A program made the position numbers and the translations under genes. Shown here one piece after another: positions 1 to 64,000 of a stretch of 64,000 nucleotides of DNA (positions are counted from its first letter, which is position 1; the number at the start of each line of letters is the position of its first letter). The notes under the pieces were generated by a model. That model did no database searches, had not been told where the DNA came from, and saw only the letters and a list, made by a program, of their open reading frames with translations. The DNA comes from Glycomyces terrestris (GTDB taxonomy: Bacteria > Actinomycetota > Actinomycetes > Mycobacteriales > Micromonosporaceae): NCBI RefSeq assembly GCF_003933745.1, contig NZ_RSEB01000003.1, positions 682,001-746,000 of the forward strand, written 5' to 3'.

Positions 1-1299
1 CCAGATGAGGCCGGCGACGGCGAGCGCGAGGACGGTGAAGCCGACCAGGAGCGTCTGCTCGGGCGGCCACGTCAGTTCGGCGCGGGCGGCCTCGTGCGCC
101 GCGCCCCACAGGCGCGACTCCTCGGGCGCGATGATGAAGCTCTGCCAGCTGGGGCTGAAGAACTGCACGTAGTCCCAGCTGCGCACCGTCTCCGGGTACG
201 CCTGCGCGACCGAGGCGTGGCGGTCGGCGATCCACAGGACGCCGAGGCTGAACACGGTGCCGCCGGCGCCGTCGGCGGCGACGGTGCGCCAGGTGAGCGC
301 GGGCCGCTTCACGAGCCAGGTGAGGCCGACGACGACGGCGATCGCGAGCATGAGGTACACGAACGTGAGGCCGAGCGCGACGCCGATCGAGAACTGCCAC
401 AGGGCGACCAGCCAGCCCGCGAGGATCCAGCCGGGGCGCTGGCGCTCGGGTCTGAAGCCGCCGCGCAGGGACCAGCCGTGGCCGCGGGCGAGCATCGCCA
501 GGGAGAGGGCGATGGCGCCGGAGGAGAGGACGTTCAGGTGCCCGAGGTGGGCGAGTTTCCAAGGGGCGTAGGCGAAGGCGGCGGCGCCGACGGCGGAGCC
601 GGCGACGCGGGCGCCGAGCTGGCGCAGCAGGGCGTAGCCGCCGAGGAAGGCGAGGGCGAAGGTGGCGATGAAGAGGACGTTGTAGACGGCGAGGTTGCTG
701 GGGCCGTCGACGGCGAGGAGGGCGGCGGGGGCGTAGCCGAAGAGGGTGTCGGTGAACAGGAACGAGTCGGGGTTGGGCCAGAAGCTGTTGGTGGTCCAGA
801 TGCCCTGCGGGTCGCCGCGCAGCGACTCGCCGAGCCAGGCGAGCGTGTACGCCTGGAGGAGCGGGTCGCCGAGGTCGTGGGGGATGGCAGTGGTGAGGTT
901 CTTGGCGAGGGGCCAGGTCATGGCGACGGCGAGGAGGGCGCTGAACAGCGCGGCGAGGGTCCACTCGGAGCGGGCGGCGCGGGCGGCCAGGCGGCCGGCG
1001 CGGCGCAACCGGCCGGGCGGGGCCGCCGCGGGGGCGGGGGTCGCTCCGGCGGCGAAGCGCCGCCAGCGCTCGTGGTCCTCGGGGGCGTCCTCGTCCTCGG
1101 CGGCGGCGTCGGGGCCGGTCTGCTGCTTCCCGGGTTCGGTCGGCGGCCGTTCGGGATCGGTGCCGGACGGCGCCTCGTGTGCGGGGTCGGCGTCCGGCCC
1201 GGGCCGAGTGCCGGTCCCGGCCGTGGTCGGCGCGGCGGCCTGGGGCTCGCGCCCGTCGCCGTCGTCGGGCTCGGTGGAGTCGCGCTCGGTGATCGCCAT
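1..1299 (-). CDS. Polytopic membrane protein, GT-C glycosyltransferase-like, 3' end outside window
   Basis: An open frame runs from an ATG at 1299 to the window edge, giving 433 visible residues and no stop, so the protein is truncated by the window. The first ~115 residues are a cytoplasmic tail rich in Pro, Ala and acidic residues. From about residue 120 hydrophobic helices begin, and an Asp-rich loop containing HDLGDPLLQAYTLAW follows the first helix, then several more helices. An acidic loop after helix 1 with a GDP-containing motif is typical of GT-C fold lipid-linked-sugar transferases and related uncharacterised membrane proteins. The enzyme activity is inferred from this layout only. 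No strong Shine-Dalgarno is seen before the ATG, and the plus-strand frames over the same region are shadows. Confidence 0.72.
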   Translation of the reverse strand, partial: MAITERDSTEPDDGDGREPQAAAPTTAGTGTRPGPDADPAHEAPSGTDPERPPTEPGKQQTGPDAAAEDEDAPEDHERWRRFAAGATPAPAAAPPGRLRRAGRLAARAARSEWTLAALFSALLAVAMTWPLAKNLTTAIPHDLGDPLLQAYTLAWLGESLRGDPQGIWTTNSFWPNPDSFLFTDTLFGYAPAALLAVDGPSNLAVYNVLFIATFALAFLGGYALLRQLGARVAGSAVGAAAFAYAPWKLAHLGHLNVLSSGAIALSLAMLARGHGWSLRGGFRPERQRPGWILAGWLVALWQFSIGVALGLTFVYLMLAIAVVVGLTWLVKRPALTWRTVAADGAGGTVFSLGVLWIADRHASVAQAYPETVRSWDYVQFFSPSWQSFIIAPEESRLWGAAHEAARAELTWPPEQTLLVGFTVLALAVAGLIW

Positions 1300-1512
1300 G
1301 GGGTTCCCGCGGTCTCGGCTCGGTGCTGTCTCAGGGCACATCCTACGGACGGTCGCGTTCCGGTGGTCGAGCGCATGAGGACCGTGCGCGAATCGGATGG
1401 GGGCCGGGCCGTCACCTTTCGGCCGCCGGTTCGTTGAACGGGGTTGAGACCTGATTCCCGCGGTGGATCGGGTCGGTACCCACGACGGAATCGCGGTTGG
1501 AGAGACGCAGGC

Positions 1513-2421
1513 ATGGGAAGACACACCACGAAGCTCGGTCAGCAGTCCCGGGCTCAGACGCGTCCCCCACTGCCGTACCCGGTGAACGACGGCCGGGTGG
1601 CCCCGGCGATCCAGGAGGCCATGGACCGGCGCGCGCAGCGCCGGCGCTCGCGCCTGGCGGCGCTCTCGGCAGCGGCGGTGCTGGCGGCGGGCGGGGCGGC
1701 CGGGATGAGCATGGCCACGGCCGAGGAGCCCGAGGCGGGCACCGGCAGCGAGATCGTCTTCAGCGGCGACTGCGGCACGCTCGGCCTGCTGTCGGCCTCC
1801 TCGATCCCCGACGCCTCGGAGCTGACGGTCGAGGAGGGCTCCCAGGTGCGGTACACGAACCGCTTGGGCGCCAACGCGGAACTGCACGTGGGCGACGAGG
1901 TCTACGACATCTCCGACGGCTCGACCCAGGTGTTCGAGATGAACCGGTCGGCCGAGGTCGCGATGGTCCCGCAGTGCCACGGCCTGTTCGCCGAGTACGA
2001 CTCGGCCCAGGTGCACGTGGTCGAGGCGCAGGCCGACGATCAGCCGGGCGAGCACGAGTCCGGCTCCGGGCCCGACGAGCACGAGCTGCCCGCGCCCGAC
2101 GGGGACGAGGGCGGCGACACGAGCGCCGACGGCGCGCCCGCCGGCGACGACGCCGCGGCCCAGCAGGGCCCGGACGCGGAGGCGCCCGCCGAGGACGAGG
2201 CCGAGGCGCCCGTCGAGGACGACGTGAACGCGTTCGGCGAGCCCGGCCTCGACGACGGCGCGGGCTTCGACCCGGCCGCGGAGGAGGATGTCGTGGCGGT
2301 CGACCCGAAGGCCGTCGCCGACGGCGCGAACGGCCTCCTGGCCCTGGTCGCGATCATCTGCCTGGTCGGCGTGGCCGCCGCCGTGACGCGCACCCTCCTC
2401 AAGCAGCGGGCGACGGCATGA
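1513..2421 (+). CDS. Secreted, membrane-anchored protein with acidic stalk
   Basis: A 302-residue protein starts at the ATG at 1513, chosen because GGAGAG lies about 8 bases upstream. Residues ~45-70 form a hydrophobic signal segment (AALSAAAVLAAGGAAG). A compact domain of ~95 residues follows, with two Cys (in SGDCGTLGLLSA and VPQCHGLF) and a beta-rich pattern resembling cupredoxin-like cell-surface proteins of actinobacteria. Next comes ~90 residues dominated by Asp, Glu, Pro, Ala and Gly, and then a C-terminal helix (LLALVAIICLVGVAAAV) with basic residues behind it. The predicted topology is an extracellular domain on a flexible acidic stalk held by a C-terminal membrane anchor. The function is unknown, and the cupredoxin resemblance is a guess because no full copper-ligand set is visible. 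Confidence 0.75.
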   Translation: MGRHTTKLGQQSRAQTRPPLPYPVNDGRVAPAIQEAMDRRAQRRRSRLAALSAAAVLAAGGAAGMSMATAEEPEAGTGSEIVFSGDCGTLGLLSASSIPDASELTVEEGSQVRYTNRLGANAELHVGDEVYDISDGSTQVFEMNRSAEVAMVPQCHGLFAEYDSAQVHVVEAQADDQPGEHESGSGPDEHELPAPDGDEGGDTSADGAPAGDDAAAQQGPDAEAPAEDEAEAPVEDDVNAFGEPGLDDGAGFDPAAEEDVVAVDPKAVADGANGLLALVAIICLVGVAAAVTRTLLKQRATA

Positions 2422-2690
2422 CGGCCGCCGTCCTCCAGGCCCCGGCGCCGCAGTCGGCCGCCGCGGCAGGTCCCGCGCACGCCCCGTCCCGGCAGCTCCA
2501 CGGCGCGCAGGCGCCGGCGTGGGTGCCGAGCGGGCGGGTGCGGAACCGCCGCGAACGGCAGCGGGCGGCCCGGTGTTTCACCGGCCCCGATCCGGTCCGC
2601 CGCCCGCGGCGGCCGGAGCCGTCGAAGGCGAGTCCTGCGACGGCGCTGCTCCCAGGGCAGTCGAGGCGCGGCACGGTGGAGTCTCCGTGA
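2418..2690 (+). CDS. Possible small basic protein, start overlapping the preceding stop
   Basis: An ATGA overlap at 2418-2421 joins this 90-codon frame to the preceding gene, which suggests translational coupling. The product would be rich in Ala, Pro and Arg, with one Cys and no recognisable domain or membrane segment. Codon third positions are GC-rich, but in this genome that is also true of many non-coding frames, so coding status is doubtful. I do not recognise a family. Confidence 0.25.
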   Translation: MTAAVLQAPAPQSAAAAGPAHAPSRQLHGAQAPAWVPSGRVRNRRERQRAARCFTGPDPVRRPRRPEPSKASPATALLPGQSRRGTVESP

Positions 2691-2808
2691 GGCACTGCGG
2701 CCCGGGCACTCGTTGATGGTCATTTCCTCCCCAGGTCCCACTCCGAACGCCCGGACCAGTGCCTCACGGCCCGCCTGAGACACATCCGAACAGCGCGATC
2801 CGCACGCA

Positions 2809-2833
2809 GCGCCCGCTCCCGCAGCGGGCGCTT
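2809..2833 (+). terminator. Hairpin terminator
   Basis: AGCGCCCGCT (2809-2818) and AGCGGGCGCT (2824-2833) form a perfect 10-bp stem with a 5-base loop, followed by TTCGTC. The U-tract is weak, as is usual in this high-GC genome. Confidence 0.55.
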
Positions 2834-2995
2834 CGTCATGCCCCGTCCCGTTCCCGCGGGGCGGGCGTGACGAGGGACGCTGGCCGGGGCGCGAGTTGCG
2901 AGGGACGATTGAAGGCCCGGCGCCGGGGGACCGGAGTCCGCGCGGGCGCGCACGCACCGATGCGCAACCGTTACGGAACTCTCGAATGACCCTGC

Positions 2996-3025
2996 TTGTG
3001 GTCGCTTCGGCGGCTGCTTTAGCGT
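2996..3025 (+). promoter_or_regulatory. Sigma-70-like promoter for the serine hydrolase
   Basis: TTGTGG (2996-3001) and TAGCGT (3020-3025) are separated by 18 bases and lie ~55 bases before the GTG at 3081. The -10 fits the actinobacterial TANNNT consensus. Confidence 0.4.
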
Positions 3026-3080
3026 GGGCCGCAGCAATTCATCCACACCCCCCGCGTCTCGAAGAGTCAGGTTCCCAGCA

Positions 3081-4052
3081 GTGACCTCCAAACACGCCGC
3101 CTCGCGGCGGCTCTGGCCCTACCTCGCCGTCCCCGGCCTCGCCGTGGTCGTGGCGGCCGTGATCTTCATCGTGGGCTCCGGCCGGGACGACGGCGGCTCC
3201 GGCGGGTCCTCCGACGAGAGCCTCCCCGGCTCCCAGGCCGACGACCTGTCGAGCTCCTCCCTCCAGCCCTCGGAGGAGGAGCTGCGCGAGGCCGCGCAGG
3301 CCCAGCTCCAGACCGCGCTCGACGAGGCCGTCGCCGCGTACCTGGAAGCAGAGGACGACGAGAACTTCTACGCGGCGGTCGCCGTGGACGACGGCGAGTT
3401 CCAGCTCGACTACGACGGCGAGACCCAGTACGACACCGCCTCGGTGGTGAAGGTCGAGATCCTCGCGATGATGCTCGAGGAGTACGGGACCCTCGACCAG
3501 GTCCCCGGCTGGCTCCTCGACAGCGCCGACAAGATGATCCGCGAATCGGACAACGACGCGACGAACGACGTCCTCTACGGCGGCACCTGGGACGACGGGC
3601 ACGACGCGATCCGCCAGGCGCACATCGACTTCGGGCTGGCGAACACCAACCCGAACGAGACCGAGCAGTGGGGCAAGACCCAGACGACCGCGGTCGACCA
3701 GCTGCGGGTGCTCGAGATCGCGCTGTTCGAGGACGCGGGCGTCCTCGACGCCGAGCAGACCGAGTACGCGCGCTCGCTCATGGGCGACCTCGCCGGCTTC
3801 CAGGAGTGGGGCGTGTCCGCGGCCGCCGCCGACGGCGAGACCGTGTGGATGAAGAACGGCTGGGACACGCGCGACGCCATGGGCGGCGAGTGGGTCGTCA
3901 ACTCCATCGGCGTCATCGCCGGCGACACCGACGCCCCCATCGAGATCGCGATCCTCACCGGCGGCTCGGCCTCCCACGAGGAGGGCGTCGAACGCGTCGA
4001 GGCGCTCGCCGAGATCGTGCGCGGCATCGTCGACACCGACCCGTACGCCTAG
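3081..4052 (+). CDS. Membrane-anchored class A beta-lactamase-like serine hydrolase
   Basis: A 323-residue protein from a GTG at 3081; an in-frame start at 3024 exists but would put the promoter-like elements inside the gene. Residues ~12-33 form one N-terminal transmembrane helix, followed by a Gly/Ser/Asp linker. The catalytic domain carries the class A beta-lactamase/PBP motifs in order: S121-V-V-K124, S156-D157-N158 and K258-N-G260. These mark the acyl-enzyme serine and its partners on the outer face of the membrane. The family (beta-lactamase class A catalytic domain) includes true lactamases and enzymes of unknown substrate. The KNG in place of KTG/KSG and the genomic setting do not show which substrate is used. 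Confidence 0.82.
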   Translation: MTSKHAASRRLWPYLAVPGLAVVVAAVIFIVGSGRDDGGSGGSSDESLPGSQADDLSSSSLQPSEEELREAAQAQLQTALDEAVAAYLEAEDDENFYAAVAVDDGEFQLDYDGETQYDTASVVKVEILAMMLEEYGTLDQVPGWLLDSADKMIRESDNDATNDVLYGGTWDDGHDAIRQAHIDFGLANTNPNETEQWGKTQTTAVDQLRVLEIALFEDAGVLDAEQTEYARSLMGDLAGFQEWGVSAAAADGETVWMKNGWDTRDAMGGEWVVNSIGVIAGDTDAPIEIAILTGGSASHEEGVERVEALAEIVRGIVDTDPYA

Positions 4053-4124
4053 ACCCGCCCCCGCACCCCGCACTTCCTATAGGATCCGCGCTGCTCCGCG
4101 GGGCGGGGGCGCGGACCGGTGAGC

Positions 4125-4130
4125 GACAAT
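4125..4130 (+). promoter_or_regulatory. -10-like hexamer placed for leaderless transcription
   Basis: GACAAT lies exactly 6 bases before the ATG at 4137, so a transcript would begin at or next to the start codon. No clear -35 is seen. Confidence 0.4.
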
Positions 4131-4136
4131 CGGGGC

Positions 4137-5495
4137 ATGAGCGAACTGATCTCCGCCCTCCTGGCGGCGGGCCTGGAGCCCGCGACCGACCCGGACGTCC
4201 TGGCCGCGCACTCGGTGGACCACGCCGGGCTGGTGCCGGCCGGGCGGGCGGCCGCGCTGGTGCGGGCCCGCTCGACCGCGGAGGTCAGCGCCGCCGTCGC
4301 GGTCTGCGCGGAGCTCGCCGTCCCCGTCGTCCCGCAGGGGGCCCGCACGGGCCTCGCGGGCGCGGCCACGGCCGTCGACGGGGCGCTCCTGCTCGACGTC
4401 TCCGGCATGGACCGGATCCTCGAGGTCGACCCGGTCGACCGGCTCGCGGTGGTGCAGCCCGGCGTCCTGAACGCCGCGATCTCCCAGGCCGCCAAGGAGT
4501 CCGGGCTGCGGTACAGCCCCGACCCCGGGTCGTGGCAGATCTCCACGATCGGCGGGAACATCGCCACCGCCGCCGGCGGCATGTGCTGCGTCAAGTACGG
4601 CACCACGCCCGAGTACGTGCTCGGCCTCGAAGTGGTGCTCGCCTCCGGCGAGGTCATGCGGTGCGGGCGCCGCACCGCGAAGGGCGTCGCCGGGTACGAC
4701 CTGGTGCGGCTCTTCTGCGGCTCCGAGGGGACGCTCGGCATCATCACCGAGGCCACCGTGAAGCTCTCGCCGGTCCCCGCGCAGCGGCTCACGCTCGCCG
4801 CGGTCTTCGCCACGACCGCCGACGCCGGGCGCGCCGTCACCGCGATCATGGCCGCCGGGAAGCAGCCGAGCCTGCTCGAACTCATCGACAACGTCCACCT
4901 CCGGGCCCTGGAAGCCCTGCGGCCCATGGGACTCCCGACCGAGGCGGCCGCGCTCCTGCTCGTCGCCGCCGACACCGACCCCGAGGCCGAGCTCATCGCG
5001 ATCGAGGCGCTGTGCGCCGGGGCCGGGGCGACCGAGGTGTACCGGGCGACCGACGCCGAGGAGGCCGACGCGCTCCTCGAATCGCGCCGGAACGCCTACC
5101 ACGCCATGGAGAAGCTCGGGACCGTCCTCGTCGACGACGTCGCGGTCCCGCGCGCCCGCCTGGCCGAGGCGCTCGACGGCGTGCAGGCCGCCGCCGCGCG
5201 GCACGGCGTCGCCATCGGCGTCATCGCGCACGCCGGGGACGGGAACCTGCACCCGAACATCATCGTGCACCCCGAGGACCCCGCGTCCCTGGCGGCGGGC
5301 CGGGCCGCGTTCGACGAGATCCTGGAGATGGCACTCGCCATGGGCGGCACCATCACCGGTGAGCACGGGGTCGGAATGCTCAAGCGCGACTGGCTCGCCA
5401 GAGAGGTCGACCCGGTGAATCTGGCGGTGCAGCGGCGGCTGAAAGCGGCGCTCGACCCGCTCGGCATCCTCAATCCGGGGAAGGTCCTCGCCTGA
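4137..5495 (+). CDS. FAD-linked oxidase, glycolate oxidase (GlcD)-like
   Basis: A 452-residue flavoprotein of the VAO/PCMH family with a C-terminal FAD-oxidase domain. The N-terminal half holds the FAD-binding motifs, including VPVVPQGARTGLAGAA and PDPGSWQISTIGGNIAT. The C-terminal part contains GDGNLHPNI and TGEHGVGMLKRDWL, the hallmark histidine-bearing segments of GlcD and D-lactate dehydrogenases, and ends in LGILNPGKVL. It should oxidise a 2-hydroxy acid such as glycolate or D-lactate in the cytoplasm; the exact substrate is not readable. The start at 4137 was preferred over a GTG at 4119 because GACAAT sits 6 bases upstream. No GlcE/GlcF partners are nearby. Confidence 0.88.
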   Translation: MSELISALLAAGLEPATDPDVLAAHSVDHAGLVPAGRAAALVRARSTAEVSAAVAVCAELAVPVVPQGARTGLAGAATAVDGALLLDVSGMDRILEVDPVDRLAVVQPGVLNAAISQAAKESGLRYSPDPGSWQISTIGGNIATAAGGMCCVKYGTTPEYVLGLEVVLASGEVMRCGRRTAKGVAGYDLVRLFCGSEGTLGIITEATVKLSPVPAQRLTLAAVFATTADAGRAVTAIMAAGKQPSLLELIDNVHLRALEALRPMGLPTEAAALLLVAADTDPEAELIAIEALCAGAGATEVYRATDAEEADALLESRRNAYHAMEKLGTVLVDDVAVPRARLAEALDGVQAAAARHGVAIGVIAHAGDGNLHPNIIVHPEDPASLAAGRAAFDEILEMALAMGGTITGEHGVGMLKRDWLAREVDPVNLAVQRRLKAALDPLGILNPGKVLA

Positions 5496-5867
5496 ATGGG
5501 GGGCGGCGTCTGCGCTGGCGGGACGGGCCGGGGGCCCATTGGGACGCGCACTGCGGCCGCGCACAGCGATTGCGGCCGATACGGTTTCGTGTCTTTCCCG
5601 TTACTCGTTAATGGGGCCGCAGCGCTTGCCCATTCGCTGCGGCCCCGATAAAGTGGAGGAGCTCCACTTTTCATTGGCACCGGTAGGGCTGTGCCCGATT
5701 GCCCTTACCGGCTTTGTGCCCCCGGATTGTTCCGTGCCTCCCGGAAGACTGCCCATGTCCGTCCGTTCGGCTTGTCGGCGTGACCGGAACACTCATTACT
5801 ATGAGGACCGTCTCTGAGCGGAGCCTGTGGCGAGCCTGGGAAGAACCTGGGAAACGATGCCCAACCG
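5496..5867. other. Convergent intergenic region
   Basis: This 372-base gap lies between the glycolate oxidase and pabC stops. It holds a strong hairpin at 5613-5646 and an AT-richer tail with a 15-base palindrome GTGGAGGAGCTCCAC at 5652-5666. A 92-codon frame at 5539-5817 has no recognisable product and runs through the hairpin, so I do not call it. Confidence 0.45.
5613..5646. terminator. Bidirectional hairpin terminator
   Basis: GGGGCCGCAGCG (5613-5624) pairs perfectly with CGCTGCGGCCCC (5635-5646) around a 10-base loop. It sits between two convergent genes, so it could serve both. Confidence 0.6.
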
Positions 5868-6722
5868 TTACGAAGGCACCTCGAATCCGGCGAGTTTGTC
5901 CAGCTCAGCCGTGATGTCCGGGCGCTGAGCGACCGACTCCCCGTCGATCTGAGTGATGAAGGCCACACCTCGCACGGACGAGCTGAGCCACGCCGCCTCC
6001 GCGTTCTTCAAGTCCCCCACCGCGATCAGCTTCTCCGCGGTCTTCAGGCCCGCCTTCGGGGCCTGCTCCAGCAGGTACGCGCTCGTCGTCCCCGGGAGGA
6101 TGCCGGCCGAGGTCGGCGTCGTGCAGATCGTGTCGCCCTCCAGCCACAGCAGCGAGGACGTCGGCCCCTCCAGGGCGAAGCCGTCGGCCGAGACCCACAG
6201 GGCGTCGTCGGCGCCCTGCGCCTTCGCCCAGCGGGTGACCGCCATCATCGACGCGTACGACAGCGCCTTGACCCCGCCTAGAAGCCACGGGGCGTCGCCC
6301 CGCGCATCGGCATTCACCCCCAGGGTCGCCGTGGCGATCCGCAGCCCGTCGCGGCGCGGCAGGATGCGCTCGCGCGGAACGGGGTCGACCGTGGCGTAGA
6401 CCGTCGGCGGGCCGCCGGCCTCGCGGCCGCGGGTGGCGACCAGGCGCAGCGCGCCCTCGCCCTCGGCCCGCTCGCGCCACGCGACCAGCGCCTGCTCGGC
6501 CAGCTCGGCCAGCTCGGCCTTCGGCGGCAGCTCGAACTCCATCCGGCGCGCCGAGTTCGCCATGCGGTCGAGGTGCTCGGAGAGCAGGAACGCGGCCCCG
6601 CCGCGGACGTTGATCGTCTCGAAGACGCCGTCGCCCCGGAGGACCCCGAGGTCGTCGGCGCACAGGAGCGGCGCGTCGGAGTCGACGACGCCGCGGTGCA
6701 GTACTGCGGTTACTAGTGCCAT
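5868..6722 (-). CDS. pabC: Aminodeoxychorismate lyase-like class IV aminotransferase
   Basis: A 284-residue PLP enzyme of the branched-chain aminotransferase/ADC lyase fold. The likely PLP lysine is in GGVKALSYAS. The N-terminal DDLGVLRGDGVFETI and C-terminal EGPTSSLLWL plus GILPGTTSAYLL segments are typical of the family. ADC lyase converts 4-amino-4-deoxychorismate to p-aminobenzoate for folate; D-amino acid transaminases share the fold, so the precise reaction is an inference. The start at 6722 is set by CACAAT 6 bases upstream. It is divergent from fur and its 63-base spacer must hold both promoters. The next-door YgfZ is also folate-related. Confidence 0.8.
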   Translation of the reverse strand: MALVTAVLHRGVVDSDAPLLCADDLGVLRGDGVFETINVRGGAAFLLSEHLDRMANSARRMEFELPPKAELAELAEQALVAWRERAEGEGALRLVATRGREAGGPPTVYATVDPVPRERILPRRDGLRIATATLGVNADARGDAPWLLGGVKALSYASMMAVTRWAKAQGADDALWVSADGFALEGPTSSLLWLEGDTICTTPTSAGILPGTTSAYLLEQAPKAGLKTAEKLIAVGDLKNAEAAWLSSSVRGVAFITQIDGESVAQRPDITAELDKLAGFEVPS

Positions 6723-6728
6723 GCGCTC

Positions 6729-6734
6729 ATTGTG
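6729..6734 (-). promoter_or_regulatory. -10-like hexamer for leaderless pabC
   Basis: On the minus strand CACAAT lies exactly 6 bases upstream of the pabC ATG at 6722. Confidence 0.4.
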
Positions 6735-6773
6735 CTCCCCGCGGCGGCGCGATCCGACGAGCGCCCGGCGCAG

Positions 6774-6779
6774 TACCAT
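6774..6779 (+). promoter_or_regulatory. -10-like hexamer for leaderless fur-family gene
   Basis: TACCAT matches TANNNT and lies exactly 6 bases upstream of the ATG at 6786. Confidence 0.45.
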
Positions 6780-6785
6780 GCAGTC

Positions 6786-7226
6786 ATGCCCACCGAAGCC
6801 GAGGCCGAGACCGAACTGGCGGCGGTGCTGCGCTCCAGGGGCCTGCGCATGACCGCGCAGCGGCAGCTGGTCCTGGAGGCGGTCCGCGCGCTCGGGCACG
6901 CGACCCCCGAGCGCATCCACGAGCGCATCCGCGGCCAGGTCGAAGGCGTGAACATCACCACCGTCTACCGCACCCTCGACCTCCTCGAAGAGCTCCAGCT
7001 CGTCTCCCACACCCACCTCTCCCACGGCGCCCCCACCTACCACCTGTCCGGCGACCGCGGCCACGCCCACCTGGTGTGCCACCGCTGCGGCCGGATCACC
7101 GAAGTCGACCCCTCCCTGTTCGCCAACGCCCGCAAGGAGGTCGCCGACGCCACCGGATTCGTCATGGACGTCGGCCACGTCGCCCTGTTCGGCACCTGCT
7201 CGGAATGCCTGGAGAAGCACGCATGA
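6786..7226 (+). CDS. Fur-family metal-responsive repressor
   Basis: A 146-residue regulator with the winged-helix DNA-binding region in the first ~85 residues (GLRMTAQRQLVLEAV, then NITTVYRTLDLLEEL) and a C-terminal metal-binding dimerisation domain. The structural zinc site is visible as C98-x2-C101 and C138-x2-C141, and His residues at HTHLSHG and RGHAHLVCH suit regulatory metal binding. The metal (Fe, Zn, Ni or peroxide sensing) cannot be assigned by eye; a nickel-responsive Nur-type role is possible. The stop overlaps the ygfZ ATG by ATGA, so the two genes are translationally coupled. Confidence 0.88.
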   Translation: MPTEAEAETELAAVLRSRGLRMTAQRQLVLEAVRALGHATPERIHERIRGQVEGVNITTVYRTLDLLEELQLVSHTHLSHGAPTYHLSGDRGHAHLVCHRCGRITEVDPSLFANARKEVADATGFVMDVGHVALFGTCSECLEKHA

Positions 7227-8299
7227 CCACGATCGCACCGTCCCCGCTCCTGCACGCCCCCGGCGCCGTCGCCACCGCCGACGGCCGCACCGCCTGGCAC
7301 TACGGCGGGCCGCTCAAGGAGCAGAAGGCCGCGTTCGAGTCCGGGGCCCTGTTCGACCGGTCCGACCGCGACGTCATCTCGGTCACCGGCGAGGCCCGCC
7401 TCACCTGGCTGCACTCGCTCTCCACCCAGCACCTGACGAGCCTGAAGCCGCACGAGGGCACCGAGACGCTCATCCTCTCCCCGACCGGGCGCGTCGAGCA
7501 CCACGCGAACGTCTACGACGACGGCGCCACCACCTGGCTCGACACCGAGCCCGGCCGCGGCGAGGCGCTGCTGAAGTACCTGGAGCTCATGAAGTTCCGC
7601 ACCGAGGTCGAGATCAAGGACGAGACCGCCGAGTGGGCCCTGGTCACCACCACCGGCCTCGTCGCCGCCGAGGACGAGTCCGACCACCCGCTCGCCCGCG
7701 CGCCCGAGCGCCAGCCGGTGCCCGTCGCCAAGTTCGCGTCCAAGGACCTCCTCGCCGTGCCCACCGCCGTCCACCCCGGCGCCCCCGAGGACGCCGGCTG
7801 GAGCCGCCGCACCGACGCCCTCCGGCCCGGCACCTACGACCGGCTGCTCCCGCGCGCCGACCTCGGCCGCCACCTCGAAGGCCCGCACCGGATCGCCCTC
7901 GCCGGCACCTGGGCGTGGGACGCCCTCCGGATCGCCGCCGGCCTGCCCCGCTTCGGGATCGACACCGACGAGAAGACCGTGCCGCACGAGGTCGCGCACT
8001 GGCTCGCCGCCGCCGTCCACCTCGACAAGGGCTGCTACCGCGGCCAGGAGACCGTCGCGAAGGTGCACCACTTGGGACAGTCGCCGCGGCGCCTCGTCAT
8101 GCTCCACCTCGACGGCACCGACGAGCACCCGCCCGCGCACGGCACCCCGGTCTCCTTGGACGGCAAGGAGGTCGGCCACATCGGCTCGGCCGTGCAGCAC
8201 TACGAGCTGGGCCAGATCGCGCTCGCCGTGGTCAAGCGCTCGGCCGTCGCCGACCCGGACGTGCGCCTCATCACGGGCGATCAGGCCGCGAGCCTCTAG
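7223..8299 (+). CDS. ygfZ: YgfZ/GcvT-like folate-binding protein
   Basis: A 358-residue protein with the YgfZ signature KGCYRGQE, including C271, and a GcvT-like N-terminal fold. YgfZ proteins bind tetrahydrofolate and help build or repair Fe-S clusters in the cytoplasm. The ATG at 7223 overlaps the stop of the Fur-family gene by four bases. Location beside pabC (p-aminobenzoate) suggests a small folate-themed cluster, an inference from context. Confidence 0.87.
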   Translation: MTTIAPSPLLHAPGAVATADGRTAWHYGGPLKEQKAAFESGALFDRSDRDVISVTGEARLTWLHSLSTQHLTSLKPHEGTETLILSPTGRVEHHANVYDDGATTWLDTEPGRGEALLKYLELMKFRTEVEIKDETAEWALVTTTGLVAAEDESDHPLARAPERQPVPVAKFASKDLLAVPTAVHPGAPEDAGWSRRTDALRPGTYDRLLPRADLGRHLEGPHRIALAGTWAWDALRIAAGLPRFGIDTDEKTVPHEVAHWLAAAVHLDKGCYRGQETVAKVHHLGQSPRRLVMLHLDGTDEHPPAHGTPVSLDGKEVGHIGSAVQHYELGQIALAVVKRSAVADPDVRLITGDQAASL

Positions 8300-8308
8300 C
8301 CGCCCGGC

Positions 8309-8314
8309 TAGCCT
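8309..8314 (+). promoter_or_regulatory. -10-like hexamer for leaderless asparaginase gene
   Basis: TAGCCT matches TANNNT and lies exactly 6 bases before the ATG at 8321. Confidence 0.45.
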
Positions 8315-8320
8315 CGCAGT

Positions 8321-9301
8321 ATGAGTGCTTCGTACCGCGGCGGCGAACCCGTCGCACAAGTCGTCAGGTCCGGATTCGCAGAGAGCTTCCACCGGGGCAG
8401 CGTCGCCGTGACCGACCCCGCGGGGAACCTCGTCGCCTCGATCGGCGACACCGGCTCGCCGGTGTTCCCCCGCTCCTCCAACAAGCCGATGCAGGCGCTC
8501 GCGATGCTCCGCGCCGGCTGGGAGCCCGGCTCCGAGGCCGACCTCGCCATCGCCGCCGCCAGCCACCGCGGCGAACCGTTCCACCTCGAACGGGTCCGGT
8601 CCGTCCTCGCCGGCGCCGGCCTCGGCGAGGAGCACCTCCAGTGCCCGCCCGACCTGCCCGGCAACCCGGACGCCCGCAACGCGGTCGTCGCCCTCGACGG
8701 CCCCGAGCCCAAGCGCGTGTACATGAACTGCTCCGGCAAGCACTCCGGGATGCTCGCCGCGTGCGCCGCCGCCGGCTGGGACCTCGCCGCCTACCGCGAC
8801 CCCGAGCACCCGCTCCAGGAGCTCGTCACCGCCACGGTCGAGGAGCTCACCGGGGACGCCGTCGAGCACGTGGGCGTCGACGGCTGCGGCGCGCCCGTCC
8901 TCGCCGTCTCGCTCCACGGCATCGCCCGCGCCTTCGCCCGCTTCGTCGAAGCGCCCGAAGGGACCCCGGAGCGGCGCGTCGCCGACGCCATGCGCGCCCA
9001 CCCGCACCTGATCGACGGCACCAACGGGCCCGACAACCGGTCCATGACCGCCGTCCCCGGCCTGCTCGCCAAGGGCGGCGCCGAGGGCTTCCACGTCGTG
9101 GCCGTCCCCGGCGTCGGCGCGGCCGCCGTCAAGATCGACGACGGCGCCGGGCGCGCCTCCATGCCCGTCGCGCTCCGGGCCCTCGCCACCATGGCCGGCT
9201 GGGAGGTACCGCTCGCGGCCAAGCCCGAGATCGACGCGCTCACCTGGCCCGAGGTCCTCGGCGGCGGCGAACCCGTCGGCCGGGTCCGCACCCTCCTGTA
9301 G
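8321..9301 (+). CDS. Asparaginase, ReAV/AnsA-type family
   Basis: A 326-residue protein of the L-asparaginase II family (PF06089). Visible hallmarks are FPRSSNKPMQA near the N-terminus with its S-x-x-K type arrangement, MNCSGKHSGMLAAC in the middle, and DGCGAPVLAVSL. In the Rhizobium etli member these segments form a serine/lysine active site with a zinc-binding Cys. It should hydrolyse L-asparagine to aspartate and ammonia in the cytoplasm. The gene stands alone, with its own promoter-like hexamer and a hairpin after the stop. Confidence 0.85.
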   Translation: MSASYRGGEPVAQVVRSGFAESFHRGSVAVTDPAGNLVASIGDTGSPVFPRSSNKPMQALAMLRAGWEPGSEADLAIAAASHRGEPFHLERVRSVLAGAGLGEEHLQCPPDLPGNPDARNAVVALDGPEPKRVYMNCSGKHSGMLAACAAAGWDLAAYRDPEHPLQELVTATVEELTGDAVEHVGVDGCGAPVLAVSLHGIARAFARFVEAPEGTPERRVADAMRAHPHLIDGTNGPDNRSMTAVPGLLAKGGAEGFHVVAVPGVGAAAVKIDDGAGRASMPVALRALATMAGWEVPLAAKPEIDALTWPEVLGGGEPVGRVRTLL

Positions 9302-9308
9302 TGGCGCC

Positions 9309-9340
9309 GGCCTCAACGCGGCCAATACCCCGTTGAGGCC
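9309..9340 (+). terminator. Hairpin after the asparaginase gene
   Basis: GGCCTCAACG (9309-9318) pairs with CGTTGAGGCC (9331-9340). There is no U-tract, so termination is only suggested. Confidence 0.45.
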
Positions 9341-9385
9341 CGGTCGCGCCGCAGGGTACTATCGTCGCGTTGCAAGTCCCTACTC

Positions 9386-9468
9386 GCGCGAGTGGCGGAA
9401 TGGCAGACGCGCTGGCTTCAGGTGCCAGTGTCCGCAAGGACGTGGGGGTTCAAGTCCCCCCTCGCGCA
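9386..9468 (+). tRNA. tRNA-Leu (anticodon CAG)
   Basis: A class II cloverleaf. The acceptor strands GCGCGAG (9386-9392) and CTCGCGC (9461-9467) pair fully, the anticodon arm CTGGC-TTCAGGT-GCCAG shows CAG, and a long variable arm TGTCCGCAAGGACG and T-arm GGGGG-TTCAAGT-CCCCC follow. The CCA end is not encoded. Confidence 0.93.
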
Positions 9469-9473
9469 CGATC

Positions 9474-9506
9474 AAGAGCCCGGAGGTTTCCACCGCCGGG
9501 CTCTTT
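9474..9506 (+). terminator. Intrinsic terminator after tRNA-Leu
   Basis: AAGAGCCCGG (9474-9483) pairs with CCGGGCTCTT (9496-9505) and is followed by T residues. Confidence 0.7.
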
Positions 9507-9612
9507 CGCTATCCGGGGCCGGGATGGCGAGCGGGAACACCCCCGGAGGTTCCCGCGTTAGGCTCAAGCAAGGAAGCAGAACCAACGACACGACTGCGGG
9601 GTCACACCGACC

Positions 9613-10209
9613 ATGAGCGAAGCGAACACCGAGCCTGACCGCGACGAGAACGAGGACGACCTGCTCATCGTCGACGCCGACGGGAACCCGGTCGCCACCG
9701 CCAAGGCCGCCGGCGGCGACGACGCCGAGTACGAGAGCGACCCGTCCCGCATGGTGCACGAGCCGGCCAAGGTCATGCGCGTCGGCTCGATGATCAAGCA
9801 GCTCCTCGAAGAGGTGCGCGCCGCCGAGCTCGATGAGAAGGGCCGCCAGCGCCTGCGCGACATCCACGCCCGCTCCATCGCCGAACTCGAGTCCGGGCTC
9901 GCCCCCGAGCTCCGCGACGAGCTCGAGCGCCTGTCGCTGCCGTTCGGGCAGGACGAGGTCCCCACCGAGGCCGAGCTGCGCATCGCGCAGGCCCAGCTGG
10001 TGGGCTGGCTGGAGGGGCTCTTCCACGGCATCCAGGCCGCGCTCGTCGCGCAGCAGATGGCCGCGCGGCTCCAGCTCGACCAGATGCGCGGCGGCGAGGT
10101 CAAGGCGCTGCCGGCCGGCGGGGAGCTCCCGCCGCAGCTGAGGGCCGTGATGGCCGAGCGCGCGGCCCGCGGTGACGACCGCGACCACCCGCCGGGACAG
10201 TACTTGTAG
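9613..10209 (+). CDS. bpa: Bacterial proteasome activator
   Basis: A 198-residue protein recognisable as Bpa (PafE), the ATP-independent ring activator of the actinobacterial 20S proteasome. The N-terminal ~60 residues are acidic and flexible, the core is helical and conserved (MVHEPAKVMRVGSMIKQLL, then a helical bundle ending near QMAARLQLDQMRG), and the chain ends in GQYL, the C-terminal gate-opening motif that docks between proteasome alpha subunits. It should feed unfolded proteins such as HspR into the proteasome. The presence of this gene implies a 20S proteasome elsewhere in the genome. The next gene is plsC, probably under a separate promoter. Confidence 0.92.
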   Translation: MSEANTEPDRDENEDDLLIVDADGNPVATAKAAGGDDAEYESDPSRMVHEPAKVMRVGSMIKQLLEEVRAAELDEKGRQRLRDIHARSIAELESGLAPELRDELERLSLPFGQDEVPTEAELRIAQAQLVGWLEGLFHGIQAALVAQQMAARLQLDQMRGGEVKALPAGGELPPQLRAVMAERAARGDDRDHPPGQYL

Positions 10210-10277
10210 CGATACGCAATGCCATAGACTCGGCCCTGCCTTCCTGGCGGGGCCGCTGTGGTCTTCTGGGATCCGAC

Positions 10278-10312
10278 GGCTCGCGGGTTTCGCCTTCGGC
10301 GGTTCGCGAGCC
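10278..10312 (+). terminator. Hairpin between bpa and plsC
   Basis: GGCTCGCG (10278-10285) pairs with CGCGAGCC (10305-10312), and an inner CGCC-TTC-GGCG stem lies in the loop. No U-tract follows, so it may be a terminator or a leader structure. Confidence 0.4.
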
Positions 10313-10363
10313 ATAATTGTGCCGACCCGTCCCAAGGGTGAGACCACTGGAGAGCTGAACACG

Positions 10364-11047
10364 GTGCTGTACAAGACGCTGCAATGGACGGCCGCGCCGA
10401 CCATCAAACTGATCTACAGGCCCTGGATCGACGGGAAAGAGAACATCCCCGAGACCGGGCCGGTGATCCTGGCGTCGAACCACCTCTCCGTGGCCGACCA
10501 CTACTTCCTGGGCCTGACCACCAAGCGGCACATCGCGACCATGGCGAAGATCGAGTACTTCACCGGCGCGGGCCTCAAGGGCAAGCTCATCTCCTCCACC
10601 GTCAAGGCCCTCGGCCAGGTGGCCGTGGACCGCTCGGGCGGGCGCAAGAGCGCCGCGTCCCTGGAGCCGTCCCTGGAGGTCTTGGAGGAGGGCCGGGTGT
10701 TCGCGATCTTCCCGGAGGGCACGCGCTCGCCCGACGGGCGCCTGTACCGGGGCAAGCCCGGGGTGGCGCGGCTGGCGCTGGCGTCGGGGGCGCCGGTGGT
10801 GCCGGTCGGGCTCATCGGCACCGAGAAGGTGCTGCCGATCGGGGAGTCGCGGCCGCGCGTGGCGCCGGTGGGCGTGCGCGTGGGCAAGCCGCTCGACTTC
10901 ACCCGCTACAAGGGCATGGAGAACGACCGGGTGGTGATCCGCGCGGTCACCGACGAGGTCATGGACGCGATCCGGCGCTTGACGGGCCAGGAGTACGTCG
11001 ACAAGTACGCCAAGCGCAACAGCCCCGGCAAGGACAACGACGACTGA
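10364..11047 (+). CDS. 1-acyl-sn-glycerol-3-phosphate acyltransferase (PlsC family)
   Basis: A 227-residue acyltransferase starting at the GTG at 10364, which has GGAG about 12 bases upstream; longer in-frame starts run into the leader hairpin. The NHxxxxD catalytic motif is N39-H40-LSVA-D45 and the substrate motif is FPEGTRSPDG near residue 120. It should acylate lysophosphatidate at the inner membrane face to make phosphatidate. An amphipathic N-terminus (LQWTAAPTIKLIYRPW) fits membrane association. The gene is convergent with the cyclophilin-like gene, with only a 10-base gap and no visible terminator between them. Confidence 0.87.
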   Translation: MLYKTLQWTAAPTIKLIYRPWIDGKENIPETGPVILASNHLSVADHYFLGLTTKRHIATMAKIEYFTGAGLKGKLISSTVKALGQVAVDRSGGRKSAASLEPSLEVLEEGRVFAIFPEGTRSPDGRLYRGKPGVARLALASGAPVVPVGLIGTEKVLPIGESRPRVAPVGVRVGKPLDFTRYKGMENDRVVIRAVTDEVMDAIRRLTGQEYVDKYAKRNSPGKDNDD

Positions 11048-11057
11048 CCGGTCCGCC

Positions 11058-12026
11058 TTAGTCGCGGCCCCGCGTGGAGACGCTCTCGGTCGGCGTCGTC
11101 GGCGTGCCCGCGCCCGTGGGGGTGGCGGTGCCGGTGGGGGTCGCGGTCGAGGACGGCAGGCCGCTCGGGGCGCCGGTCGCGGTGGGCGAGGGTTCGCCGA
11201 CCGTGTCCGAGCCGCTGGGGAGGTCGGTGAGCTCGGCGACGGTGACGCCCCAGATCTCGACGGGCACGGGCGGGGGCCCGTCGGACTCGACGGTCTCGGA
11301 GAGCGCCGCGATCTGGTCGAGGACCTCGTAGCCGTCGACGATCCCGCCGATGACGCTCACGCCCGCGGTGGGGACGGCCGCGCCGCGCACGAGCGCGAAC
11401 GCCGAGCCCGCGCGGCCCCTGTCGTCGGTGACGAGCGCGAGGACGTCGGCGACGTCGTTCCCGGCCATGCCGGTCTCGGCCTGGAAGCGCCAACCGGGGC
11501 CGTAGGAGTCGTCGCCGTCCTCCTGGCCGGCGCGGCCGGGGCTGCCGCAGTGCAGGATCGCGGTCGGGTCGACGGCCTGGGTGGTGAGCCGGTCGCACTC
11601 GTGGTTGGCGTAGAACCCGGTCTCCGAGAGGTACGTGAACGCGTCGACGCCGCAGGGGGCGAGGTCGCCCCAGAGCATGACGGCGATCTCGCCGTAGTTC
11701 GTCTGGATCACCGCGAGGGACCGCTCGGGCGGGGCCGCGGCCTGGAGCGGGTCGGCGCCGGCGCCGACGTCGTCGGCCTCGGTCACGTTGCAGCGCTCGG
11801 CGATCACCTCGCCGGTGTCGCCGCCTTCGCCGTCGCCGTCGCGGAAGGCGAGCCAGGCGACGCCGGCGATCGATCCGGCGGTGAGGAGCACGGCGCCGAG
11901 GCCGGCGAGGCCGCGCTTCCAGCCGCTGCCGCGCTCCCAGGGGGGCGTGCTGCGGAAGGGGCTGGAGGCTACCGGCTCGTGCTCTGTCTCGGCTGGGGTC
12001 CCGGATGCGGGGCGGCTGGGCTCCAT
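11058..12026 (-). CDS. Membrane-anchored cyclophilin-type peptidyl-prolyl isomerase, divergent
   Basis: A 322-residue protein with one N-terminal transmembrane helix (AGLGAVLLTAGSIAGVAWLAF) after a short tail, then an extracytoplasmic cyclophilin-like domain beginning at NYGEIAVMLWGDLAP. The usual FHR active-site segment is replaced by a CDRL-like stretch with four Cys in the domain, and the conserved F-x-x-N-G-S-Q-F segment is not recognisable, so activity is uncertain. The last ~60 residues are a Thr/Pro/Gly/Ser repeat-like tail (PTGTATPTGAGTPTTPTE), probably a wall-spanning linker or a mucin-like region. The start overlaps the MFS gene by 58 bases, so the two are likely co-transcribed. Confidence 0.78.
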   Translation of the reverse strand: MEPSRPASGTPAETEHEPVASSPFRSTPPWERGSGWKRGLAGLGAVLLTAGSIAGVAWLAFRDGDGEGGDTGEVIAERCNVTEADDVGAGADPLQAAAPPERSLAVIQTNYGEIAVMLWGDLAPCGVDAFTYLSETGFYANHECDRLTTQAVDPTAILHCGSPGRAGQEDGDDSYGPGWRFQAETGMAGNDVADVLALVTDDRGRAGSAFALVRGAAVPTAGVSVIGGIVDGYEVLDQIAALSETVESDGPPPVPVEIWGVTVAELTDLPSGSDTVGEPSPTATGAPSGLPSSTATPTGTATPTGAGTPTTPTESVSTRGRD

Positions 12027-13330
12027 GACTCAGCATCGTACGGGGCGGCGTCTCGCGCGAGGTAGGCGTATCCGACGCAGATCAGGGCGTAGGAGGCGGC
12101 GACGCCCGCGAGGACGCCGGGCGCGTAGCCGTCGGGCGGGACGAGGAGCGCGGCGGTGAACAGGCCCGCGAGGTAGCCGACGTTGTAGACGGTGTCGTTC
12201 AGGGAGAACACGCGGCCGCGGTAGGCGTCCTCGACGCCGCGTTGGATGCTCGTGTCGACGGTGATCTTCAGGCCCTGGGAGGCGATGTTCACCAGGAGGA
12301 CGGCGACGGCGAAGCCGATCGGGACCATGGTGCCGGCGAGCGCGGCGGCGATGACGGCGCACAGGGCGATGAGGACCGTGATCCAGGTGCGCGGCCCCCA
12401 GACGCGGGTCGCGCGCGGGGTGACGACGGCGGCGGTGAGCACGCCGACGTTCCCGAGGACCGCGAGGACGAGGAGCCAGGTGATGGTGCCGGTGCGGTCC
12501 GGGTCGGCCTCGGGGTCCCAGAAGCGGCCCATGAACAGGGCGACGGCGACGATGAACACGATGCCGTACAGGAACCGGTGCAGCCCTTGGACGGCCATGG
12601 CGAGGGCGGGGCCGCGGCGGCGGCCGAGGTACTTGAAGCCGGCGATCATGCCGGCGGTGGTGGCGGCGACGCCGCGCCACAGGCCGCCCGCGGGCGTCTC
12701 GTCGTCGGTGGGGCCCAGGGCGTTCCGGGTGAAGCAGGCCCACATGACGAGGGCGGAGGCGAGGTAGCCGAGGCCGGCGGCGAAGGCGAGCATCGCGTAG
12801 GAGACGTCGGAGTCGGCGAGCTTCGCGACGCCGGTGGTGGCCAGGCCGAGCCCGTACGCGAGGGCGCCGAGGGTGGTGGCGAGGCTGTTCGCGGTCACCA
12901 GGTCCTCGGCGGGGACGACCTGCGGGTGGGTGGCGCCGAGGCCGGCGAGCACGAACCGGTTGGCGGCCAGGACGACCATGGCGCACAGGATCCACACCCA
13001 GCCGGGGCCGCCGGTGAGCGTCAGGCAGATGACGACCATGAGGGCCGCGCGCGCCAGGTTCGCGCCGCGGATGAGGTCGCGGCGGCTGAAGCGGTCGAGC
13101 ACGGTGCCGACGTAGGGGCCGAGGAGCGAGTAGGGGCCGAGGAGGAGCGCGACGGCGGCGGCGTATTTGAAGGGGTCGTTCCCTTGGCCGAGCGCGGGGT
13201 TGAAGAACACCGAGAGCGCCAGCGACGCCTGGAACATGCCGTCGGCGGCCTGGGAGGTGAGGCGCACCGCCAGGAGGCGCCGGAAGCGGCGGTTGCCGGC
13301 GAGGTTGCGGACGTGCCGGTCGGTGCGCAT
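11969..13330 (-). CDS. Major facilitator superfamily transporter
   Basis: A 453-residue polytopic membrane protein with about 12 hydrophobic helices. A DRFSRRDLIRG-like loop after helix 2 is the MFS motif A region. It resembles the MFS_3-type exporters found near ino1 in other actinobacteria, but the substrate cannot be inferred. The ATG at 13330 is favoured by TATCCT exactly 6 bases upstream. The 3' end overlaps the cyclophilin-like gene by 58 bases, an unusually long overlap whose meaning is unknown. Confidence 0.85.
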   Translation of the reverse strand: MRTDRHVRNLAGNRRFRRLLAVRLTSQAADGMFQASLALSVFFNPALGQGNDPFKYAAAVALLLGPYSLLGPYVGTVLDRFSRRDLIRGANLARAALMVVICLTLTGGPGWVWILCAMVVLAANRFVLAGLGATHPQVVPAEDLVTANSLATTLGALAYGLGLATTGVAKLADSDVSYAMLAFAAGLGYLASALVMWACFTRNALGPTDDETPAGGLWRGVAATTAGMIAGFKYLGRRRGPALAMAVQGLHRFLYGIVFIVAVALFMGRFWDPEADPDRTGTITWLLVLAVLGNVGVLTAAVVTPRATRVWGPRTWITVLIALCAVIAAALAGTMVPIGFAVAVLLVNIASQGLKITVDTSIQRGVEDAYRGRVFSLNDTVYNVGYLAGLFTAALLVPPDGYAPGVLAGVAASYALICVGYAYLARDAAPYDAESWSPAAPHPGPQPRQSTSR

Positions 13331-13336
13331 TGTCCG

Positions 13337-13342
13337 AGGATA
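13337..13342 (-). promoter_or_regulatory. -10-like hexamer for leaderless MFS gene
   Basis: On the minus strand TATCCT matches TANNNT and lies exactly 6 bases upstream of the ATG at 13330. Confidence 0.45.
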
Positions 13343-13413
13343 TCTCCCGTGAGTGCCAAGGGGGACCCCGATGTTCAGATCGGAGCCCCCCGTCGGCGCG
13401 AACGGCGCCGGCG

Positions 13414-14484
13414 CTACTCGCCGGCGATGAAGGCCTCGACGGAGAGGCGGGCCTCCTCGTCGGAGAACTGCTTGGCCGGCGACTTCATGAAGTACGAGGA
13501 CGCGGACTCGACCGGGCCGCCCAGGCCGCGGTCCATGGCGATCTTCGCGGCGCGCACCGCGTCGATGATGACGCCCGCCGAGTTCGGGGAGTCCCACACC
13601 TCGAGCTTGAGCTCCGCGTTCAGCGGCACGTCGCCGAAGGTGGTGCCCTCCAGGCGGATGTACGCCCACTTGCGGTCGGTCAGCCACGGCACGTGGTCCG
13701 AGGGGCCGATGTGGACGTCGGCGCCGAGCATCTCGTGCGGGATCTGCGAGGTGACCGCCTGCGTCTTGGAGATCTTCTTGGACTTCAGGCGGGTGCGCTC
13801 GAGCATGTTCATGAAGTCCATGTTGCCGCCGAAGTTCAGCTGGTACGTGCGGTCGAGTCGCACGCCCCGGTCCTCGAACAGCTTCGCCAGGACGCGGTGC
13901 ACGATGGTGGCGCCGACCTGGGACTTGATGTCGTCGCCGACGATCGGGAGGCCGGCGTCGACGAACTTCTGGGCCCACTCGGGGTCGGAGGCGATGAACA
14001 CCGGCAGGGCGTTCACGAAGGCGCAGCCGGCGTCGATCGCGGCCTGCGCGTAGAACTTCGCGGCCTGCTCCGAACCCACCGGCAGGTAGCACACGACCAC
14101 GTCGGCCCGCGCCTCCTTGAGGGCCGCGACGACGTCGACGGGCTCCTCGGAGGACTCGGTGACCATCTCGGTGTAGTACTGGCCCAGGCCGTCGTGGGTC
14201 GGGCCGCGCAGGACGGGCACGCCGGTCGGGGGCACCTCGGCGAACTGGATGGTGTTGTTCTCCGAGGCGTTGATCGCACTGGCGAGGTCCTGGCCGACCT
14301 TCTTCGCGTCGACGTCGAACGCGGCGACGAACTCGATGTCGCGCACGTGGTAGTCGCCGAACTGGACGTGCATGAGGCCGGGGACCCGGTCCTCGGGCGC
14401 GGCGTCCCGGTAGTACTCGACGCCTTGGACCAGCGAAGAGGCGCAGTTCCCCACGCCGACAATGGCTACGCGCAGCTTACCCAT
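13414..14484 (-). CDS. ino1: Inositol-1-phosphate synthase
   Basis: A 356-residue NAD-dependent enzyme that converts glucose-6-phosphate to 1L-myo-inositol-1-phosphate, the first step to phosphatidylinositol and mycothiol. The N-terminal Rossmann motif reads [13 protein letters not shown], and the conserved catalytic block contains [13 protein letters not shown] followed by [10 protein letters not shown]. The ATG at 14484 was chosen because AAAGGAGG stands 7-8 bases upstream; a longer in-frame start at 14526 would lie inside padR. The start overlaps the padR stop by 8 bases. The padR-ino1 pairing is the same as in mycobacteria (Rv0047c-Rv0046c). Confidence 0.95.
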
Positions 14485-15190
14485 CGCGCATGCCTCCTTT
14501 GCCTTGTTTATTTGGGTCTCCGGCACTCGCAGCCGGATCGGGTGTTCCCTGTTCCGGAAGGGCGCGCGGCCCCTCCGTTCCGGCGACGGGATCGCCGAAG
14601 TCCTGTGGCTTCCGGGGCCCGCGGCCCTCCTCGGAGGCGATGAGCTCGTTCAGCCACCGCACCTCGCGCTCGGCGGTCTCCAAGCCGTGGCGCTGGAGCT
14701 CGAGCCCGTAGGCGTCGAGCCGCTCGGCGGTGCGGGCCAGCGCCTCGCGGATGCGCTCGCGGCGCTCCTCCACGCGGCGGCGGCGCGCCTCCAGGATCCG
14801 CAGCCGGGTGGCCGGATCGGTGCGGGAGAAGAAGGCGAAGTGCACCCCGAACAGGGCCTCGTCGGCCGACTCGGGGCCCGCGTCGGCCATGAGCTGCGCG
14901 AAGTGCTCTTTGCCCTCGGGTGTGAGCCGGTAGACCTTCCGGGCCCTGCGGCCGCTCAGCAGGGGCTTCTCCCCGGCCGCGCGCGCGCCGGCGCCCTTCG
15001 CGTCGGCGTCCCCGGCCGGGACCTCCTCGACGATGAGGCCGCGCAGGCGCATCCGCTTGAGCGTGGGGTACAGCGAGCCGTAGCTGAAGGCCGCCCGGAT
15101 GGCCCCCAGCAGGGCCAGGAGGCGTTTCCGCAGTTCATAGCCGTGCATCGGGGACTCGTGCAAGAGCCCCAGAATCGCCAGCTCCAGCAC
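14477..15190 (-). CDS. PadR-family transcriptional regulator
   Basis: A 237-residue regulator. The PadR winged helix occupies the first ~95 residues ([38 protein letters not shown]) with an insertion rich in Ala/Gly in the wing, followed by a coiled-coil dimerisation region ([19 protein letters not shown]) and a ~50-residue disordered basic tail. It sits directly upstream of ino1 with an 8-base overlap, and an operator-like palindrome lies 36 bases before its start, so autoregulation and control of inositol synthesis are likely. Confidence 0.9.
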
Positions 15191-15225
15191 CTCGTCCCTC
15201 CTTTCACACGGCGATCTAACTGCGC

Positions 15226-15246
15226 GATGTATCGGCCCGATACATC
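15226..15246 (-). promoter_or_regulatory. PadR operator-like palindrome
   Basis: GATGTATCG (15226-15234) and CGATACATC (15238-15246) form a perfect 9-bp inverted repeat around GCC. ATGT and ACAT half-sites and a TATCG/CGATA core are typical of PadR operators. It lies between padR and the divergent penicillin-binding protein gene. Confidence 0.7.
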
Positions 15247-15524
15247 AGGCTAACCATAACCGCAGGCCCAAATCACGTCAAGCCGGGAGTCCTCGCCCTG
15301 GTTACAGGCCCGCGCATCGGATAGGCTCGGGCGCACGACGCGATCTAGCAGAGTCCTCTCAGATTCGATGTGCGAAACTGCGAGACGACCGGCCACCCCA
15401 CATGCCGGAAGTAGACCTTTGCGAAAGCCGGACCGCCGGGCGCGACCCCCTCGGGACGCCCGGGCGGGCTCCGGGCCGACCGGCAAGCCCCGGCTGGGGT
15501 TACACAGCACGTGGATGGTTGAGC
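15247..15524. other. Divergent intergenic region, padR to PBP
   Basis: The gap between padR and the PBP start is 334 bases in all. Besides the operator palindrome, I see TAGGCT near 15322 as a possible -10 for the PBP gene. The in-frame extension of the PBP upstream to 15402 has no recognisable content. Confidence 0.35.
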
Positions 15525-18500
15525 ATGAGCGACTACGGTTACCGCCCCGCCCCGCCGCCCGAAGACGGACGGCCGCAGGGCCGCGCCTCCGGGCAGGGAC
15601 GCGCCTACGGGAGCGCCTCCGGCGGCGGCTCGCGCGAGCCCGATTACGGGTGGGGCGGCGGACCGCAGCAGGGCCGCCAGCAGCCGCAGCAGCAGCCGCC
15701 GCAGTCACCGCGGGGCGGCTACGGCTCGGCGCCGGGGCCCCAGCAGCGACCGCAGGGACCGGCCCGGGGCCAGTACGGCACGCCGCCCGGCGGGCAGGCC
15801 CCGGTCGGGCGCGGCTCCGCGTCCGTCGGCGGCGCCCGCCCCTCCGGCTCCGCCTCGGTGGGCGGCGCCCGGCCCGCGGGCTCGGCGTCCGTCGGCGGCT
15901 CCGGCCGCGCGTCCGTGGGCTCGGCCTCGGTCGGATCGGCCGCGGTCGGATCAGGCGCAGCCGGATCGGCCTCCCCGGGCGGCGCGGGCCGCGCCTCCGT
16001 CGGGTCCGCCTCCGTGGGCTCGGCCTCGGTCGGGAGCGCCCGGCCCATCAACCTCGACGACGCGGACGAGCGCACCGGCCGCGCCGGGGGCAGCCGCCGC
16101 GCCGGCAGGGGGCCCCTGAACAAGGACGACCTCGAGAACGGCAAGAAGAAGCGAAAACGGCTGGGCCGCAAGATGCTCGCCGCCGTCATCGCCCTGGGGA
16201 TCATCTTCGTGGCGTCCGTCACGGTCGTCGCCACCTACTTCCTCCAGAACACCCCGGAGCTGCGAGACGTCTTCCGCAAGGGCGAGTCCTCGGCGTTCTA
16301 CTACTCCGACGGCACCACCCAGGCCGGCGCCTACGGCGACACGCTCCGCCTCCAGATCGACCCCGGCGAAGCGCCCGAGACCGTCACCGACGCCCTGGTG
16401 GCCCTCGAGGACCGCAAGTTCTGGGAGCACGGCGGCGTCGACTACATCCGCACCATGGGCGCGCTCGTCAACAACCTCACCGGCGGCGACACGCAGGGCG
16501 CCTCGACCATCACCCAGCAGTACGCCGGCATGTACATGGACGCCCGCGACGTCATCTCCTACGACCGCAAGGCCCGCGAGGCCGCGCTCGCGATCAAGAT
16601 GGAGTCCGAGTACTCCAAGACCGACATCATCACGGCGTACCTGAACATGGCGTACTTCGGCCGCGGCGCGTACGGCATCGAGGCGGCGGCGAAGAACTAC
16701 TTCGACGTGCCGCTGAAGGACCTGACCTACGGCCAGGCCGCCTACATCGTCATGCAGGTGAAGTCGCCCAACGGCTACTACGACCCGTACTACACCGACG
16801 CGTACGACGAGGGGGCCGCCAAGGCCCGCTGGGAGTTCACGATGGACGCCCTGGTCGAGACCGGCCAGATGAAGCAGTCCGACCGCGACGCGTTCACGTA
16901 CGAGGACATCATCGCCTCCGCCGCCACGGAGTTCAACGCCAGCGGCTCCTGGGGCGGCAACACCGACGTCGGCTTCATCATCAACGAGCAGGACGGCTAC
17001 GTCTTCGACGAGCTCCTCGACCGCTACGGCATCACCAGGGAGATGCTCAAGGGCGAAGAGGAGAGCGGCAAGGACGGCGGCTACTCCATCACGCTCACCA
17101 TCGACCCGGAGATCCAGGCCTCCCTGCGCAGCACCGGCTCCCGCGGCGACATCGCGGTGAAGACCAACGACGAGGGCCAGCCGATCGACGAGGACGGCAA
17201 TCCGGTCACCGACGTCAACCAGGCCGAGCGCGACCTCACCGACGAGGGCTACGCCCAGTTCGTGAACGACAACGACCAGGCCGCCCTGTACGAGTACGAC
17301 GAGTACATGATGACCGCGATGGTCGCGATCGACCCCGAGACCGGCGCGATCGTCGGCTACTACGGCGGCGACGACGGCTTCGGCGTCGACAAGGCCGGCG
17401 CGGAGTCCCCGCACCCGCCGTCCTCGACGTTCAAGATGGTCACCGCCGCGACCGCCCTCGAGGAGGGCGACTCGATCAACTCCTGGTTCAACGGCTCCTC
17501 GCCGCGCGAGTTCGAGTCCCTCAAGCTCGAGGACGCCTGCATCGGCGGCGGCGACTACCCGAACTGCACCCTCCGCAACGGCAGCCAGAACTCGAAGGTC
17601 GAGATGACGCTGACCGAGGCGATCCGCCAGTCGAAGAACACGCCGATGTACTCGATCTCCGAGCAGTACGGCGCCAGCACCATCCTCGACACCGCCGACC
17701 GCATGGGCCTGTCGGTCATGAACCAGGCCCGCCTGCTCCAGGACGACACGGGCAAGGACTGGAACACCTCCGTCAACTACGTGATGCACGACGACGGCAC
17801 CTACACCCAGCACGGCACCGCGGTGAACCCCGAGACGGGCGAGGCGATCACCGACGCCTCCGGCAACTGGGACGTGTACGCCGGCATCCAGGTCGACGAG
17901 GACTGCAACCCGATCGTCAACACCGAGGGCTACTTCCTCTACGCCGAGACGCCCACCCCCTGTGAGATCGGCGGCAAGGGCGACACCGACCCGTTCTACA
18001 ACCACATCTCGTTCGGCCAGTACCCGACGAGCGTGCGCGACATGTCCTCGATCTACGCGACCATCGCGAACGACGGCCTCTACAACGAGTCCCACTTCAT
18101 CGCCGAGGTCAAGTACAAGGGCGAGGTCGTCCAGCCGATCCGCGAGCTCGAGTCCGACCAGGTCATCCAGACCACGACGGCGCAGAACCTCCAGTGGATC
18201 GGCTCGGAGATCTCCGGCGAGTCGTCCTCCGGCGAGGACCTCGGCCGCGACTACTTCGGCAAGACCGGGACCTGGGAGGCCGGCGGCAAGGACGAGGATG
18301 GGAACGACTACCCCGACTCGTACAACGCCCACGCCTGGTACGTCGGCGCGATCCCGCAGCTCTCGATCGCCGCCTGGGTCGGGAACCTCACCTCCGAGTC
18401 CGACCCGATCGCCGACATCGACGGCAACAAGGAGAACGTCTTCGGCTCCAACACCGCCTACCCGGTGTGGTTCACCGCCATGGAGCGCATCCTCGACGCC

Positions 18501-18884
18501 GAGGACTGGGACGAGGAGGAGTGGGAAGGCAAGGACGAGAACGCCGGCAACGTCACCTCCTGGGACATCGAGAAGGCCGGCGGCCCGCTCGAAGGCGGCG
18601 CCTTCTGCGCCGCCAAGGCCGACGACCCGCTCTGCGCCGGCCAGCAGGACGAGCAGGCCCAGGAGGACTGCGAAGCCGACGGCGGCACCTGGGACGGCGA
18701 GACCTGCCAGCCCGGCGAGGAGGACCCGGACGACACCGGCCAGCCGACGGACGAGCCGACCGGCGACGAGTCCACCGCCGAGGACGAGTGCGACACGCTC
18801 TTCCCGCCGCCGCACTGCAGCGAGGAGACCGAGACCCCCACCGAGGAGTCCTCGGAGACCGGGAACCCGGGCCAGAACGATTGA
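15525..18884 (+). CDS. Class A penicillin-binding protein (PonA1/PonA2-like)
   Basis: A 1119-residue bifunctional murein synthase. Residues 1-210 are a cytoplasmic tail rich in Gly, Ser, Pro and Gln; residues 97-172 are built of SASVGG/SASVGS repeats. One transmembrane helix lies at ~217-240. The GT51 glycosyltransferase follows with catalytic E295 in ALEDRKFWEHGG and the GASTITQQ motif. The transpeptidase motifs are S634-T-F-K637, S703-K-N705 and K913-T-G. The C-terminal ~190 residues are acidic, Cys-containing and Thr/Glu/Pro-rich. It polymerises and cross-links peptidoglycan outside the membrane. The start at 15525 is chosen as the first ATG of the recognisable tail. GT87 follows. Confidence 0.92.
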   Translation: MSDYGYRPAPPPEDGRPQGRASGQGRAYGSASGGGSREPDYGWGGGPQQGRQQPQQQPPQSPRGGYGSAPGPQQRPQGPARGQYGTPPGGQAPVGRGSASVGGARPSGSASVGGARPAGSASVGGSGRASVGSASVGSAAVGSGAAGSASPGGAGRASVGSASVGSASVGSARPINLDDADERTGRAGGSRRAGRGPLNKDDLENGKKKRKRLGRKMLAAVIALGIIFVASVTVVATYFLQNTPELRDVFRKGESSAFYYSDGTTQAGAYGDTLRLQIDPGEAPETVTDALVALEDRKFWEHGGVDYIRTMGALVNNLTGGDTQGASTITQQYAGMYMDARDVISYDRKAREAALAIKMESEYSKTDIITAYLNMAYFGRGAYGIEAAAKNYFDVPLKDLTYGQAAYIVMQVKSPNGYYDPYYTDAYDEGAAKARWEFTMDALVETGQMKQSDRDAFTYEDIIASAATEFNASGSWGGNTDVGFIINEQDGYVFDELLDRYGITREMLKGEEESGKDGGYSITLTIDPEIQASLRSTGSRGDIAVKTNDEGQPIDEDGNPVTDVNQAERDLTDEGYAQFVNDNDQAALYEYDEYMMTAMVAIDPETGAIVGYYGGDDGFGVDKAGAESPHPPSSTFKMVTAATALEEGDSINSWFNGSSPREFESLKLEDACIGGGDYPNCTLRNGSQNSKVEMTLTEAIRQSKNTPMYSISEQYGASTILDTADRMGLSVMNQARLLQDDTGKDWNTSVNYVMHDDGTYTQHGTAVNPETGEAITDASGNWDVYAGIQVDEDCNPIVNTEGYFLYAETPTPCEIGGKGDTDPFYNHISFGQYPTSVRDMSSIYATIANDGLYNESHFIAEVKYKGEVVQPIRELESDQVIQTTTAQNLQWIGSEISGESSSGEDLGRDYFGKTGTWEAGGKDEDGNDYPDSYNAHAWYVGAIPQLSIAAWVGNLTSESDPIADIDGNKENVFGSNTAYPVWFTAMERILDAEDWDEEEWEGKDENAGNVTSWDIEKAGGPLEGGAFCAAKADDPLCAGQQDEQAQEDCEADGGTWDGETCQPGEEDPDDTGQPTDEPTGDESTAEDECDTLFPPPHCSEETETPTEESSETGNPGQND

Positions 18885-18973
18885 GGCCGGCGACCGGCGC
18901 GGGACCCGCTCCCGCCCGGTCGCCGGACCGCACCGCTGACCGCACGACGGCGGCATGGGCCACAATAAGGCCC

Positions 18974-20533
18974 ATGCCGCCGTCTTCCGCTGATGAGCCG
19001 ATGTCGCCGCCCCCCTCCGAGCGCGAGCGACCCGCCGGGCAGCCCCCGGCCGCCCCCACCCGCACCGACCGCGTCGCCCGGCTCGCCTCCGCCTTCATCG
19101 GCGGGCCCTTCGGGGACCACGCGGTCGACCCGCCCCGGCGCCGGTACTGGATCCCCATCCGCGTCATCCTCCTCACCGGCCTGATCGCGTTCGCGGTCAA
19201 CTGGCTCCAGAAGTACCCCTGCTCCGCGGGCGGCTGGGTGGACTGGCAGCAGTACACCAGCGCCTGCTACACCGACATCCGCGCCCTGTGGGGCGCCGAG
19301 CGGCTCAACGAGGGCGCGGTCCCCTACCGCGACCACCCGGTCGAATACCCGGTACTGACCGGCTGGTTCATGGGCGTCCTCGGCCAGATCGCCTACCGCG
19401 TCGGCGCCGTCGCCGGCACCGACGGCGGCCCGATCTTCTGGCACCTCAACGCGATCGTGCTCTTCATCTGCGGCGCCGCCGCCATCGCCGTCCTGCACCG
19501 GATCCGCACCGACAACCGCCGCACCGACCTCCCCGGCCCCGACCCGGACCCCGCGCTCGTCCACTCCCGGCCCTCCCGGCCCTGGGACGCCATGATGCTC
19601 GCGGCCGCGCCCGTGGTCCTGGTGACCGCCACCGTCAACTGGGACCTGTTCGCCGTCGCCCTCGCCATGCCGTTCTTCCTGTACTGGCAGCGGAGCCGCC
19701 CGGTCATGGCCGGCCTCTTCCTCGGCCTCGCCGTCGCCGCGAAGTTCTACGCGCTCCTGTTCATCGGCCCGCTGCTCGTGCTCGCCCTGCGGCAGCGCCG
19801 GCTCCTGCCCGCGCTCCAGGCGACCGCGACCGCCGCGATCGTGTGGGCCGCCTGCAACGGGCCCGTCGCGTACTGGTGGCCCGAGTCGTGGATGCGGTTC
19901 TTCGAACTCAACTCCGAGCGGCCCGTCGACTGGGGCACCGGCTGGTACGTGCTCCGCGGCGTCACCGGCTGGGAGGCCCTGTGGGACTCCGAGTTCGTCA
20001 ACGACCTCTACCTGGTGTGCTTCGCCCTGTCGTGCATCGGGATCGCCGCGCTCGGGTTCTTCGCCCAGCGCAAGACCGCCGGCGGCGCGTTCGGCCTCAG
20101 CGCGCCGTCCAATGAGGACATCGTGCCGCGGCTCGCGCAGCTGTGCTTCCTCGTGGTGGCGACCTTCCTGCTGTTCGGCAAGGTCTGGTCGCAGCAGTAC
20201 GTGCTGTGGCTGCTGCCGCTCGCCGTCCTCGCCCGCCCCAAGTGGGGCTTCTTCCTGGTGTGGCAGGCCGCGGAGCTGTTCTACTTCTTCTCGTTCTACG
20301 GCAAGATGCTCCAGGTCTCCGCCGAGGACGGCCGGGGCATCCCCGAGGGCCTGTTCCTGGCCGCCGCCGCCTCGCGCTGGCTCGCCGTCGCGGTCATGTG
20401 CGCGCTGGTGGTGCAGGAGGTCCTCATCCCGCGTCTGGACGCGGTGCGATCCCTTCCCTTGCGGCCCAAGCCCACAGCTCCGACTCCGCCTCCTCGCGGG
20501 ACAGCGGCCCCCGCTCCAGCCGCAGCTCCTTGA
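18974..20533 (+). CDS. GT87-family polyprenol-phosphate mannosyltransferase-like protein
   Basis: A 519-residue polytopic membrane protein with about 10 helices. The acidic loop after helix 1 contains YTDIRALWGAERLNEGAVPYRDHPVEYPVL, split here only to name it; its D-x-x-x-x and R-D-x-P-x-E-Y-P residues are typical of GT87 mannosyltransferases. In mycobacteria the homologue next to ponA1 is Rv0051. It probably transfers mannose from polyprenyl phosphate outside the membrane. CACAAT stands 7 bases before the ATG at 18974. Its last ~36 codons overlap the 3' end of pcnA on the other strand by 110 bases, so the tail sequence is poorly constrained. Confidence 0.83.
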   Translation: MPPSSADEPMSPPPSERERPAGQPPAAPTRTDRVARLASAFIGGPFGDHAVDPPRRRYWIPIRVILLTGLIAFAVNWLQKYPCSAGGWVDWQQYTSACYTDIRALWGAERLNEGAVPYRDHPVEYPVLTGWFMGVLGQIAYRVGAVAGTDGGPIFWHLNAIVLFICGAAAIAVLHRIRTDNRRTDLPGPDPDPALVHSRPSRPWDAMMLAAAPVVLVTATVNWDLFAVALAMPFFLYWQRSRPVMAGLFLGLAVAAKFYALLFIGPLLVLALRQRRLLPALQATATAAIVWAACNGPVAYWWPESWMRFFELNSERPVDWGTGWYVLRGVTGWEALWDSEFVNDLYLVCFALSCIGIAALGFFAQRKTAGGAFGLSAPSNEDIVPRLAQLCFLVVATFLLFGKVWSQQYVLWLLPLAVLARPKWGFFLVWQAAELFYFFSFYGKMLQVSAEDGRGIPEGLFLAAAASRWLAVAVMCALVVQEVLIPRLDAVRSLPLRPKPTAPTPPPRGTAAPAPAAAP

Positions 20534-21857
20534 GGTACGCCCAGGCCCGGCCCACCTCGGGGCCGGGCGGCAGGCCCAGCAGCGCCATGATCGCGTTGCC
20601 GTCGAGGTCGGGGCGGACCGCCCGCAGGTCCTCCTCGGCCCGGATGCGCGCGATCCGCTCCTCGAACGCGTCGTAGTCGCGGCGCAGCCGCTCGGCCTTG
20701 CGGCGGTTGCGGGTGGTGCAGTCGGAGCGGACCAGGACGTGCAGCCGGTCGAGCTGCGCCCCGGCGTCGGTGACGTAGCGGCGCACCGCCGAGTCGGTCC
20801 AGCCGCCCTCCTCCGAGTCCTCGTACCCGTAGAAGCGCAGGTGGAGCGAGATCAGGAGCGAGACGGCCTGCACGTCGGCCTTGGGGAACTTGAGCTCGCG
20901 CATGCGGCGGCGGGCCAGGCGGGCCCCGGCCACGTCGTGGTGGTGGAAGGTGACGCCGCCGCCGGGCGTGACGTCCTTCGTCTCCGGCTTCCCGATGTCG
21001 TGCAGCAGGGCCGCGAGCCGGCCGATGAGGTCGGGGCCGTCGGTCTCGTGCGCGATCGCGTTGCGCAGCACCTGGAGCGAGTGCTCGTAGACGTCCTTGT
21101 GCTGGGCGTGCTCGTCGATCTCCATGCGCAGCGCGGGCAGCTCGGGCAGGAACCGCTCGGCCAGGCCGGTGTCGACGAGGAGGCGCAGGCCCACGACCGG
21201 GTCGGGGGCGAGCATGAGCTTCACGAACTCGTCGCGGACGCGCTCGGCGGTGATCCGGGACAGCTCGGGCGCCATGTCGCGCATCGCCGCGAGCGTGCCC
21301 GGGTCGACGTCGAAGCCGAGCTGCGCGGCGAAGCGCGCGGCCCGCAGCATCCGCAGCGGGTCGTCGGCGAAGGAGGACTCCGGGGACGCGGGGGTGCGGA
21401 TCGTGCGGCGGGCGATGTCGGCGATGCCGCCGAACGGGTCGGCGAACTCGTGGCCGGGCAGCGACACGGCCATGGCGTTCACGGTGAAGTCGCGGCGCTC
21501 GAGGTCGTCCTCGAGGCGGTCGCCGTAGCGGACGACCGGGTTGCGGCTGACGCGGTCGTAGGCGTCGGCGCGGAAGGTCGTCACCTCGACCTGCTCGCCC
21601 CGGAACAGGCCCCCGATGGTGCCGAAGTCGGCGCCGGTGGTCCACACCGTGGAGCAGTGGGCGCGCAGGATCGCCTCGGTCGCCTCCGGGCGGGCGTCGG
21701 TGGTGAAGTCGAGGTCGCTCACGCGCCGCCGCAGCACCGCGTCGCGGACCGGGCCGCCGACCAGGTGCAGCTCGTGGCCCTCCCGCTCGAACACCCGACC
21801 CAGCTCATCGGCTATCGGCGGGACCGTGATTTCCTTACCGCTACTGTTGTCAGACAT
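20424..21857 (-). CDS. pcnA: CCA tRNA nucleotidyltransferase
   Basis: A 477-residue class II nucleotidyltransferase that adds or repairs the 3' CCA of tRNAs. The catalytic head contains LVGGPVRDAVLRR and SDLDFTTDARP, the neck has ERRDFTVNAMA and DDPLRMLRAARFAAQLGF, and a C-terminal HD domain has LLHDIGKPET and FHHHDVAGA. It is needed here because tRNA-Leu lacks an encoded CCA. The gene is divergent from murJ with a 30-base gap. The MutT-like and large secreted-protein genes commonly found between pcnA and murJ are absent. Confidence 0.94.
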   Translation of the reverse strand: MSDNSSGKEITVPPIADELGRVFEREGHELHLVGGPVRDAVLRRRVSDLDFTTDARPEATEAILRAHCSTVWTTGADFGTIGGLFRGEQVEVTTFRADAYDRVSRNPVVRYGDRLEDDLERRDFTVNAMAVSLPGHEFADPFGGIADIARRTIRTPASPESSFADDPLRMLRAARFAAQLGFDVDPGTLAAMRDMAPELSRITAERVRDEFVKLMLAPDPVVGLRLLVDTGLAERFLPELPALRMEIDEHAQHKDVYEHSLQVLRNAIAHETDGPDLIGRLAALLHDIGKPETKDVTPGGGVTFHHHDVAGARLARRRMRELKFPKADVQAVSLLISLHLRFYGYEDSEEGGWTDSAVRRYVTDAGAQLDRLHVLVRSDCTTRNRRKAERLRRDYDAFEERIARIRAEEDLRAVRPDLDGNAIMALLGLPPGPEVGRAWAYLKELRLERGPLSREEAESELWAWAAREGIAPRPDAG

Positions 21858-21887
21858 CGCCGGGCAAGCTTAGCGGAGAGTGCGAGA

Positions 21888-23702
21888 ATGGCCGAACCTA
21901 GCGCGAGACCGGGACCTGGCCCGGAATACTCGCCGTCTGGCCCCGCCCTGGGCCCCCACCCCCACGCGAACCCCCAGTCCTGGCGCCCGGCCACCGGCAA
22001 CGGCTACACCCCCGCCGGACCGCCCCCGCCGCCCGCCGCCCCCGCCCCGGCCGCCCCGCAGCCCCAGGGCAAGAACGTGGTCCGCTCCAGCCTCCTCATG
22101 GGCGCCGGGTCCCTCGTCTCGCGCATCACCGGGTTCGGGCGCACCGTCGTCATCTCCGCGGCCATCGGCGCCGGACTCCTCGGCAACTCGTACACGACCG
22201 CGCAGTACTTCCCCCAGATGATCTACGAGCTCGTCCTCGGGGGCGTGTTCGCGAGCATCATCATGCCCCTGTTCGTCAAGGCCCACAAGAACGACGCCGA
22301 CGGCGGCGACGCCTTCGCGCAGCGCCTGCTCACCCTCGCGGCCCTCGTCCTCGGCGCCGCCGCGCTCCTCGTCACCCTCGGCGCCCCGCTCATCGCCCGC
22401 GCCATGGCCGAGCCCGCGCAGTACGCGCTCGTCACCGAGTTCTCCTACCTCATGCTCCCGGCCCTGCTCCTGTACGGGCTGTTCGCGATCCTCTCCGGCG
22501 TCCTCAACTCCCGCGAGCACTTCGGCGCCCCCATGTGGGTGCCGATCATCAACAACCTCGTCGTCATCACCGTCGGCGCGGTGTTCTTCCTCGTCTACAC
22601 CCGCGACGCCGTCCCCGGCCCGGGCGGCGAGCTGTTCGCCGACGCCGACCAGGTGACGACCGGGATGGTCGTCCTGCTCGGCGGCGGCACCACCGCGGGC
22701 GTCCTCATCCAGGTGCTGTGCCTCGCCCCGGCCCTGCGCCGGGCCGGGTTCAGGTGGCGGCTGCGCTTCGACTTCCGGGCCCTGCCGCTGCGCGAGATCC
22801 GCCGCATGGCCGCGTGGACGCTCCTGTTCGTCGTCGCCAACCAGATCGCGGTGATGGCCGTCATCAAGGTCGCGAACGCCGCCGCCGGCGACGCGGTCGA
22901 GGGCGGCCCGTTCGTGCCCGGCACCACCGTCTACAACAACGCGTACCTCATGATGATGATGGCGCACGGCATCGTCGCCGTCTCCGTCATCACCGCGCTC
23001 ATGCCGCGCATGACCCGCGCCGCCGACGACCGCCGCTGGGCCGAGCTCACCGACCACCTCTCCAGCGGCATCCGGCTGGCGTCCTTCCTCCTCGTGCCGA
23101 TCGCGGCCGTGTTCGTCGCCCTCCACGAGCCGGTCGCGATGGCGATCTTCCAGTGGGGCGCCTACGACCACACGATGGCCGTCGCCACCGGGCAGGCGCT
23201 CCTCATGGTCGGGATCGTGCTGCTGCCGTTCTCGATCAGCCAGCTCCAGATCTACGCGTTCTACGCCCAGACCGACACGAAGACCGTGGGCCTGTTCAAC
23301 CTGCCGGTCATCGCGATCCGCATCGGCGGGTACCTCCTCGCGTTCGCGTTCCTCCCCCTCGAATGGGTCGTCGTCGGGCTCCTCGCCGCGAACGGCGTGT
23401 CCTACCTCGTCTCGCTGCTGCTCTCGATGAGCCTGCTGCGCAAGCGGGTCGGGCTCCTCGGGATGCGCCGGACCGCGAGCGGCCTGGTGCGCACCACCGC
23501 CGCCGCGGCCCTCGCCGGCGCGGCCGCGTACGGCGGCTGGCTGGTGTGGCCCGATGTGTCGGATTCCAAACTGGGCCAGCTGGGCGCGTCGTTCGTGCTC
23601 GGGATCGCCCTGCTGGGCGTGTATCTCGCCGCCTGCCTGGTATTCCGCGTCACTGAAATGACGTCGCTCCAGGCAACGGTGCGCGCAAGGCTGCGACGAT
23701 GA
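21888..23702 (+). CDS. murJ: Lipid II flippase MurJ (MviN)
   Basis: A 604-residue protein with a ~60-residue Pro-rich cytoplasmic N-terminus and then about 14 transmembrane helices of the MATE-like MOP fold. Diagnostic segments are SLVSRITGFGRTVVISAAIG, SYTTAQYFPQMIYELVLGGVF and the AHGIVAVSVITALMPRM block. It flips lipid II across the membrane for peptidoglycan synthesis. In Mycobacterium the protein carries a fused cytoplasmic pseudokinase and a sugar-binding-like domain; here these form a separate gene 161 bases downstream. The start at 21888 is 30 bases from divergent pcnA. Confidence 0.92.
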   Translation: MAEPSARPGPGPEYSPSGPALGPHPHANPQSWRPATGNGYTPAGPPPPPAAPAPAAPQPQGKNVVRSSLLMGAGSLVSRITGFGRTVVISAAIGAGLLGNSYTTAQYFPQMIYELVLGGVFASIIMPLFVKAHKNDADGGDAFAQRLLTLAALVLGAAALLVTLGAPLIARAMAEPAQYALVTEFSYLMLPALLLYGLFAILSGVLNSREHFGAPMWVPIINNLVVITVGAVFFLVYTRDAVPGPGGELFADADQVTTGMVVLLGGGTTAGVLIQVLCLAPALRRAGFRWRLRFDFRALPLREIRRMAAWTLLFVVANQIAVMAVIKVANAAAGDAVEGGPFVPGTTVYNNAYLMMMMAHGIVAVSVITALMPRMTRAADDRRWAELTDHLSSGIRLASFLLVPIAAVFVALHEPVAMAIFQWGAYDHTMAVATGQALLMVGIVLLPFSISQLQIYAFYAQTDTKTVGLFNLPVIAIRIGGYLLAFAFLPLEWVVVGLLAANGVSYLVSLLLSMSLLRKRVGLLGMRRTASGLVRTTAAAALAGAAAYGGWLVWPDVSDSKLGQLGASFVLGIALLGVYLAACLVFRVTEMTSLQATVRARLRR

Positions 23703-23863
23703 GACAAGTACGATCCATACGTGCACTATGGCCTCGGCTCACCGCACGACCGCTGCACGACCGACGACCCCGCACCACGCCGCACCGCCCGTACGCCTGA
23801 ACAACCCGACCGGCCGGCACGGCCCCTCCGCGGGGCCGGTCTGAGAGGGGAGGACCCCGCACC
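23703..23863. other. Spacer between murJ and the pseudokinase gene
   Basis: 161 bases with a CGGCCCC/GGGGCCG hairpin at 23820-23838 just before the GGGGAGG ribosome site of the next gene. The hairpin could act as a terminator or attenuator; no coding content is seen. Confidence 0.35.
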
Positions 23864-25357
23864 ATGAGTTCCGCCGAAGTGCCGTCCGTGGGCGACCTGC
23901 TCGCCGAGCGGTACCGCCTCGAAGAGCACGTCGGAGGCACGAACGGCCACCGCCAGCTGTGGCGGGGCGTCGATGTCCTCCTCCACCGCTCCGTCGCGGT
24001 CGTCCTGCGCTCCCCCGGCGGCGAGGACGCGGCGCCGACCATGACCGCCGCGGTGGCGGCGTCCCGCGCCCACGTCGACTCCATGGTCGACGTGTACGAC
24101 GCGGTCGACGAGGGTCGCTTCGCCTACGTGGTGCGCGAATGGGTCAACGGCTCCTCCCTGCGCGGGGTCCTGGAGCAGCAGACGCTCGAGAGCGCCCACG
24201 CGCTCGAACTCGTCGCCTCGGTCGCCGACGCGGTCGCCGCCCTCCACGACGGCGGCGTCACCCACGCCGACCTCCAGCCCGGCTCCATCCTCCTCTCCGA
24301 GGACGACCGGGTCATGGTCACCGAGCCCCGCAACGAACCCGGGAACACCCAGGTCGAGGACGTGCGCGCGCTCGGCGCGACCCTGTACGCCTGCCTCACC
24401 GGCACCTGGCCGCGGGTCGTGCCCGCCGAGAACACCGGCCTGCCCGACGCCGCCACCGACGAATGGGGCCGCGTCCTCGACGCCGCCAAGGTCGTCCCCG
24501 GCGTCCCCGCCCGGCTCTCCCAGCTCACCGCCGACCTCCTCGACCACGCCCAGACCCCGCCCTCGGCCGCCGAGCTCGCCGTCGAACTGCGCCGCCTCAC
24601 CGAGACCGGCGGCGCCGACCCGGCGCCCGCGCAGGCCACGAGCATCCTCGGCTCGATCAACCTCGGCCGCCGCTTCACCGGCGACGCCGCCGCCCCGCCC
24701 CTGGGCATGAAGCGCCTCGCGGTCGTCGCGGCCGTCATCGCCGCGGTCATCTTCGCCGGCGTCGTCGGCAGCGCCCTCGTCTTCGGCGGCGGCGACGACC
24801 CCGCCGGCGCCGAGGACCAGATCACCGGCGAGGACACCGGCGGCGACGGCTCCGAAGCCGAGGAGCCCGACGTCGCCGCCCCCACCGAGGCCGAGATCAC
24901 CGCCGACGACATCCGCGTCGTCGACCCGCCGGACGGCGACCGCGACCAGGGCGAGGGCGTCGAGGCCGTCATCGACGGCAACGCCTCCACCGGCTGGTCC
25001 ACGAACACGTACTACAACGACCCCGGCTTCGGGAACCTCAAGCCCGGCATGGGCATCCTCATCGACCTCGGCGAGGCCCAGGAGGTCGCGTCCGTCCGGG
25101 TCCAGATGACCAGCGCGGGCGCCACCGTCGGCCTCCTCGCCGGCGACGAGGACCCCGGCGACTCCTCCGAGGGCGACCAAGCGATCGTCGACGGCTTCAC
25201 CGAGCTCGCCGCGCCCGTCGCCGACGCCGACACGAACATCGAACTCCAGGCCGGCGGCCAGTCCGCCCGCTACATCGTCGTCTGGGTGACCGAGCTCCCC
25301 GCCTCCTCCGGCGGCTACAAGCTCACGATCTCCGACATCAACGTGTTCGTCCGGTAG
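23864..25357 (+). CDS. Membrane pseudokinase with discoidin-like outer domain (MurJ partner)
   Basis: A 497-residue protein: a Ser/Thr-kinase fold at ~10-250, a transmembrane helix at ~285-308, an acidic linker, and an extracellular discoidin/F5-8C-like domain at ~345-497 (VIDGNASTGWSTNTYY). The kinase fold has lost key residues: the beta-3 lysine segment reads RSVAVVLRS, the catalytic loop reads HADLQPGSILL instead of HRDLKPxN, and no DFG is present. In Mycobacterium this domain is fused to MviN and, when phosphorylated by PknB, recruits FhaA to control peptidoglycan synthesis. A similar adaptor role is inferred from adjacency to murJ. sigM follows by 7 bases. Confidence 0.83.
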   Translation: MSSAEVPSVGDLLAERYRLEEHVGGTNGHRQLWRGVDVLLHRSVAVVLRSPGGEDAAPTMTAAVAASRAHVDSMVDVYDAVDEGRFAYVVREWVNGSSLRGVLEQQTLESAHALELVASVADAVAALHDGGVTHADLQPGSILLSEDDRVMVTEPRNEPGNTQVEDVRALGATLYACLTGTWPRVVPAENTGLPDAATDEWGRVLDAAKVVPGVPARLSQLTADLLDHAQTPPSAAELAVELRRLTETGGADPAPAQATSILGSINLGRRFTGDAAAPPLGMKRLAVVAAVIAAVIFAGVVGSALVFGGGDDPAGAEDQITGEDTGGDGSEAEEPDVAAPTEAEITADDIRVVDPPDGDRDQGEGVEAVIDGNASTGWSTNTYYNDPGFGNLKPGMGILIDLGEAQEVASVRVQMTSAGATVGLLAGDEDPGDSSEGDQAIVDGFTELAAPVADADTNIELQAGGQSARYIVVWVTELPASSGGYKLTISDINVFVR

Positions 25358-25364
25358 GCCGACC

Positions 25365-26060
25365 GTGCCCGCCCCCCTCACGCCCGGACCCGGACCCGAC
25401 GGCGCGCCCGCCGGCCCGATGGACGGCGTGGGCGACGCCGAGCTGCTCCGCCGCCACGTCGGCGGCGACCGCGACGCGTTCGGGGAGCTGTTCCGCCGCC
25501 ACCGCGGCCGCCTCTGGGCGGTCGCGGTCCGCACCCTCGCCGACCCCGAGGACGCCGCCGAGGCCCTCCAGGACGCGATGATCAAGGCCTACCAGGCGGC
25601 CGGCACCTTCCGGGGCGGCTCGGCCGTCACCACCTGGCTGCACCGCATCGTCGTCAACGCCTGCCTCGACCGCATCCGCGCGGCCGGTCGCCGCCCCACC
25701 GTGCCCCTCCCCGAGGACGGGCGCGAACCGGTCCCGGCCGCCCCCGCGTCCGCGGACCCGCAGCAGGCGGCGCTGCGCATCGCCGTCCACCGCGCGCTCG
25801 CGGAGCTGCCGTTCGAGCACCGGGCCGTCCTCGTGTACATCGACATGCTCGGGTACCCCGTCGAGGAGGTCGCCGCCATCCTCAAGGTCCGGCCCGGCAC
25901 CGTCAAGTCGCGGGCCTCCCGGGCCCGCAAGCGCCTCGCCGCCAGCCTGCCCGAGTTCGACCCGAGCGCGGGCGCGGCCCTGGCCGGGAACCCGCCGGGC
26001 CAGCGCGGCGTCGAACCTGGAGCGGGACACCCGACCAGCCGAGAGGAGGGGGGCCGATGA
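25365..26060 (+). CDS. sigM: ECF RNA polymerase sigma factor SigM-type
   Basis: A 231-residue ECF sigma factor. Region 2 is at ~30-95 (ELFRRHRGRLWAVAVRTLADPEDAAEALQDA) and region 4 is at ~140-195 (LAELPFEHRAVLVYIDMLGYPVEEVAAILKV, then GTVKSRASRARKRL). The C-terminal ~40 residues are disordered. The GTG at 25365 gives a Pro-rich N-terminus; an ATG at 25419 is an equally possible start. In Mycobacterium sigM lies in the same place between mviN and trxB. The next gene overlaps by ATGA and is likely its anti-sigma factor. Confidence 0.9.
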   Translation: MPAPLTPGPGPDGAPAGPMDGVGDAELLRRHVGGDRDAFGELFRRHRGRLWAVAVRTLADPEDAAEALQDAMIKAYQAAGTFRGGSAVTTWLHRIVVNACLDRIRAAGRRPTVPLPEDGREPVPAAPASADPQQAALRIAVHRALAELPFEHRAVLVYIDMLGYPVEEVAAILKVRPGTVKSRASRARKRLAASLPEFDPSAGAALAGNPPGQRGVEPGAGHPTSREEGGR

Positions 26061-26857
26061 TCGGGCAGACGCCCGGCGAGACCGGGGCCGAGGCCGAGAC
26101 CGCGCGACTGCTGCGGCACGCCTCCGACGGCTACGGCGACCTCCCCGAGGAGGTCGCGCAGCGGCTCGACCGCGTCCTCCAGACCCTCCCGGCCGCCGAC
26201 ACCCTCCGCGGCGCAGCCGCCGCCCCCGCCCGGGACGGCTTCCTCGCCACGCTCGCCGAACGCCTGCGCCCCAAGCGGGTCCGGTACGCGATCGCCAGCG
26301 GCGCGGCCGCCGTCCTGGTCACCGTCGGCGCGGTCGCGGTCGGCCTCCAGACCCTCGCGCCCCAAGGCGACGAGGCCGGCTCGGCCGAGATGTACGCCGA
26401 GGACGCGCCGCGCACCGGCGAGGACCACGACTCCGCCGACGGCGCCGACGAAGGCGCCGCGCCCGGCGCCACCGAGGACTCCCTCGCCGAGGAGCCCGAG
26501 CAGGGCGGCACCGACGCCGAGGTCGGCGTCACCGACGTCGAGTCGTTCGCGTCCGGCACCGACTACAGCGGCTCCGCCGACCTCCTCGCGGCCCTGCGCG
26601 GCCTCGGCGACCACACCCGCGCCGGCGAGGTCCCCGACGAGCTCGCCGCGGTGGCCGCCGGCGGCGAGTTCTGGCGCGCCTGCGAGGAGGCGATCAGCGA
26701 GGAGTACCAGAGCCTCCTCGTCGCGGTCGACTTCGCCCGGTACGAGTCCGCGCCCGCGATCATGGTCCTGCTCGTCTCCGAGCAGGGCGAGATCGCCGTC
26801 GCGCTCAGCCCGGCGTGCGCCGACGGCATCATCGAGGCCCTCGCGGTCCAGCCCTGA
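26057..26857 (+). CDS. Putative anti-sigma factor, single membrane span
   Basis: A 266-residue protein whose ATG overlaps the sigM stop by four bases. Residues 1-70 are a cytoplasmic, helical region (ETARLLRHASDGYGDLPEEVAQRLDRVL), one helix lies at ~77-98 (AIASGAAAVLVTVGAVAVGL), and the outside part starts with a long acidic stretch and ends in a compact ~90-residue domain with two Cys. Size, topology and position match actinobacterial SigM anti-sigma factors. No zinc-binding HxxxCxxC motif is visible, so it is not a ZAS-type factor. Confidence 0.72.
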   Translation: MIGQTPGETGAEAETARLLRHASDGYGDLPEEVAQRLDRVLQTLPAADTLRGAAAAPARDGFLATLAERLRPKRVRYAIASGAAAVLVTVGAVAVGLQTLAPQGDEAGSAEMYAEDAPRTGEDHDSADGADEGAAPGATEDSLAEEPEQGGTDAEVGVTDVESFASGTDYSGSADLLAALRGLGDHTRAGEVPDELAAVAAGGEFWRACEEAISEEYQSLLVAVDFARYESAPAIMVLLVSEQGEIAVALSPACADGIIEALAVQP

Positions 26858-26928
26858 GCGAACGGCGCGTGAGCTTCCCCACGATCGGGGAATGCGCCTG
26901 TCACAAGCCCGACACGGCGGCGCTCCCT

Positions 26929-26955
26929 GGAATTTCGGGTCAATAGGATGGCGTT
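26929..26955 (+). promoter_or_regulatory. SigR-like promoter for trxB-trxA
   Basis: GGAAT (26929-26933) and GTT (26953-26955) are separated by 19 bases, close to the GGAAT-N18-GTT consensus of the thiol-oxidative-stress sigma factor SigR. The trxBA operon is an established SigR target in Streptomyces. The spacer is one base longer than canonical. Confidence 0.6.
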
Positions 26956-27016
26956 GAAGCTGTCAGCATCAGGGGAGCCGTCCCTGACGCCTCGAACCAC
27001 CACAGGAGCGAACCCG

Positions 27017-27964
27017 GTGAGCGAAATCCGCGACGTCATCATCATCGGCTCGGGCCCGGCCGGGTACACCGCCGCGCTGTACACCGCGCGCGCCAACATG
27101 AAGCCGCTGGTGTTCGAGGGCTTCCAGTTCGGCGGCGCCCTCATGCAGACCACCGAGGTCGAGAACTTCCCCGGCTTCCCCGAGGGCATCATGGGCCCCG
27201 AGCTCATGGACCAGTGGCGCAAGCAGGCCGAGCGCTTCGGCGCCGAGCTCGTCTCCGACGACGTCACCCGCGTCGACCTCACCGGCGAGATCAAGAAGGT
27301 GTGGGTCGGCGACGAGGAGCACCTCGCGAAGTCGGTGATCCTCGCGACCGGCTCCGCGTACCGGCCGCTGAACGTCCCGGGCGAGCAGGAGCTCATGGGC
27401 CGCGGCGTCTCCGCGTGCGCCACCTGCGACGGCTTCTTCTTCCGCGACCAGCACATCGCGGTGGTCGGCGGCGGCGACTCGGCGATGGAGGAGGCCACGT
27501 TCCTCACCAAGTTCGCCTCGAAGGTCACCATCGTGCACCGCCGCGACGAGTTCCGCGCCTCCAAGATCATGGCCGAGCGCGCGCTCGCCAACCCGAAGAT
27601 CGAGGTCGCCTGGAACTCCGCGGTGAAGCAGATCAACGGCGAGGGCGGCAAGGTCGCCAGCGTCGACCTGGTCGACACCGTCACCGGCGAGGCCCGCACG
27701 CTCCCCGCGACCGGCCTGTTCATCGCGATCGGCCACGACCCGCGCTCGGAGCTGTTCAAGGGCCAGGTGGAGCTCGACGAGTCCGGCTACGTCAAGGTGG
27801 CCGCCCCGTCGACGCGCACCAACCTGGAGGGCGTGTTCGCCGCGGGCGACCTCGTCGACCACACCTACCAGCAGGCGGTCACGGCCGCCGGCACCGGCTG
27901 CGCCGCCGCGCTCGACGCCGAGCGCTACATCGCCGCACTCGAGGACGCCGCGGTCGCGGCCTGA
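27017..27964 (+). CDS. trxB: Thioredoxin-disulfide reductase
   Basis: A 315-residue FAD/NADPH flavoprotein. The N-terminal FAD motif is [18 protein letters not shown], the redox-active pair is in CATCDG (CxxC), the NADPH-binding motif is [12 protein letters not shown], and the C-terminal [10 protein letters not shown] closes the FAD site. It reduces thioredoxin with NADPH in the cytoplasm. The GTG at 27017 has AGGAG about 10 bases upstream; a longer frame to 26948 would begin before the likely transcription start and is not used. trxA follows after 37 bases. Confidence 0.95.
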
Positions 27965-28001
27965 CCGACTCTCCCTTCTTCACACACACAGGAGGATGCC
28001 C

Positions 28002-28316
28002 ATGGGCGCCATCAAAGCCGTCAACGACGAGCAGTTCCAGAACGAGGTGCTGGAAGCCGACAAGCCCGTGCTGGTCGACTTCTGGGCCGAGTGGTGCGGT
28101 CCCTGCAAGAAGGTCGCACCCGTGCTCGAGGAGCTCGCGGCCGAGATCGACTCGATCGAGATCCGCAAGCTCGACACCGACGCGAACCCGGAGATCACCC
28201 GCAAGTACGGCGTGATGAGCGTGCCGACCATGATCCTGTTCAAGGACGGCCAGCCGGCGGACCAGCTCATCGGCGCCCAGCCCAAGGCGGCCATCCGCAA
28301 GTTCCTCGGCCAGTAG
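28002..28316 (+). CDS. trxA: Thioredoxin
   Basis: A 104-residue classic thioredoxin with the WCGPCKK active site and the cis-proline segment SVPTMILF. It serves as disulfide reductant for cytoplasmic enzymes and is recycled by the adjacent TrxB. Two ATGs lie close together; the one at 28002 is chosen because AGGAGG at 27990-27995 is directly against the first ATG but 6 bases from the second. The N-acetylmuramoyl-alanine amidase gene cwlM that follows trxA in mycobacteria is not here. Confidence 0.95.
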   Translation: MGAIKAVNDEQFQNEVLEADKPVLVDFWAEWCGPCKKVAPVLEELAAEIDSIEIRKLDTDANPEITRKYGVMSVPTMILFKDGQPADQLIGAQPKAAIRKFLGQ

Positions 28317-28325
28317 ACCGACAGC

Positions 28326-28359
28326 GGGAAGGGCCCGGCGTGTTCGCCGGGCCCTTCCC
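28326..28359. terminator. Strong bidirectional terminator hairpin
   Basis: GGGAAGGGCCCGGC (28326-28339) and GCCGGGCCCTTCCC (28346-28359) form a perfect 14-bp stem with a 6-base loop, between the convergent trxA and GNAT genes. Confidence 0.75.
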
Positions 28360-28369
28360 TGCTCGTCCG

Positions 28370-29068
28370 TCAGTCGAAGACGTCGCCGCCGCGCTGCGTC
28401 CCGGGCCGGTCGATCCGGGAGCGGCTCGTGGTCGGCTCGCCGAAGAACTGCTCCAACTCGACGTCGTCGAGCTTGAACCACTCCACCGAGTCGCTCGGCT
28501 CCATGGTCTCCTCGGCCTCCACGCTCCGGTCGATGGCGGCGCGCAGCTCCAGGCGCAGCCGCGGGTAGCGCGGGTCGAAGCGCACCGTCTTGAACCCGAC
28601 CGAGCGGTAGAAGTCGGCGGGCACCAGGCACGCGCCGGCCTCGCCGCGCGCGTCGCCGAACGCCTCGAGCGCGTAGATCCCCCGCCGCGCCACGTCCGCG
28701 GCGACGGTCTGCACCAGCTGCCGGCCCAGGCCCGACCCCGCGTACGCCGGGGCGACGTAGGCGGTCATGAGCAGGGCCGCGTCAGGGGAGACCGGGCCCG
28801 ACGGGAACTCCATCGAGCGCGGCACGAACTTCGGGGACGCGTACGTGATGAACCCGGCGACCGCGTCGCCCTCGTACGCGATCCGCCCGCAGCCGCCCCA
28901 TTCGAGGAGCGTGTGCGACAGCCACGCCTCCTTCTCGATCGCGGGCTCGCCCACGTCGCGGGCCGCCTCGGCGCACAGGGGCGACAGCTCCCAGAACACG
29001 CAGGCGCGGCACCGCCTCGGAACTTCGTCCAAGGAGTCGAGTGTGAGGTTGACCATGCGCCGATGCAC
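28370..29068 (-). CDS. GNAT-family N-acetyltransferase
   Basis: A 232-residue acetyltransferase. A Cys-rich N-terminal segment RRCRACVFWEL and the acetyl-CoA loop AYAGSGLGRQLVQTV identify a GNAT enzyme of a type often found next to trxA/parB in actinobacteria. A ~60-residue C-terminal extension has no clear motif. The substrate is unknown. The GTG at 29068 is chosen over an ATG at 29056 because TAGGCT stands exactly 6 bases before it. Confidence 0.82.
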   Translation of the reverse strand: MHRRMVNLTLDSLDEVPRRCRACVFWELSPLCAEAARDVGEPAIEKEAWLSHTLLEWGGCGRIAYEGDAVAGFITYASPKFVPRSMEFPSGPVSPDAALLMTAYVAPAYAGSGLGRQLVQTVAADVARRGIYALEAFGDARGEAGACLVPADFYRSVGFKTVRFDPRYPRLRLELRAAIDRSVEAEETMEPSDSVEWFKLDDVELEQFFGEPTTSRSRIDRPGTQRGGDVFD

Positions 29069-29074
29069 CCGTCC

Positions 29075-29080
29075 AGCCTA
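29075..29080 (-). promoter_or_regulatory. -10-like hexamer for leaderless GNAT gene
   Basis: On the minus strand TAGGCT lies exactly 6 bases upstream of the GTG at 29068. Confidence 0.45.
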
Positions 29081-29320
29081 CGCGGGCGAGGGGTCCACAT
29101 GACGGAAAACACGCGCTGCGAGCGGCCCCTGTGCTAGTAGAGTGGTTCGATCATCGTGCGCGAGCCGGCGGCACCGCCGCCCGCTCGCCCGCAGGGCCGG
29201 CCCGGAGCCGTAGGCTTGGCCGGCAGGGCCCCTCGCTCGCGAGCCGGAGCCCGCACGACGCAGCGCCCGACCCGCGACCACCGTTCGCGGGCGACGAGGA
29301 CCATCAGAGGAGGTCTCCGC

Positions 29321-30568
29321 GTGTCCGGTACAACACTCGACGATTACACCGGTCGCTACGCATCCCGGGTTCACGGGATGGCACAGTCGGAGATCCGCGC
29401 ACTGTTCTCGGTCGCCTCGCGCCCGGAGGTCGTCTCCCTCGCCGGAGGGAACCCGTACACGGCCGCGCTCCCCATGGACGAACTCGGCGAGATGTTCACC
29501 CGCCTGCTCTCCCAGGTCGGCGCCGAAGCGCTCGGCTACTGCCCCGGCCAGGGCAGCGTCGCGCTCCGCGAGGCGCTCTGCGGGGCCCTGGAGCTCTCGG
29601 GCATCCGCGCCTCGGCCGACGACCTCGTCCTGACCACCGGCGCGCAGCAGGGCTTGGACCTGCTCGCCCGCACCTTCCTCGACCCGGGCGACATCGTGCT
29701 CGCCGAAGGGCCCACGTACGTCGGCGCGCTCGGCGCCTTCCAGGCCGCGCAGGCCGACGTCCGCCACCTCCCGATGGACGACGACGGGCTCGTGCCCGCC
29801 GGCCTCGAGGAGGGCCTGGCCGCGCTCGAGCGCGAGGGGCGCCGCGCGAAGTTCCTGTACACGATCCCGACGTACCAGAACCCGGCCGGCGTCACCATGA
29901 CCGAGGGGCGCCGCGAGGAGATCCTCGCGATCTGCGAGCGGCACGGGCTCCTCATCATCGAGGACGACCCGTACTCGATGATCAGCTTCGACGGCACGCC
30001 GCCGGCGCCGCTGCGCGCCCGCGCCGAGCGGGGCGTCATCTACCTCGGCACGGTCTCGAAGATCTTCGCCGCGGGCCTGCGCCTCGGCTGGGTCCTGGCC
30101 CCGCCCGCGGTGCGCGACAAGCTGCTCCTGGCGATCGAGGCGTCGATCCTGTGCCCGTCCGGGCTCACCCAGGAGGCCACCCTCCGGTTCCTCACCGAGA
30201 TGGAGTGGCGCCAGCAGGTGAAGGTCTTCAACACGCTCTACCGGGACCGCCGGGACGCGCTCCTGGCGGCGCTCGGCGACTACATGCCCGAGGGGATGAC
30301 GTGGACCGTCCCCGGCGGCGGCCTGTTCATCTGGGCCACGCTGCCGGAGGGGCTCGACTCGAAGGCGATGCTCCCCCGCGCGCTCCAGGAGCGGGTGGCG
30401 TACGTCCCGGGCACCGGTTTCTACGCCGACGGCAACGGCCGCAGGGAGATGCGCTTGAACTTCTCGACCCAGACCGCCGAGGTCATCCGCGAGGGCGTGC
30501 GACGCCTGGCGGGCGTCGTCGCGAGCGACATCGAGCTGCGCGACACGTTCGCGGGAGGGGCCGCATGA
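29321..30568 (+). CDS. PLP-dependent class I/II aminotransferase
   Basis: A 415-residue fold-type I enzyme of the 2-aminoadipate/aromatic aminotransferase group without a fused regulator domain. The internal aldimine lysine lies in GTVSKIFAAGLRLGW. The residues TTGAQQGLDLLAR, TYQNPAGVTM and DDPYSMISF bind the cofactor phosphate and ring. The GTG at 29321 has AGAGGAGG about 8 bases upstream. The stop overlaps the ATG of the ATP-grasp ligase by ATGA, so the two gene products probably act on the same amino acid or peptide, which is not identified. Confidence 0.87.
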   Translation: MSGTTLDDYTGRYASRVHGMAQSEIRALFSVASRPEVVSLAGGNPYTAALPMDELGEMFTRLLSQVGAEALGYCPGQGSVALREALCGALELSGIRASADDLVLTTGAQQGLDLLARTFLDPGDIVLAEGPTYVGALGAFQAAQADVRHLPMDDDGLVPAGLEEGLAALEREGRRAKFLYTIPTYQNPAGVTMTEGRREEILAICERHGLLIIEDDPYSMISFDGTPPAPLRARAERGVIYLGTVSKIFAAGLRLGWVLAPPAVRDKLLLAIEASILCPSGLTQEATLRFLTEMEWRQQVKVFNTLYRDRRDALLAALGDYMPEGMTWTVPGGGLFIWATLPEGLDSKAMLPRALQERVAYVPGTGFYADGNGRREMRLNFSTQTAEVIREGVRRLAGVVASDIELRDTFAGGAA

Positions 30569-31530
30569 AGGAGGGCGCCGCAGCCTCGGACATCCGGGTC
30601 CTGATCCTGGCCGGGGGCATGTCGTACGAGCACGAGGTCTCGCTGAAGTCGGGCCGCCGCGCCGCCGACGCGCTCCAGCGCCAGGGCATGGCCTGCGACG
30701 TGCGCGACCTCGACGGCGAGCTGCTGCCCGCGCTCCAGGAGTTCCCGCCCGACGTGGTGCTGCCGCTCGTGCACGGCCAGCCGGGCGAGGACGGCTCGCT
30801 CCAGGCGGTGCTCGAACTCATCGGCCTCCCGATCGTGGGCACCGGCTCGACGGGCGCGCGGCGGGCGTGGAACAAGATCACGGCCAAGGACCTGCTGCGG
30901 ACGGCCGGCATCCCGACGCCGGACTGGACGTCGATGCCGCGCCAGGCGTTCTCGGACTTCGGGGCCCGCAAGCTCCTCGACCGGATCGCCGCGAAGATGG
31001 GCCTGCCACTGGTCGTCAAGCCGAACTCGGGCGGGTCGGGTCTCGGCGTGCACGCGGTGCACAAGGAGGACGACTTCCCGTCGGCGATGATGGGCTGCTT
31101 CTCCTACAGCGACACCGCGCTCATCGAGTCGTTCGTCGAGGGCCGCGACATCGCGGTCGGCGTGGTCGACCTGGGCGAGGGCCCGGTGGCCCTGCCGCCG
31201 GTCGAGATCGCGCCGCTCCACGGCGACTACGACTACGCGGCCCGGTACAACCCCGGTGCGACCCGCTGGACGGTCCCGGCGGCCCTCAGCGACGCGGTGG
31301 CGGCCCGCACGGCCGAACTGGCCCTGGCGGCCCACCGCACGCTCGGCCTCGGCGACATGTCCCGCATCGACCTCATGGTCGACGACGCCGGCGGCATCCA
31401 GGTGCTGGAGGCGAACGTCGCCCCCGGCACCACCGAGACGTCCCTCCTGCCGATGGCGATCGAGGCGGCCGGCCTCGACTTCGGCGAAGTCCTGGCGACC
31501 ATGGTCCGCCAGGCCCTCGCCCGGTCCTGA
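30565..31530 (+). CDS. D-alanine-D-alanine ligase-like ATP-grasp ligase
   Basis: A 321-residue ATP-grasp protein. The N-terminal LAGGMSYEHEVSLKSGRR is the Ddl signature, followed by HGQPGEDGSLQAVLELIGLPIVG, an ATP-binding PLVVKPNSGGSGLGV loop, and the metal/ATP segment IQVLEANVAPGTTETS. Ddl proteins are usually 340-370 residues with a conserved N-P-G-x-T at the end; here the end reads APGTTETS. It may be a dedicated dipeptide or amino-acid ligase. Coupling to an aminotransferase supports a specialised role. A parS-containing palindrome follows the stop. Confidence 0.75.
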   Translation: MKEGAAASDIRVLILAGGMSYEHEVSLKSGRRAADALQRQGMACDVRDLDGELLPALQEFPPDVVLPLVHGQPGEDGSLQAVLELIGLPIVGTGSTGARRAWNKITAKDLLRTAGIPTPDWTSMPRQAFSDFGARKLLDRIAAKMGLPLVVKPNSGGSGLGVHAVHKEDDFPSAMMGCFSYSDTALIESFVEGRDIAVGVVDLGEGPVALPPVEIAPLHGDYDYAARYNPGATRWTVPAALSDAVAARTAELALAAHRTLGLGDMSRIDLMVDDAGGIQVLEANVAPGTTETSLLPMAIEAAGLDFGEVLATMVRQALARS

Positions 31531-31800
31531 CCCGAGGCGGCCCCGGCCGACGAGCAACACGAAGGGCGCCGATGTTTCACGTGAAACATCGGCGCCCTGA
31601 GTCGTCTCCCGTGGCCGCGCCCTACCGACATTGCGTCCCATTGGGAACGTGAAAGCGGATATTCCCGAAATATCCCCCTAAGGGACCCCTGGATACAAAA
31701 ATATCTCGCGGGTCCGACAGCTTCCCGGCGTGTCGCCTCACCCTTCCGGGTGCGATCGTTCACGTCCCTGCGAGCAGGGCTGCGGGGCGGGCGGAGCAGG
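31531..31800. other. Convergent intergenic region with low-GC palindromes
   Basis: This 270-base stretch is clearly less GC-rich than its neighbours. It holds the parS palindrome at 31563-31598, the inverted repeat GGATATT-CCCGA-AATATCC at 31657-31675, and GGACCC/GGGTCC arms at 31683-31688 and 31710-31715. No gene is seen. Confidence 0.5.
31563..31598. promoter_or_regulatory. parS site 1 inside a 36-bp perfect palindrome
   Basis: The consensus TGTTTCACGTGAAACA lies at 31573-31588 and the symmetry extends outward to 31563-31598 through AGGGCGCC and GGCGCCCT. It sits after the ligase gene in a convergent space, so the extended arms also look like a terminator stem. Confidence 0.92.
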
Positions 31801-32415
31801 TCAGTCGTCGCTGAGCCAGGCGGCGATGTATTCGAGGTTCATCTGCCACTCGTGCTCCTCGACCGGCGGGAGGATCTCGTCCCACATCGTCATGAACGGG
31901 CCGCGCAGCTGGAGGTAGCCGTGCGGGCGGGCCAGGAACCACTGCTGGAGGTGGGCGGTGCCGTCGCCCCAGCGGTTCACGTGGACCTGGGCGACGGACT
32001 CCAGGGACCGGATCGCCCGCTCCAGGCGGACCGTGAGCACGCCGAGCTCGGCGGCGTGCATCGTCGACAGGTCACCGAGGTCGAGGTGCGCGCGCGGCTC
32101 CAGGATCACCACCACCGGAAGACCGCTCGGAGCCGGCGGGCTCTTCAGGCGCCAGCGTTCGTTCGACCACAGGTACACCGAGTCGGGAGTGTGGCAGGCC
32201 GCGCACTGCTCCTGGCGGTCGCCGCGCCGCGGGGGCTCGGCCTCGACCGGCTCCTGGAGCGACTTGATGCGGAGCTCGCCCTCGAAGGGGAAAGCGGGCC
32301 AGTCCACGAAGGCCGGCAGGTTCGGCCGCACCCCGCCGGCGCGCGGGGTCGGGGGTCGGGTGTTCGTCAAGTCGGGCTTCGAATTCGGGCCGGGGGTACT
32401 CGCAGCTGCCACCAT
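31801..32415 (-). CDS. Conserved actinobacterial protein, HIT-like
   Basis: About 204 residues. The part from DLPAFVDWPAFPFEGELRIK-like segments (FPFEGELRIKSLQEP) through CAACHTPDSVYLW to HVNRWGDGTAHLQQWFLARP resembles an uncharacterised family seen near parB in actinobacteria. A H-x-x-x-W-F-x-A-R-P run and the CxxC pair suggest a relation to histidine-triad nucleotide hydrolases/transferases, but the standard HxHxH triad is absent (HLQQW). The start is uncertain: ATGs at 32415 and 32430 are possible, and the frame further upstream overlaps the divergent GNAT gene and is a shadow. Confidence 0.6.
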   Translation of the reverse strand: MVAAASTPGPNSKPDLTNTRPPTPRAGGVRPNLPAFVDWPAFPFEGELRIKSLQEPVEAEPPRRGDRQEQCAACHTPDSVYLWSNERWRLKSPPAPSGLPVVVILEPRAHLDLGDLSTMHAAELGVLTVRLERAIRSLESVAQVHVNRWGDGTAHLQQWFLARPHGYLQLRGPFMTMWDEILPPVEEHEWQMNLEYIAAWLSDD

Positions 32416-32647
32416 CGAAAAATACCCCATGATGGCGAGAGTGGAAACCACCGGAATCCACCTTTTGGCAGATTTCAACTGGGTTAACTCGAAGAAGGCA
32501 GTCCGGACTCCCGACAGTGGAGCGAACATAGTCCGCGAACCAGGCGAATCGGTGCGCGACAAGGTGATTCGCGGGCACACGTGACGTGCGCCCATATGGC
32601 GGGAAGGCCCTGTCGGGAGGGCCGGTCGATAGGGCAAGCTGGAAGGC

Positions 32648-33220
32648 GTGCAAGCAACAGTGACTGATAGTTCCACGCCGGAGGCGACGCCCGATTCGGG
32701 CGAGATCGCCGTCCTGGTGGACCCGCCGGTCACCGCCGCGCTCGTTGACGAACTCAGCCACCTCTGGGTGAGAGTGACGAACGCCGGCGGTTCCGTCGGG
32801 TTCGTCCCGCCGGTCAACATCGACGAGGTCCGCCCTCACACCGTTTCCATTCTCGCGCGAGTGATCGACCGGACTGACACGCTGGTCGCTCTACAGGAAG
32901 GAGCCGCCATTGTCGCTTGGTGTGTTCTCACATCAAACGACAGCCCGCCGCGACACGGGTGGCGGACCATGCGCCACGTCCAGGTCGACCCCGCCCGGCA
33001 GGGCGGCGGTCTGGGGGGCAAGCTGCTGGCGGCCGTCGACCACGTTGCCCGCGAAGAGCTGAAGCTGGAGGCGCTCAGCCTCAAGGTCCGCTCGGGCACC
33101 GGCGCCGACGCCTTCTATCGCCGACACGGATTCACTGAGGTCGGTCGTCTGCCGCGCGCCGTGCGCATGGCCGATGACGACTACCGGGACGATATCATCA
33201 TGTGGCGGGAGCTCTCCTAG
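32648..33220 (+). CDS. GNAT-family N-acetyltransferase
   Basis: A 190-residue acetyltransferase. The acetyl-CoA binding loop is RQGGGLGGKLLAAV, preceded by MRHVQVDP and followed by LKVRSGTGADAFYRRHGFTEVG. It should acetylate a small amine or protein N-terminus; the substrate is unknown. The GTG at 32648 has CAAGCT 7 bases upstream and no Shine-Dalgarno, in keeping with leaderless translation. It is convergent with parB, and a parS palindrome lies between them. Confidence 0.83.
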   Translation: MQATVTDSSTPEATPDSGEIAVLVDPPVTAALVDELSHLWVRVTNAGGSVGFVPPVNIDEVRPHTVSILARVIDRTDTLVALQEGAAIVAWCVLTSNDSPPRHGWRTMRHVQVDPARQGGGLGGKLLAAVDHVAREELKLEALSLKVRSGTGADAFYRRHGFTEVGRLPRAVRMADDDYRDDIIMWRELS

Positions 33221-33240
33221 CCGCATTCGGAACTGAGCAA

Positions 33241-33274
33241 GGGGCGGGATGTTTCACGTGAAACATCCCGCCCC
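33241..33274. promoter_or_regulatory. parS site 2 inside a 34-bp perfect palindrome
   Basis: TGTTTCACGTGAAACA is the core of a palindrome whose arms GGGGCGGG (33241-33248) and CCCGCCCC (33267-33274) would make a strong hairpin followed by TTCGTT. It lies between the convergent GNAT and parB stops. Confidence 0.92.
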
Positions 33275-33320
33275 TTCGTTCGTCTCTTGAGGCGCCGACG
33301 GTGCCGGTTCGAGCGGACCG

Positions 33321-34400
33321 CTACTCGACGCCGATCTGCTCGACGATCCGGTCGAGGTCGGCGAGCGACCCGAACTCGATGACGATCTTGCCCTTCTTGC
33401 GGCCCCACGAGATCGACACCTGCGTCTCGAAGTGGTCCGACAGGCGCTCCTTCAGCTCCTCCAGACCGGGCGCCTTGATGCGGTCCTTCGCGGCGCGCCC
33501 GTCGCGTGGGCGCGGCTCGTCGAGTTCCGGCTTCTCCTCCAGGCGGTTGGCCGTCACGAGTTCCTCGGTGCTCCGCACCGACAGGCCCTCGCTGATGATC
33601 CGCTCGGCGATGTGCTCCTGCGAATCAGGGCTGTCGAGGCCGAGGAGCGCCCGGGCGTGGCCCGCGGTGAGGACGCCGGCGGCGACCTTCGTCTGGACCG
33701 TGGGCGGCAGGCCGAGGAGGCGGATCATGTTCGAGATCTGCGGGCGGCTGCGGCCGATCTTCTTGGAGAGCTCCTCCTGCGTCACGTTGAACTCCTCGAG
33801 GAGCTGCGCGTAGGCCGCGCCCTCTTCGAGCGGGTTCAGCTGCACCCGGTGGATGTTCTCCAGGAGCGCCTCGCGGAGCATCTCCTCGTCGGCGGTGCGG
33901 CGCACGATCGCCGGGACGGTCTCCCAGCCGAGTGCGGTGGCGGCGCGCAGGCGGCGCTCCCCCATGACGAGTTCGAAGCGGGCGCCGTCCTCACGGGGCT
34001 CGTCGGCGGTGCGCTCGCGCACCGCGATCGGCTGTAGCATCCCGACTTCGGTGAGGGAGGTCTGGAGTTCGAGGAGGTGCTCGTCGTCGAAGAACTGCCG
34101 CGGCTGTTTCGGGTTGGTGCCGATGTCGGCGATCGGGATCAGCTGGAAGCTCGCTCCCGGGACCGGCACGAGGTCCGGGCCGGCCGATGTTTCACGTGAA
34201 ACATCCGGAACCGGCTCGGGGTCGGGAGTCGATGTTTCACGTGAAACATCGCGCTCGACCGGAGCCGCCTGGCGGGGTGCCGCCACCGGAGCCGGCGCTG
34301 GGGCGGGGTCGTCCGCCTCCGTCGTCGTGCTCTCGGCCAGACCGGTCGGGATGAGCGCGCCCAGTCCGCGACCGAGCCCTCCGCGCTTCGCCGCAGCCAT
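33321..34400 (-). CDS. parB: Chromosome-partitioning protein ParB
   Basis: A 359-residue parS-binding CTP switch protein. The N-terminal LGRGLGALIP segment stimulates ParA. The CTP/arginine-patch region reads VMGERRLRAATALG, preceded by QPRQFFDD and followed by ENIHRVQLNPLEEGAAYAQLL. The HTH reads TQEELSKKIGRSRPQISNMIRLLGLP, and the C-terminal ~50 residues form the dimerisation domain. The linker at ~45-80 contains two copies of DVSRETS because two parS sites lie inside the gene. It starts 3 bases after parA. It nucleates the segregation complex at the six nearby parS sites. Confidence 0.96.
   Translation of the reverse strand: MAAAKRGGLGRGLGALIPTGLAESTTTEADDPAPAPAPVAAPRQAAPVERDVSRETSTPDPEPVPDVSRETSAGPDLVPVPGASFQLIPIADIGTNPKQPRQFFDDEHLLELQTSLTEVGMLQPIAVRERTADEPREDGARFELVMGERRLRAATALGWETVPAIVRRTADEEMLREALLENIHRVQLNPLEEGAAYAQLLEEFNVTQEELSKKIGRSRPQISNMIRLLGLPPTVQTKVAAGVLTAGHARALLGLDSPDSQEHIAERIISEGLSVRSTEELVTANRLEEKPELDEPRPRDGRAAKDRIKAPGLEELKERLSDHFETQVSISWGRKKGKIVIEFGSLADLDRIVEQIGVE
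34186..34205. promoter_or_regulatory. parS site 3, within parB
   Basis: A perfect 20-bp palindrome GATGTTTCACGTGAAACATC, coding for part of DVSRET in ParB. Confidence 0.93.
34230..34251. promoter_or_regulatory. parS site 4, within parB
   Basis: A perfect 22-bp palindrome with the core TGTTTCACGTGAAACA, 44 bases from site 3 and also coding for DVSRET in ParB. Confidence 0.93.
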
Positions 34401-34403
34401 CGA

Positions 34404-35702
34404 CTAGTTCCCGCCCTTCTGGTTCTTCCCGCGCCGGGAGAGCTTGGCGCCCCGCAGGGCGATCTCCTCGGCCGCTTCGAAATAGCTCGCCGCACCCCGC
34501 GAGCCGGGGTCGTACGTCATGATCGACTGCCCGTAGCCGGGCGCTTCGGAGACGCGGACGCTCCGCGGGACCACCGCGTCGAGCACGATCTCGCTGAAGT
34601 GCCCGCGCACCTCCTGCTCCACCTGATCGGCGAGCTTGGTCCGCTTGTCGTACATGGTGAGCAGGATGGTCGAGACGCGCAGGCGCGCGTTCAGGTGCGC
34701 CTTGATGAGCTCGATGTTCCGCAGCAGCTGCCCGAGTCCCTCCAGCGCGTAGTACTCGCACTGGATCGGGATGAGCACCTCTTCGGCGGCGACGAGCGCG
34801 TTGACCGTGAGGAGGCCGAGCGAGGGCGGGCAGTCGATGAAGATGTAGTCGAGCTCGCCGCTGAAGGTGTCGATGCTCTTCTCCAGGCGCCCTTCGCGGG
34901 CCACCACGTTGACGAGTTCGACCTCGGCGCCGGCGAGGTCGATCGTGGCCGGCACGCAGTAGAGCGAGGGGATGCCGTCGACCGGGGTCGCGATCTCGTC
35001 GAGCGACATGCCCTCGACGAGGGCCTCGTACACGCTCGGGGTGCCGGCGCCGTGCTCGACGCCGAGACCGGTGGAGGCGTTCCCCTGCGGGTCGAGGTCG
35101 ATGACCATGACGCGGTTGCCGTGCAGCGCCAAGGCGACCGCGAGGTTCACGGTGCTCGTGGTCTTGCCGACGCCGCCCTTCTGGTTGGCGACGGCGAACA
35201 CGCGGCGGCGGGTGGGCCGCGGCATCGTCACCGAGCCCGAGGGGTTGAGGACCCGGACCGCGCGCTGCGCCTCGCGCGCCAGCGGCAGGTCGTCGTCGAG
35301 CTCGCTCTTCTCCGGCGGCGCCGACTGCTGCGGCACCGGCTTCACGGCGGCCTTCCGCCCGTTGCCGCTCGGCGCCTCGTCGGGCGCCAAGTGCCGTCCG
35401 GCCCTGCCGCGCGAAGTCCTCGTCATCCCGTCCCCCCGTTCACCGCTGCTGTCCAGCCGGTCCGCCGCACCGGCGCCCGCGCCGGACTGCCTCGCAACCG
35501 ATTCTGACCCAGTCTGCCCGTAGGCCGGGGCTGCGCCACCCGATTCGGGAGAGGTTTCTCGATAGCGGTGGCGTCGCGCGGGCGGCGCCTCCTCGCTCAC
35601 GGCCGCATCGAGGAGGTTCCGGATACGCCGTTCAGCCGGGGTATCGCCGCCAAGGGAGCTGTGTTCACGATCTTCGGGGGGAAGGGGGTCGCGCACGTTC
35701 AC
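34404..35702 (-). CDS. parA: Chromosome-partitioning ATPase ParA
   Basis: A ~432-residue Walker-type ATPase that positions ParB-parS complexes on the nucleoid. The deviant Walker A motif is KGGVGKTTSTVNLA, the A' motif is VMVIDLDPQGN, and the B motif is YIFIDCPPSLG. About 165 poorly conserved residues rich in Arg, Ser, Ala and Pro precede the ATPase core, so a shorter product from an internal ATG at 35429 is possible. The GTG at 35702 is preferred over 35708 because TAGTCT stands exactly 6 bases upstream. parB follows after a 3-base gap. A parS site covers the promoter region. Confidence 0.94.
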   Translation of the reverse strand: MNVRDPLPPEDREHSSLGGDTPAERRIRNLLDAAVSEEAPPARRHRYRETSPESGGAAPAYGQTGSESVARQSGAGAGAADRLDSSGERGDGMTRTSRGRAGRHLAPDEAPSGNGRKAAVKPVPQQSAPPEKSELDDDLPLAREAQRAVRVLNPSGSVTMPRPTRRRVFAVANQKGGVGKTTSTVNLAVALALHGNRVMVIDLDPQGNASTGLGVEHGAGTPSVYEALVEGMSLDEIATPVDGIPSLYCVPATIDLAGAEVELVNVVAREGRLEKSIDTFSGELDYIFIDCPPSLGLLTVNALVAAEEVLIPIQCEYYALEGLGQLLRNIELIKAHLNARLRVSTILLTMYDKRTKLADQVEQEVRGHFSEIVLDAVVPRSVRVSEAPGYGQSIMTYDPGSRGAASYFEAAEEIALRGAKLSRRGKNQKGGN

Positions 35703-35708
35703 CGCCAC

Positions 35709-35714
35709 AGACTA
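35709..35714 (-). promoter_or_regulatory. -10-like hexamer for leaderless parA
   Basis: On the minus strand TAGTCT matches TANNNT, lies 6 bases before the GTG at 35702, and is 8 bases downstream of parS site 5. Confidence 0.5.
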
Positions 35715-35722
35715 CGGGCCGA

Positions 35723-35740
35723 ATGTTTCACGTGAAACAT
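35723..35740. promoter_or_regulatory. parS site 5, over the parA promoter
   Basis: A perfect 18-bp palindrome ATGTTTCACGTGAAACAT. It covers the place where a -35 element would lie for the parA -10 at 35709-35714, so ParB could autoregulate parAB here. Confidence 0.93.
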
Positions 35741-35893
35741 CGCCCTGCTCGGAGTAACTTACTCGGCATAGGTTATCCGAATCGGGCGCGCAACGCCGAA
35801 TGCGAAGTGCCGCGATGCGGTCGGCATCGCGGCACTTGTTGCGGCACTTCGGTATTCGCTTGATGAATTCTCGGGACGCGTTGCCCCGGCGGC

Positions 35894-36577
35894 CTAGCGC
35901 ACCCGCTCGATCACCACTACCGTTGCGGGGACCGGGAACACGGGGTCGCTCAGCTTCGACTCGCCGCACACCTCGATTGCGGCCGGCCCGCCGCCGAGGC
36001 GCCGGACGAGCTTCGCGTCGCGCGCGATCTCCTCGCCCGCGCTCTGGCCCTTGACGGCGAGCATCAGCCCGCCGACCCGGGCCAGCGGCAGGCACCAGCC
36101 GGCCAGCTTCCCCAGGGGCGCAACCGCTCTGGAGACGACGACGTCGGCCTTCCCCTTCGGGTCCACCTCCTCGGCACGGGCCCGCAGCACCTCCACGTTC
36201 CGGAGGCCGAGTGCCGCGATCACCTCGTCGAGGAAGTCCACGCGGCGCTGCATCGGCTCGACCAGGGTCACCCAGAGGTCCGGGCGGGCGATCGCCAGCG
36301 GGATGCCCGGCAGCCCGCCGCCGGAGCCCACGTCGATCACGTCGGCGTCCGCCGGGATCAGCTCCTCGACCACGGCGCTGCCGAGCACATGCCGGCCCCA
36401 CAGCCGCGGCACCTCCCGCGGCCCGATGAGGCCGCGCTCGATCCCGATGGTCGACAGCAGGCCGACGTACCCCTCGGCCAGGGCGATCCGCTCGTCATCC
36501 GCTCCGAACACAGAGGCCAATGTTTCACGTGAAACATTGGCCTCGGCGGGTTCAGAGCCTTCCGGCTCTTCGCTCAT
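35894..36577 (-). CDS. rsmG: 16S rRNA (guanine-527-N7) methyltransferase
   Basis: A 227-residue SAM-dependent methyltransferase. The SAM-binding motif is VIDVGSGGGLPGIPLAIA, followed by VEPMQRRVDFLDEV and the catalytic-region VVVSRAVAPLGKL. It methylates N7 of G527 of 16S rRNA, and its loss gives low-level streptomycin resistance in actinobacteria. The N-terminal residues ANVSRETLAS are encoded by a parS palindrome. AGGAG precedes the ATG at 36577, and the jag stop is 18 bases upstream, so the genes form one operon. The 185-base gap to parA carries parS site 5. Confidence 0.93.
   Translation of the reverse strand: MSEEPEGSEPAEANVSRETLASVFGADDERIALAEGYVGLLSTIGIERGLIGPREVPRLWGRHVLGSAVVEELIPADADVIDVGSGGGLPGIPLAIARPDLWVTLVEPMQRRVDFLDEVIAALGLRNVEVLRARAEEVDPKGKADVVVSRAVAPLGKLAGWCLPLARVGGLMLAVKGQSAGEEIARDAKLVRRLGGGPAAIEVCGESKLSDPVFPVPATVVVIERVR
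36513..36544. promoter_or_regulatory. parS site 6, 32-bp palindrome at the 5' end of rsmG
   Basis: GAGGCCAA and TTGGCCTC flank the TGTTTCACGTGAAACA core in perfect symmetry. The palindrome begins 33 bases into the rsmG coding sequence, so a hairpin could also form in its mRNA. Confidence 0.93.
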
Positions 36578-36595
36578 GCGTTCCGGTCTCCTGCG

Positions 36596-37099
36596 CTACT
36601 CGTCATCCGCCGGCTTCACGACCACCCGGCGGCGCGGCTCGGCGCCCTCGGACTCGCTCTGCACGCCGTCGGTCGCGTTGATGACATCGTGGACGCACTT
36701 GCGTTCGAAGGCGCTCATCGGGTCCAGCTTGACGACGCTGCCGGTCTCGATGACGCGCTTGGCGGTCTTCTCGGCCAGCTCGGCGAGCTTCTTGCGGCGC
36801 CCGGCGCGGTAGCCCCCGATGTCGAGCATCAGCCGCGAGTGGTCCCCGGTCTTGCGGTACACCGCGAGGCGGCACAGTTCCTGGAGGGCTTCGAGGGTCT
36901 GGCCCTTGGGGCCGACGAGGCCGCCGAGGTCCTCCCCGACGATCTCGACCTGGGGGCGGTCGCCGACGACGAGTTCGTCGATGTCCCCGTCGAGGTCGAG
37001 GATGTCCAGGAGGCCCTCCATGTAGTCGGCCGCCACTTCGCTCTGCTCAAAGAGGTCGTCTTCGGAGGCCACCTCGTCCTCCCGCACCGTTGCTCCCAT
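36596..37099 (-). CDS. jag: KH/R3H RNA-binding protein Jag (KhpB)
   Basis: A 167-residue RNA-binding protein. An acidic N-terminus precedes a KH domain (VEIVGEDLGGLVGPKGQTLEALQEL with its GPKG loop) and an R3H domain (RRKKLAELAEKTAKRV, then the LDPMSAFERKCVHDVI signature). The N-terminal Jag domain of Firmicutes is missing, as is usual in actinobacteria. It probably acts with YidC-dependent membrane processes or cell-wall growth control. An ATG at 37099 is preferred to an in-frame TTG at 37108. Confidence 0.92.
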   Translation of the reverse strand: MGATVREDEVASEDDLFEQSEVAADYMEGLLDILDLDGDIDELVVGDRPQVEIVGEDLGGLVGPKGQTLEALQELCRLAVYRKTGDHSRLMLDIGGYRAGRRKKLAELAEKTAKRVIETGSVVKLDPMSAFERKCVHDVINATDGVQSESEGAEPRRRVVVKPADDE

Positions 37100-37189
37100 A
37101 ATTGCCAACTCGTCCTATCGCTCGTTATAAGCCTAGTTTGCACCATTGTGGCTGATCCGGTGGCGCCTGCGCCGCCCCGGACCGTCCCC

Positions 37190-38284
37190 CTAGCCTTTTT
37201 TCTTCTTGGAGGTCTGCTGCGCGCCGCTGACCTTCTTAGCCCGCGCGATGCGCTCGGCCCGTGAGAGGTTCTTGCCCGCGCCGGGGCCGCCCTTGGCGGC
37301 GTTCGCGCCGTTGACGCTCGCGCCGTTGACGCCCGACTCCGGCTTCGCCTTCGGGGTCTGGCCGGACTGCTTCGGCTTCTGGCCCGGCTTGGGGGCCAGC
37401 TCCTTGCGGCGCTGCTCGGCCTCGCGCTGCTCCTCGAGCATCTTCTCGTGGGCCTTCGAGCCGGGCTTCGGCGGCTTCGCGTTCGCGTTGTTCTGCGCGG
37501 GCGGCGGGTACTTGTGCAGCACGAACTGCTGCTGTGCCAGCGAGAACAGGTTGTTGACGGTCCAGTAGATGACCACGCCGATCGGGAACGCGCCCGCGGA
37601 GAAGATCATGATGACCGGGATGCCGTAGAGCATCACCTTCTGGATCATCCGCTGGTTCGGGTCCTCGTTCCAGCCGGTCTTGAGGATCATCTGCCGAGTG
37701 GTGAGGAAGGTCGTCAGGATCATCGCCGCGCCGAGGACGCCGGCGACGAGCTTCACGTCGAGCGCGGAGGCGTCGACCTTGGCCAGCTGGTCGGCCGGCG
37801 TCAGGAAGGTGCTCCAGAACGGGGCGCCGAAGAGCTTCGCGTCGACGTAGGTGTCCCAGTTGCTCTCGGTCCAGCCGTAGAGCGTGTGGTGCATCGTCTG
37901 GTCGGGGTCGGGGCGGCGCAGCACGTGGAACAGCGCCAGGAAGACGGGCATCTGGATCAGGATGGGAAGGCAGCCCATGAGCGGGTTCGCCTTCTCCTTC
38001 CGATACAGCTCCATCATCTCTTTCTGGAGCGTCTCGCGGTCGCCCTTGTAGCGCTCTTGGAGCGCCTTGATCTCGGGGGCGAGCTTCTGCATGGCGCGCT
38101 GCGACTGGATCTGCTTGACGAACAAGGGGAAGAGGATGACGCGGAGCGTGATGACGACGCCGACGATGGCGAGGACCCATGCCCAGTCGGTCGCCAATGC
38201 CTGGTTCCCGTCGAAGACGTTCGACCAGAGGTCGTGCCACCGCAGCAGCACCCAGGACACGCCGTCGTAGGCCCACTCCATCAC
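37190..38284 (-). CDS. yidC: Membrane protein insertase YidC/Oxa1
   Basis: A 364-residue insertase with five helices of the YidC core: LAIVGVVITLRVILFPLF, MGCLPILIQMPVFLALFHVL, LVAGVLGAAMILTTFLT, IPVIMIFSAGAFPIGVVIYW, and the N-terminal span. The conserved Arg of the hydrophilic groove is in the first of these (LRVILF). The C-terminal ~110 residues are basic and disordered, ending in SKKKKG, and probably contact the ribosome. A GTG at 38284 has GGAG 7 bases upstream and is followed by an ATG at 38281; both are possible. Confidence 0.93.
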   Translation of the reverse strand: MMEWAYDGVSWVLLRWHDLWSNVFDGNQALATDWAWVLAIVGVVITLRVILFPLFVKQIQSQRAMQKLAPEIKALQERYKGDRETLQKEMMELYRKEKANPLMGCLPILIQMPVFLALFHVLRRPDPDQTMHHTLYGWTESNWDTYVDAKLFGAPFWSTFLTPADQLAKVDASALDVKLVAGVLGAAMILTTFLTTRQMILKTGWNEDPNQRMIQKVMLYGIPVIMIFSAGAFPIGVVIYWTVNNLFSLAQQQFVLHKYPPPAQNNANAKPPKPGSKAHEKMLEEQREAEQRRKELAPKPGQKPKQSGQTPKAKPESGVNGASVNGANAAKGGPGAGKNLSRAERIARAKKVSGAQQTSKKKKG

Positions 38285-38318
38285 TTGCGGACTCCAGTCA
38301 TCTCGCTCTTCGAAATCA

Positions 38319-38843
38319 TCACGTGCTCATCGGTGCCGAGGGGGGCACGGGGTCGAAACCCCCCGGATGAAAGGGGTGGCACCGTCCCAGCCGTCGCAGG
38401 CTCAACCATATGCCACGGACGGCACCGTGCTCGGACAGCGCCTCAAGGGTATATGCGCTGCAACTGGGGTAGAAGCGGCAGCGGGCCGGAAGGGCCGGGC
38501 TTATCCACCGACGGTACGCGACGACCGGTGCCGCGACCACCCGGACCAGGACGGACTGCGCCTCGCGCTCAACGCATTTCGCCGAGGGCGAACAGGAGTG
38601 CAGTGCCGAAGGCGAACAACTACACGGTGCCGAAGGCGAACAACCATGTGGCGCCGAAGGCGAACAACCACACGGCGCCGAGGGCGAACATTCGTGCAGC
38701 GCCGATGGCGAACACGAGCATGGTGCCGAAGGCGAACCGGAGCACTGCGCGGAAGGCGACTCGCACGGCGCCGCGTCCAGGAGGTGTTCGGGGGCGGGGT
38801 GCGAGCGGTCGAGGGGCGCCGGTCCCACGGCGGGGACGGTCAT
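38319..38843 (-). CDS. yidD: YidD membrane-insertion efficiency factor with repeat-rich N-terminal extension
   Basis: A 174-codon frame starting at an ATGA overlap with the rnpA stop. The last ~75 residues are a normal Yid[56 protein letters not shown]. The first ~95 residues are unusual, with eight copies of an 8-residue unit of the type A-[PLQ]-[CH]-x-C-S-P-S encoded by 24-bp direct repeats at 38581-38772. A normal-length YidD would start at an internal GTG just before [11 protein letters not shown]. Frame-preserving repeats and the ATGA coupling favour the long form, but this is not certain. YidD assists YidC-mediated membrane insertion. Confidence 0.8.
38581..38772. repeat. Eight 24-bp tandem repeats
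   Basis: Eight head-to-tail units of 24 bp, each beginning with a GCCGAAGGCGAAC-like segment, with variable last ~10 bases. Unit boundaries are at 38581, 38605, 38629, 38653, 38677, 38701, 38725 and 38749. The period is eight codons and stays in the yidD frame on the minus strand. Confidence 0.9.
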
Positions 38844-39274
38844 GGCCGGCCCCGCTGCTCGCGCGGGCGCCCGCTCCTGGGGCTGCGGGCCGCCTTGACG
38901 GCCTCGGCCAGGTCGCGGTGGAGCTCGTCGTAGTCGCGCTCGGCGGCCTTGGGCGTGGCCCGCACGACCACGTCGGTGCCGGGCGGCCAGTGCGGCAGTT
39001 CCGCGGCGGCCGCGTGCCGCAGGCGGCGCTTCACCTTGTTGCGGACGACGGCGTTGCCGACGGCCTTGGAGACGACGAAACCCGCCCGCGCCGAGCTGTT
39101 CGCTCCGGCTCCGGACGGTGTCGTCTGGTGTTCTTCTGTGCTCTCGCCTGCGCGCTGGTCGGCGCTCGCCGGGGCCCAGTGCACGACGACGCCGCCGCGG
39201 GCCGCGCGGCGGCCGCGCTTGAGCACGGCACCGAAGTCCCGGCTGCTGCGGATGCGCGCGTCGGCTGGTAGCAC
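38840..39274 (-). CDS. rnpA: Ribonuclease P protein component
   Basis: A 144-residue basic protein that binds RNase P RNA and the tRNA 5' leader. The N-terminal [27 protein letters not shown] is typical, followed by a variable ~25-residue insert, then [22 protein letters not shown] with the RNR-type RNA-binding motif. The GTG at 39274 follows the rpmH stop by 74 bases. The stop overlaps the yidD ATG. Confidence 0.94.
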
Positions 39275-39348
39275 TGGATCACGTCCTCATCGGGGTCCCC
39301 CGCGGGCGGGCCGTGGCCCGCCTCGCGCAGGGGTCCGGAGGCAAGCGC

Positions 39349-39486
39349 TCAGACGGTCAGCTGCTTGCGACCCTTGTTGCGGCGCGCGTTGATGATGGCG
39401 CGGCCGGCGCGGGTGCGCATGCGCAGCCGGAAGCCGTGGGTGCGCTTGCGACGGCGGTTGTTCGGCTGGTAGGTGCGCTTGCTCAC
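39349..39486 (-). CDS. rpmH: 50S ribosomal protein L34
   Basis: A 45-residue, very basic protein reading [12 protein letters not shown] near the start, [14 protein letters not shown] in the middle and [13 protein letters not shown] at the end, a full-length L34. The GTG start at 39486 has GGGAGA about 9 bases upstream. It leads the rpmH-rnpA-yidD-yidC operon leaving the origin. Confidence 0.97.
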
Positions 39487-40090
39487 GACGGATGTCTCCC
39501 ATTACGAATCAAATTGCCACTGCGCCGGGCCCTCGGGGCCCAGCCCCGGTTCGGGGCTACGGGGACGCGGAGAACAGCCTAGCAGGGCTTTCACCGGAGG
39601 CCCCAGCCGCTGACGGCGGGTGTGGCATGCCCCTCTGGGTCGACGGGCAACCACCTCATGTTACTCGCCGCACCGGCGCGGTCGCCAACCCGGTGGCGCG
39701 CCGCGCCCGCCCGCCGCGGCCGGCCCCACCGTCCTTCCCGGAGGGCCCCGGAAGGCGTCGCCGGAGCTCGCGCGACCGGTCCGAGCAGCCTGTGGATAAC
39801 TTCGCCCGGATGGTGGACGACTTCTGCGGCGCCGGAACGGCATCGTGGCGGGAGTCGCAAGAAACAGCAGGTCATGACCGTGATTCAGGAAACATTGTCA
39901 CAAGCGGCGCATGTGCACAGGGCAGCTGAAGCCCTGTGGATAACCTGTGGAAAACTTGCTGGAACGCGCCGCGGGCGGCACCAGGGGAACCGGGTGCGGC
40001 GGTGCGGAACGCCTGCATCGGAGCCTACCGGTAGCGGCCTCCGAACTTCGCGAAACCGACCGTTCGGGGACAGAAGACGAGCACAAAGGG
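39487..40090. other. Divergent rpmH-dnaA control region
   Basis: A 604-base gap without a convincing gene. It must hold the rpmH and dnaA promoters. Three DnaA-box-like sites lie at 39791-39799 (TGTGGATAA), 39935-39943 (TGTGGATAA) and 39946-39954 (TGTGGAAAA), compatible with DnaA autoregulation. Confidence 0.65.
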
Positions 40091-41884
40091 ATGGCGAACG
40101 TGACCGACCAAGATCTGTCGGCAGTCTGGTCGGCGGTGACCGCCGAGCTGGCTGAGGCGTCGTCGCTCACCCGCCAGCAGGCGGCGTGGATGCGCCTGTC
40201 CCAGCCGGTGCTGTCGATGCCCGGCACGTTCATCGTGGCCGCCCCCGACAAGTTCGCCCGCTCGGCCTTCGAGTCCAAGCTCCGCGTTCCGATCAGCGAG
40301 GCCCTCTCCCGGCACCTGGGCCAGCCGACGCAGATCGCGGTCACCCTCCAGGAGAAGCAGGCCGAGCCGGCCCCCGCCCCCGAGCCGCCGCCGGCCCCCG
40401 TCAACGGCAAGGCCGTCGACGACCACGCCGCCGACGCCACGATCGTGTTCGAGCGCCCCCGGTTCGAGGACCCCGAGCCGCCCGCCCCGCGGACCGTGCC
40501 GGCCCAGAACCCGCCGAGCCTGTTCGACACCGCCGCGTTCCGCGCCGGCGAGGCCGCCGAGGCGCCGCCCGCGCCCGAGCCCGAGCGGCCCGCCGCGATC
40601 CCGCACCAGCCGAACCGGCCCGCCGAGGCCGAGGCCCCCCGCTGGGAGGACCGCGCCCCCGAGCCCCCGGCCGACGGCGCCGAGCTCGAACGGGTCCTCT
40701 CCGAGACCGCCGCCCGCCGCGCCGACGGGCACAAGGACAACGGGGCCGCGCCGCCGGTCGCGCCCCCGCCCTCCGACGACCCGGACCCCGAGCGCCGCGG
40801 CCACCTCACCAAGGCCCACCAGGCCGCGCCCGCCAAGGCCGTCGACGGCGTCGGCCGCCTCAACCCGCGCTACAACTTCGACACCTTCGTCATCGGCTCC
40901 TCCAACCGGTTCGCGCACGCGGCCGCGTTCGCCGTCGCCGAGGCCCCCGCGAAGGCGTACAACCCGCTCTTCATCTACGGCGGCTCCGGGCTCGGCAAGA
41001 CCCACCTCCTCCACGCCGTCGGCCACTACGCGCACGACCTCGGCACCGCCCAGTCCGTGCGGTACGTGACGACCGAGGAGTTCACGAACGACTTCATCAA
41101 CTCGCTGTCGGACCGGCGCCAGCAGGCGTTCCAGCGCCGCTACCGCGACGTCGACATCCTCCTCATCGACGACATCCAGTTCCTCATGGACCGCGAGCGC
41201 ACGCAGGAGGAGTTCTTCCACACCTTCAACGCGCTCCACAACGCCAACAAGCAGCTGGTGATCTCCTCCGACCGCTCGCCGAAGCAGCTCCAGACCCTCG
41301 AGGACCGGCTCCGCACCCGCTTCGAATGGGGCCTGCTCGCCGACATCCAGCCGCCGGACCTGGAGACGCGCATCGCGATCCTGCGCAAGAAGGCCGTGCA
41401 GGACGAGCTCAACGTCCCCACCGACGCCGTCGAGTTCATCGCCACCCAGATCCACCACTCGATCCGCGAGCTCGAGGGCGCGCTCATCCGCGTCACCGCG
41501 TACGCGAGCCTGAACAAGAAGCCGGTCGACCTGGGCCTGGCCGAGGAGGTGCTGCACGACTTCATCCCCGAGGGCGGCAACACCACCGAGGTCACCGTCG
41601 ACCAGATCATGCAGGCCACCGCCGACTACTTCGGCGTCGCCTCGGCCGACCTCAAGGGGAACTCGCGCTCGCGGATCCTCGTGAACGCCCGCCAGGTCGC
41701 CATGTACCTGTGCCGGGAGCTGACCGACATGTCGCTGCCCCGGATCGGGCAGGCGTTCGGCGGCCGCGACCACACCACGGTCATGCACGCGAACAAGAAG
41801 ATCCGAAAGCAGATGGCTGAGCGGCGGGCGCTCTACAACCAGATCGCGGAATTGACGAACCGTTTGAAACACACCGACGAATGA
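40091..41884 (+). CDS. dnaA: Chromosomal replication initiator DnaA
   Basis: A 597-residue initiator. Domain I is at ~1-88, domain II is a long Pro/Ala/Glu-rich linker at ~90-255, and domain III is the AAA+ ATPase with Walker [11 protein letters not shown] (297-306), Walker [11 protein letters not shown] and the sensor segments. Domain IV has the DnaA-box binding signature [11 protein letters not shown] near the C-terminus. The start is ambiguous: the ATG at 40091 abuts AAAGGG, while a GTG at 40100 has that same motif at good spacing. The stop is followed at once by the oriC boxes. Confidence 0.97.
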
Positions 41885-42276
41885 GCGGGCCTGTGGACAA
41901 GGTTGTGGAAAAGCTGTGGAAAAGCCCCGGAATCTGTGGAAAGCCTGTGGACGGAGTGTGGAAAACAGGCGGGAGTGCGATTCTGATTCGCTTTGAGGCT
42001 GTGGAGAACCCTGTGCATAACCTGTGGAAAAGCTGTGGACAGGGCTGTGGATGAGATGTGGAAAACTCGGCGGGTGTCGGAGCCTGTGGATAAGCTCCTG
42101 ATTCATCCACAGGTTCTCCACAGGCCGTCCACAGGCCCGTGGCCGGGGCTAGCTGCGGAAAGGCGGGTTTTCCACAGTTTCCACAGCACCGACTACTACG
42201 ACGACAGTTATATCTATAGAGAAACCATTAGTAATAGCGCTGTGAACAACCGAGCAACGCTGCGAAGGAGCAACCC
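41885..42276. other. oriC: Replication origin oriC
   Basis: The 392-base dnaA-dnaN gap carries about 17 sites resembling the DnaA box TTATCCACA/TTGTCCACA. In the left part they read TGTGGANNN on the plus strand, for example 41892-41900 (TGTGGACAA), 41904-41912, 41915-41923, 41957-41965, 42012-42020 (TGTGCATAA), 42023-42031, 42057-42065 and 42085-42093 (TGTGGATAA). From 42103 on they are inverted: 42103-42111, 42114-42122, 42125-42133, 42168-42176 and 42177-42185. An AT-rich stretch at 42205-42240 beside dnaN is the best candidate for the unwinding element. Position and density make this the chromosome origin. Confidence 0.95.
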
Positions 42277-43425
42277 ATGAAGTTCCAAGTCGATCGAGAC
42301 ACCTTCGCCGACGCGGTGTCCTGGACCGCGAAGAGCCTCCCGGCCCGCCCGTCGGTGCCCGTCCTCGCGGGCGCCCGCCTGTCGGTCGACGAGGGCACCC
42401 TGACCATCTCCGGCTTCGACTACGAGATCTCCACCCGGGTCACCGTCGAGGTCACCGGGGAGTCGGCCGGGACCGCGCTGGTCTCGGGCAAGCTCCTCGC
42501 CGAGATCGTCAAGGCCCTCCCCAACAAGCCGGTCGACTTCGTCGTCGACGGCCCCCACGCCGAACTCACCTGCGGGTCGGCGCGGTTCACCCTGCCGACC
42601 ATGCCCCTGGAGGACTACCCCTCGCTGCCGCAGATGCCCGAGGCGATCGGCACGATCGACGCCGACGAGTTCGCGAAGGCCGTCGCCCAGACCGCCGTCG
42701 CCGCCGGCAAGGACGAGACCCTGCCGACGATGACCGGCGTCCAGATCGAGCTCTCCGGCGGCGGCATCGGGATGCTCGCCACCGACCGCTACCGCATGGC
42801 CATCCGCGACTCGTCCTGGGAGCCCGGCGCCTCCGACGTGGCCGTCACGGTCCTGGTGCCCGCCAAGGCCCTCGCCGACACCGCCCGCACCTTCGGCTCC
42901 CTCTCCGGCCCGGTGACGATCGCCGTCCCCACCGGCACCGAGGGCGCGCCCGGCATGATCGGCTTCACCGCCGGCGGCCGCCAGACCACCTCCCGCGTCC
43001 TCGACGGCCAGCTGCCGCCGCTGCGCAGCCTCCTCGCCACCTCGTACGCGACCACGCTGAAGGTCAAGACCTCCGAGCTCATCGAGGTCGCCCGCCGCGT
43101 CGCCCTCGTCGGCGACCGCAACTCCCCGATCCGCCTCTCCTTCGACGAGGACGGCCTCGTGGTCGAGGCCGGCGGCGCCGAGGACGCGAAGGCCTCCGAG
43201 GCGATGGACTGCGCGCTCGACGGCGAGCCGGGCAAGATCGCGTTCAACCCGACGTACCTGCTCGACGGGCTCTCCGCGGTCGACGCGCCCTACACCGCGT
43301 TCAAGATGAACGAGCTCGGGAAGCCCGTCGTGATGACCGGGCAGCCCGCGCCCGAAGATGAGGATTCCGACACAAACCACGACGGGTACCTGTACATGCT
43401 GCAACCATTGCGCTGGGACGCCTGA
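42277..43425 (+). CDS. dnaN: DNA polymerase III sliding clamp (beta subunit)
   Basis: A 382-residue ring-forming clamp with the three usual repeats of the clamp fold; the N-terminal MKFQVDRDTFADAVSW and the C-terminal PVVMTGQ...YLYMLQPLR-type ending (YLYMLQPLRWD) are diagnostic. It tethers Pol III to DNA and is a platform for many repair proteins. AAGGAG lies 8 bases before the ATG. It is the first gene after oriC. Confidence 0.97.
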   Translation: MKFQVDRDTFADAVSWTAKSLPARPSVPVLAGARLSVDEGTLTISGFDYEISTRVTVEVTGESAGTALVSGKLLAEIVKALPNKPVDFVVDGPHAELTCGSARFTLPTMPLEDYPSLPQMPEAIGTIDADEFAKAVAQTAVAAGKDETLPTMTGVQIELSGGGIGMLATDRYRMAIRDSSWEPGASDVAVTVLVPAKALADTARTFGSLSGPVTIAVPTGTEGAPGMIGFTAGGRQTTSRVLDGQLPPLRSLLATSYATTLKVKTSELIEVARRVALVGDRNSPIRLSFDEDGLVVEAGGAEDAKASEAMDCALDGEPGKIAFNPTYLLDGLSAVDAPYTAFKMNELGKPVVMTGQPAPEDEDSDTNHDGYLYMLQPLRWDA

Positions 43426-43493
43426 CCGCACAACGACGTGAACGACCCTGGCGCGAACACCGCGGAACGCTTTCGTGTGAAAGGGGGCGCGAC

Positions 43494-44369
43494 ATGCAAC
43501 TCGGCATGATCGGGCTCGGCAAGATGGGCGGCAACATGAAGTTGCGGCTCGAAAAGGCTGGACACCAGGTCGTCGGCTACGACCGCAACCCCGAGGTCGC
43601 CGACGTCGGCTCCCTCGCCGAGCTGGTCGAGGCCCTGGAGGCCCCGCGCGCCGTGTGGGTCATGGTCCCCGCCGGCGAGGCCACCCGGTCCACCGTGGCC
43701 GAACTGGCCGAGCTGCTCGGCGAGGGCGACATCGTCGTCGACGGCGGCAACTCGCGCTTCACCGACGACGCCGTGAACGCGCAGGCCCTGGGCCTCCACG
43801 GCATCGGCTACATCGACGCGGGCGTCTCCGGCGGCGTGTGGGGCCTGACCGAGGGCTACGCGCTCATGGTCGGCGGCGCCGAAGCCGACGTGCAGCGGCT
43901 CCAGCCGGTCTTCGACGCGCTCAAGCCCGAGGGCGAGCACGGCTTCGTGCACGCCGGCGGGGTCGGCGCGGGCCACTACGCCAAGATGGTGCACAACGGC
44001 ATCGAGTACGCCATGATGCAGGCCTACGCGGAGGGCTACGAGCTGCTCCAGGCCAGCGAGTACGTCGACAACGTGCCCGCGATCTTCAAGTCGTGGCGCG
44101 AGGGCACCGTCATCCGCTCCTGGCTGCTCGACCTCATGGACCGCGCCCTCGAGGCCGACCCCGAGCTCGCGCACATCAAGGGCTACGTCGAGGACTCCGG
44201 CGAAGGCCGCTGGACCGTGGACGAGGGCATCCGCCTGCGCGTCCCGCTCCCGGCCATCACCGAGTCGCTGTTCGCCCGCTTCACCTCGCGCCAGGAGGAC
44301 TCCCCGGCGATGAAGGCCGTCGCGGCCCTGCGGAACCAGTTCGGCGGCCACGCCGTCAAGTCCGAGTAG
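43494..44369 (+). CDS. gnd: 6-phosphogluconate dehydrogenase, decarboxylating, short form
   Basis: A 291-residue enzyme of the shorter GntZ/GndA type that oxidatively decarboxylates 6-phosphogluconate to ribulose-5-phosphate. The NAD(P)-binding motif is MIGLGKMGGNM, the substrate region includes DGGNSRFTDDAVNAQ and DAGVSGGVWGL, and the catalytic lysine lies in HYAKMVHNGIEYAMMQ. The DRNP after the second strand suggests NADP or dual use but cofactor choice needs a test. Its position between dnaN and recF is standard for actinobacteria. A strong GGGGGC ribosome site precedes it. Confidence 0.94.
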   Translation: MQLGMIGLGKMGGNMKLRLEKAGHQVVGYDRNPEVADVGSLAELVEALEAPRAVWVMVPAGEATRSTVAELAELLGEGDIVVDGGNSRFTDDAVNAQALGLHGIGYIDAGVSGGVWGLTEGYALMVGGAEADVQRLQPVFDALKPEGEHGFVHAGGVGAGHYAKMVHNGIEYAMMQAYAEGYELLQASEYVDNVPAIFKSWREGTVIRSWLLDLMDRALEADPELAHIKGYVEDSGEGRWTVDEGIRLRVPLPAITESLFARFTSRQEDSPAMKAVAALRNQFGGHAVKSE

Positions 44370-44382
44370 CGCGGCCGCAGGG

Positions 44383-44401
44383 GCCGGAACCGCGTTCCGG
44401 C
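44383..44401 (+). terminator. Hairpin after gnd
   Basis: GCCGGAAC (44383-44390) and GTTCCGGC (44394-44401) form a perfect 8-bp stem with a 3-base loop. There is no U-tract. Confidence 0.4.
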
Positions 44402-44474
44402 ACCCGCGCAGTCCGACCGAACATCGACCGGGGCTCGCCAGCAGCGCCCCGGAGCAAGGCGGCATCATAGAGGC

Positions 44475-45611
44475 GTGCGTGTACGACAGCTGCAACTGAC
44501 AGACTTCCGGTCCTACGCGCACGCCCAAGTCATGTTCGACGAGGGGCCCTCGATCCTGGTGGGCCCCAACGGACACGGCAAGACCAACCTGGTCGAGTCC
44601 CTGGTCTACCTGGCCAACCTCCGCTCCCACCGCGTCTCCTCCGACGCGCCCCTGGTCCGGCAGGGCTGCGAGCAGGCCGTGGTCCGCGCCGAGATCCTCC
44701 ACGACTCCCGGCGCCTCCTCGCCGAGCTGGCGATCGTCCCCGGCAAGTCGAACAAGGCCCGCCTCAACCGCACCGACCTCAAGCGCCCCCGCGAGATCAT
44801 CGGCGCCCTCAAGGCCGTCGCGTTCGCCCCCGAGGACCTCGCGCTCGTGCGCGGCGAGCCCTCGGCCCGCCGCCGCTACCTCGACGAGCTCCTGTGCTCC
44901 CGCTACCCGCGCTTCGCCGGCGTGCGCGCCGACTACGACCGGGTCCTCAAGCAGCGCAACACCCTCCTGCGCACCGCGTACCTCGCGAAGAAGACTGGCG
45001 GCCGCGGCCCCGGCGGCGCCGAGATGGCCACCCTCGACGCCTGGGACGCCCACCTCGCGACCCACGGCGCCGAGCTCATGGCCGGGCGCCTCGCCCTCCT
45101 CGAGGACCTCGCCGAACCCGTCGCCAAGGCGCACTCGCGCATCGCCGACGGCCGCGCCGAAGTGGCCCTCACGTACGAGTCCGAGCTCGGCGACGGCCTC
45201 ACCGCCGACCGCGACGTCCTCGGCGCTCGCCTCGCCGCCGCGCTCGCCGCCGCCCGCGCCAAGGAGGTCGAGCGCGGCTCCACCCTCGTCGGGCCCCACC
45301 GCGACGACCTCGACCTCGTCCTCGGCGACCTCCCCGTCAAGGGCTACGCCTCGCACGGCGAGACCTGGTCGGTCGCGCTCGCGCTCCGCCTCGGCGCCTT
45401 CGAACTCCTGCGCGCCGACGGCACCGCCCCGATCCTCATCCTCGACGACGTGTTCGCCGAGCTCGACGCCGTGCGCCGCGAGCGCCTCGCCGAGTACGCC
45501 GAGGCCGCCCCGCAGGCGCTCATCACCTGCGCCGTGGCCGGGGACGTGCCCGACCGGCTCGCCGGCGCCCGCTACGACGTGTGGGAAGGCGAGGTCAAAC
45601 GTGTCCTCTAA
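44475..45611 (+). CDS. recF: DNA replication/repair protein RecF
   Basis: A 378-residue SMC-like ATPase that loads RecA at gaps together with RecOR. Walker A is GPNGHGKTNLVES, the signature region is RKKEVERGSTLVGPHRDD-like (VERGSTLVGPHRDDLD), and Walker B is LILDDVFAELD. The GTG at 44475 has CATCAT 6 bases upstream. The last 11 bases overlap the dciA start, so the two are translationally coupled. Confidence 0.95.
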   Translation: MRVRQLQLTDFRSYAHAQVMFDEGPSILVGPNGHGKTNLVESLVYLANLRSHRVSSDAPLVRQGCEQAVVRAEILHDSRRLLAELAIVPGKSNKARLNRTDLKRPREIIGALKAVAFAPEDLALVRGEPSARRRYLDELLCSRYPRFAGVRADYDRVLKQRNTLLRTAYLAKKTGGRGPGGAEMATLDAWDAHLATHGAELMAGRLALLEDLAEPVAKAHSRIADGRAEVALTYESELGDGLTADRDVLGARLAAALAAARAKEVERGSTLVGPHRDDLDLVLGDLPVKGYASHGETWSVALALRLGAFELLRADGTAPILILDDVFAELDAVRRERLAEYAEAAPQALITCAVAGDVPDRLAGARYDVWEGEVKRVL

Positions 45612-46053
45612 CGGCTTCGACTACCGACCCCGCCCGCGCCGCCGCGGCAAGAGCGACGACCCGCGCTTCCGCAAGGAGTGGTCCGGGCCCGGGCCCGACA
45701 AGCGCGACCCCGAGACGCTCGGCGCGCTCCTGCCGCAGATCGTCCGCAAGAACGGCTGGACCCGCAAGGTGGCCGACGCCTCGGTCTTCGGCCGCTGGGA
45801 GGCCATCGTCGGCCCCGACATCGCGAGCCACTGCCGGCCCGAGCAGCTCGAGAACGGCGAGCTCCTCGTCGTCGCCGAGTCCACCGCCTGGGCCACGCAG
45901 CTGCGGCTGTTCTCGCGCCAGATCCACGGCAAGATCGCCGCCGCCCTGGGCCCCAACGTGGTCAAGCGCCTGAAGATCACCGGACCCAAGCAGCCGACTC
46001 GTTCCTACGGCCCCAGGCGAGTGCGGTTTAATGGCTCTCGTGACACGTTCTGA
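45601..46053 (+). CDS. dciA: DUF721 protein, DciA-like helicase loader
   Basis: A 150-residue basic protein with the DUF721/DciA domain at ~40-125 (LPQIVRKNGWTRKVADASVFGRWEAIVGPDIA, then ESTAWATQLRLFSRQI). DciA is the ancestral bacterial loader of the replicative helicase DnaB. The N-terminal tail is basic and disordered. It overlaps recF by 11 bases and lies between recF and gyrB as in other actinobacteria. Confidence 0.88.
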   Translation: MSSNGFDYRPRPRRRGKSDDPRFRKEWSGPGPDKRDPETLGALLPQIVRKNGWTRKVADASVFGRWEAIVGPDIASHCRPEQLENGELLVVAESTAWATQLRLFSRQIHGKIAAALGPNVVKRLKITGPKQPTRSYGPRRVRFNGSRDTF

Positions 46054-46349
46054 AGCGGGACACCCCTAGGTCCGTAGGGGGGTTCATGTCCGCGGCTCCC
46101 AGTGCGACTGCGGCGACAATGAGGCGCGCAGACACCGGATCGCAAGCCGAGTCGCAGTAGACTTGACGAATGCACACCGGCCGGCGCTCCCAGCGTCCGG
46201 CCGTCCCCATGGCCGACCCGCCGCGGCGGGCCCCGCACCCCGGCACCGGACCAGACAATCCGGCAGCGCCGAGGCCAGACGGCTGAAAAGTGTCACAACC
46301 ATGGACTAGCTTTCTCACTACGATGCGTGAACGACAGAAGGAGTTGCCG

Positions 46350-48314
<1,965 letters not shown>

Positions 48315-48361
48315 CGGTTTCGGCCCGATACGACTTCGTCTGACACAGCAAGGAAGCACTG

Positions 48362-50866
<2,505 letters not shown>

Positions 50867-51568
50867 ATGACCGACGCGAAGGCCACCGCAGCGGAGACCG
50901 AGCGCGAGGACGACGTGCCGGAGCTGCCCTCCGAGCCGTCCGAAGCGAGCGAGCCGAAAGCCGACACCGCGTCGGACCCGGCTCCGGCCCCTGCGCCCGC
51001 GCAGGACCAGACGCTGACGCTGCGGCGCCCTCCGGGGATGACGCCGCCGCCGGTCACGCCGGAGGCGATCCCGATCCCGACGGGGCCCACGGGCAACACC
51101 GCGGCCCAGCAGGCCGCGGGCGTCGCCTCGTCGGCGCGCGTCGCCGACGCGGTGCGCGCCGCCCGCGCGGCCGTCAGCCAGGCCGCGGCGCGCGGACCGC
51201 GCCGGGCCCGCCTGCGGCTCAAGCGGATCGACCCGTGGTCGGTGATGAAGTTCGCGTTCGCCGTGTCGATCGTGCTGTTCATCGTCATGGTCGTGGCGAC
51301 CACCGTCCTGTACATCGCGCTCGACGCGATGGGCGTGTTCGACACCGTGAACGACATGCTCCAGATGCTCATGGGCACGAACGCGGACTCGGGCGCGGCC
51401 GCGGAGGGCTTCCGGATCACCGCGAAGGGCGTCATCGGGGCCGCGGCCCTGCTCGGCGTCGTGAACATGGTCCTGTTCACCGCCCTGGCGACCCTGGGCT
51501 CGTTCATCTACAACGTGTGCGCCGACCTCGTCGGCGGCGTCGAGGTGACCCTCGCCGAGCGCGACTAG
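50867..51568 (+). CDS. DUF3566 membrane protein
   Basis: A 233-residue protein. The N-terminal ~110 residues are disordered, rich in Ala, Pro, Glu. The DUF3566 domain follows: LRLKRIDPWSVMKFAFAVS leads into helix 1 (ALSIVLFIVMVVATTVLYIAL-like), and helix 2 is GVIGAAALLGVVNMVLFTALATLGSF, ending in YNVCADLVGGVEVTLAE. The family is found directly after gyrA in actinobacteria and its function is unknown. The ATG touches the gyrA stop with no gap. Confidence 0.9.
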   Translation: MTDAKATAAETEREDDVPELPSEPSEASEPKADTASDPAPAPAPAQDQTLTLRRPPGMTPPPVTPEAIPIPTGPTGNTAAQQAAGVASSARVADAVRAARAAVSQAAARGPRRARLRLKRIDPWSVMKFAFAVSIVLFIVMVVATTVLYIALDAMGVFDTVNDMLQMLMGTNADSGAAAEGFRITAKGVIGAAALLGVVNMVLFTALATLGSFIYNVCADLVGGVEVTLAERD

Positions 51569-51580
51569 CAAGCCTCCGCC

Positions 51581-51614
51581 GGAGCGCCCGCGGCCTGGTG
51601 GCCGCGGGCGCTCC
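51581..51614 (+). terminator. Terminator of the gyrB-gyrA-DUF3566 operon
   Basis: GGAGCGCCCGCGGCC (51581-51595) and GGCCGCGGGCGCTCC (51600-51614) form a perfect 15-bp stem with a 4-base loop. Confidence 0.75.
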
Positions 51615-51733
51615 GGCGTTCCGTTCGGGGCCAGTGATGCCCGTCCCTTCCGGGAGGGGCCCTGATTCGCGTCCGGAACGATCGTGGGGTAATCTTTCTC
51701 AGCGCCGCCGAGAAGCGGCCGCACAACCTGCAA

Positions 51734-51810
51734 GGGCGTATAGCTCAGGTGGTTAGAGCGTCGAGCTGATAACTCGAAGGTCCCAAGTTCGAGTCTTGGT
51801 ACGCCCACCA
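51734..51810 (+). tRNA. tRNA-Ile (anticodon GAT)
   Basis: The 7-bp acceptor GGGCGTA/TACGCCC, the D-arm, an anticodon loop CTGATAA with GAT and the T-arm with GTTCGAG are all present. The CCA end is encoded (51808-51810). Confidence 0.96.
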
Positions 51811-51813
51811 ACA

Positions 51814-51838
51814 CCCGCCGGCCACCGGCGGGTTTTTT
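51814..51838 (+). terminator. Intrinsic terminator after tRNA-Ile
   Basis: CCCGCCGG (51814-51821) pairs with CCGGCGGG (51825-51832) and is followed by six T residues, the most canonical terminator in the window. Confidence 0.9.
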
Positions 51839-51913
51839 CTTGCCCGGAATACGCGGGGGCCGCCGCGGCCTTGCACCTGGTGACCGTCCCCCTTGCCCGA
51901 AAGCGCACCGACC

Positions 51914-52501
51914 ATGGCCGACTCGCCCCGCTCCTTCCTGTTCCTCCTCGGCAGCTCCCGCACCGGCGGCAACACCGAGACCCTCGCCCGCGCCGCCGCC
52001 GAGCACCTCGAACCGGAGGCCGAGCAGCGGTGGCTGCGCCTCGCCGAGCTCGACCTGCCGCCGTTCACCGACCGCCGCCACGTCGGCGACGGCGCCACCC
52101 CGGTCGCGGCGGGCGCCGAGCGGACCGTCCAGGACGCCACGCTCGCTGCCACCGACCTCGTCATCGCCTCCCCGCTGTACTGGTACTCGGTGAGCGGCTC
52201 GGTCAAGAACTACCTCGACCACTGGTCCGGGTGGCTGCGGGTGCCCGGCCTCGACTTCCGGGCCCGCATGGGCGGGCGGCGGCTTTGGGGCGTCACCGTC
52301 CAGGGCGACGAGGAGCCCGACGTCGCCGCCCCGCTCGCCGGGACGCTGCGCCTGTCCGCCGAGTACATGGGCATGGAGTGGCGCGGCGTGCTCCTCGGCT
52401 CCGGTTCGCGGCCCGGGCAGGTCCTGCGCGACGAGCGGGCCCTCGCCGCCGCGAAGACGTTCTTCGACCCCGCGGCCGACACGCCCGGGATCCGGTATTG
52501 A
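51914..52501 (+). CDS. NAD(P)H-dependent FMN reductase-like flavoprotein
   Basis: A 195-residue flavodoxin-fold protein. FLLGSSRTGGNTETLARAA is the FMN-phosphate loop and ASPLYWYSVSGSVKNYLDHW is the flavin-ring segment. It probably reduces quinones or azo/nitro compounds with NAD(P)H; the substrate is unknown. The ATG at 51914 is chosen because a TTG at 51893 adds only seven unconserved residues. It lies between tRNA-Ile and tRNA-Ala and may be an insertion into that conserved pair. Confidence 0.83.
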   Translation: MADSPRSFLFLLGSSRTGGNTETLARAAAEHLEPEAEQRWLRLAELDLPPFTDRRHVGDGATPVAAGAERTVQDATLAATDLVIASPLYWYSVSGSVKNYLDHWSGWLRVPGLDFRARMGGRRLWGVTVQGDEEPDVAAPLAGTLRLSAEYMGMEWRGVLLGSGSRPGQVLRDERALAAAKTFFDPAADTPGIRY

Positions 52502-52621
52502 GCGTGCGGGCCCCGGCCCGGCGGCCCGGCGCGCCGCAGTTCGCTATGCTGAGGCGCATCGCGCGATGCCGACCGCGGCATTGCTGTACGCGGCAATCTC
52601 TGATATAGGGGGCCTGGGTCC

Positions 52622-52753
52622 ATGTGGAAGAAGATCTTGATCGTCGCCGGCGTGGCGACGGTCGCGTTCGTGGTCGCGAAGAAGGTCAAGTCGATCAACG
52701 ACGACCGCACCCTGTGGCACGAGGCCACCACCTCCGCGGAGGACGTGCGCTAG
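52622..52753 (+). CDS. DLW-39-like small membrane-associated protein
   Basis: A 43-residue protein, MWKKILIVAGVATVAFV at the start (one membrane helix), then KKVKSINDDRTLWHEATTS and a short acidic end. It matches the actinobacterial DLW-39 family of ~39-residue peptides encoded between gyrA and tRNA-Ala, which have unknown function. The usual D-L-W is here R-T-L-W. Confidence 0.8.
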   Translation: MWKKILIVAGVATVAFVVAKKVKSINDDRTLWHEATTSAEDVR

Positions 52754-52853
52754 CGAATCGCGTTAGCCAACTCACTGCGCTGCGGGTATCCTCGCTGTTG
52801 CCGCGTGCGCGGCGGGGATACTCGAACGGACCGGTCTCACCGCCGGCCCTCCA

Positions 52854-52929
52854 GGGGTCTTAGCTCAATTGGCAGAGCACCGCCTTTGCAAGGCGGGGGT
52901 TAGGGGTTCGATTCCCCTAGACTCCACCA
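52854..52929 (+). tRNA. tRNA-Ala (anticodon TGC)
   Basis: Acceptor GGGGTCT/AGACTCC, D-arm, anticodon stem CCGCC-TTTGCAA-GGCGG with TGC, T-arm AGGGG-TTCGATT-CCCCT and encoded CCA are all present. Confidence 0.96.
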
Positions 52930-52970
52930 CACCACCCGCTCGGCCGCAGACCATCCGGCACGGGCGGCCT

Positions 52971-52998
52971 CAACGGCCGGGCCCCCGCCCGGCCGTTG
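52971..52998 (+). terminator. Hairpin terminator after tRNA-Ala
   Basis: CAACGGCCGGGC (52971-52982) and GCCCGGCCGTTG (52987-52998) form a perfect 12-bp stem. Confidence 0.65.
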
Positions 52999-53081
52999 CC
53001 CATTCATCGCCCGTCCGCCGCCCCGAACACTCCTCCGCCCTCCCGAACCGAAACGCCGATGCGCCGACAGGCCCCCACCGG

Positions 53082-53087
53082 TAGCCT
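53082..53087 (+). promoter_or_regulatory. -10-like hexamer for leaderless phosphotransferase gene
   Basis: TAGCCT matches TANNNT and lies exactly 6 bases before the GTG at 53094. Confidence 0.45.
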
Positions 53088-53093
53088 TTCGCG

Positions 53094-54119
53094 GTGGCCC
53101 CACCCGAACCCCGCCCCCGCGCCGGACTCGACCCGATCGCCCGCGCCTACCGCCTCGGCACCGTCACCGCCTGCCGGTACCTGCCCGACGGGCTGCTGAA
53201 CCGCAACTGGCGCCTCGACACCGACGCCGGCCCATTCGCGCTCAAAGAACTCGACGCGCTCGACCCCGACTCGGCCCGGCGCAGCCTCGCGATCATGGCC
53301 TCGGCCGCCGCCGACGGCGTCCCCGTCGCCGCGGCGGTCCCCGCCGCCGACGGCACCACCGTCGTCGAGATCGGCGGACACGGCTACTACCTCACCCCCT
53401 GGATCGACGGCACCCACCTCCTCGGACCCGACATGGACGCCGACATCTCCTTCCACATGGGCGCGGTCATCGGCCGGATCCACGCCGCGCTGGCCCGCCC
53501 CGGCCTGCTCCCCGAGACCGGTCCGAGCACCGAACCGCCGCCCACGGTCGCGACCGCGCACGACCGCATCGGCGACTACCTCGACCAGATCGCCGCCCGC
53601 GCCGAACCCGACGCGTTCGACCGCGCCGCCGAACCCCTGCTGCGCAGCCGCCTCGACCTCATCGCCGCCCACGAGCACCTGCGGCCCTCCGAGGACCCGC
53701 CCGCCGGGCCGGCCGGCTGGACGCACGGCGACTGCCAGAACTGGAACCTGCTCTGGCGCGGCGACCGCATCGCCGCCGTCCTGGACTGGGACCGCGTGCG
53801 CCCCAACCCGTACGGCGAAGAGATCGTGCGCGCCGCCACCTACCAGTTCGCGCTCCCCGACGGGCGCATCGACCTCGACAACATCGCCGCACTCGTCGCC
53901 GGGTACCGGACCGTCGCCGGCATCGGGCCCGAAGCCCTCGCCGACGCCGCCCGGCGCCGCTGGTGGCGACTGCTGACCTCCGTGTGGCACTTGAAATACC
54001 ACTACTACCTGGACCGCACGGCAAGCGACCGCGTCTTCTTCTCCGACGAACGGCTCCTGCGCTGGTGGACCGCGAACCTCGACGCGGTCGAAGCGGCCTT
54101 CACACGCGAGCGCCGGTGA
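53094..54119 (+). CDS. Aminoglycoside phosphotransferase/choline kinase-like enzyme
   Basis: A 341-residue kinase of the APH/ChoK superfamily. The catalytic loop is WTHGDCQNWNLLW with catalytic Asp and Asn, and the metal-binding Asp is in AVLDWDRVRPN. The N-terminal ATP-binding part (LLNRNWRLDT, PFALKELD) resembles homoserine kinase II/ThrB2-like enzymes. The substrate could be a small alcohol such as homoserine, choline or an antibiotic and cannot be decided. It is convergent with the response regulator gene, with a 7-base gap. Confidence 0.8.
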   Translation: MAPPEPRPRAGLDPIARAYRLGTVTACRYLPDGLLNRNWRLDTDAGPFALKELDALDPDSARRSLAIMASAAADGVPVAAAVPAADGTTVVEIGGHGYYLTPWIDGTHLLGPDMDADISFHMGAVIGRIHAALARPGLLPETGPSTEPPPTVATAHDRIGDYLDQIAARAEPDAFDRAAEPLLRSRLDLIAAHEHLRPSEDPPAGPAGWTHGDCQNWNLLWRGDRIAAVLDWDRVRPNPYGEEIVRAATYQFALPDGRIDLDNIAALVAGYRTVAGIGPEALADAARRRWWRLLTSVWHLKYHYYLDRTASDRVFFSDERLLRWWTANLDAVEAAFTRERR

Positions 54120-54126
54120 ATCGGCC

Positions 54127-54786
54127 CTAGCGCCAGGTGTAGCGGCGCTCGGGGCGGCCCCGGCCCGCGTACTTCAGCGCCACCTCGGCCCGGCCCCGCT
54201 CGGCCAGCTGCTCCAGGTAGCGGCGGGCGCTCACCCGCGAGACGCCGATCCGCTCGGCGCACTCAGCGGCCGACAGCGACCCCCCGGCCTCCCGCAGCGT
54301 CGTCTCGACCAGCTGCGCGGTCTCGGCGCTGAAGCCCTTCGGCATCGCCGGCGCCGACGCCGTCCGCTCGAACGCCCGGTCGACGTCCGCCTGGTCGCGC
54401 ATCGCCATCGCCAGGCCCGCCCGCCGGTCCGCGTACTGCCGCAACCGCTCCTGGAACTCGTCGAAGCTGAACGGCTTCAACAGGTACGACACCACGCCGA
54501 GCCGCACCGCCGCGCGCACCGCGTCCGCCTCGCGGGCCGCCGAGATGACCATGACGTCCGTCTCGTGGCCCTCGGCGCGCATGCGCCGCACCAGGTCCAG
54601 GCCGAACACGTCCGGCAGGTACAGGTCGAGGAGCACCAGATCCGGCCGGTGCTCCGCAAGGGCCGCGAGGGTCTCCTCGCCGCTGCGCGCCGACGCGACC
54701 GCCCGGAACCCGGGGGTGCGCTCGACGAAGCCGCGGTGGATGTTCACCAGCCGGAAGTCGTCGTCGACGACCAGCACATCGATCAT
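54127..54786 (-). CDS. CitB/DcuR-type response regulator
   Basis: A 219-residue regulator. The receiver domain is at ~1-120 with phospho-acceptor D54 (VLLDLYLPDVFG) and K104 in YLLKPF. The output domain is a winged HTH at ~165-215 (LSAAECAERIGVSRVSARRYLEQL) of the type found in regulators of C4-dicarboxylate and citrate uptake. The ATG overlaps the kinase stop by ATGA. The divergent tctCBA operon is its probable target. Confidence 0.88.
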   Translation of the reverse strand: MIDVLVVDDDFRLVNIHRGFVERTPGFRAVASARSGEETLAALAEHRPDLVLLDLYLPDVFGLDLVRRMRAEGHETDVMVISAAREADAVRAAVRLGVVSYLLKPFSFDEFQERLRQYADRRAGLAMAMRDQADVDRAFERTASAPAMPKGFSAETAQLVETTLREAGGSLSAAECAERIGVSRVSARRYLEQLAERGRAEVALKYAGRGRPERRYTWR

Positions 54787-56468
54787 GTCGGCTCCTCGGC
54801 CGTGAATGCGGGAGTGGTCGCGGCGGACCCGGCGAGCAGGGGCAGCACCGCCGTGAACCGCGCCCCGTCGGCGGTGTTCGCCACGTGCACGCCGCCGCCG
54901 TGATGCTCGCACACCAGCCTCGTGAGCGCCAGCCCGATCCCGTGCTCCCCCGCCGCGGCCTTCGTCGTGAACCCGTGCGCGAACACCTCCTCGGCCGTCT
55001 CCGGCGGCACGCCCGGGCCCGAATCGGTCACCGTGATCCGCACGGCCCCCGCGTCCTCGCGGATGTCGACCGACACCCACGCCTCCGCCGCGACCGGCAG
55101 CGGCGCCCGCGCCCCCGCCGCCGCGTCCACCGCGTTGTCGACCAGGTTCCCCAGGACCGTGCCGACGTCGGCCGAGTCCTCCGGCTCGAGCGGCCCGAGC
55201 GCGCTCCCCGCCGCGACCTCGAGCCGCACCTGCCGCTCCGAGGCCTGCGCCGACTTCGCCATGAGCAGCGCCGCGATCGCCTTGTCCCGGATCGGCTCCC
55301 CGATCGACAGGTCCAGGGACTGCCGGTGCCGGTTGAGCGCGTCGATGTACCGCACCACCTCGTCCTGCTCGCCGATCTGGATCAGCCCCGAGATCGTGTG
55401 CAGCTTGTTGTCGAACTCGTGCGCCTGCGCCCGCAGCGCCTCCGCCGTCGACCGGAACGAGCCCAGGTCGCGCTCCAGCTGCGCGAGCTCGGTGCGGTCC
55501 CGCAGCGTCGCCACCGCCCCCAGCGCCCGGCCGTCCTTCTCCACCGGCATCCGGTTCACCACCAGGACCCGGTTCCCCTGGAGCACGACCTGGTCGGAAC
55601 CGGTCACCGTCCCGGACAGGACGTCCCGCAGCCGGCCCGTCAGCTCCAGGTCGCCGAGCGTGCGCCCGACCGCGCCGTCCGGCAGGTCGAGGAGCCGCCG
55701 CGCCACGTCGTTCACGAGCGTCACCCGGTGCTGGTCGTCCAGCGCGACCACGCCCTCGGCGATCCCGTACAGCATCGCCTCCCGGTGCTCGGCGAGCCCC
55801 GCGATCTCGCGCGGCTCCATCCCGAACGTCTGCCGCTTGATCCGCCGCGCCAGCAGCCACGAGCCCGCGACCCCGAGCGCGCTCGCCACCCCCAGGTACA
55901 GCAGCAGCGTCGGCACGGCCTCGACCAGCAGCTCCCCGAGCGAGGGCACCTCCTGGCCGACGACGGCCACGCCGAGCTGCACGCCGATCTCGTCCCTCGC
56001 CTCGCTGAGCACCGGCGCCTGCGCCACCAGCTCGGTGCGCCCGCCGAGCTCGATCTCGCCGCGCCAGCCGCGGCCGTCGAGGACGCCCGCGGCGACCGGC
56101 AGGTACGTGCCGATGAGCAGCGGGTTCGTGGAGGCGACGACCTTGCCCTCGGCGTCGGCGATCGTCACCGACGACACCTGCCAGCGCTCCAGGTCGCCGA
56201 GGATCTTCGGCGCGAGCGTCTGCGACGGCGCCGGCTGCGGCAGCCGGTCGCGCACGAGGTCGGTGGTGGCGAGGGACTCGGCCAGCTGCGTGACGCGCCG
56301 CCCCTGCTCGCTGGTGAACACCGCGCGGGACTGGGCGAGGGAGAGCCCGGCGATGACCGCGAGCACGATGAGGACGACGGCGAGCTGGTACGCGAGCAGC
56401 TGCCCGGCGAGGGTCGGACGGCGAAGTGAGGGCCTGAACACAATGAACTCAATGATCGATACGGACAC
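54783..56468 (-). CDS. CitA/DcuS-type sensor histidine kinase
   Basis: A 561-residue kinase. A transmembrane helix at ~25-46, an extracytoplasmic sensor domain at ~50-180, a second helix at ~185-207, a cytoplasmic PAS domain at ~225-335, and a Spo0B-type H-box AHEFDNKLHTISGLI with H350 are seen, then the ATPase domain with LGNLVDNAVDAA and GEHGIGLALTRL. This is the layout of citrate/C4-dicarboxylate sensors, so the ligand is probably a tricarboxylate carried by the divergent tctCBA. The GTG at 56468 is provisional; a later GTG at 56441 is possible. Confidence 0.87.
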   Translation of the reverse strand: MSVSIIEFIVFRPSLRRPTLAGQLLAYQLAVVLIVLAVIAGLSLAQSRAVFTSEQGRRVTQLAESLATTDLVRDRLPQPAPSQTLAPKILGDLERWQVSSVTIADAEGKVVASTNPLLIGTYLPVAAGVLDGRGWRGEIELGGRTELVAQAPVLSEARDEIGVQLGVAVVGQEVPSLGELLVEAVPTLLLYLGVASALGVAGSWLLARRIKRQTFGMEPREIAGLAEHREAMLYGIAEGVVALDDQHRVTLVNDVARRLLDLPDGAVGRTLGDLELTGRLRDVLSGTVTGSDQVVLQGNRVLVVNRMPVEKDGRALGAVATLRDRTELAQLERDLGSFRSTAEALRAQAHEFDNKLHTISGLIQIGEQDEVVRYIDALNRHRQSLDLSIGEPIRDKAIAALLMAKSAQASERQVRLEVAAGSALGPLEPEDSADVGTVLGNLVDNAVDAAAGARAPLPVAAEAWVSVDIREDAGAVRITVTDSGPGVPPETAEEVFAHGFTTKAAAGEHGIGLALTRLVCEHHGGGVHVANTADGARFTAVLPLLAGSAATTPAFTAEEPT

Positions 56469-56541
56469 AAGGCTGACGCAGGGGCCGCGCCGGGGTGACC
56501 ATCGTCTCTCACACCACCCTCGAAATGAAAGAGCAACGACG

Positions 56542-57537
56542 ATGAAAATTCACCGGAGGAGCCTCCTCAGCGCTGCGGCGGCCGTCCCGGCGCTCGCGGC
56601 GGCCTCGGCGTGCGGACTCACCGCCGAGGACGGCTCGGGCGGCGGACCCCTCACCGGTCTGCGCATCATGGTGCCGAACAGCCCCGGCGGCGGCTACGAC
56701 ACGACCGCCCGCTCCATCGCCCGGATCATGGAGGACGAGGAGATCGCCCGCGCGGTCGAGGTGTTCAACCTCGAGGGCGCCGGCGGTACCGTCGGCCTCC
56801 AGCGGACCGTGAGCGAGGAGGGCAACGGCGACCTCGCCATGCAGATGGGCCTGGGCGTCGTGGGCGCCTCCTACACGCAGAACTCCGAGGCGAAGCTGAC
56901 CGGCACCACGCCGCTCGCGAAGCTCGTCGAGGAGTCCGGCGCCATCGTCGTGCCCACCGCCTCGCCGTACCAGACGATCGACGACCTGGTCGCGGCCTGG
57001 GCCGGCGACCTCGACGGCGTCACCGTCGGCGGCGGCTCCTCCCCCGGCGGCCCCGACCACCTGCTGCCGATGCGGCTCGCGAACGCCGTCGGCATCGACC
57101 CGACGCAGGTGAACTACGTGTCCTACGACGGCGGCGGGGAGCTCCTGCCCGCGCTGCTGGGCGAGAAGGTCGCGTTCGGCGCCAGCGGCGTCGGCGAGTT
57201 CATCGACCAGATCGAGGCCGGGCAGCTGCGCGTCCTCGCGACCTCCGGGGAGGCGCGCGTGGACGTCGTCCCGGACGCGCCGACGTTCACCGAGTCCGGG
57301 ATCGACCTGGTGTTCACGAACTGGCGCGGCTGGGTGGCCCCGCCCGGGATCGGCGACGCGGACGTGCGGAAGTGGACCGACGCGCTCACCGCGATGCACG
57401 ACTCCGGGGCGTGGCAGGACGAGCTGGAGAAGCAGGGCTGGACCGACGCGTTCATGACCGGCAGCGACTTCGGCGACTTCCTCGCCGACCAGGACGCGAC
57501 CGTGGCGGCCACGCTCCAGGAACTGGGCCTGGCATGA
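56542..57537 (+). CDS. tctC: Tripartite tricarboxylate transporter substrate-binding lipoprotein TctC
   Basis: A 331-residue periplasmic-type binding protein. The N-terminal signal ends in AAASAC, a lipobox with Cys24, so it is probably membrane-tethered. The TctC (Bug) fold shows MVPNSPGGGYDTTARSIA and VGGGSSPGGPDHLLP loops that bind the carboxylate. It hands the substrate to TctA/TctB. It is the first gene of the operon and divergent from the sensor kinase, with a 73-base spacer that must hold both promoters. Confidence 0.9.
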   Translation: MKIHRRSLLSAAAAVPALAAASACGLTAEDGSGGGPLTGLRIMVPNSPGGGYDTTARSIARIMEDEEIARAVEVFNLEGAGGTVGLQRTVSEEGNGDLAMQMGLGVVGASYTQNSEAKLTGTTPLAKLVEESGAIVVPTASPYQTIDDLVAAWAGDLDGVTVGGGSSPGGPDHLLPMRLANAVGIDPTQVNYVSYDGGGELLPALLGEKVAFGASGVGEFIDQIEAGQLRVLATSGEARVDVVPDAPTFTESGIDLVFTNWRGWVAPPGIGDADVRKWTDALTAMHDSGAWQDELEKQGWTDAFMTGSDFGDFLADQDATVAATLQELGLA

Positions 57538-58094
57538 CGGGCGCCGAGCACGAGGCGACCGCGAACGGCGCCGCCGAGGACGCCGCCGCGGCGGACGGCG
57601 ACGCGGCCGCCGCGGTCCCGAAGCGGGACCTCGCGCAGCTGTGGGTGTGCGCCTTCCTCGCGGTCCTCGGCGTCCTCGTCATCGTCGACGCCGCCCGCCT
57701 GGGCGGGTTCTCCGCGTCGAACGACCCGATCGGCCCCAAGCCGGTCCCGATCATCCTCGGCGTGCTGCTGTTCGCCGTCGCCGCCTTCTACGCGATCGAC
57801 GCACTGCGCGGCGGCCACGGCGAGGACGGGGGCGCGCACGCCGGCGAGCGGTTCGACGTCAGGACCGTCGCGCTCCTGTGCGCGGTGTTCGTCGCGAACG
57901 CGCTCCTCATCGACTGGCTCGGCTGGGTCATCTCCGGTTCGCTCCTGTTCTGGGGCGCGGCGATCGTCCTCGGCTCGCGCCGCTACTTCCTGACGCTCGC
58001 GGCCGCCGTGGTGCTCGGCCTGGCCACGTTCTACGGGTTCGCGATCGGCCTGGGCCTCGGCCTGCCGGCCGGCGTGCTCCAGGGCATCCTGTAG
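57534..58094 (+). CDS. tctB: Tripartite tricarboxylate transporter small membrane subunit TctB
   Basis: A 186-residue protein with a ~35-residue cytoplasmic acidic tail and four transmembrane helices (LWVCAFLAVLGVLVIVDAA, IILGVLLFAVAAFYAI, VALLCAVFVANALLIDWLGW, TLAAAVVLGLATFYGFAI). It matches the small TctB subunit. The ATG overlaps the tctC stop by four bases. Confidence 0.87.
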   Translation: MTGAEHEATANGAAEDAAAADGDAAAAVPKRDLAQLWVCAFLAVLGVLVIVDAARLGGFSASNDPIGPKPVPIILGVLLFAVAAFYAIDALRGGHGEDGGAHAGERFDVRTVALLCAVFVANALLIDWLGWVISGSLLFWGAAIVLGSRRYFLTLAAAVVLGLATFYGFAIGLGLGLPAGVLQGIL

Positions 58095-58104
58095 GGGGGC
58101 GGGC

Positions 58105-59616
58105 GTGGACAACCTCAACTCGCTCCTCGACGGCTTTGCCGCGATCCTCACCCCCGGGAACCTCCTCATCGCCCTCATCGGCGTCACGATCGGCACCGCG
58201 GTCGGGATGCTCCCGGGCCTGGGCACCGCGATGGCGATCGCGCTGCTGCTGCCGATCACGTACGGGATGGAGCCGACGCAGGCGTTCATCATGTTCGGCG
58301 GGATCTTCTACGGCGGCATGTACGGCGGCTCGACCACCGCGATCCTGCTGAACACGCCCGGCCAGTCGTCCTCGGTCGTCACCGTCCTCGAGGGCTTCAA
58401 GATGGCCAAGAACGGGCGCGGCGGGCAGGCCCTCGCGACCGCGGCCATCGGCTCGTTCGTGGCCGGCACGATCGCGACGGTCGCGCTCGTGTTCGTCACC
58501 CCGATCACCGTCGACTTCGCGATCGGCCTCGGCGCGCCCGAGTACTTCGCGATCATGGTGCTCGCGCTCGTGGCGACCGCGTCGGTCCTCGGTTCCTCGC
58601 GCATCCGCGGCTTCGCGTCGCTCCTCGTCGGCCTCGTCATCGGGACGATCGGCATCGACGCGGTCACCGGCCAGCAGCGGCTCACCTACGGGATGCCGGA
58701 GCTGGCCAACGGGATCGACATCGTCGTGGTCGCGGTCGGCGCGTTCGCCGTGGGCGAGGCCCTGTGGACGGCGGCCCGCCGCCGCAACGGCAAGGACGAG
58801 ATCGTCCCGGTCGGCCGGGTGTGGATGGGCCGCGGCGACTGGCGCCGCTCGTGGGGGCCGTGGCTGCGCGGCTCGGCGCTCGGGTTCCCGTTCGGGGCGG
58901 TCCCGGCCGGCGGCGCCGAGGTGCCGACATTCCTGTCGTACGTGACCGAGCGGCGGCTCTCGAAGCACAAGAGCGAGTTCGGGAACGGCGCGATCGAGGG
59001 CGTCGCGGGCCCGGAGGCGGCGAACAACGCCTCGGCCGCGGGCACGCTCGTGCCGATGCTCGCGCTCGGCCTGCCGTGCAACGCGACCGCGGCCGTCATG
59101 CTCGCGGCGTTCCAGACGTACGGCATCCAGCCGGGCCCGCTCCTGTTCGAGCAGGAGTCGGCGCTGGTGTGGACGCTCATCGCGGGCCTATTCGTGGGCA
59201 ACGCGATGCTGCTGGTGCTGAACATGCCGCTCATCCCGGTGTGGGTGAAGCTGCTGCGCATCCCCAAGCCGTACCTGTTCGCGGGCATCCTGTTCTTCGC
59301 GTCGATGGGCGCCTACGCGACCAGCGGCCAGGCGTTCGAGCTGTACGTGCTCCTGGCGCTGGGCCTGCTCGGGCTCGGCATGCGGCGCTTCGGGATCCCG
59401 ATGCTGCCGATGATCGTCGGCGTGATCCTCGGCCCGATGGCCGAGCGGCAGGCGCGCATGTCGCTCCAGCTCTCGGGCGGCGACCTGTCGGGGCTCGTCG
59501 GCGGGCCCGTCGCGTGGACCGTGTACGGGATCATCGCGGTCATCGCCCTGTGGCCCTTGGCGATGCTGGTGCGCCGCCGCGCGGTGCGCGACCGCGAGGC
59601 GGTCGCCGCCGGGTGA
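58105..59616 (+). CDS. tctA: Tripartite tricarboxylate transporter large membrane subunit TctA
   Basis: A 503-residue protein with about 12 hydrophobic segments. The GMLPGLGTAMAIALLLP, YGGMYGGSTTAILLNTPG and FPFGAVPAGGAEVPTFLSY segments are family hallmarks. Together with TctB and TctC it imports tri- or dicarboxylates using the ion gradient. The GTG at 58105 is preceded by a G-rich ribosome site and lies 10 bases after tctB. Confidence 0.93.
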   Translation: MDNLNSLLDGFAAILTPGNLLIALIGVTIGTAVGMLPGLGTAMAIALLLPITYGMEPTQAFIMFGGIFYGGMYGGSTTAILLNTPGQSSSVVTVLEGFKMAKNGRGGQALATAAIGSFVAGTIATVALVFVTPITVDFAIGLGAPEYFAIMVLALVATASVLGSSRIRGFASLLVGLVIGTIGIDAVTGQQRLTYGMPELANGIDIVVVAVGAFAVGEALWTAARRRNGKDEIVPVGRVWMGRGDWRRSWGPWLRGSALGFPFGAVPAGGAEVPTFLSYVTERRLSKHKSEFGNGAIEGVAGPEAANNASAAGTLVPMLALGLPCNATAAVMLAAFQTYGIQPGPLLFEQESALVWTLIAGLFVGNAMLLVLNMPLIPVWVKLLRIPKPYLFAGILFFASMGAYATSGQAFELYVLLALGLLGLGMRRFGIPMLPMIVGVILGPMAERQARMSLQLSGGDLSGLVGGPVAWTVYGIIAVIALWPLAMLVRRRAVRDREAVAAG

Positions 59617-59622
59617 GGACGG

Positions 59623-59653
59623 GGTGCGGGCCGATCTCGAACCGGCCCGCACC
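59623..59653 (+). terminator. Terminator of tctCBA
   Basis: GGTGCGGGCCG (59623-59633) and CGGCCCGCACC (59643-59653) pair over 11 bp and are followed by TCCTTCT. Confidence 0.65.
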
Positions 59654-59670
59654 TCCTTCTGCTCCGCGCC

Positions 59671-60825
59671 CTAGCGGAGGACGGCCTTCTGGAGCGCCTC
59701 GGCCGGGCCGGTGCTGAAGCGGCGCAGCCACAGCCAGGACCCGGCGAGGAGGAACGCGCCGATGCCGAGCCACAGGGCGGGCGCGAACCACGCCTGGTCG
59801 CCGTACTTCGCGGCGAGGCCGAGGCCCCAGCCGTAGCAGAGCGCCGAGGCGAGCAGGTTCTGGAGGATGTAGCCGCTCAGGGCGGTGCGGCCCAGGGACT
59901 CGAGCGAGGCCATGACCGGGCCGCGGCGCAGGTGCTCGACGAGGTAGCCGATGAGGCCGATGTAGCCGAGCATGACGACCGGCGCGATCACGTACCGCTC
60001 GAGGTAGAGGACCTCGTCGGGCAGGAGCAGCGCCACGGCGTTCAGCGGCAGGCCCAGGCCGAGACCCCAGGCCATGAGGCGGGCCCGGATGCGCCGCCCG
60101 GTGTCGTCGGCGCCGAACGCGCCGGCGCGGAACAGCCGGACGCCGAGCAGGAACAGGAAGACCAGCAGCGGGAACGTGATGATCGGCTCGACGCGGAAGA
60201 CGAGGGCGTGGTTGAGCCGGAACTGGACCTGCTCGAGCCAGGTCCCGGACGCGTACAGCGCCTGGACCTCCGGGTTCGGCTCGGGCGCGACGCCGCCGAG
60301 GGCCGACCCGGCGGTGACGAGGGCGACGACGGCCAGGTGCAGACCGAGCGCGGTCCACATGACGGCGCGCTGGGCGCGTTCGGAGCGCTTGAGGAGCCAG
60401 GCGACGGTGATCGCGGTGACGGCGTACCCCATGAGCACGTCCCATGCGAACAGCAGGACGAAGTGGACGGTGCCTTCGGCGAAGAGGAACAGGGCCCGCC
60501 AGTGGTAGCGGCCGGGCCAGCGGCGGCCGCGCTTCTCGACCGACCGGAACTGGATCGCGAGCCCGACGCCGAAGAGGACGGTGAGCATGGAGAGGAACTT
60601 GCCGTTGGCGAGGAGCTGGAAGGCGGAGCCGAAGAAGCCGCCTTCGGTGATGCCGAAGCCGAGCAGGGGCCCGGCCTCGCCGTGGGCGGAGGCGAAGAGC
60701 CAGATGTTGGTGCCGAGGGTGCCGAGGATCGCGGCGCCGCGGAGGACGTCGAGGAGCGGCAGCCGCTTCGCCGCGGCCGGCCGGGTGTCGGGGGCCGCGG
60801 ATACGGTGGCGGAGGTGGTGTCCAT
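59671..60825 (-). CDS. DUF418 polytopic membrane protein
   Basis: A 384-residue protein with about nine helices. The N-terminal LPLLDVLRGAAILGTLGTNIW, the central LFLFAEGTVHFVLLFAWDVLMGYAV and the C-terminal GRTALSGYILQNLL match the DUF418/acyltransferase-3-like (YeiB) family of unknown function. The ATG at 60825 has GATGCT 7 bases upstream; an ATG at 60837 is also in frame. The 113-base gap to the DUF2306 gene and same strand suggest one unit. Confidence 0.82.
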   Translation of the reverse strand: MDTTSATVSAAPDTRPAAAKRLPLLDVLRGAAILGTLGTNIWLFASAHGEAGPLLGFGITEGGFFGSAFQLLANGKFLSMLTVLFGVGLAIQFRSVEKRGRRWPGRYHWRALFLFAEGTVHFVLLFAWDVLMGYAVTAITVAWLLKRSERAQRAVMWTALGLHLAVVALVTAGSALGGVAPEPNPEVQALYASGTWLEQVQFRLNHALVFRVEPIITFPLLVFLFLLGVRLFRAGAFGADDTGRRIRARLMAWGLGLGLPLNAVALLLPDEVLYLERYVIAPVVMLGYIGLIGYLVEHLRRGPVMASLESLGRTALSGYILQNLLASALCYGWGLGLAAKYGDQAWFAPALWLGIGAFLLAGSWLWLRRFSTGPAEALQKAVLR

Positions 60826-60938
60826 GCCGTCCAGCATCGCGTGGAGGGAGGCGGTGCGAATCCTGCTGCGGCATGGACTTTCGGGGCGCGGCGGGGCGAC
60901 CGCGGGTGGAACCCGGGCCGCCCCGAAGGTGGCATCCG

Positions 60939-61685
60939 TCAGGCGGCGGCTGCGACTTTGGTGGCAGGCCTGGCGCCGCGGCGGCGCTTGGGCCTGCGGT
61001 CGAGCCACCACTGGGCGATCATGAGGTTGACGATCCAGCTGAGCCAGATCGAGGCGACCGCGACGTCCGCGATGAGCGCCTCGGTGTCGCCGCCGTAGTA
61101 GCTCTCCCGGAACGGCAGCAGGATCACCAGCAGCAGCGCGATCCACACCCGGTTGACGACGATGGACCAGCACAGGGCGAAGCTGCGGATCATCCAGCGG
61201 CGGTGGGCCTGGAAGTCGTGGCGGCGGGCCGCGAGGAACCCGGAGAACGTGGTGCCGAACCACAGGAGCGAGAGCAGCACGTTGCCGATCTTGCCGTCGT
61301 TCCCGACCGTCGACATGACCGAGACGACGAGCGCGAAGATCCCCGAGGGCACGACGCCCGCGAAGACGTAGAGGCGCCCGGAGACCCGGTGGACGCGGGG
61401 GTGCTTGAGCCGCAGCCAGGTCCACACCTGCATGGAGCAGGTGACGAGCGCGATCGAGCCGAACAGGATGTGCCCGGTGAGCATGAGGTAGTGGGTCTCG
61501 GGGAAGGCCGACTGGAGTTCGACGAGCGAGTCGCCGGTGTCGAAGGTGAGGTAGAACGGCAGGCGCGCGGCGACGAACAGGCCGGCGACCGCGAAGAGCG
61601 GGACGATCCAGGGCCGGCGGTACCACTTCGGCTTCTCGCGCTCGGGCGGGCGCTGGGGTTCGGACTGGGCGAGGGTCTGGGTCAC
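60939..61685 (-). CDS. DUF2306 polytopic membrane protein
   Basis: A 248-residue protein with about six helices. The segments LMLTGHILFGSIALVTCSMQVW, HRVSGRLYVFAGVVPSGIFALVV and HRRWMIRSFALCWSIVVNRVW carry the His and Arg residues conserved in DUF2306, a family with no known role. It has its own GGAGAG ribosome site before the GTG at 61685. The divergent TetR gene and paired palindromes upstream suggest it is regulated. Confidence 0.82.
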   Translation of the reverse strand: MTQTLAQSEPQRPPEREKPKWYRRPWIVPLFAVAGLFVAARLPFYLTFDTGDSLVELQSAFPETHYLMLTGHILFGSIALVTCSMQVWTWLRLKHPRVHRVSGRLYVFAGVVPSGIFALVVSVMSTVGNDGKIGNVLLSLLWFGTTFSGFLAARRHDFQAHRRWMIRSFALCWSIVVNRVWIALLLVILLPFRESYYGGDTEALIADVAVASIWLSWIVNLMIAQWWLDRRPKRRRGARPATKVAAAA

Positions 61686-61718
61686 TGGTCTCTCCGATCG
61701 CGGTGGGGTCCGATCGAT

Positions 61719-61733
61719 GCGTATGGGATACGC
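61719..61733. promoter_or_regulatory. TetR operator-like palindrome 1
   Basis: GCGTATGGGATACGC is a perfect 15-base 6-3-6 palindrome between the divergent DUF2306 and tetR genes. Confidence 0.65.
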
Positions 61734-61739
61734 TTTTCA

Positions 61740-61754
61740 GCGTACATCATACGC
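61740..61754. promoter_or_regulatory. TetR operator-like palindrome 2
   Basis: GCGTACATCATACGC is a 5-5-5 palindrome sharing GCGTA/TACGC arms with palindrome 1, with centres 21 bases apart, or about two DNA turns. Confidence 0.65.
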
Positions 61755-61824
61755 AAGCCTGGTGCGTGCACCCGGGACCCTCAGGGGCCCTAGGCTTGCC
61801 AGGCGCGAGGCCGGAGCTGAGGGG

Positions 61825-62523
61825 GTGCTTCTGTTGGGACAGGGCGAGTACGAACTGCTGTGGGGCGACCGGTCGCGGCCGGGCCGCGGCCGCCCCTCCG
61901 GGCTCACCCGCGAGCGCATCGTCGCCGAGGCCGTCGCCATCGCCGACGCCGAAGGGCTGCACAAGGTCTCGATGAAGCACCTGGCCGACCGCCTGGGCTC
62001 CGGCGTCATGTCCCTCTACCGGCACGTCCCCGGCAAGGACGAGCTCGTCATCCTCATGTACGACTCCCTCATGGACGGGCCCCCCGACCTGCCCGACGCC
62101 GACACCTGGCGCGACGTCCTCCTCCACTGGGGACGGACCGTCATCGGCCTGTTCCGCGCCCACCCGTGGGCGATCACCGTCGGCACCTCCGCCCGCACCA
62201 TGGGCCCCGGCGAGGCCGGCTGGGTCGACCACGTCCTCGGCCGCCTCGGCGCCCTCGGCCTCCCCGCCGACCTCGGCCTCATGGCCGTCCTCACCGTCGA
62301 CTGCTTCGCCCTCGGGGCCGCCCGCCCCGAGACCGGCGGCGCCGGCTCCTCCGCCGAGTTCTTCAGCTTCCTCGCCGACCCCGCCGCCGGCGCCCGCTTC
62401 CCCCACCTCGCGGCCGTCACCACCGCGTCCTTCGCCTCCGAGCAGCTGCTCGAGGACTACTTCGAGTTCGGCCTCCAGCGCGTCCTCGACGGCCTCGAGC
62501 AGTACATCGACGCCCGCGCATAG
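61825..62523 (+). CDS. TetR-family transcriptional regulator
   Basis: A ~232-residue regulator. The HTH reads LTRERIVAEAVAIADAEGLHKVSMKHLADRLGSGVMSLYRHVPGKDELV, shown here only as the segment from residue ~27 to ~75, with the recognition helix in SGVMSLYRHV; the C-terminal ~150 residues match the TetR_C ligand domain. The GTG at 61825 is uncertain, and a TTG at 61834 is at better distance from the GAGGGGG ribosome site. It is divergent from DUF2306-DUF418, which it probably represses from the two palindromes. Confidence 0.85.
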   Translation: MLLLGQGEYELLWGDRSRPGRGRPSGLTRERIVAEAVAIADAEGLHKVSMKHLADRLGSGVMSLYRHVPGKDELVILMYDSLMDGPPDLPDADTWRDVLLHWGRTVIGLFRAHPWAITVGTSARTMGPGEAGWVDHVLGRLGALGLPADLGLMAVLTVDCFALGAARPETGGAGSSAEFFSFLADPAAGARFPHLAAVTTASFASEQLLEDYFEFGLQRVLDGLEQYIDARA

Positions 62524-62526
62524 GAA

Positions 62527-62556
62527 CGGGGGCCGGCCCTCCCGGACCGGCCCCCG
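62527..62556. terminator. Bidirectional terminator
   Basis: CGGGGGCCGG (62527-62536) pairs with CCGGCCCCCG (62547-62556) between the convergent tetR and symporter genes. Confidence 0.65.
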
Positions 62557-62583
62557 CTTCTCAGGAGAGGAACAAAGCTCGGA

Positions 62584-63951
62584 TCACGCCGGCGCGAGCG
62601 CCGGCTCCCCCTTGCGGGAGCCCTCGGCGTCCCCGCCGAACGCGGACTCCTCGTCCAGCGGCTGCGGGGCCGCGTCGTACACCTCGCGGTCGAGGAGGTC
62701 CTCGGACTTCGCCACGATCACCGGCACCACCATCTGCCCGGCCACGTTCGTGGCCGTGCGGATCATGTCCATGATCGGGTCGATCGCCAGCAGCAGGCCC
62801 ACGCCCTCGAGCGGCAGGCCCAGGGTCGACAGCGTCAGCGTCAGCATCACGGTCGCACCGGTCAGGCCCGCCGTCGCCGCCGAGCCGATGACCGACACGA
62901 ACACGATGAGCAGGTAGTCCTGCACCGCCAGGTCCACGCCGTACACCTGCGCCACGAAGATCGCGGCGATGGCCGGGTAGATCGCGGCGCAGCCGTCCAT
63001 CTTGGTCGTCGCGCCGAACGGCGACGCGAACGACGCGTAGTCGCGGTCCACGCCGAGCCGGTCGGTCACGGTCTTCTGCGCCAGCGGCAGCGTGCCGACC
63101 GAGGAGCGGGACACGAACGCGAACTGGATCGCCGGCCACGCCTTCCGGTAGAACCGGACCGGCGAGACCTTCCCGAACACGCGCAGCAGCACCGGGTAGA
63201 CGACGAGCATCACGATGAGCGCGCCCGCGTAGATGTCGACGCTGAACACCGCGAGCGGCTCGAGCAGGTCCCAGCCGTACGCGTACACCGACTTCCCGAT
63301 CAGGGCCGCGGTGCCGACGGGCGCCAGGCGGATCACCCACCACAGGGCCTTCTGGACCAGTGCCAGCGCGGAGGCGTTGAACTTGAGGAACGGCTCGGCC
63401 TTGTCGCCGATCTTCGCGGCCGCCGCGCCCGCCACGATCGCGACGAACACGATCTGGAGGACGTTGACGTTCACGAACGCGTCCACGACGTTCGTGGGGA
63501 TGATGCCGGTCAGGAAGTCGGTCCACGACCCCTGCGTCTCGGGCGCGGCGGCCGCGCCGGAGAGCTCGACGCCCCGGCCCGGGTTCGTCGCCAGGCCGAT
63601 GGCGATGCCGATCACCACCGCGATGAGCGACGTGACCGCGAACCAGCCGAGGGTCTTGGCGACCAGCCGGCCCGCGTTCGCGAGGTTGCGCAGGTTCGCG
63701 ATCGACGCGACGATCGCGGTGAACACCAGGAACGGCACGATCAGGAACAGCAGCTGCACGAACAGCGTGCCGACCGTCTCCAAGGTGGTGCCGAGCCACG
63801 CGACGGACCACTCGCGGGCGGCCCAGCCGAGGACGAGGCCGACCACGAGGCCGACGAGCAGTTGCGCGGCGAACGGGAACCGCTTGCGGCGCTTGGACTT
63901 CGAATTCTCCTCCACGGCCGTGTCGGCCGTGTTCTCGGGAGCACTTGCCAT
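62584..63951 (-). CDS. Dicarboxylate/amino acid:cation symporter (DAACS/DctA-type)
   Basis: A 455-residue protein with eight helices and two re-entrant loops. The diagnostic residues are in SRSSVGTLPLAQKT (HP1 region), FGATTKMDGCAAIYPAI, and the MDMIRTATNVAGQMVVP C-terminal block of Na+/H+:dicarboxylate symporters. It imports C4-dicarboxylates or acidic amino acids. TTM in place of NMD and MDG in the NMDGT-like motif (TKMDGCA) is normal for the family. The ATG at 63951 is preceded by AGAGG at 8 bases. It lies beside the tctCBA system, both serving carboxylate import. Confidence 0.9.
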   Translation of the reverse strand: MASAPENTADTAVEENSKSKRRKRFPFAAQLLVGLVVGLVLGWAAREWSVAWLGTTLETVGTLFVQLLFLIVPFLVFTAIVASIANLRNLANAGRLVAKTLGWFAVTSLIAVVIGIAIGLATNPGRGVELSGAAAAPETQGSWTDFLTGIIPTNVVDAFVNVNVLQIVFVAIVAGAAAAKIGDKAEPFLKFNASALALVQKALWWVIRLAPVGTAALIGKSVYAYGWDLLEPLAVFSVDIYAGALIVMLVVYPVLLRVFGKVSPVRFYRKAWPAIQFAFVSRSSVGTLPLAQKTVTDRLGVDRDYASFASPFGATTKMDGCAAIYPAIAAIFVAQVYGVDLAVQDYLLIVFVSVIGSAATAGLTGATVMLTLTLSTLGLPLEGVGLLLAIDPIMDMIRTATNVAGQMVVPVIVAKSEDLLDREVYDAAPQPLDEESAFGGDAEGSRKGEPALAPA

Positions 63952-64000
63952 GGGAACTACCTCTTGTGAAGGCTGGCGCAGGCACGGGGGCGCGCGGCGG

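Follow-up and report, generated by a model that had tools for sequence, protein, structure and literature searches.

A probable lineage-specific coding minisatellite in the N-terminal leader of an ordinary yidD of Glycomyces terrestris

Why should the gene for a conserved membrane-insertion factor carry a string of Cys/Ser/Pro-rich repeats ahead of its domain, and does the protein use them or merely tolerate them? E. coli YidD reportedly helps membrane protein insertion (Yu et al. 2011, as cited in later papers). The question arises from a yidD gene in a 64,000-nucleotide stretch of the Glycomyces terrestris genome (contig NZ_RSEB01000003.1, positions 682,001 to 746,000), which we call the window and to which all positions refer. 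A sequence-only reading of this stretch had described eight in-frame 24-bp repeats in front of a normal YidD, and our analysis bears this out: the array covers residues 28-91 and the domain residues 102-166. The features on which the argument rests are the following.

38319..38843, minus strand: yidD, 174 aa, with an ATG overlapping the rnpA stop (ORF from ATG, PF01809, TIGR00278)
38346..38540, minus strand: canonical YidD domain, residues 102-166 (Pfam PF01809)
38571..38762, minus strand: array of eight 24-bp units, residues 28-91, with core C-S-P-S-A and spacer (P/L/Q/K)-(C/H)-x (Tandem Repeats Finder, unit alignment)
38763..38843, minus strand: non-repetitive N-terminal leader, residues 1-27, nine of whose first ten residues are common to the relatives G006, G013 and G019
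38840..39274, minus strand: rnpA, the upstream gene, its stop overlapping the yidD start (PF00825)
37190..38284, minus strand: yidC, the downstream gene (PF02096)

Behind the array, the protein is an ordinary YidD. PF01809 matches residues 102-166 with an E-value of 3.3e-28 and 97.7 bits (curated cut-off 27) and TIGR00278 matches residues 102-162 with 81.4 bits (curated cut-off 40), so that the protein, like other YidD proteins, lies above both curated thresholds. On the minus strand, the genes stand in the usual order rpmH, rnpA, yidD, yidC, in a cluster that adjoins dnaA, and the yidD ATG has bases in common with the rnpA TGA (38840-38842). This gene cluster is described in passages of PMC10502375, PMC3573977 and PMC8082313, which also present E. 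coli YidD as an insertion factor. All the residues that are invariant in the aligned relatives are found in the window protein, which departs from the family ahead of the RC-F core: 121 residues precede this core, against 25-56 in the array-less relatives examined, and 64 of the 121 form a tandem array outside the family models.

Other observations on this gene concern regions outside the array. At the C-terminus (38284-38345), the window yidD shows a frame change near a run of C relative to its relatives and reads PPSAPMST, where G019, for example, has PPRHEHVMNSKSEMTGVRK; the protein also ends early in G013 and G010. The DNA of this 3' tail is kept and contains GGAG, a possible yidC ribosome-binding site. 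An A/T third base is kept in at least 90% of the Glycomyces loci at 8 of 71 aligned codon sites of yidD (38346-38540), and by the same measure at 3 of 127 sites in rnpA and 0 of 260 in yidC. Special synonymous constraint on yidD was rejected, the identical-codon fraction of 0.748 being overall unexceptional beside 0.730 in rnpA, 0.782 in yidC and 0.912 in rpmH. In the domain, the codon run GCG TAC CGT CG(G/T) TGG (A/G)TA AG is shared with several other genera of the family among the matches listed, and TTATCCACC, on its plus strand, resembles the DnaA box consensus. The plus strand also holds an antisense ORF of 607 aa, and one antisense frame of yidD is open in five of five clade members; open antisense frames are common at high G+C.

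The array is the strongest tandem repeat of the window. Tandem Repeats Finder reports it with a period of 24 (38580-38759, 7.5 copies, score 101) and with a period of 48 (38581-38759, 3.7 copies, score 188, the best of 28 rows for the window), and a second array at 15812-15910 (33 bp, 3.0 copies, score 128) has the highest score after it. Identity between shifted copies of the array is 0.72 at a lag of 24 and 0.69 at 48, while in 2,639 other window stretches, taken as a control, the best of 17 lags reaches at most 0.59. Units two apart have on average 17.6 of 24 bases in common and neighbouring units 16.8. Taken with the preference of Tandem Repeats Finder for a period of 48 and the slightly lower lag identity at 48, this gives weak support to a 48-bp amplification step. 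The unit formula first proposed, A-[PLQ]-[CH]-x-C-S-P-S, fits the array except for a K in the last unit; units 1 and 2 have Glu and Gly, respectively, in place of the first Cys. The repeat extension had been put at about 95 residues. An extension of that kind exists, but the array itself accounts for 64 residues and the remainder is non-repetitive leader, of a sort that array-less congeners also have: their pre-core leaders measure 31-56 residues, against 121 in the window yidD.

The number of units differs widely among close relatives. The state of the array is known in 21 of the 22 Glycomyces genomes, own included, with one genome per species. Within a clade of five species, the window genome (G000) has eight units, G006 four and a partial one, G013 two, G010 a single vestige (GCSPRAK) and G019 none, its leader having only ISPAAK; in the other 16 Glycomyces loci the leader lacks both units and Cys. 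In the remaining genome, G007, none of the yidD and rnpA motifs searched for was found within 2.2 kb around its weak second match. Variation in repeat number, which had been expected among strains, thus holds between species. A tree built from the yidD core and yidC, with the leader excluded, unites the five species of the array clade with support of 96/96 and makes G019 the sister of G000 with support of 94/85. The array has likely, though not certainly, been lost in G019, since this depends on one fork whose support is just below the starred level of the tool. Because close relatives range from eight units to none, the array is probably not essential, its absence from several of them arguing against an essential role.

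Is the array part of a repeat family with members elsewhere? In its own genome, no second copy was found, the 22 other DNA matches all being short with E-values of 0.147 or worse, and since the array occurs once, we rejected a mobile or dispersed repeat. A loose 14-base pattern, with one mismatch allowed, occurs at 221 places in the genome (98 + 123) against 13 for the reversed pattern; among about 100 matches listed, the six exact ones are array units and the rest are scattered single matches, and the excess therefore means that such words are common in the genome, not that the array is. As a query (P0001), the array matched 8 of 354 family genomes at an E-value of 1e-4 or better, including G000 and G006. 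The fetched loci of the six others contain no YidD core, and three of these matches (L140, L142 and L143) plainly fall in a different repetitive frame. A sample of 396 phylum genomes gave a single match, that of the own genome itself. In both searches, scoring was confined to some of the first-look candidates (in the rows listed, at most 17 per genome for the family and 15 for the phylum) and the family search missed the two-unit array of G013, so that short arrays elsewhere would be missed. Within that reach, the statement that no other YidD is known with such a tail stands, none having been found in the 354 family and 396 phylum genomes. Among 103 distinct upstream stretches, taken from 110 YidD loci and leaning towards close relatives of the window YidD, 24-bp arrays exceeding two copies occur in L001 and L003 alone. 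The other repeat rows in these stretches have two to three copies, apart from an unrelated array (best row 41 bp, 3.3 copies) in a Lederbergia locus, L135, that has a short open frame ahead of its core. In the plasmid collection, the DNA query 38200-39300 retrieved one record, from Nonomuraea gerenzanensis, covering 13% of the query and lying within the yidD domain. Among the open-licence titles and abstract beginnings listed, none dealt with a repeat tail of YidD.

It then has to be asked whether the array is real, whether it is read and whether its product or its nucleic acid matters. An artefact of assembly or contamination is hardly conceivable: the array lies inside an 896-kb contig of a genome that is 99.5% complete, and a related species, with an assembly of its own, has a related array in the corresponding position. 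Tandem repeats being prone to mis-assembly, the count of eight could still be inexact. As to translation, we examined 30 loci, own included, of which 29 show a YidD core after an rnpA stop. In the thirtieth, L031 (G023:C416, reverse strand, 1086-1770), rnpA and yidD lie in one open frame with no stop between them, possibly an RnpA-YidD fusion or else an assembly error in a fragmented genome. YidD could in principle begin at an internal GTG and leave the array as a long untranslated spacer; an in-frame GTG does exist at residue 102, and the array differs in codon usage from the neighbouring genes, its GC3 being 0.58 where the remainder of yidD has 0.80 and six neighbours have 0.89-0.97. A recently amplified seed, with codons that never adapted, would be expected to have such a low GC3. 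An ATG or GTG overlaps the rnpA stop in 27 of the 29 loci (19 of 21 in Glycomyces, the window's own included), the two others, L021 and L025, starting 8 bases beyond it, and by eye this codon is usually preceded by a G-rich Shine-Dalgarno-like stretch. In all 29 loci the leader is in frame and free of stops while its length shifts from 25 to 121 residues, a regularity that is hard to explain without translation of the leader. The earlier suggestion that the frame-keeping repeats and the start overlap favour translation is thereby supported; on these comparisons the leader is very probably translated and the tail probably so, and a start at residue 102 appears very improbable.

We consider it scarcely more plausible that the array acts as nucleic acid, through mRNA hairpins or as a putative iterated protein-binding site near the replication origin, with the peptide as a by-product. 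Most units do contain a short inverted repeat, CGCC-N-TC-GGC(G/A), the array belongs to the cluster next to dnaA, and its codon usage is atypical. Against this, the RNA of the array folds no more strongly than synonymous controls, as a structured mRNA element would be expected to do: its folding energy of -71.3 compares with -70.6 (sd 3.8) in 300 synonymous permutations, 127 of which are as low or lower, and with a mean of -77.4 (sd 9.0) in 300 recodings with neighbour codon usage, 230 of which are as low or lower. The G006 array folds more weakly than most of its permutations (282 of 300 as low or lower). No Rfam family matched at gathering score between 37000 and 40500, and scans for promoter-like and terminator-like sites found none in the array, the one terminator-like site lying outside it at 39111-39128 on the plus strand. 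The lack of other copies in the genome and the absence from the sister species also speak against such an element.

A function of the peptide deserves more weight, even if we regard it as unlikely. The (C/H)-x-C-S-P-S-A units could bind zinc, copper or iron or form disulphides, and so make a redox- or metal-tuned tether near YidC. In units 2-8, the core varies in 3 of 15 columns and the spacer in 9 of 9 (Fisher p 3e-4). Codon differences from the core consensus are synonymous in 6 of 7 cases (p 0.003) or, when only distinct variants are counted, in 3 of 4 (p 0.08). With 15 units from four species pooled, the figures become 11 of 17 (p 0.002) and 6 of 11 (p 0.07), the count of distinct variants being the fairer one because an old change is copied along with a duplicated unit. 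Of the 15 units, 8 have Cys and 4 have His at spacer position 7, the three exceptions being terminal units; in 11 of 11 non-terminal units the residue is Cys or His, even though the codons for the two differ at two bases. Together, the conserved core, the synonymous lean and position 7 hint at selection on the peptide. On the other side, the ligands are not conserved: the leader has 12, 8, 1, 1 and 0 Cys across the clade and none in the 16 other congeners, so their number shifts between species. Nor is there a predicted fold. The AlphaFold model (20 sequences, mean pLDDT 57.6) places helices at 93-117 and 125-155 and leaves the array unstructured, with a pLDDT of 42-52 in its blocks; the whole protein gave one chance-level match to solved structures (E 0.66), and the array matched nothing in Pfam (E up to 1) or NCBIfam (E up to 0.1). 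What weakens a functional tail most is that close relatives, among them the tree partner of G000, lack the array or have no more than a vestige of it. The view of the array as a notable functional extension is not supported, the array being missing from the nearest tree relative and from 16 other congeners and predicted to be disordered.

What keeps the Cys/His reading alive, besides its residue pattern, is a second YidD. This independent paralogue (G000:C14:80850-81290; L002:1495-1941, minus strand; L146-L166) is present in 21 of 22 Glycomyces genomes and, in 21 of 21 loci, carries the leader C-x3-C-x7-C-x5-C-x2-C-x3-C, which shows that a Cys-rich YidD leader can be conserved. Pfam and NCBIfam cover only its YidD part in the one member scanned (L034), and AlphaFold, from five sequences, gives a mean pLDDT of 36.9, too low to be informative. 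Like the window YidD, it has its domain behind a Cys-rich N-terminal leader, which is thus not unique to the window protein; unlike the variable array, its six Cys stand at fixed spacing with no tandem repeat, and it is not among the DNA matches of the array. Being strictly conserved, it may be the more interesting Cys-rich YidD. More speculatively, and in our view rather doubtfully, the cytoplasmic YidD N-terminus might be an evolvable string of (C/H)-x-C ligand pairs, in which repeat number would set how many metal ions or disulphides it carries and hence how the YidC insertion site behaves in metal or redox stress, with the second YidD as a fixed counterpart. A functional Cys/His pattern would tie membrane protein insertion to metal or redox state.

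The explanation that we favour, with reasonable confidence, is that the array is a lineage-specific coding minisatellite in the fast-evolving leader, predicted to be disordered, of an ordinary yidD, tolerated rather than required. Its seed would be a short leader stretch, S-P-x-A-K, still single in G010 and G019, which would have been copied head to tail in steps of 24 bp, and perhaps of 48 bp as well, either through slippage during replication or through unequal recombination; the frame survived because 24 is a multiple of three. Translated from a start apparently coupled to the rnpA stop, the array would yield a flexible, nearly uncharged, Cys/Ser/Pro-rich tail ahead of the first YidD helix; if E. 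coli YidD is a guide, this tail would presumably lie in the cytoplasm. Copy number would then climb and drop between species, the tail being tolerated and perhaps nearly neutral. Within one small clade, the locus would document how a coding minisatellite grew inside a conserved gene and was probably lost again, with the likely ancestral seed still visible, and it shows how freely the YidD N-terminus can lengthen. We see the array mainly as an evolutionary curiosity and a possible typing locus.

Two known kinds of in-frame repeat invite comparison. The palindromic, dispersed in-frame elements of the Rickettsia type share with the window units a short inverted repeat and a position in frame within a gene; the array differs from them in having no dispersed copies in the genome. 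Bacterial coding minisatellites, or intragenic VNTRs, consist of head-to-tail units whose length is a multiple of three and whose copy number differs between close relatives. The array resembles them in its head-to-tail units of 24 bp, in its confinement to one locus and in a copy number that differs between close relatives; its particularity is that it sits in the leader of a conserved membrane-insertion factor and that its variation is compared between species.
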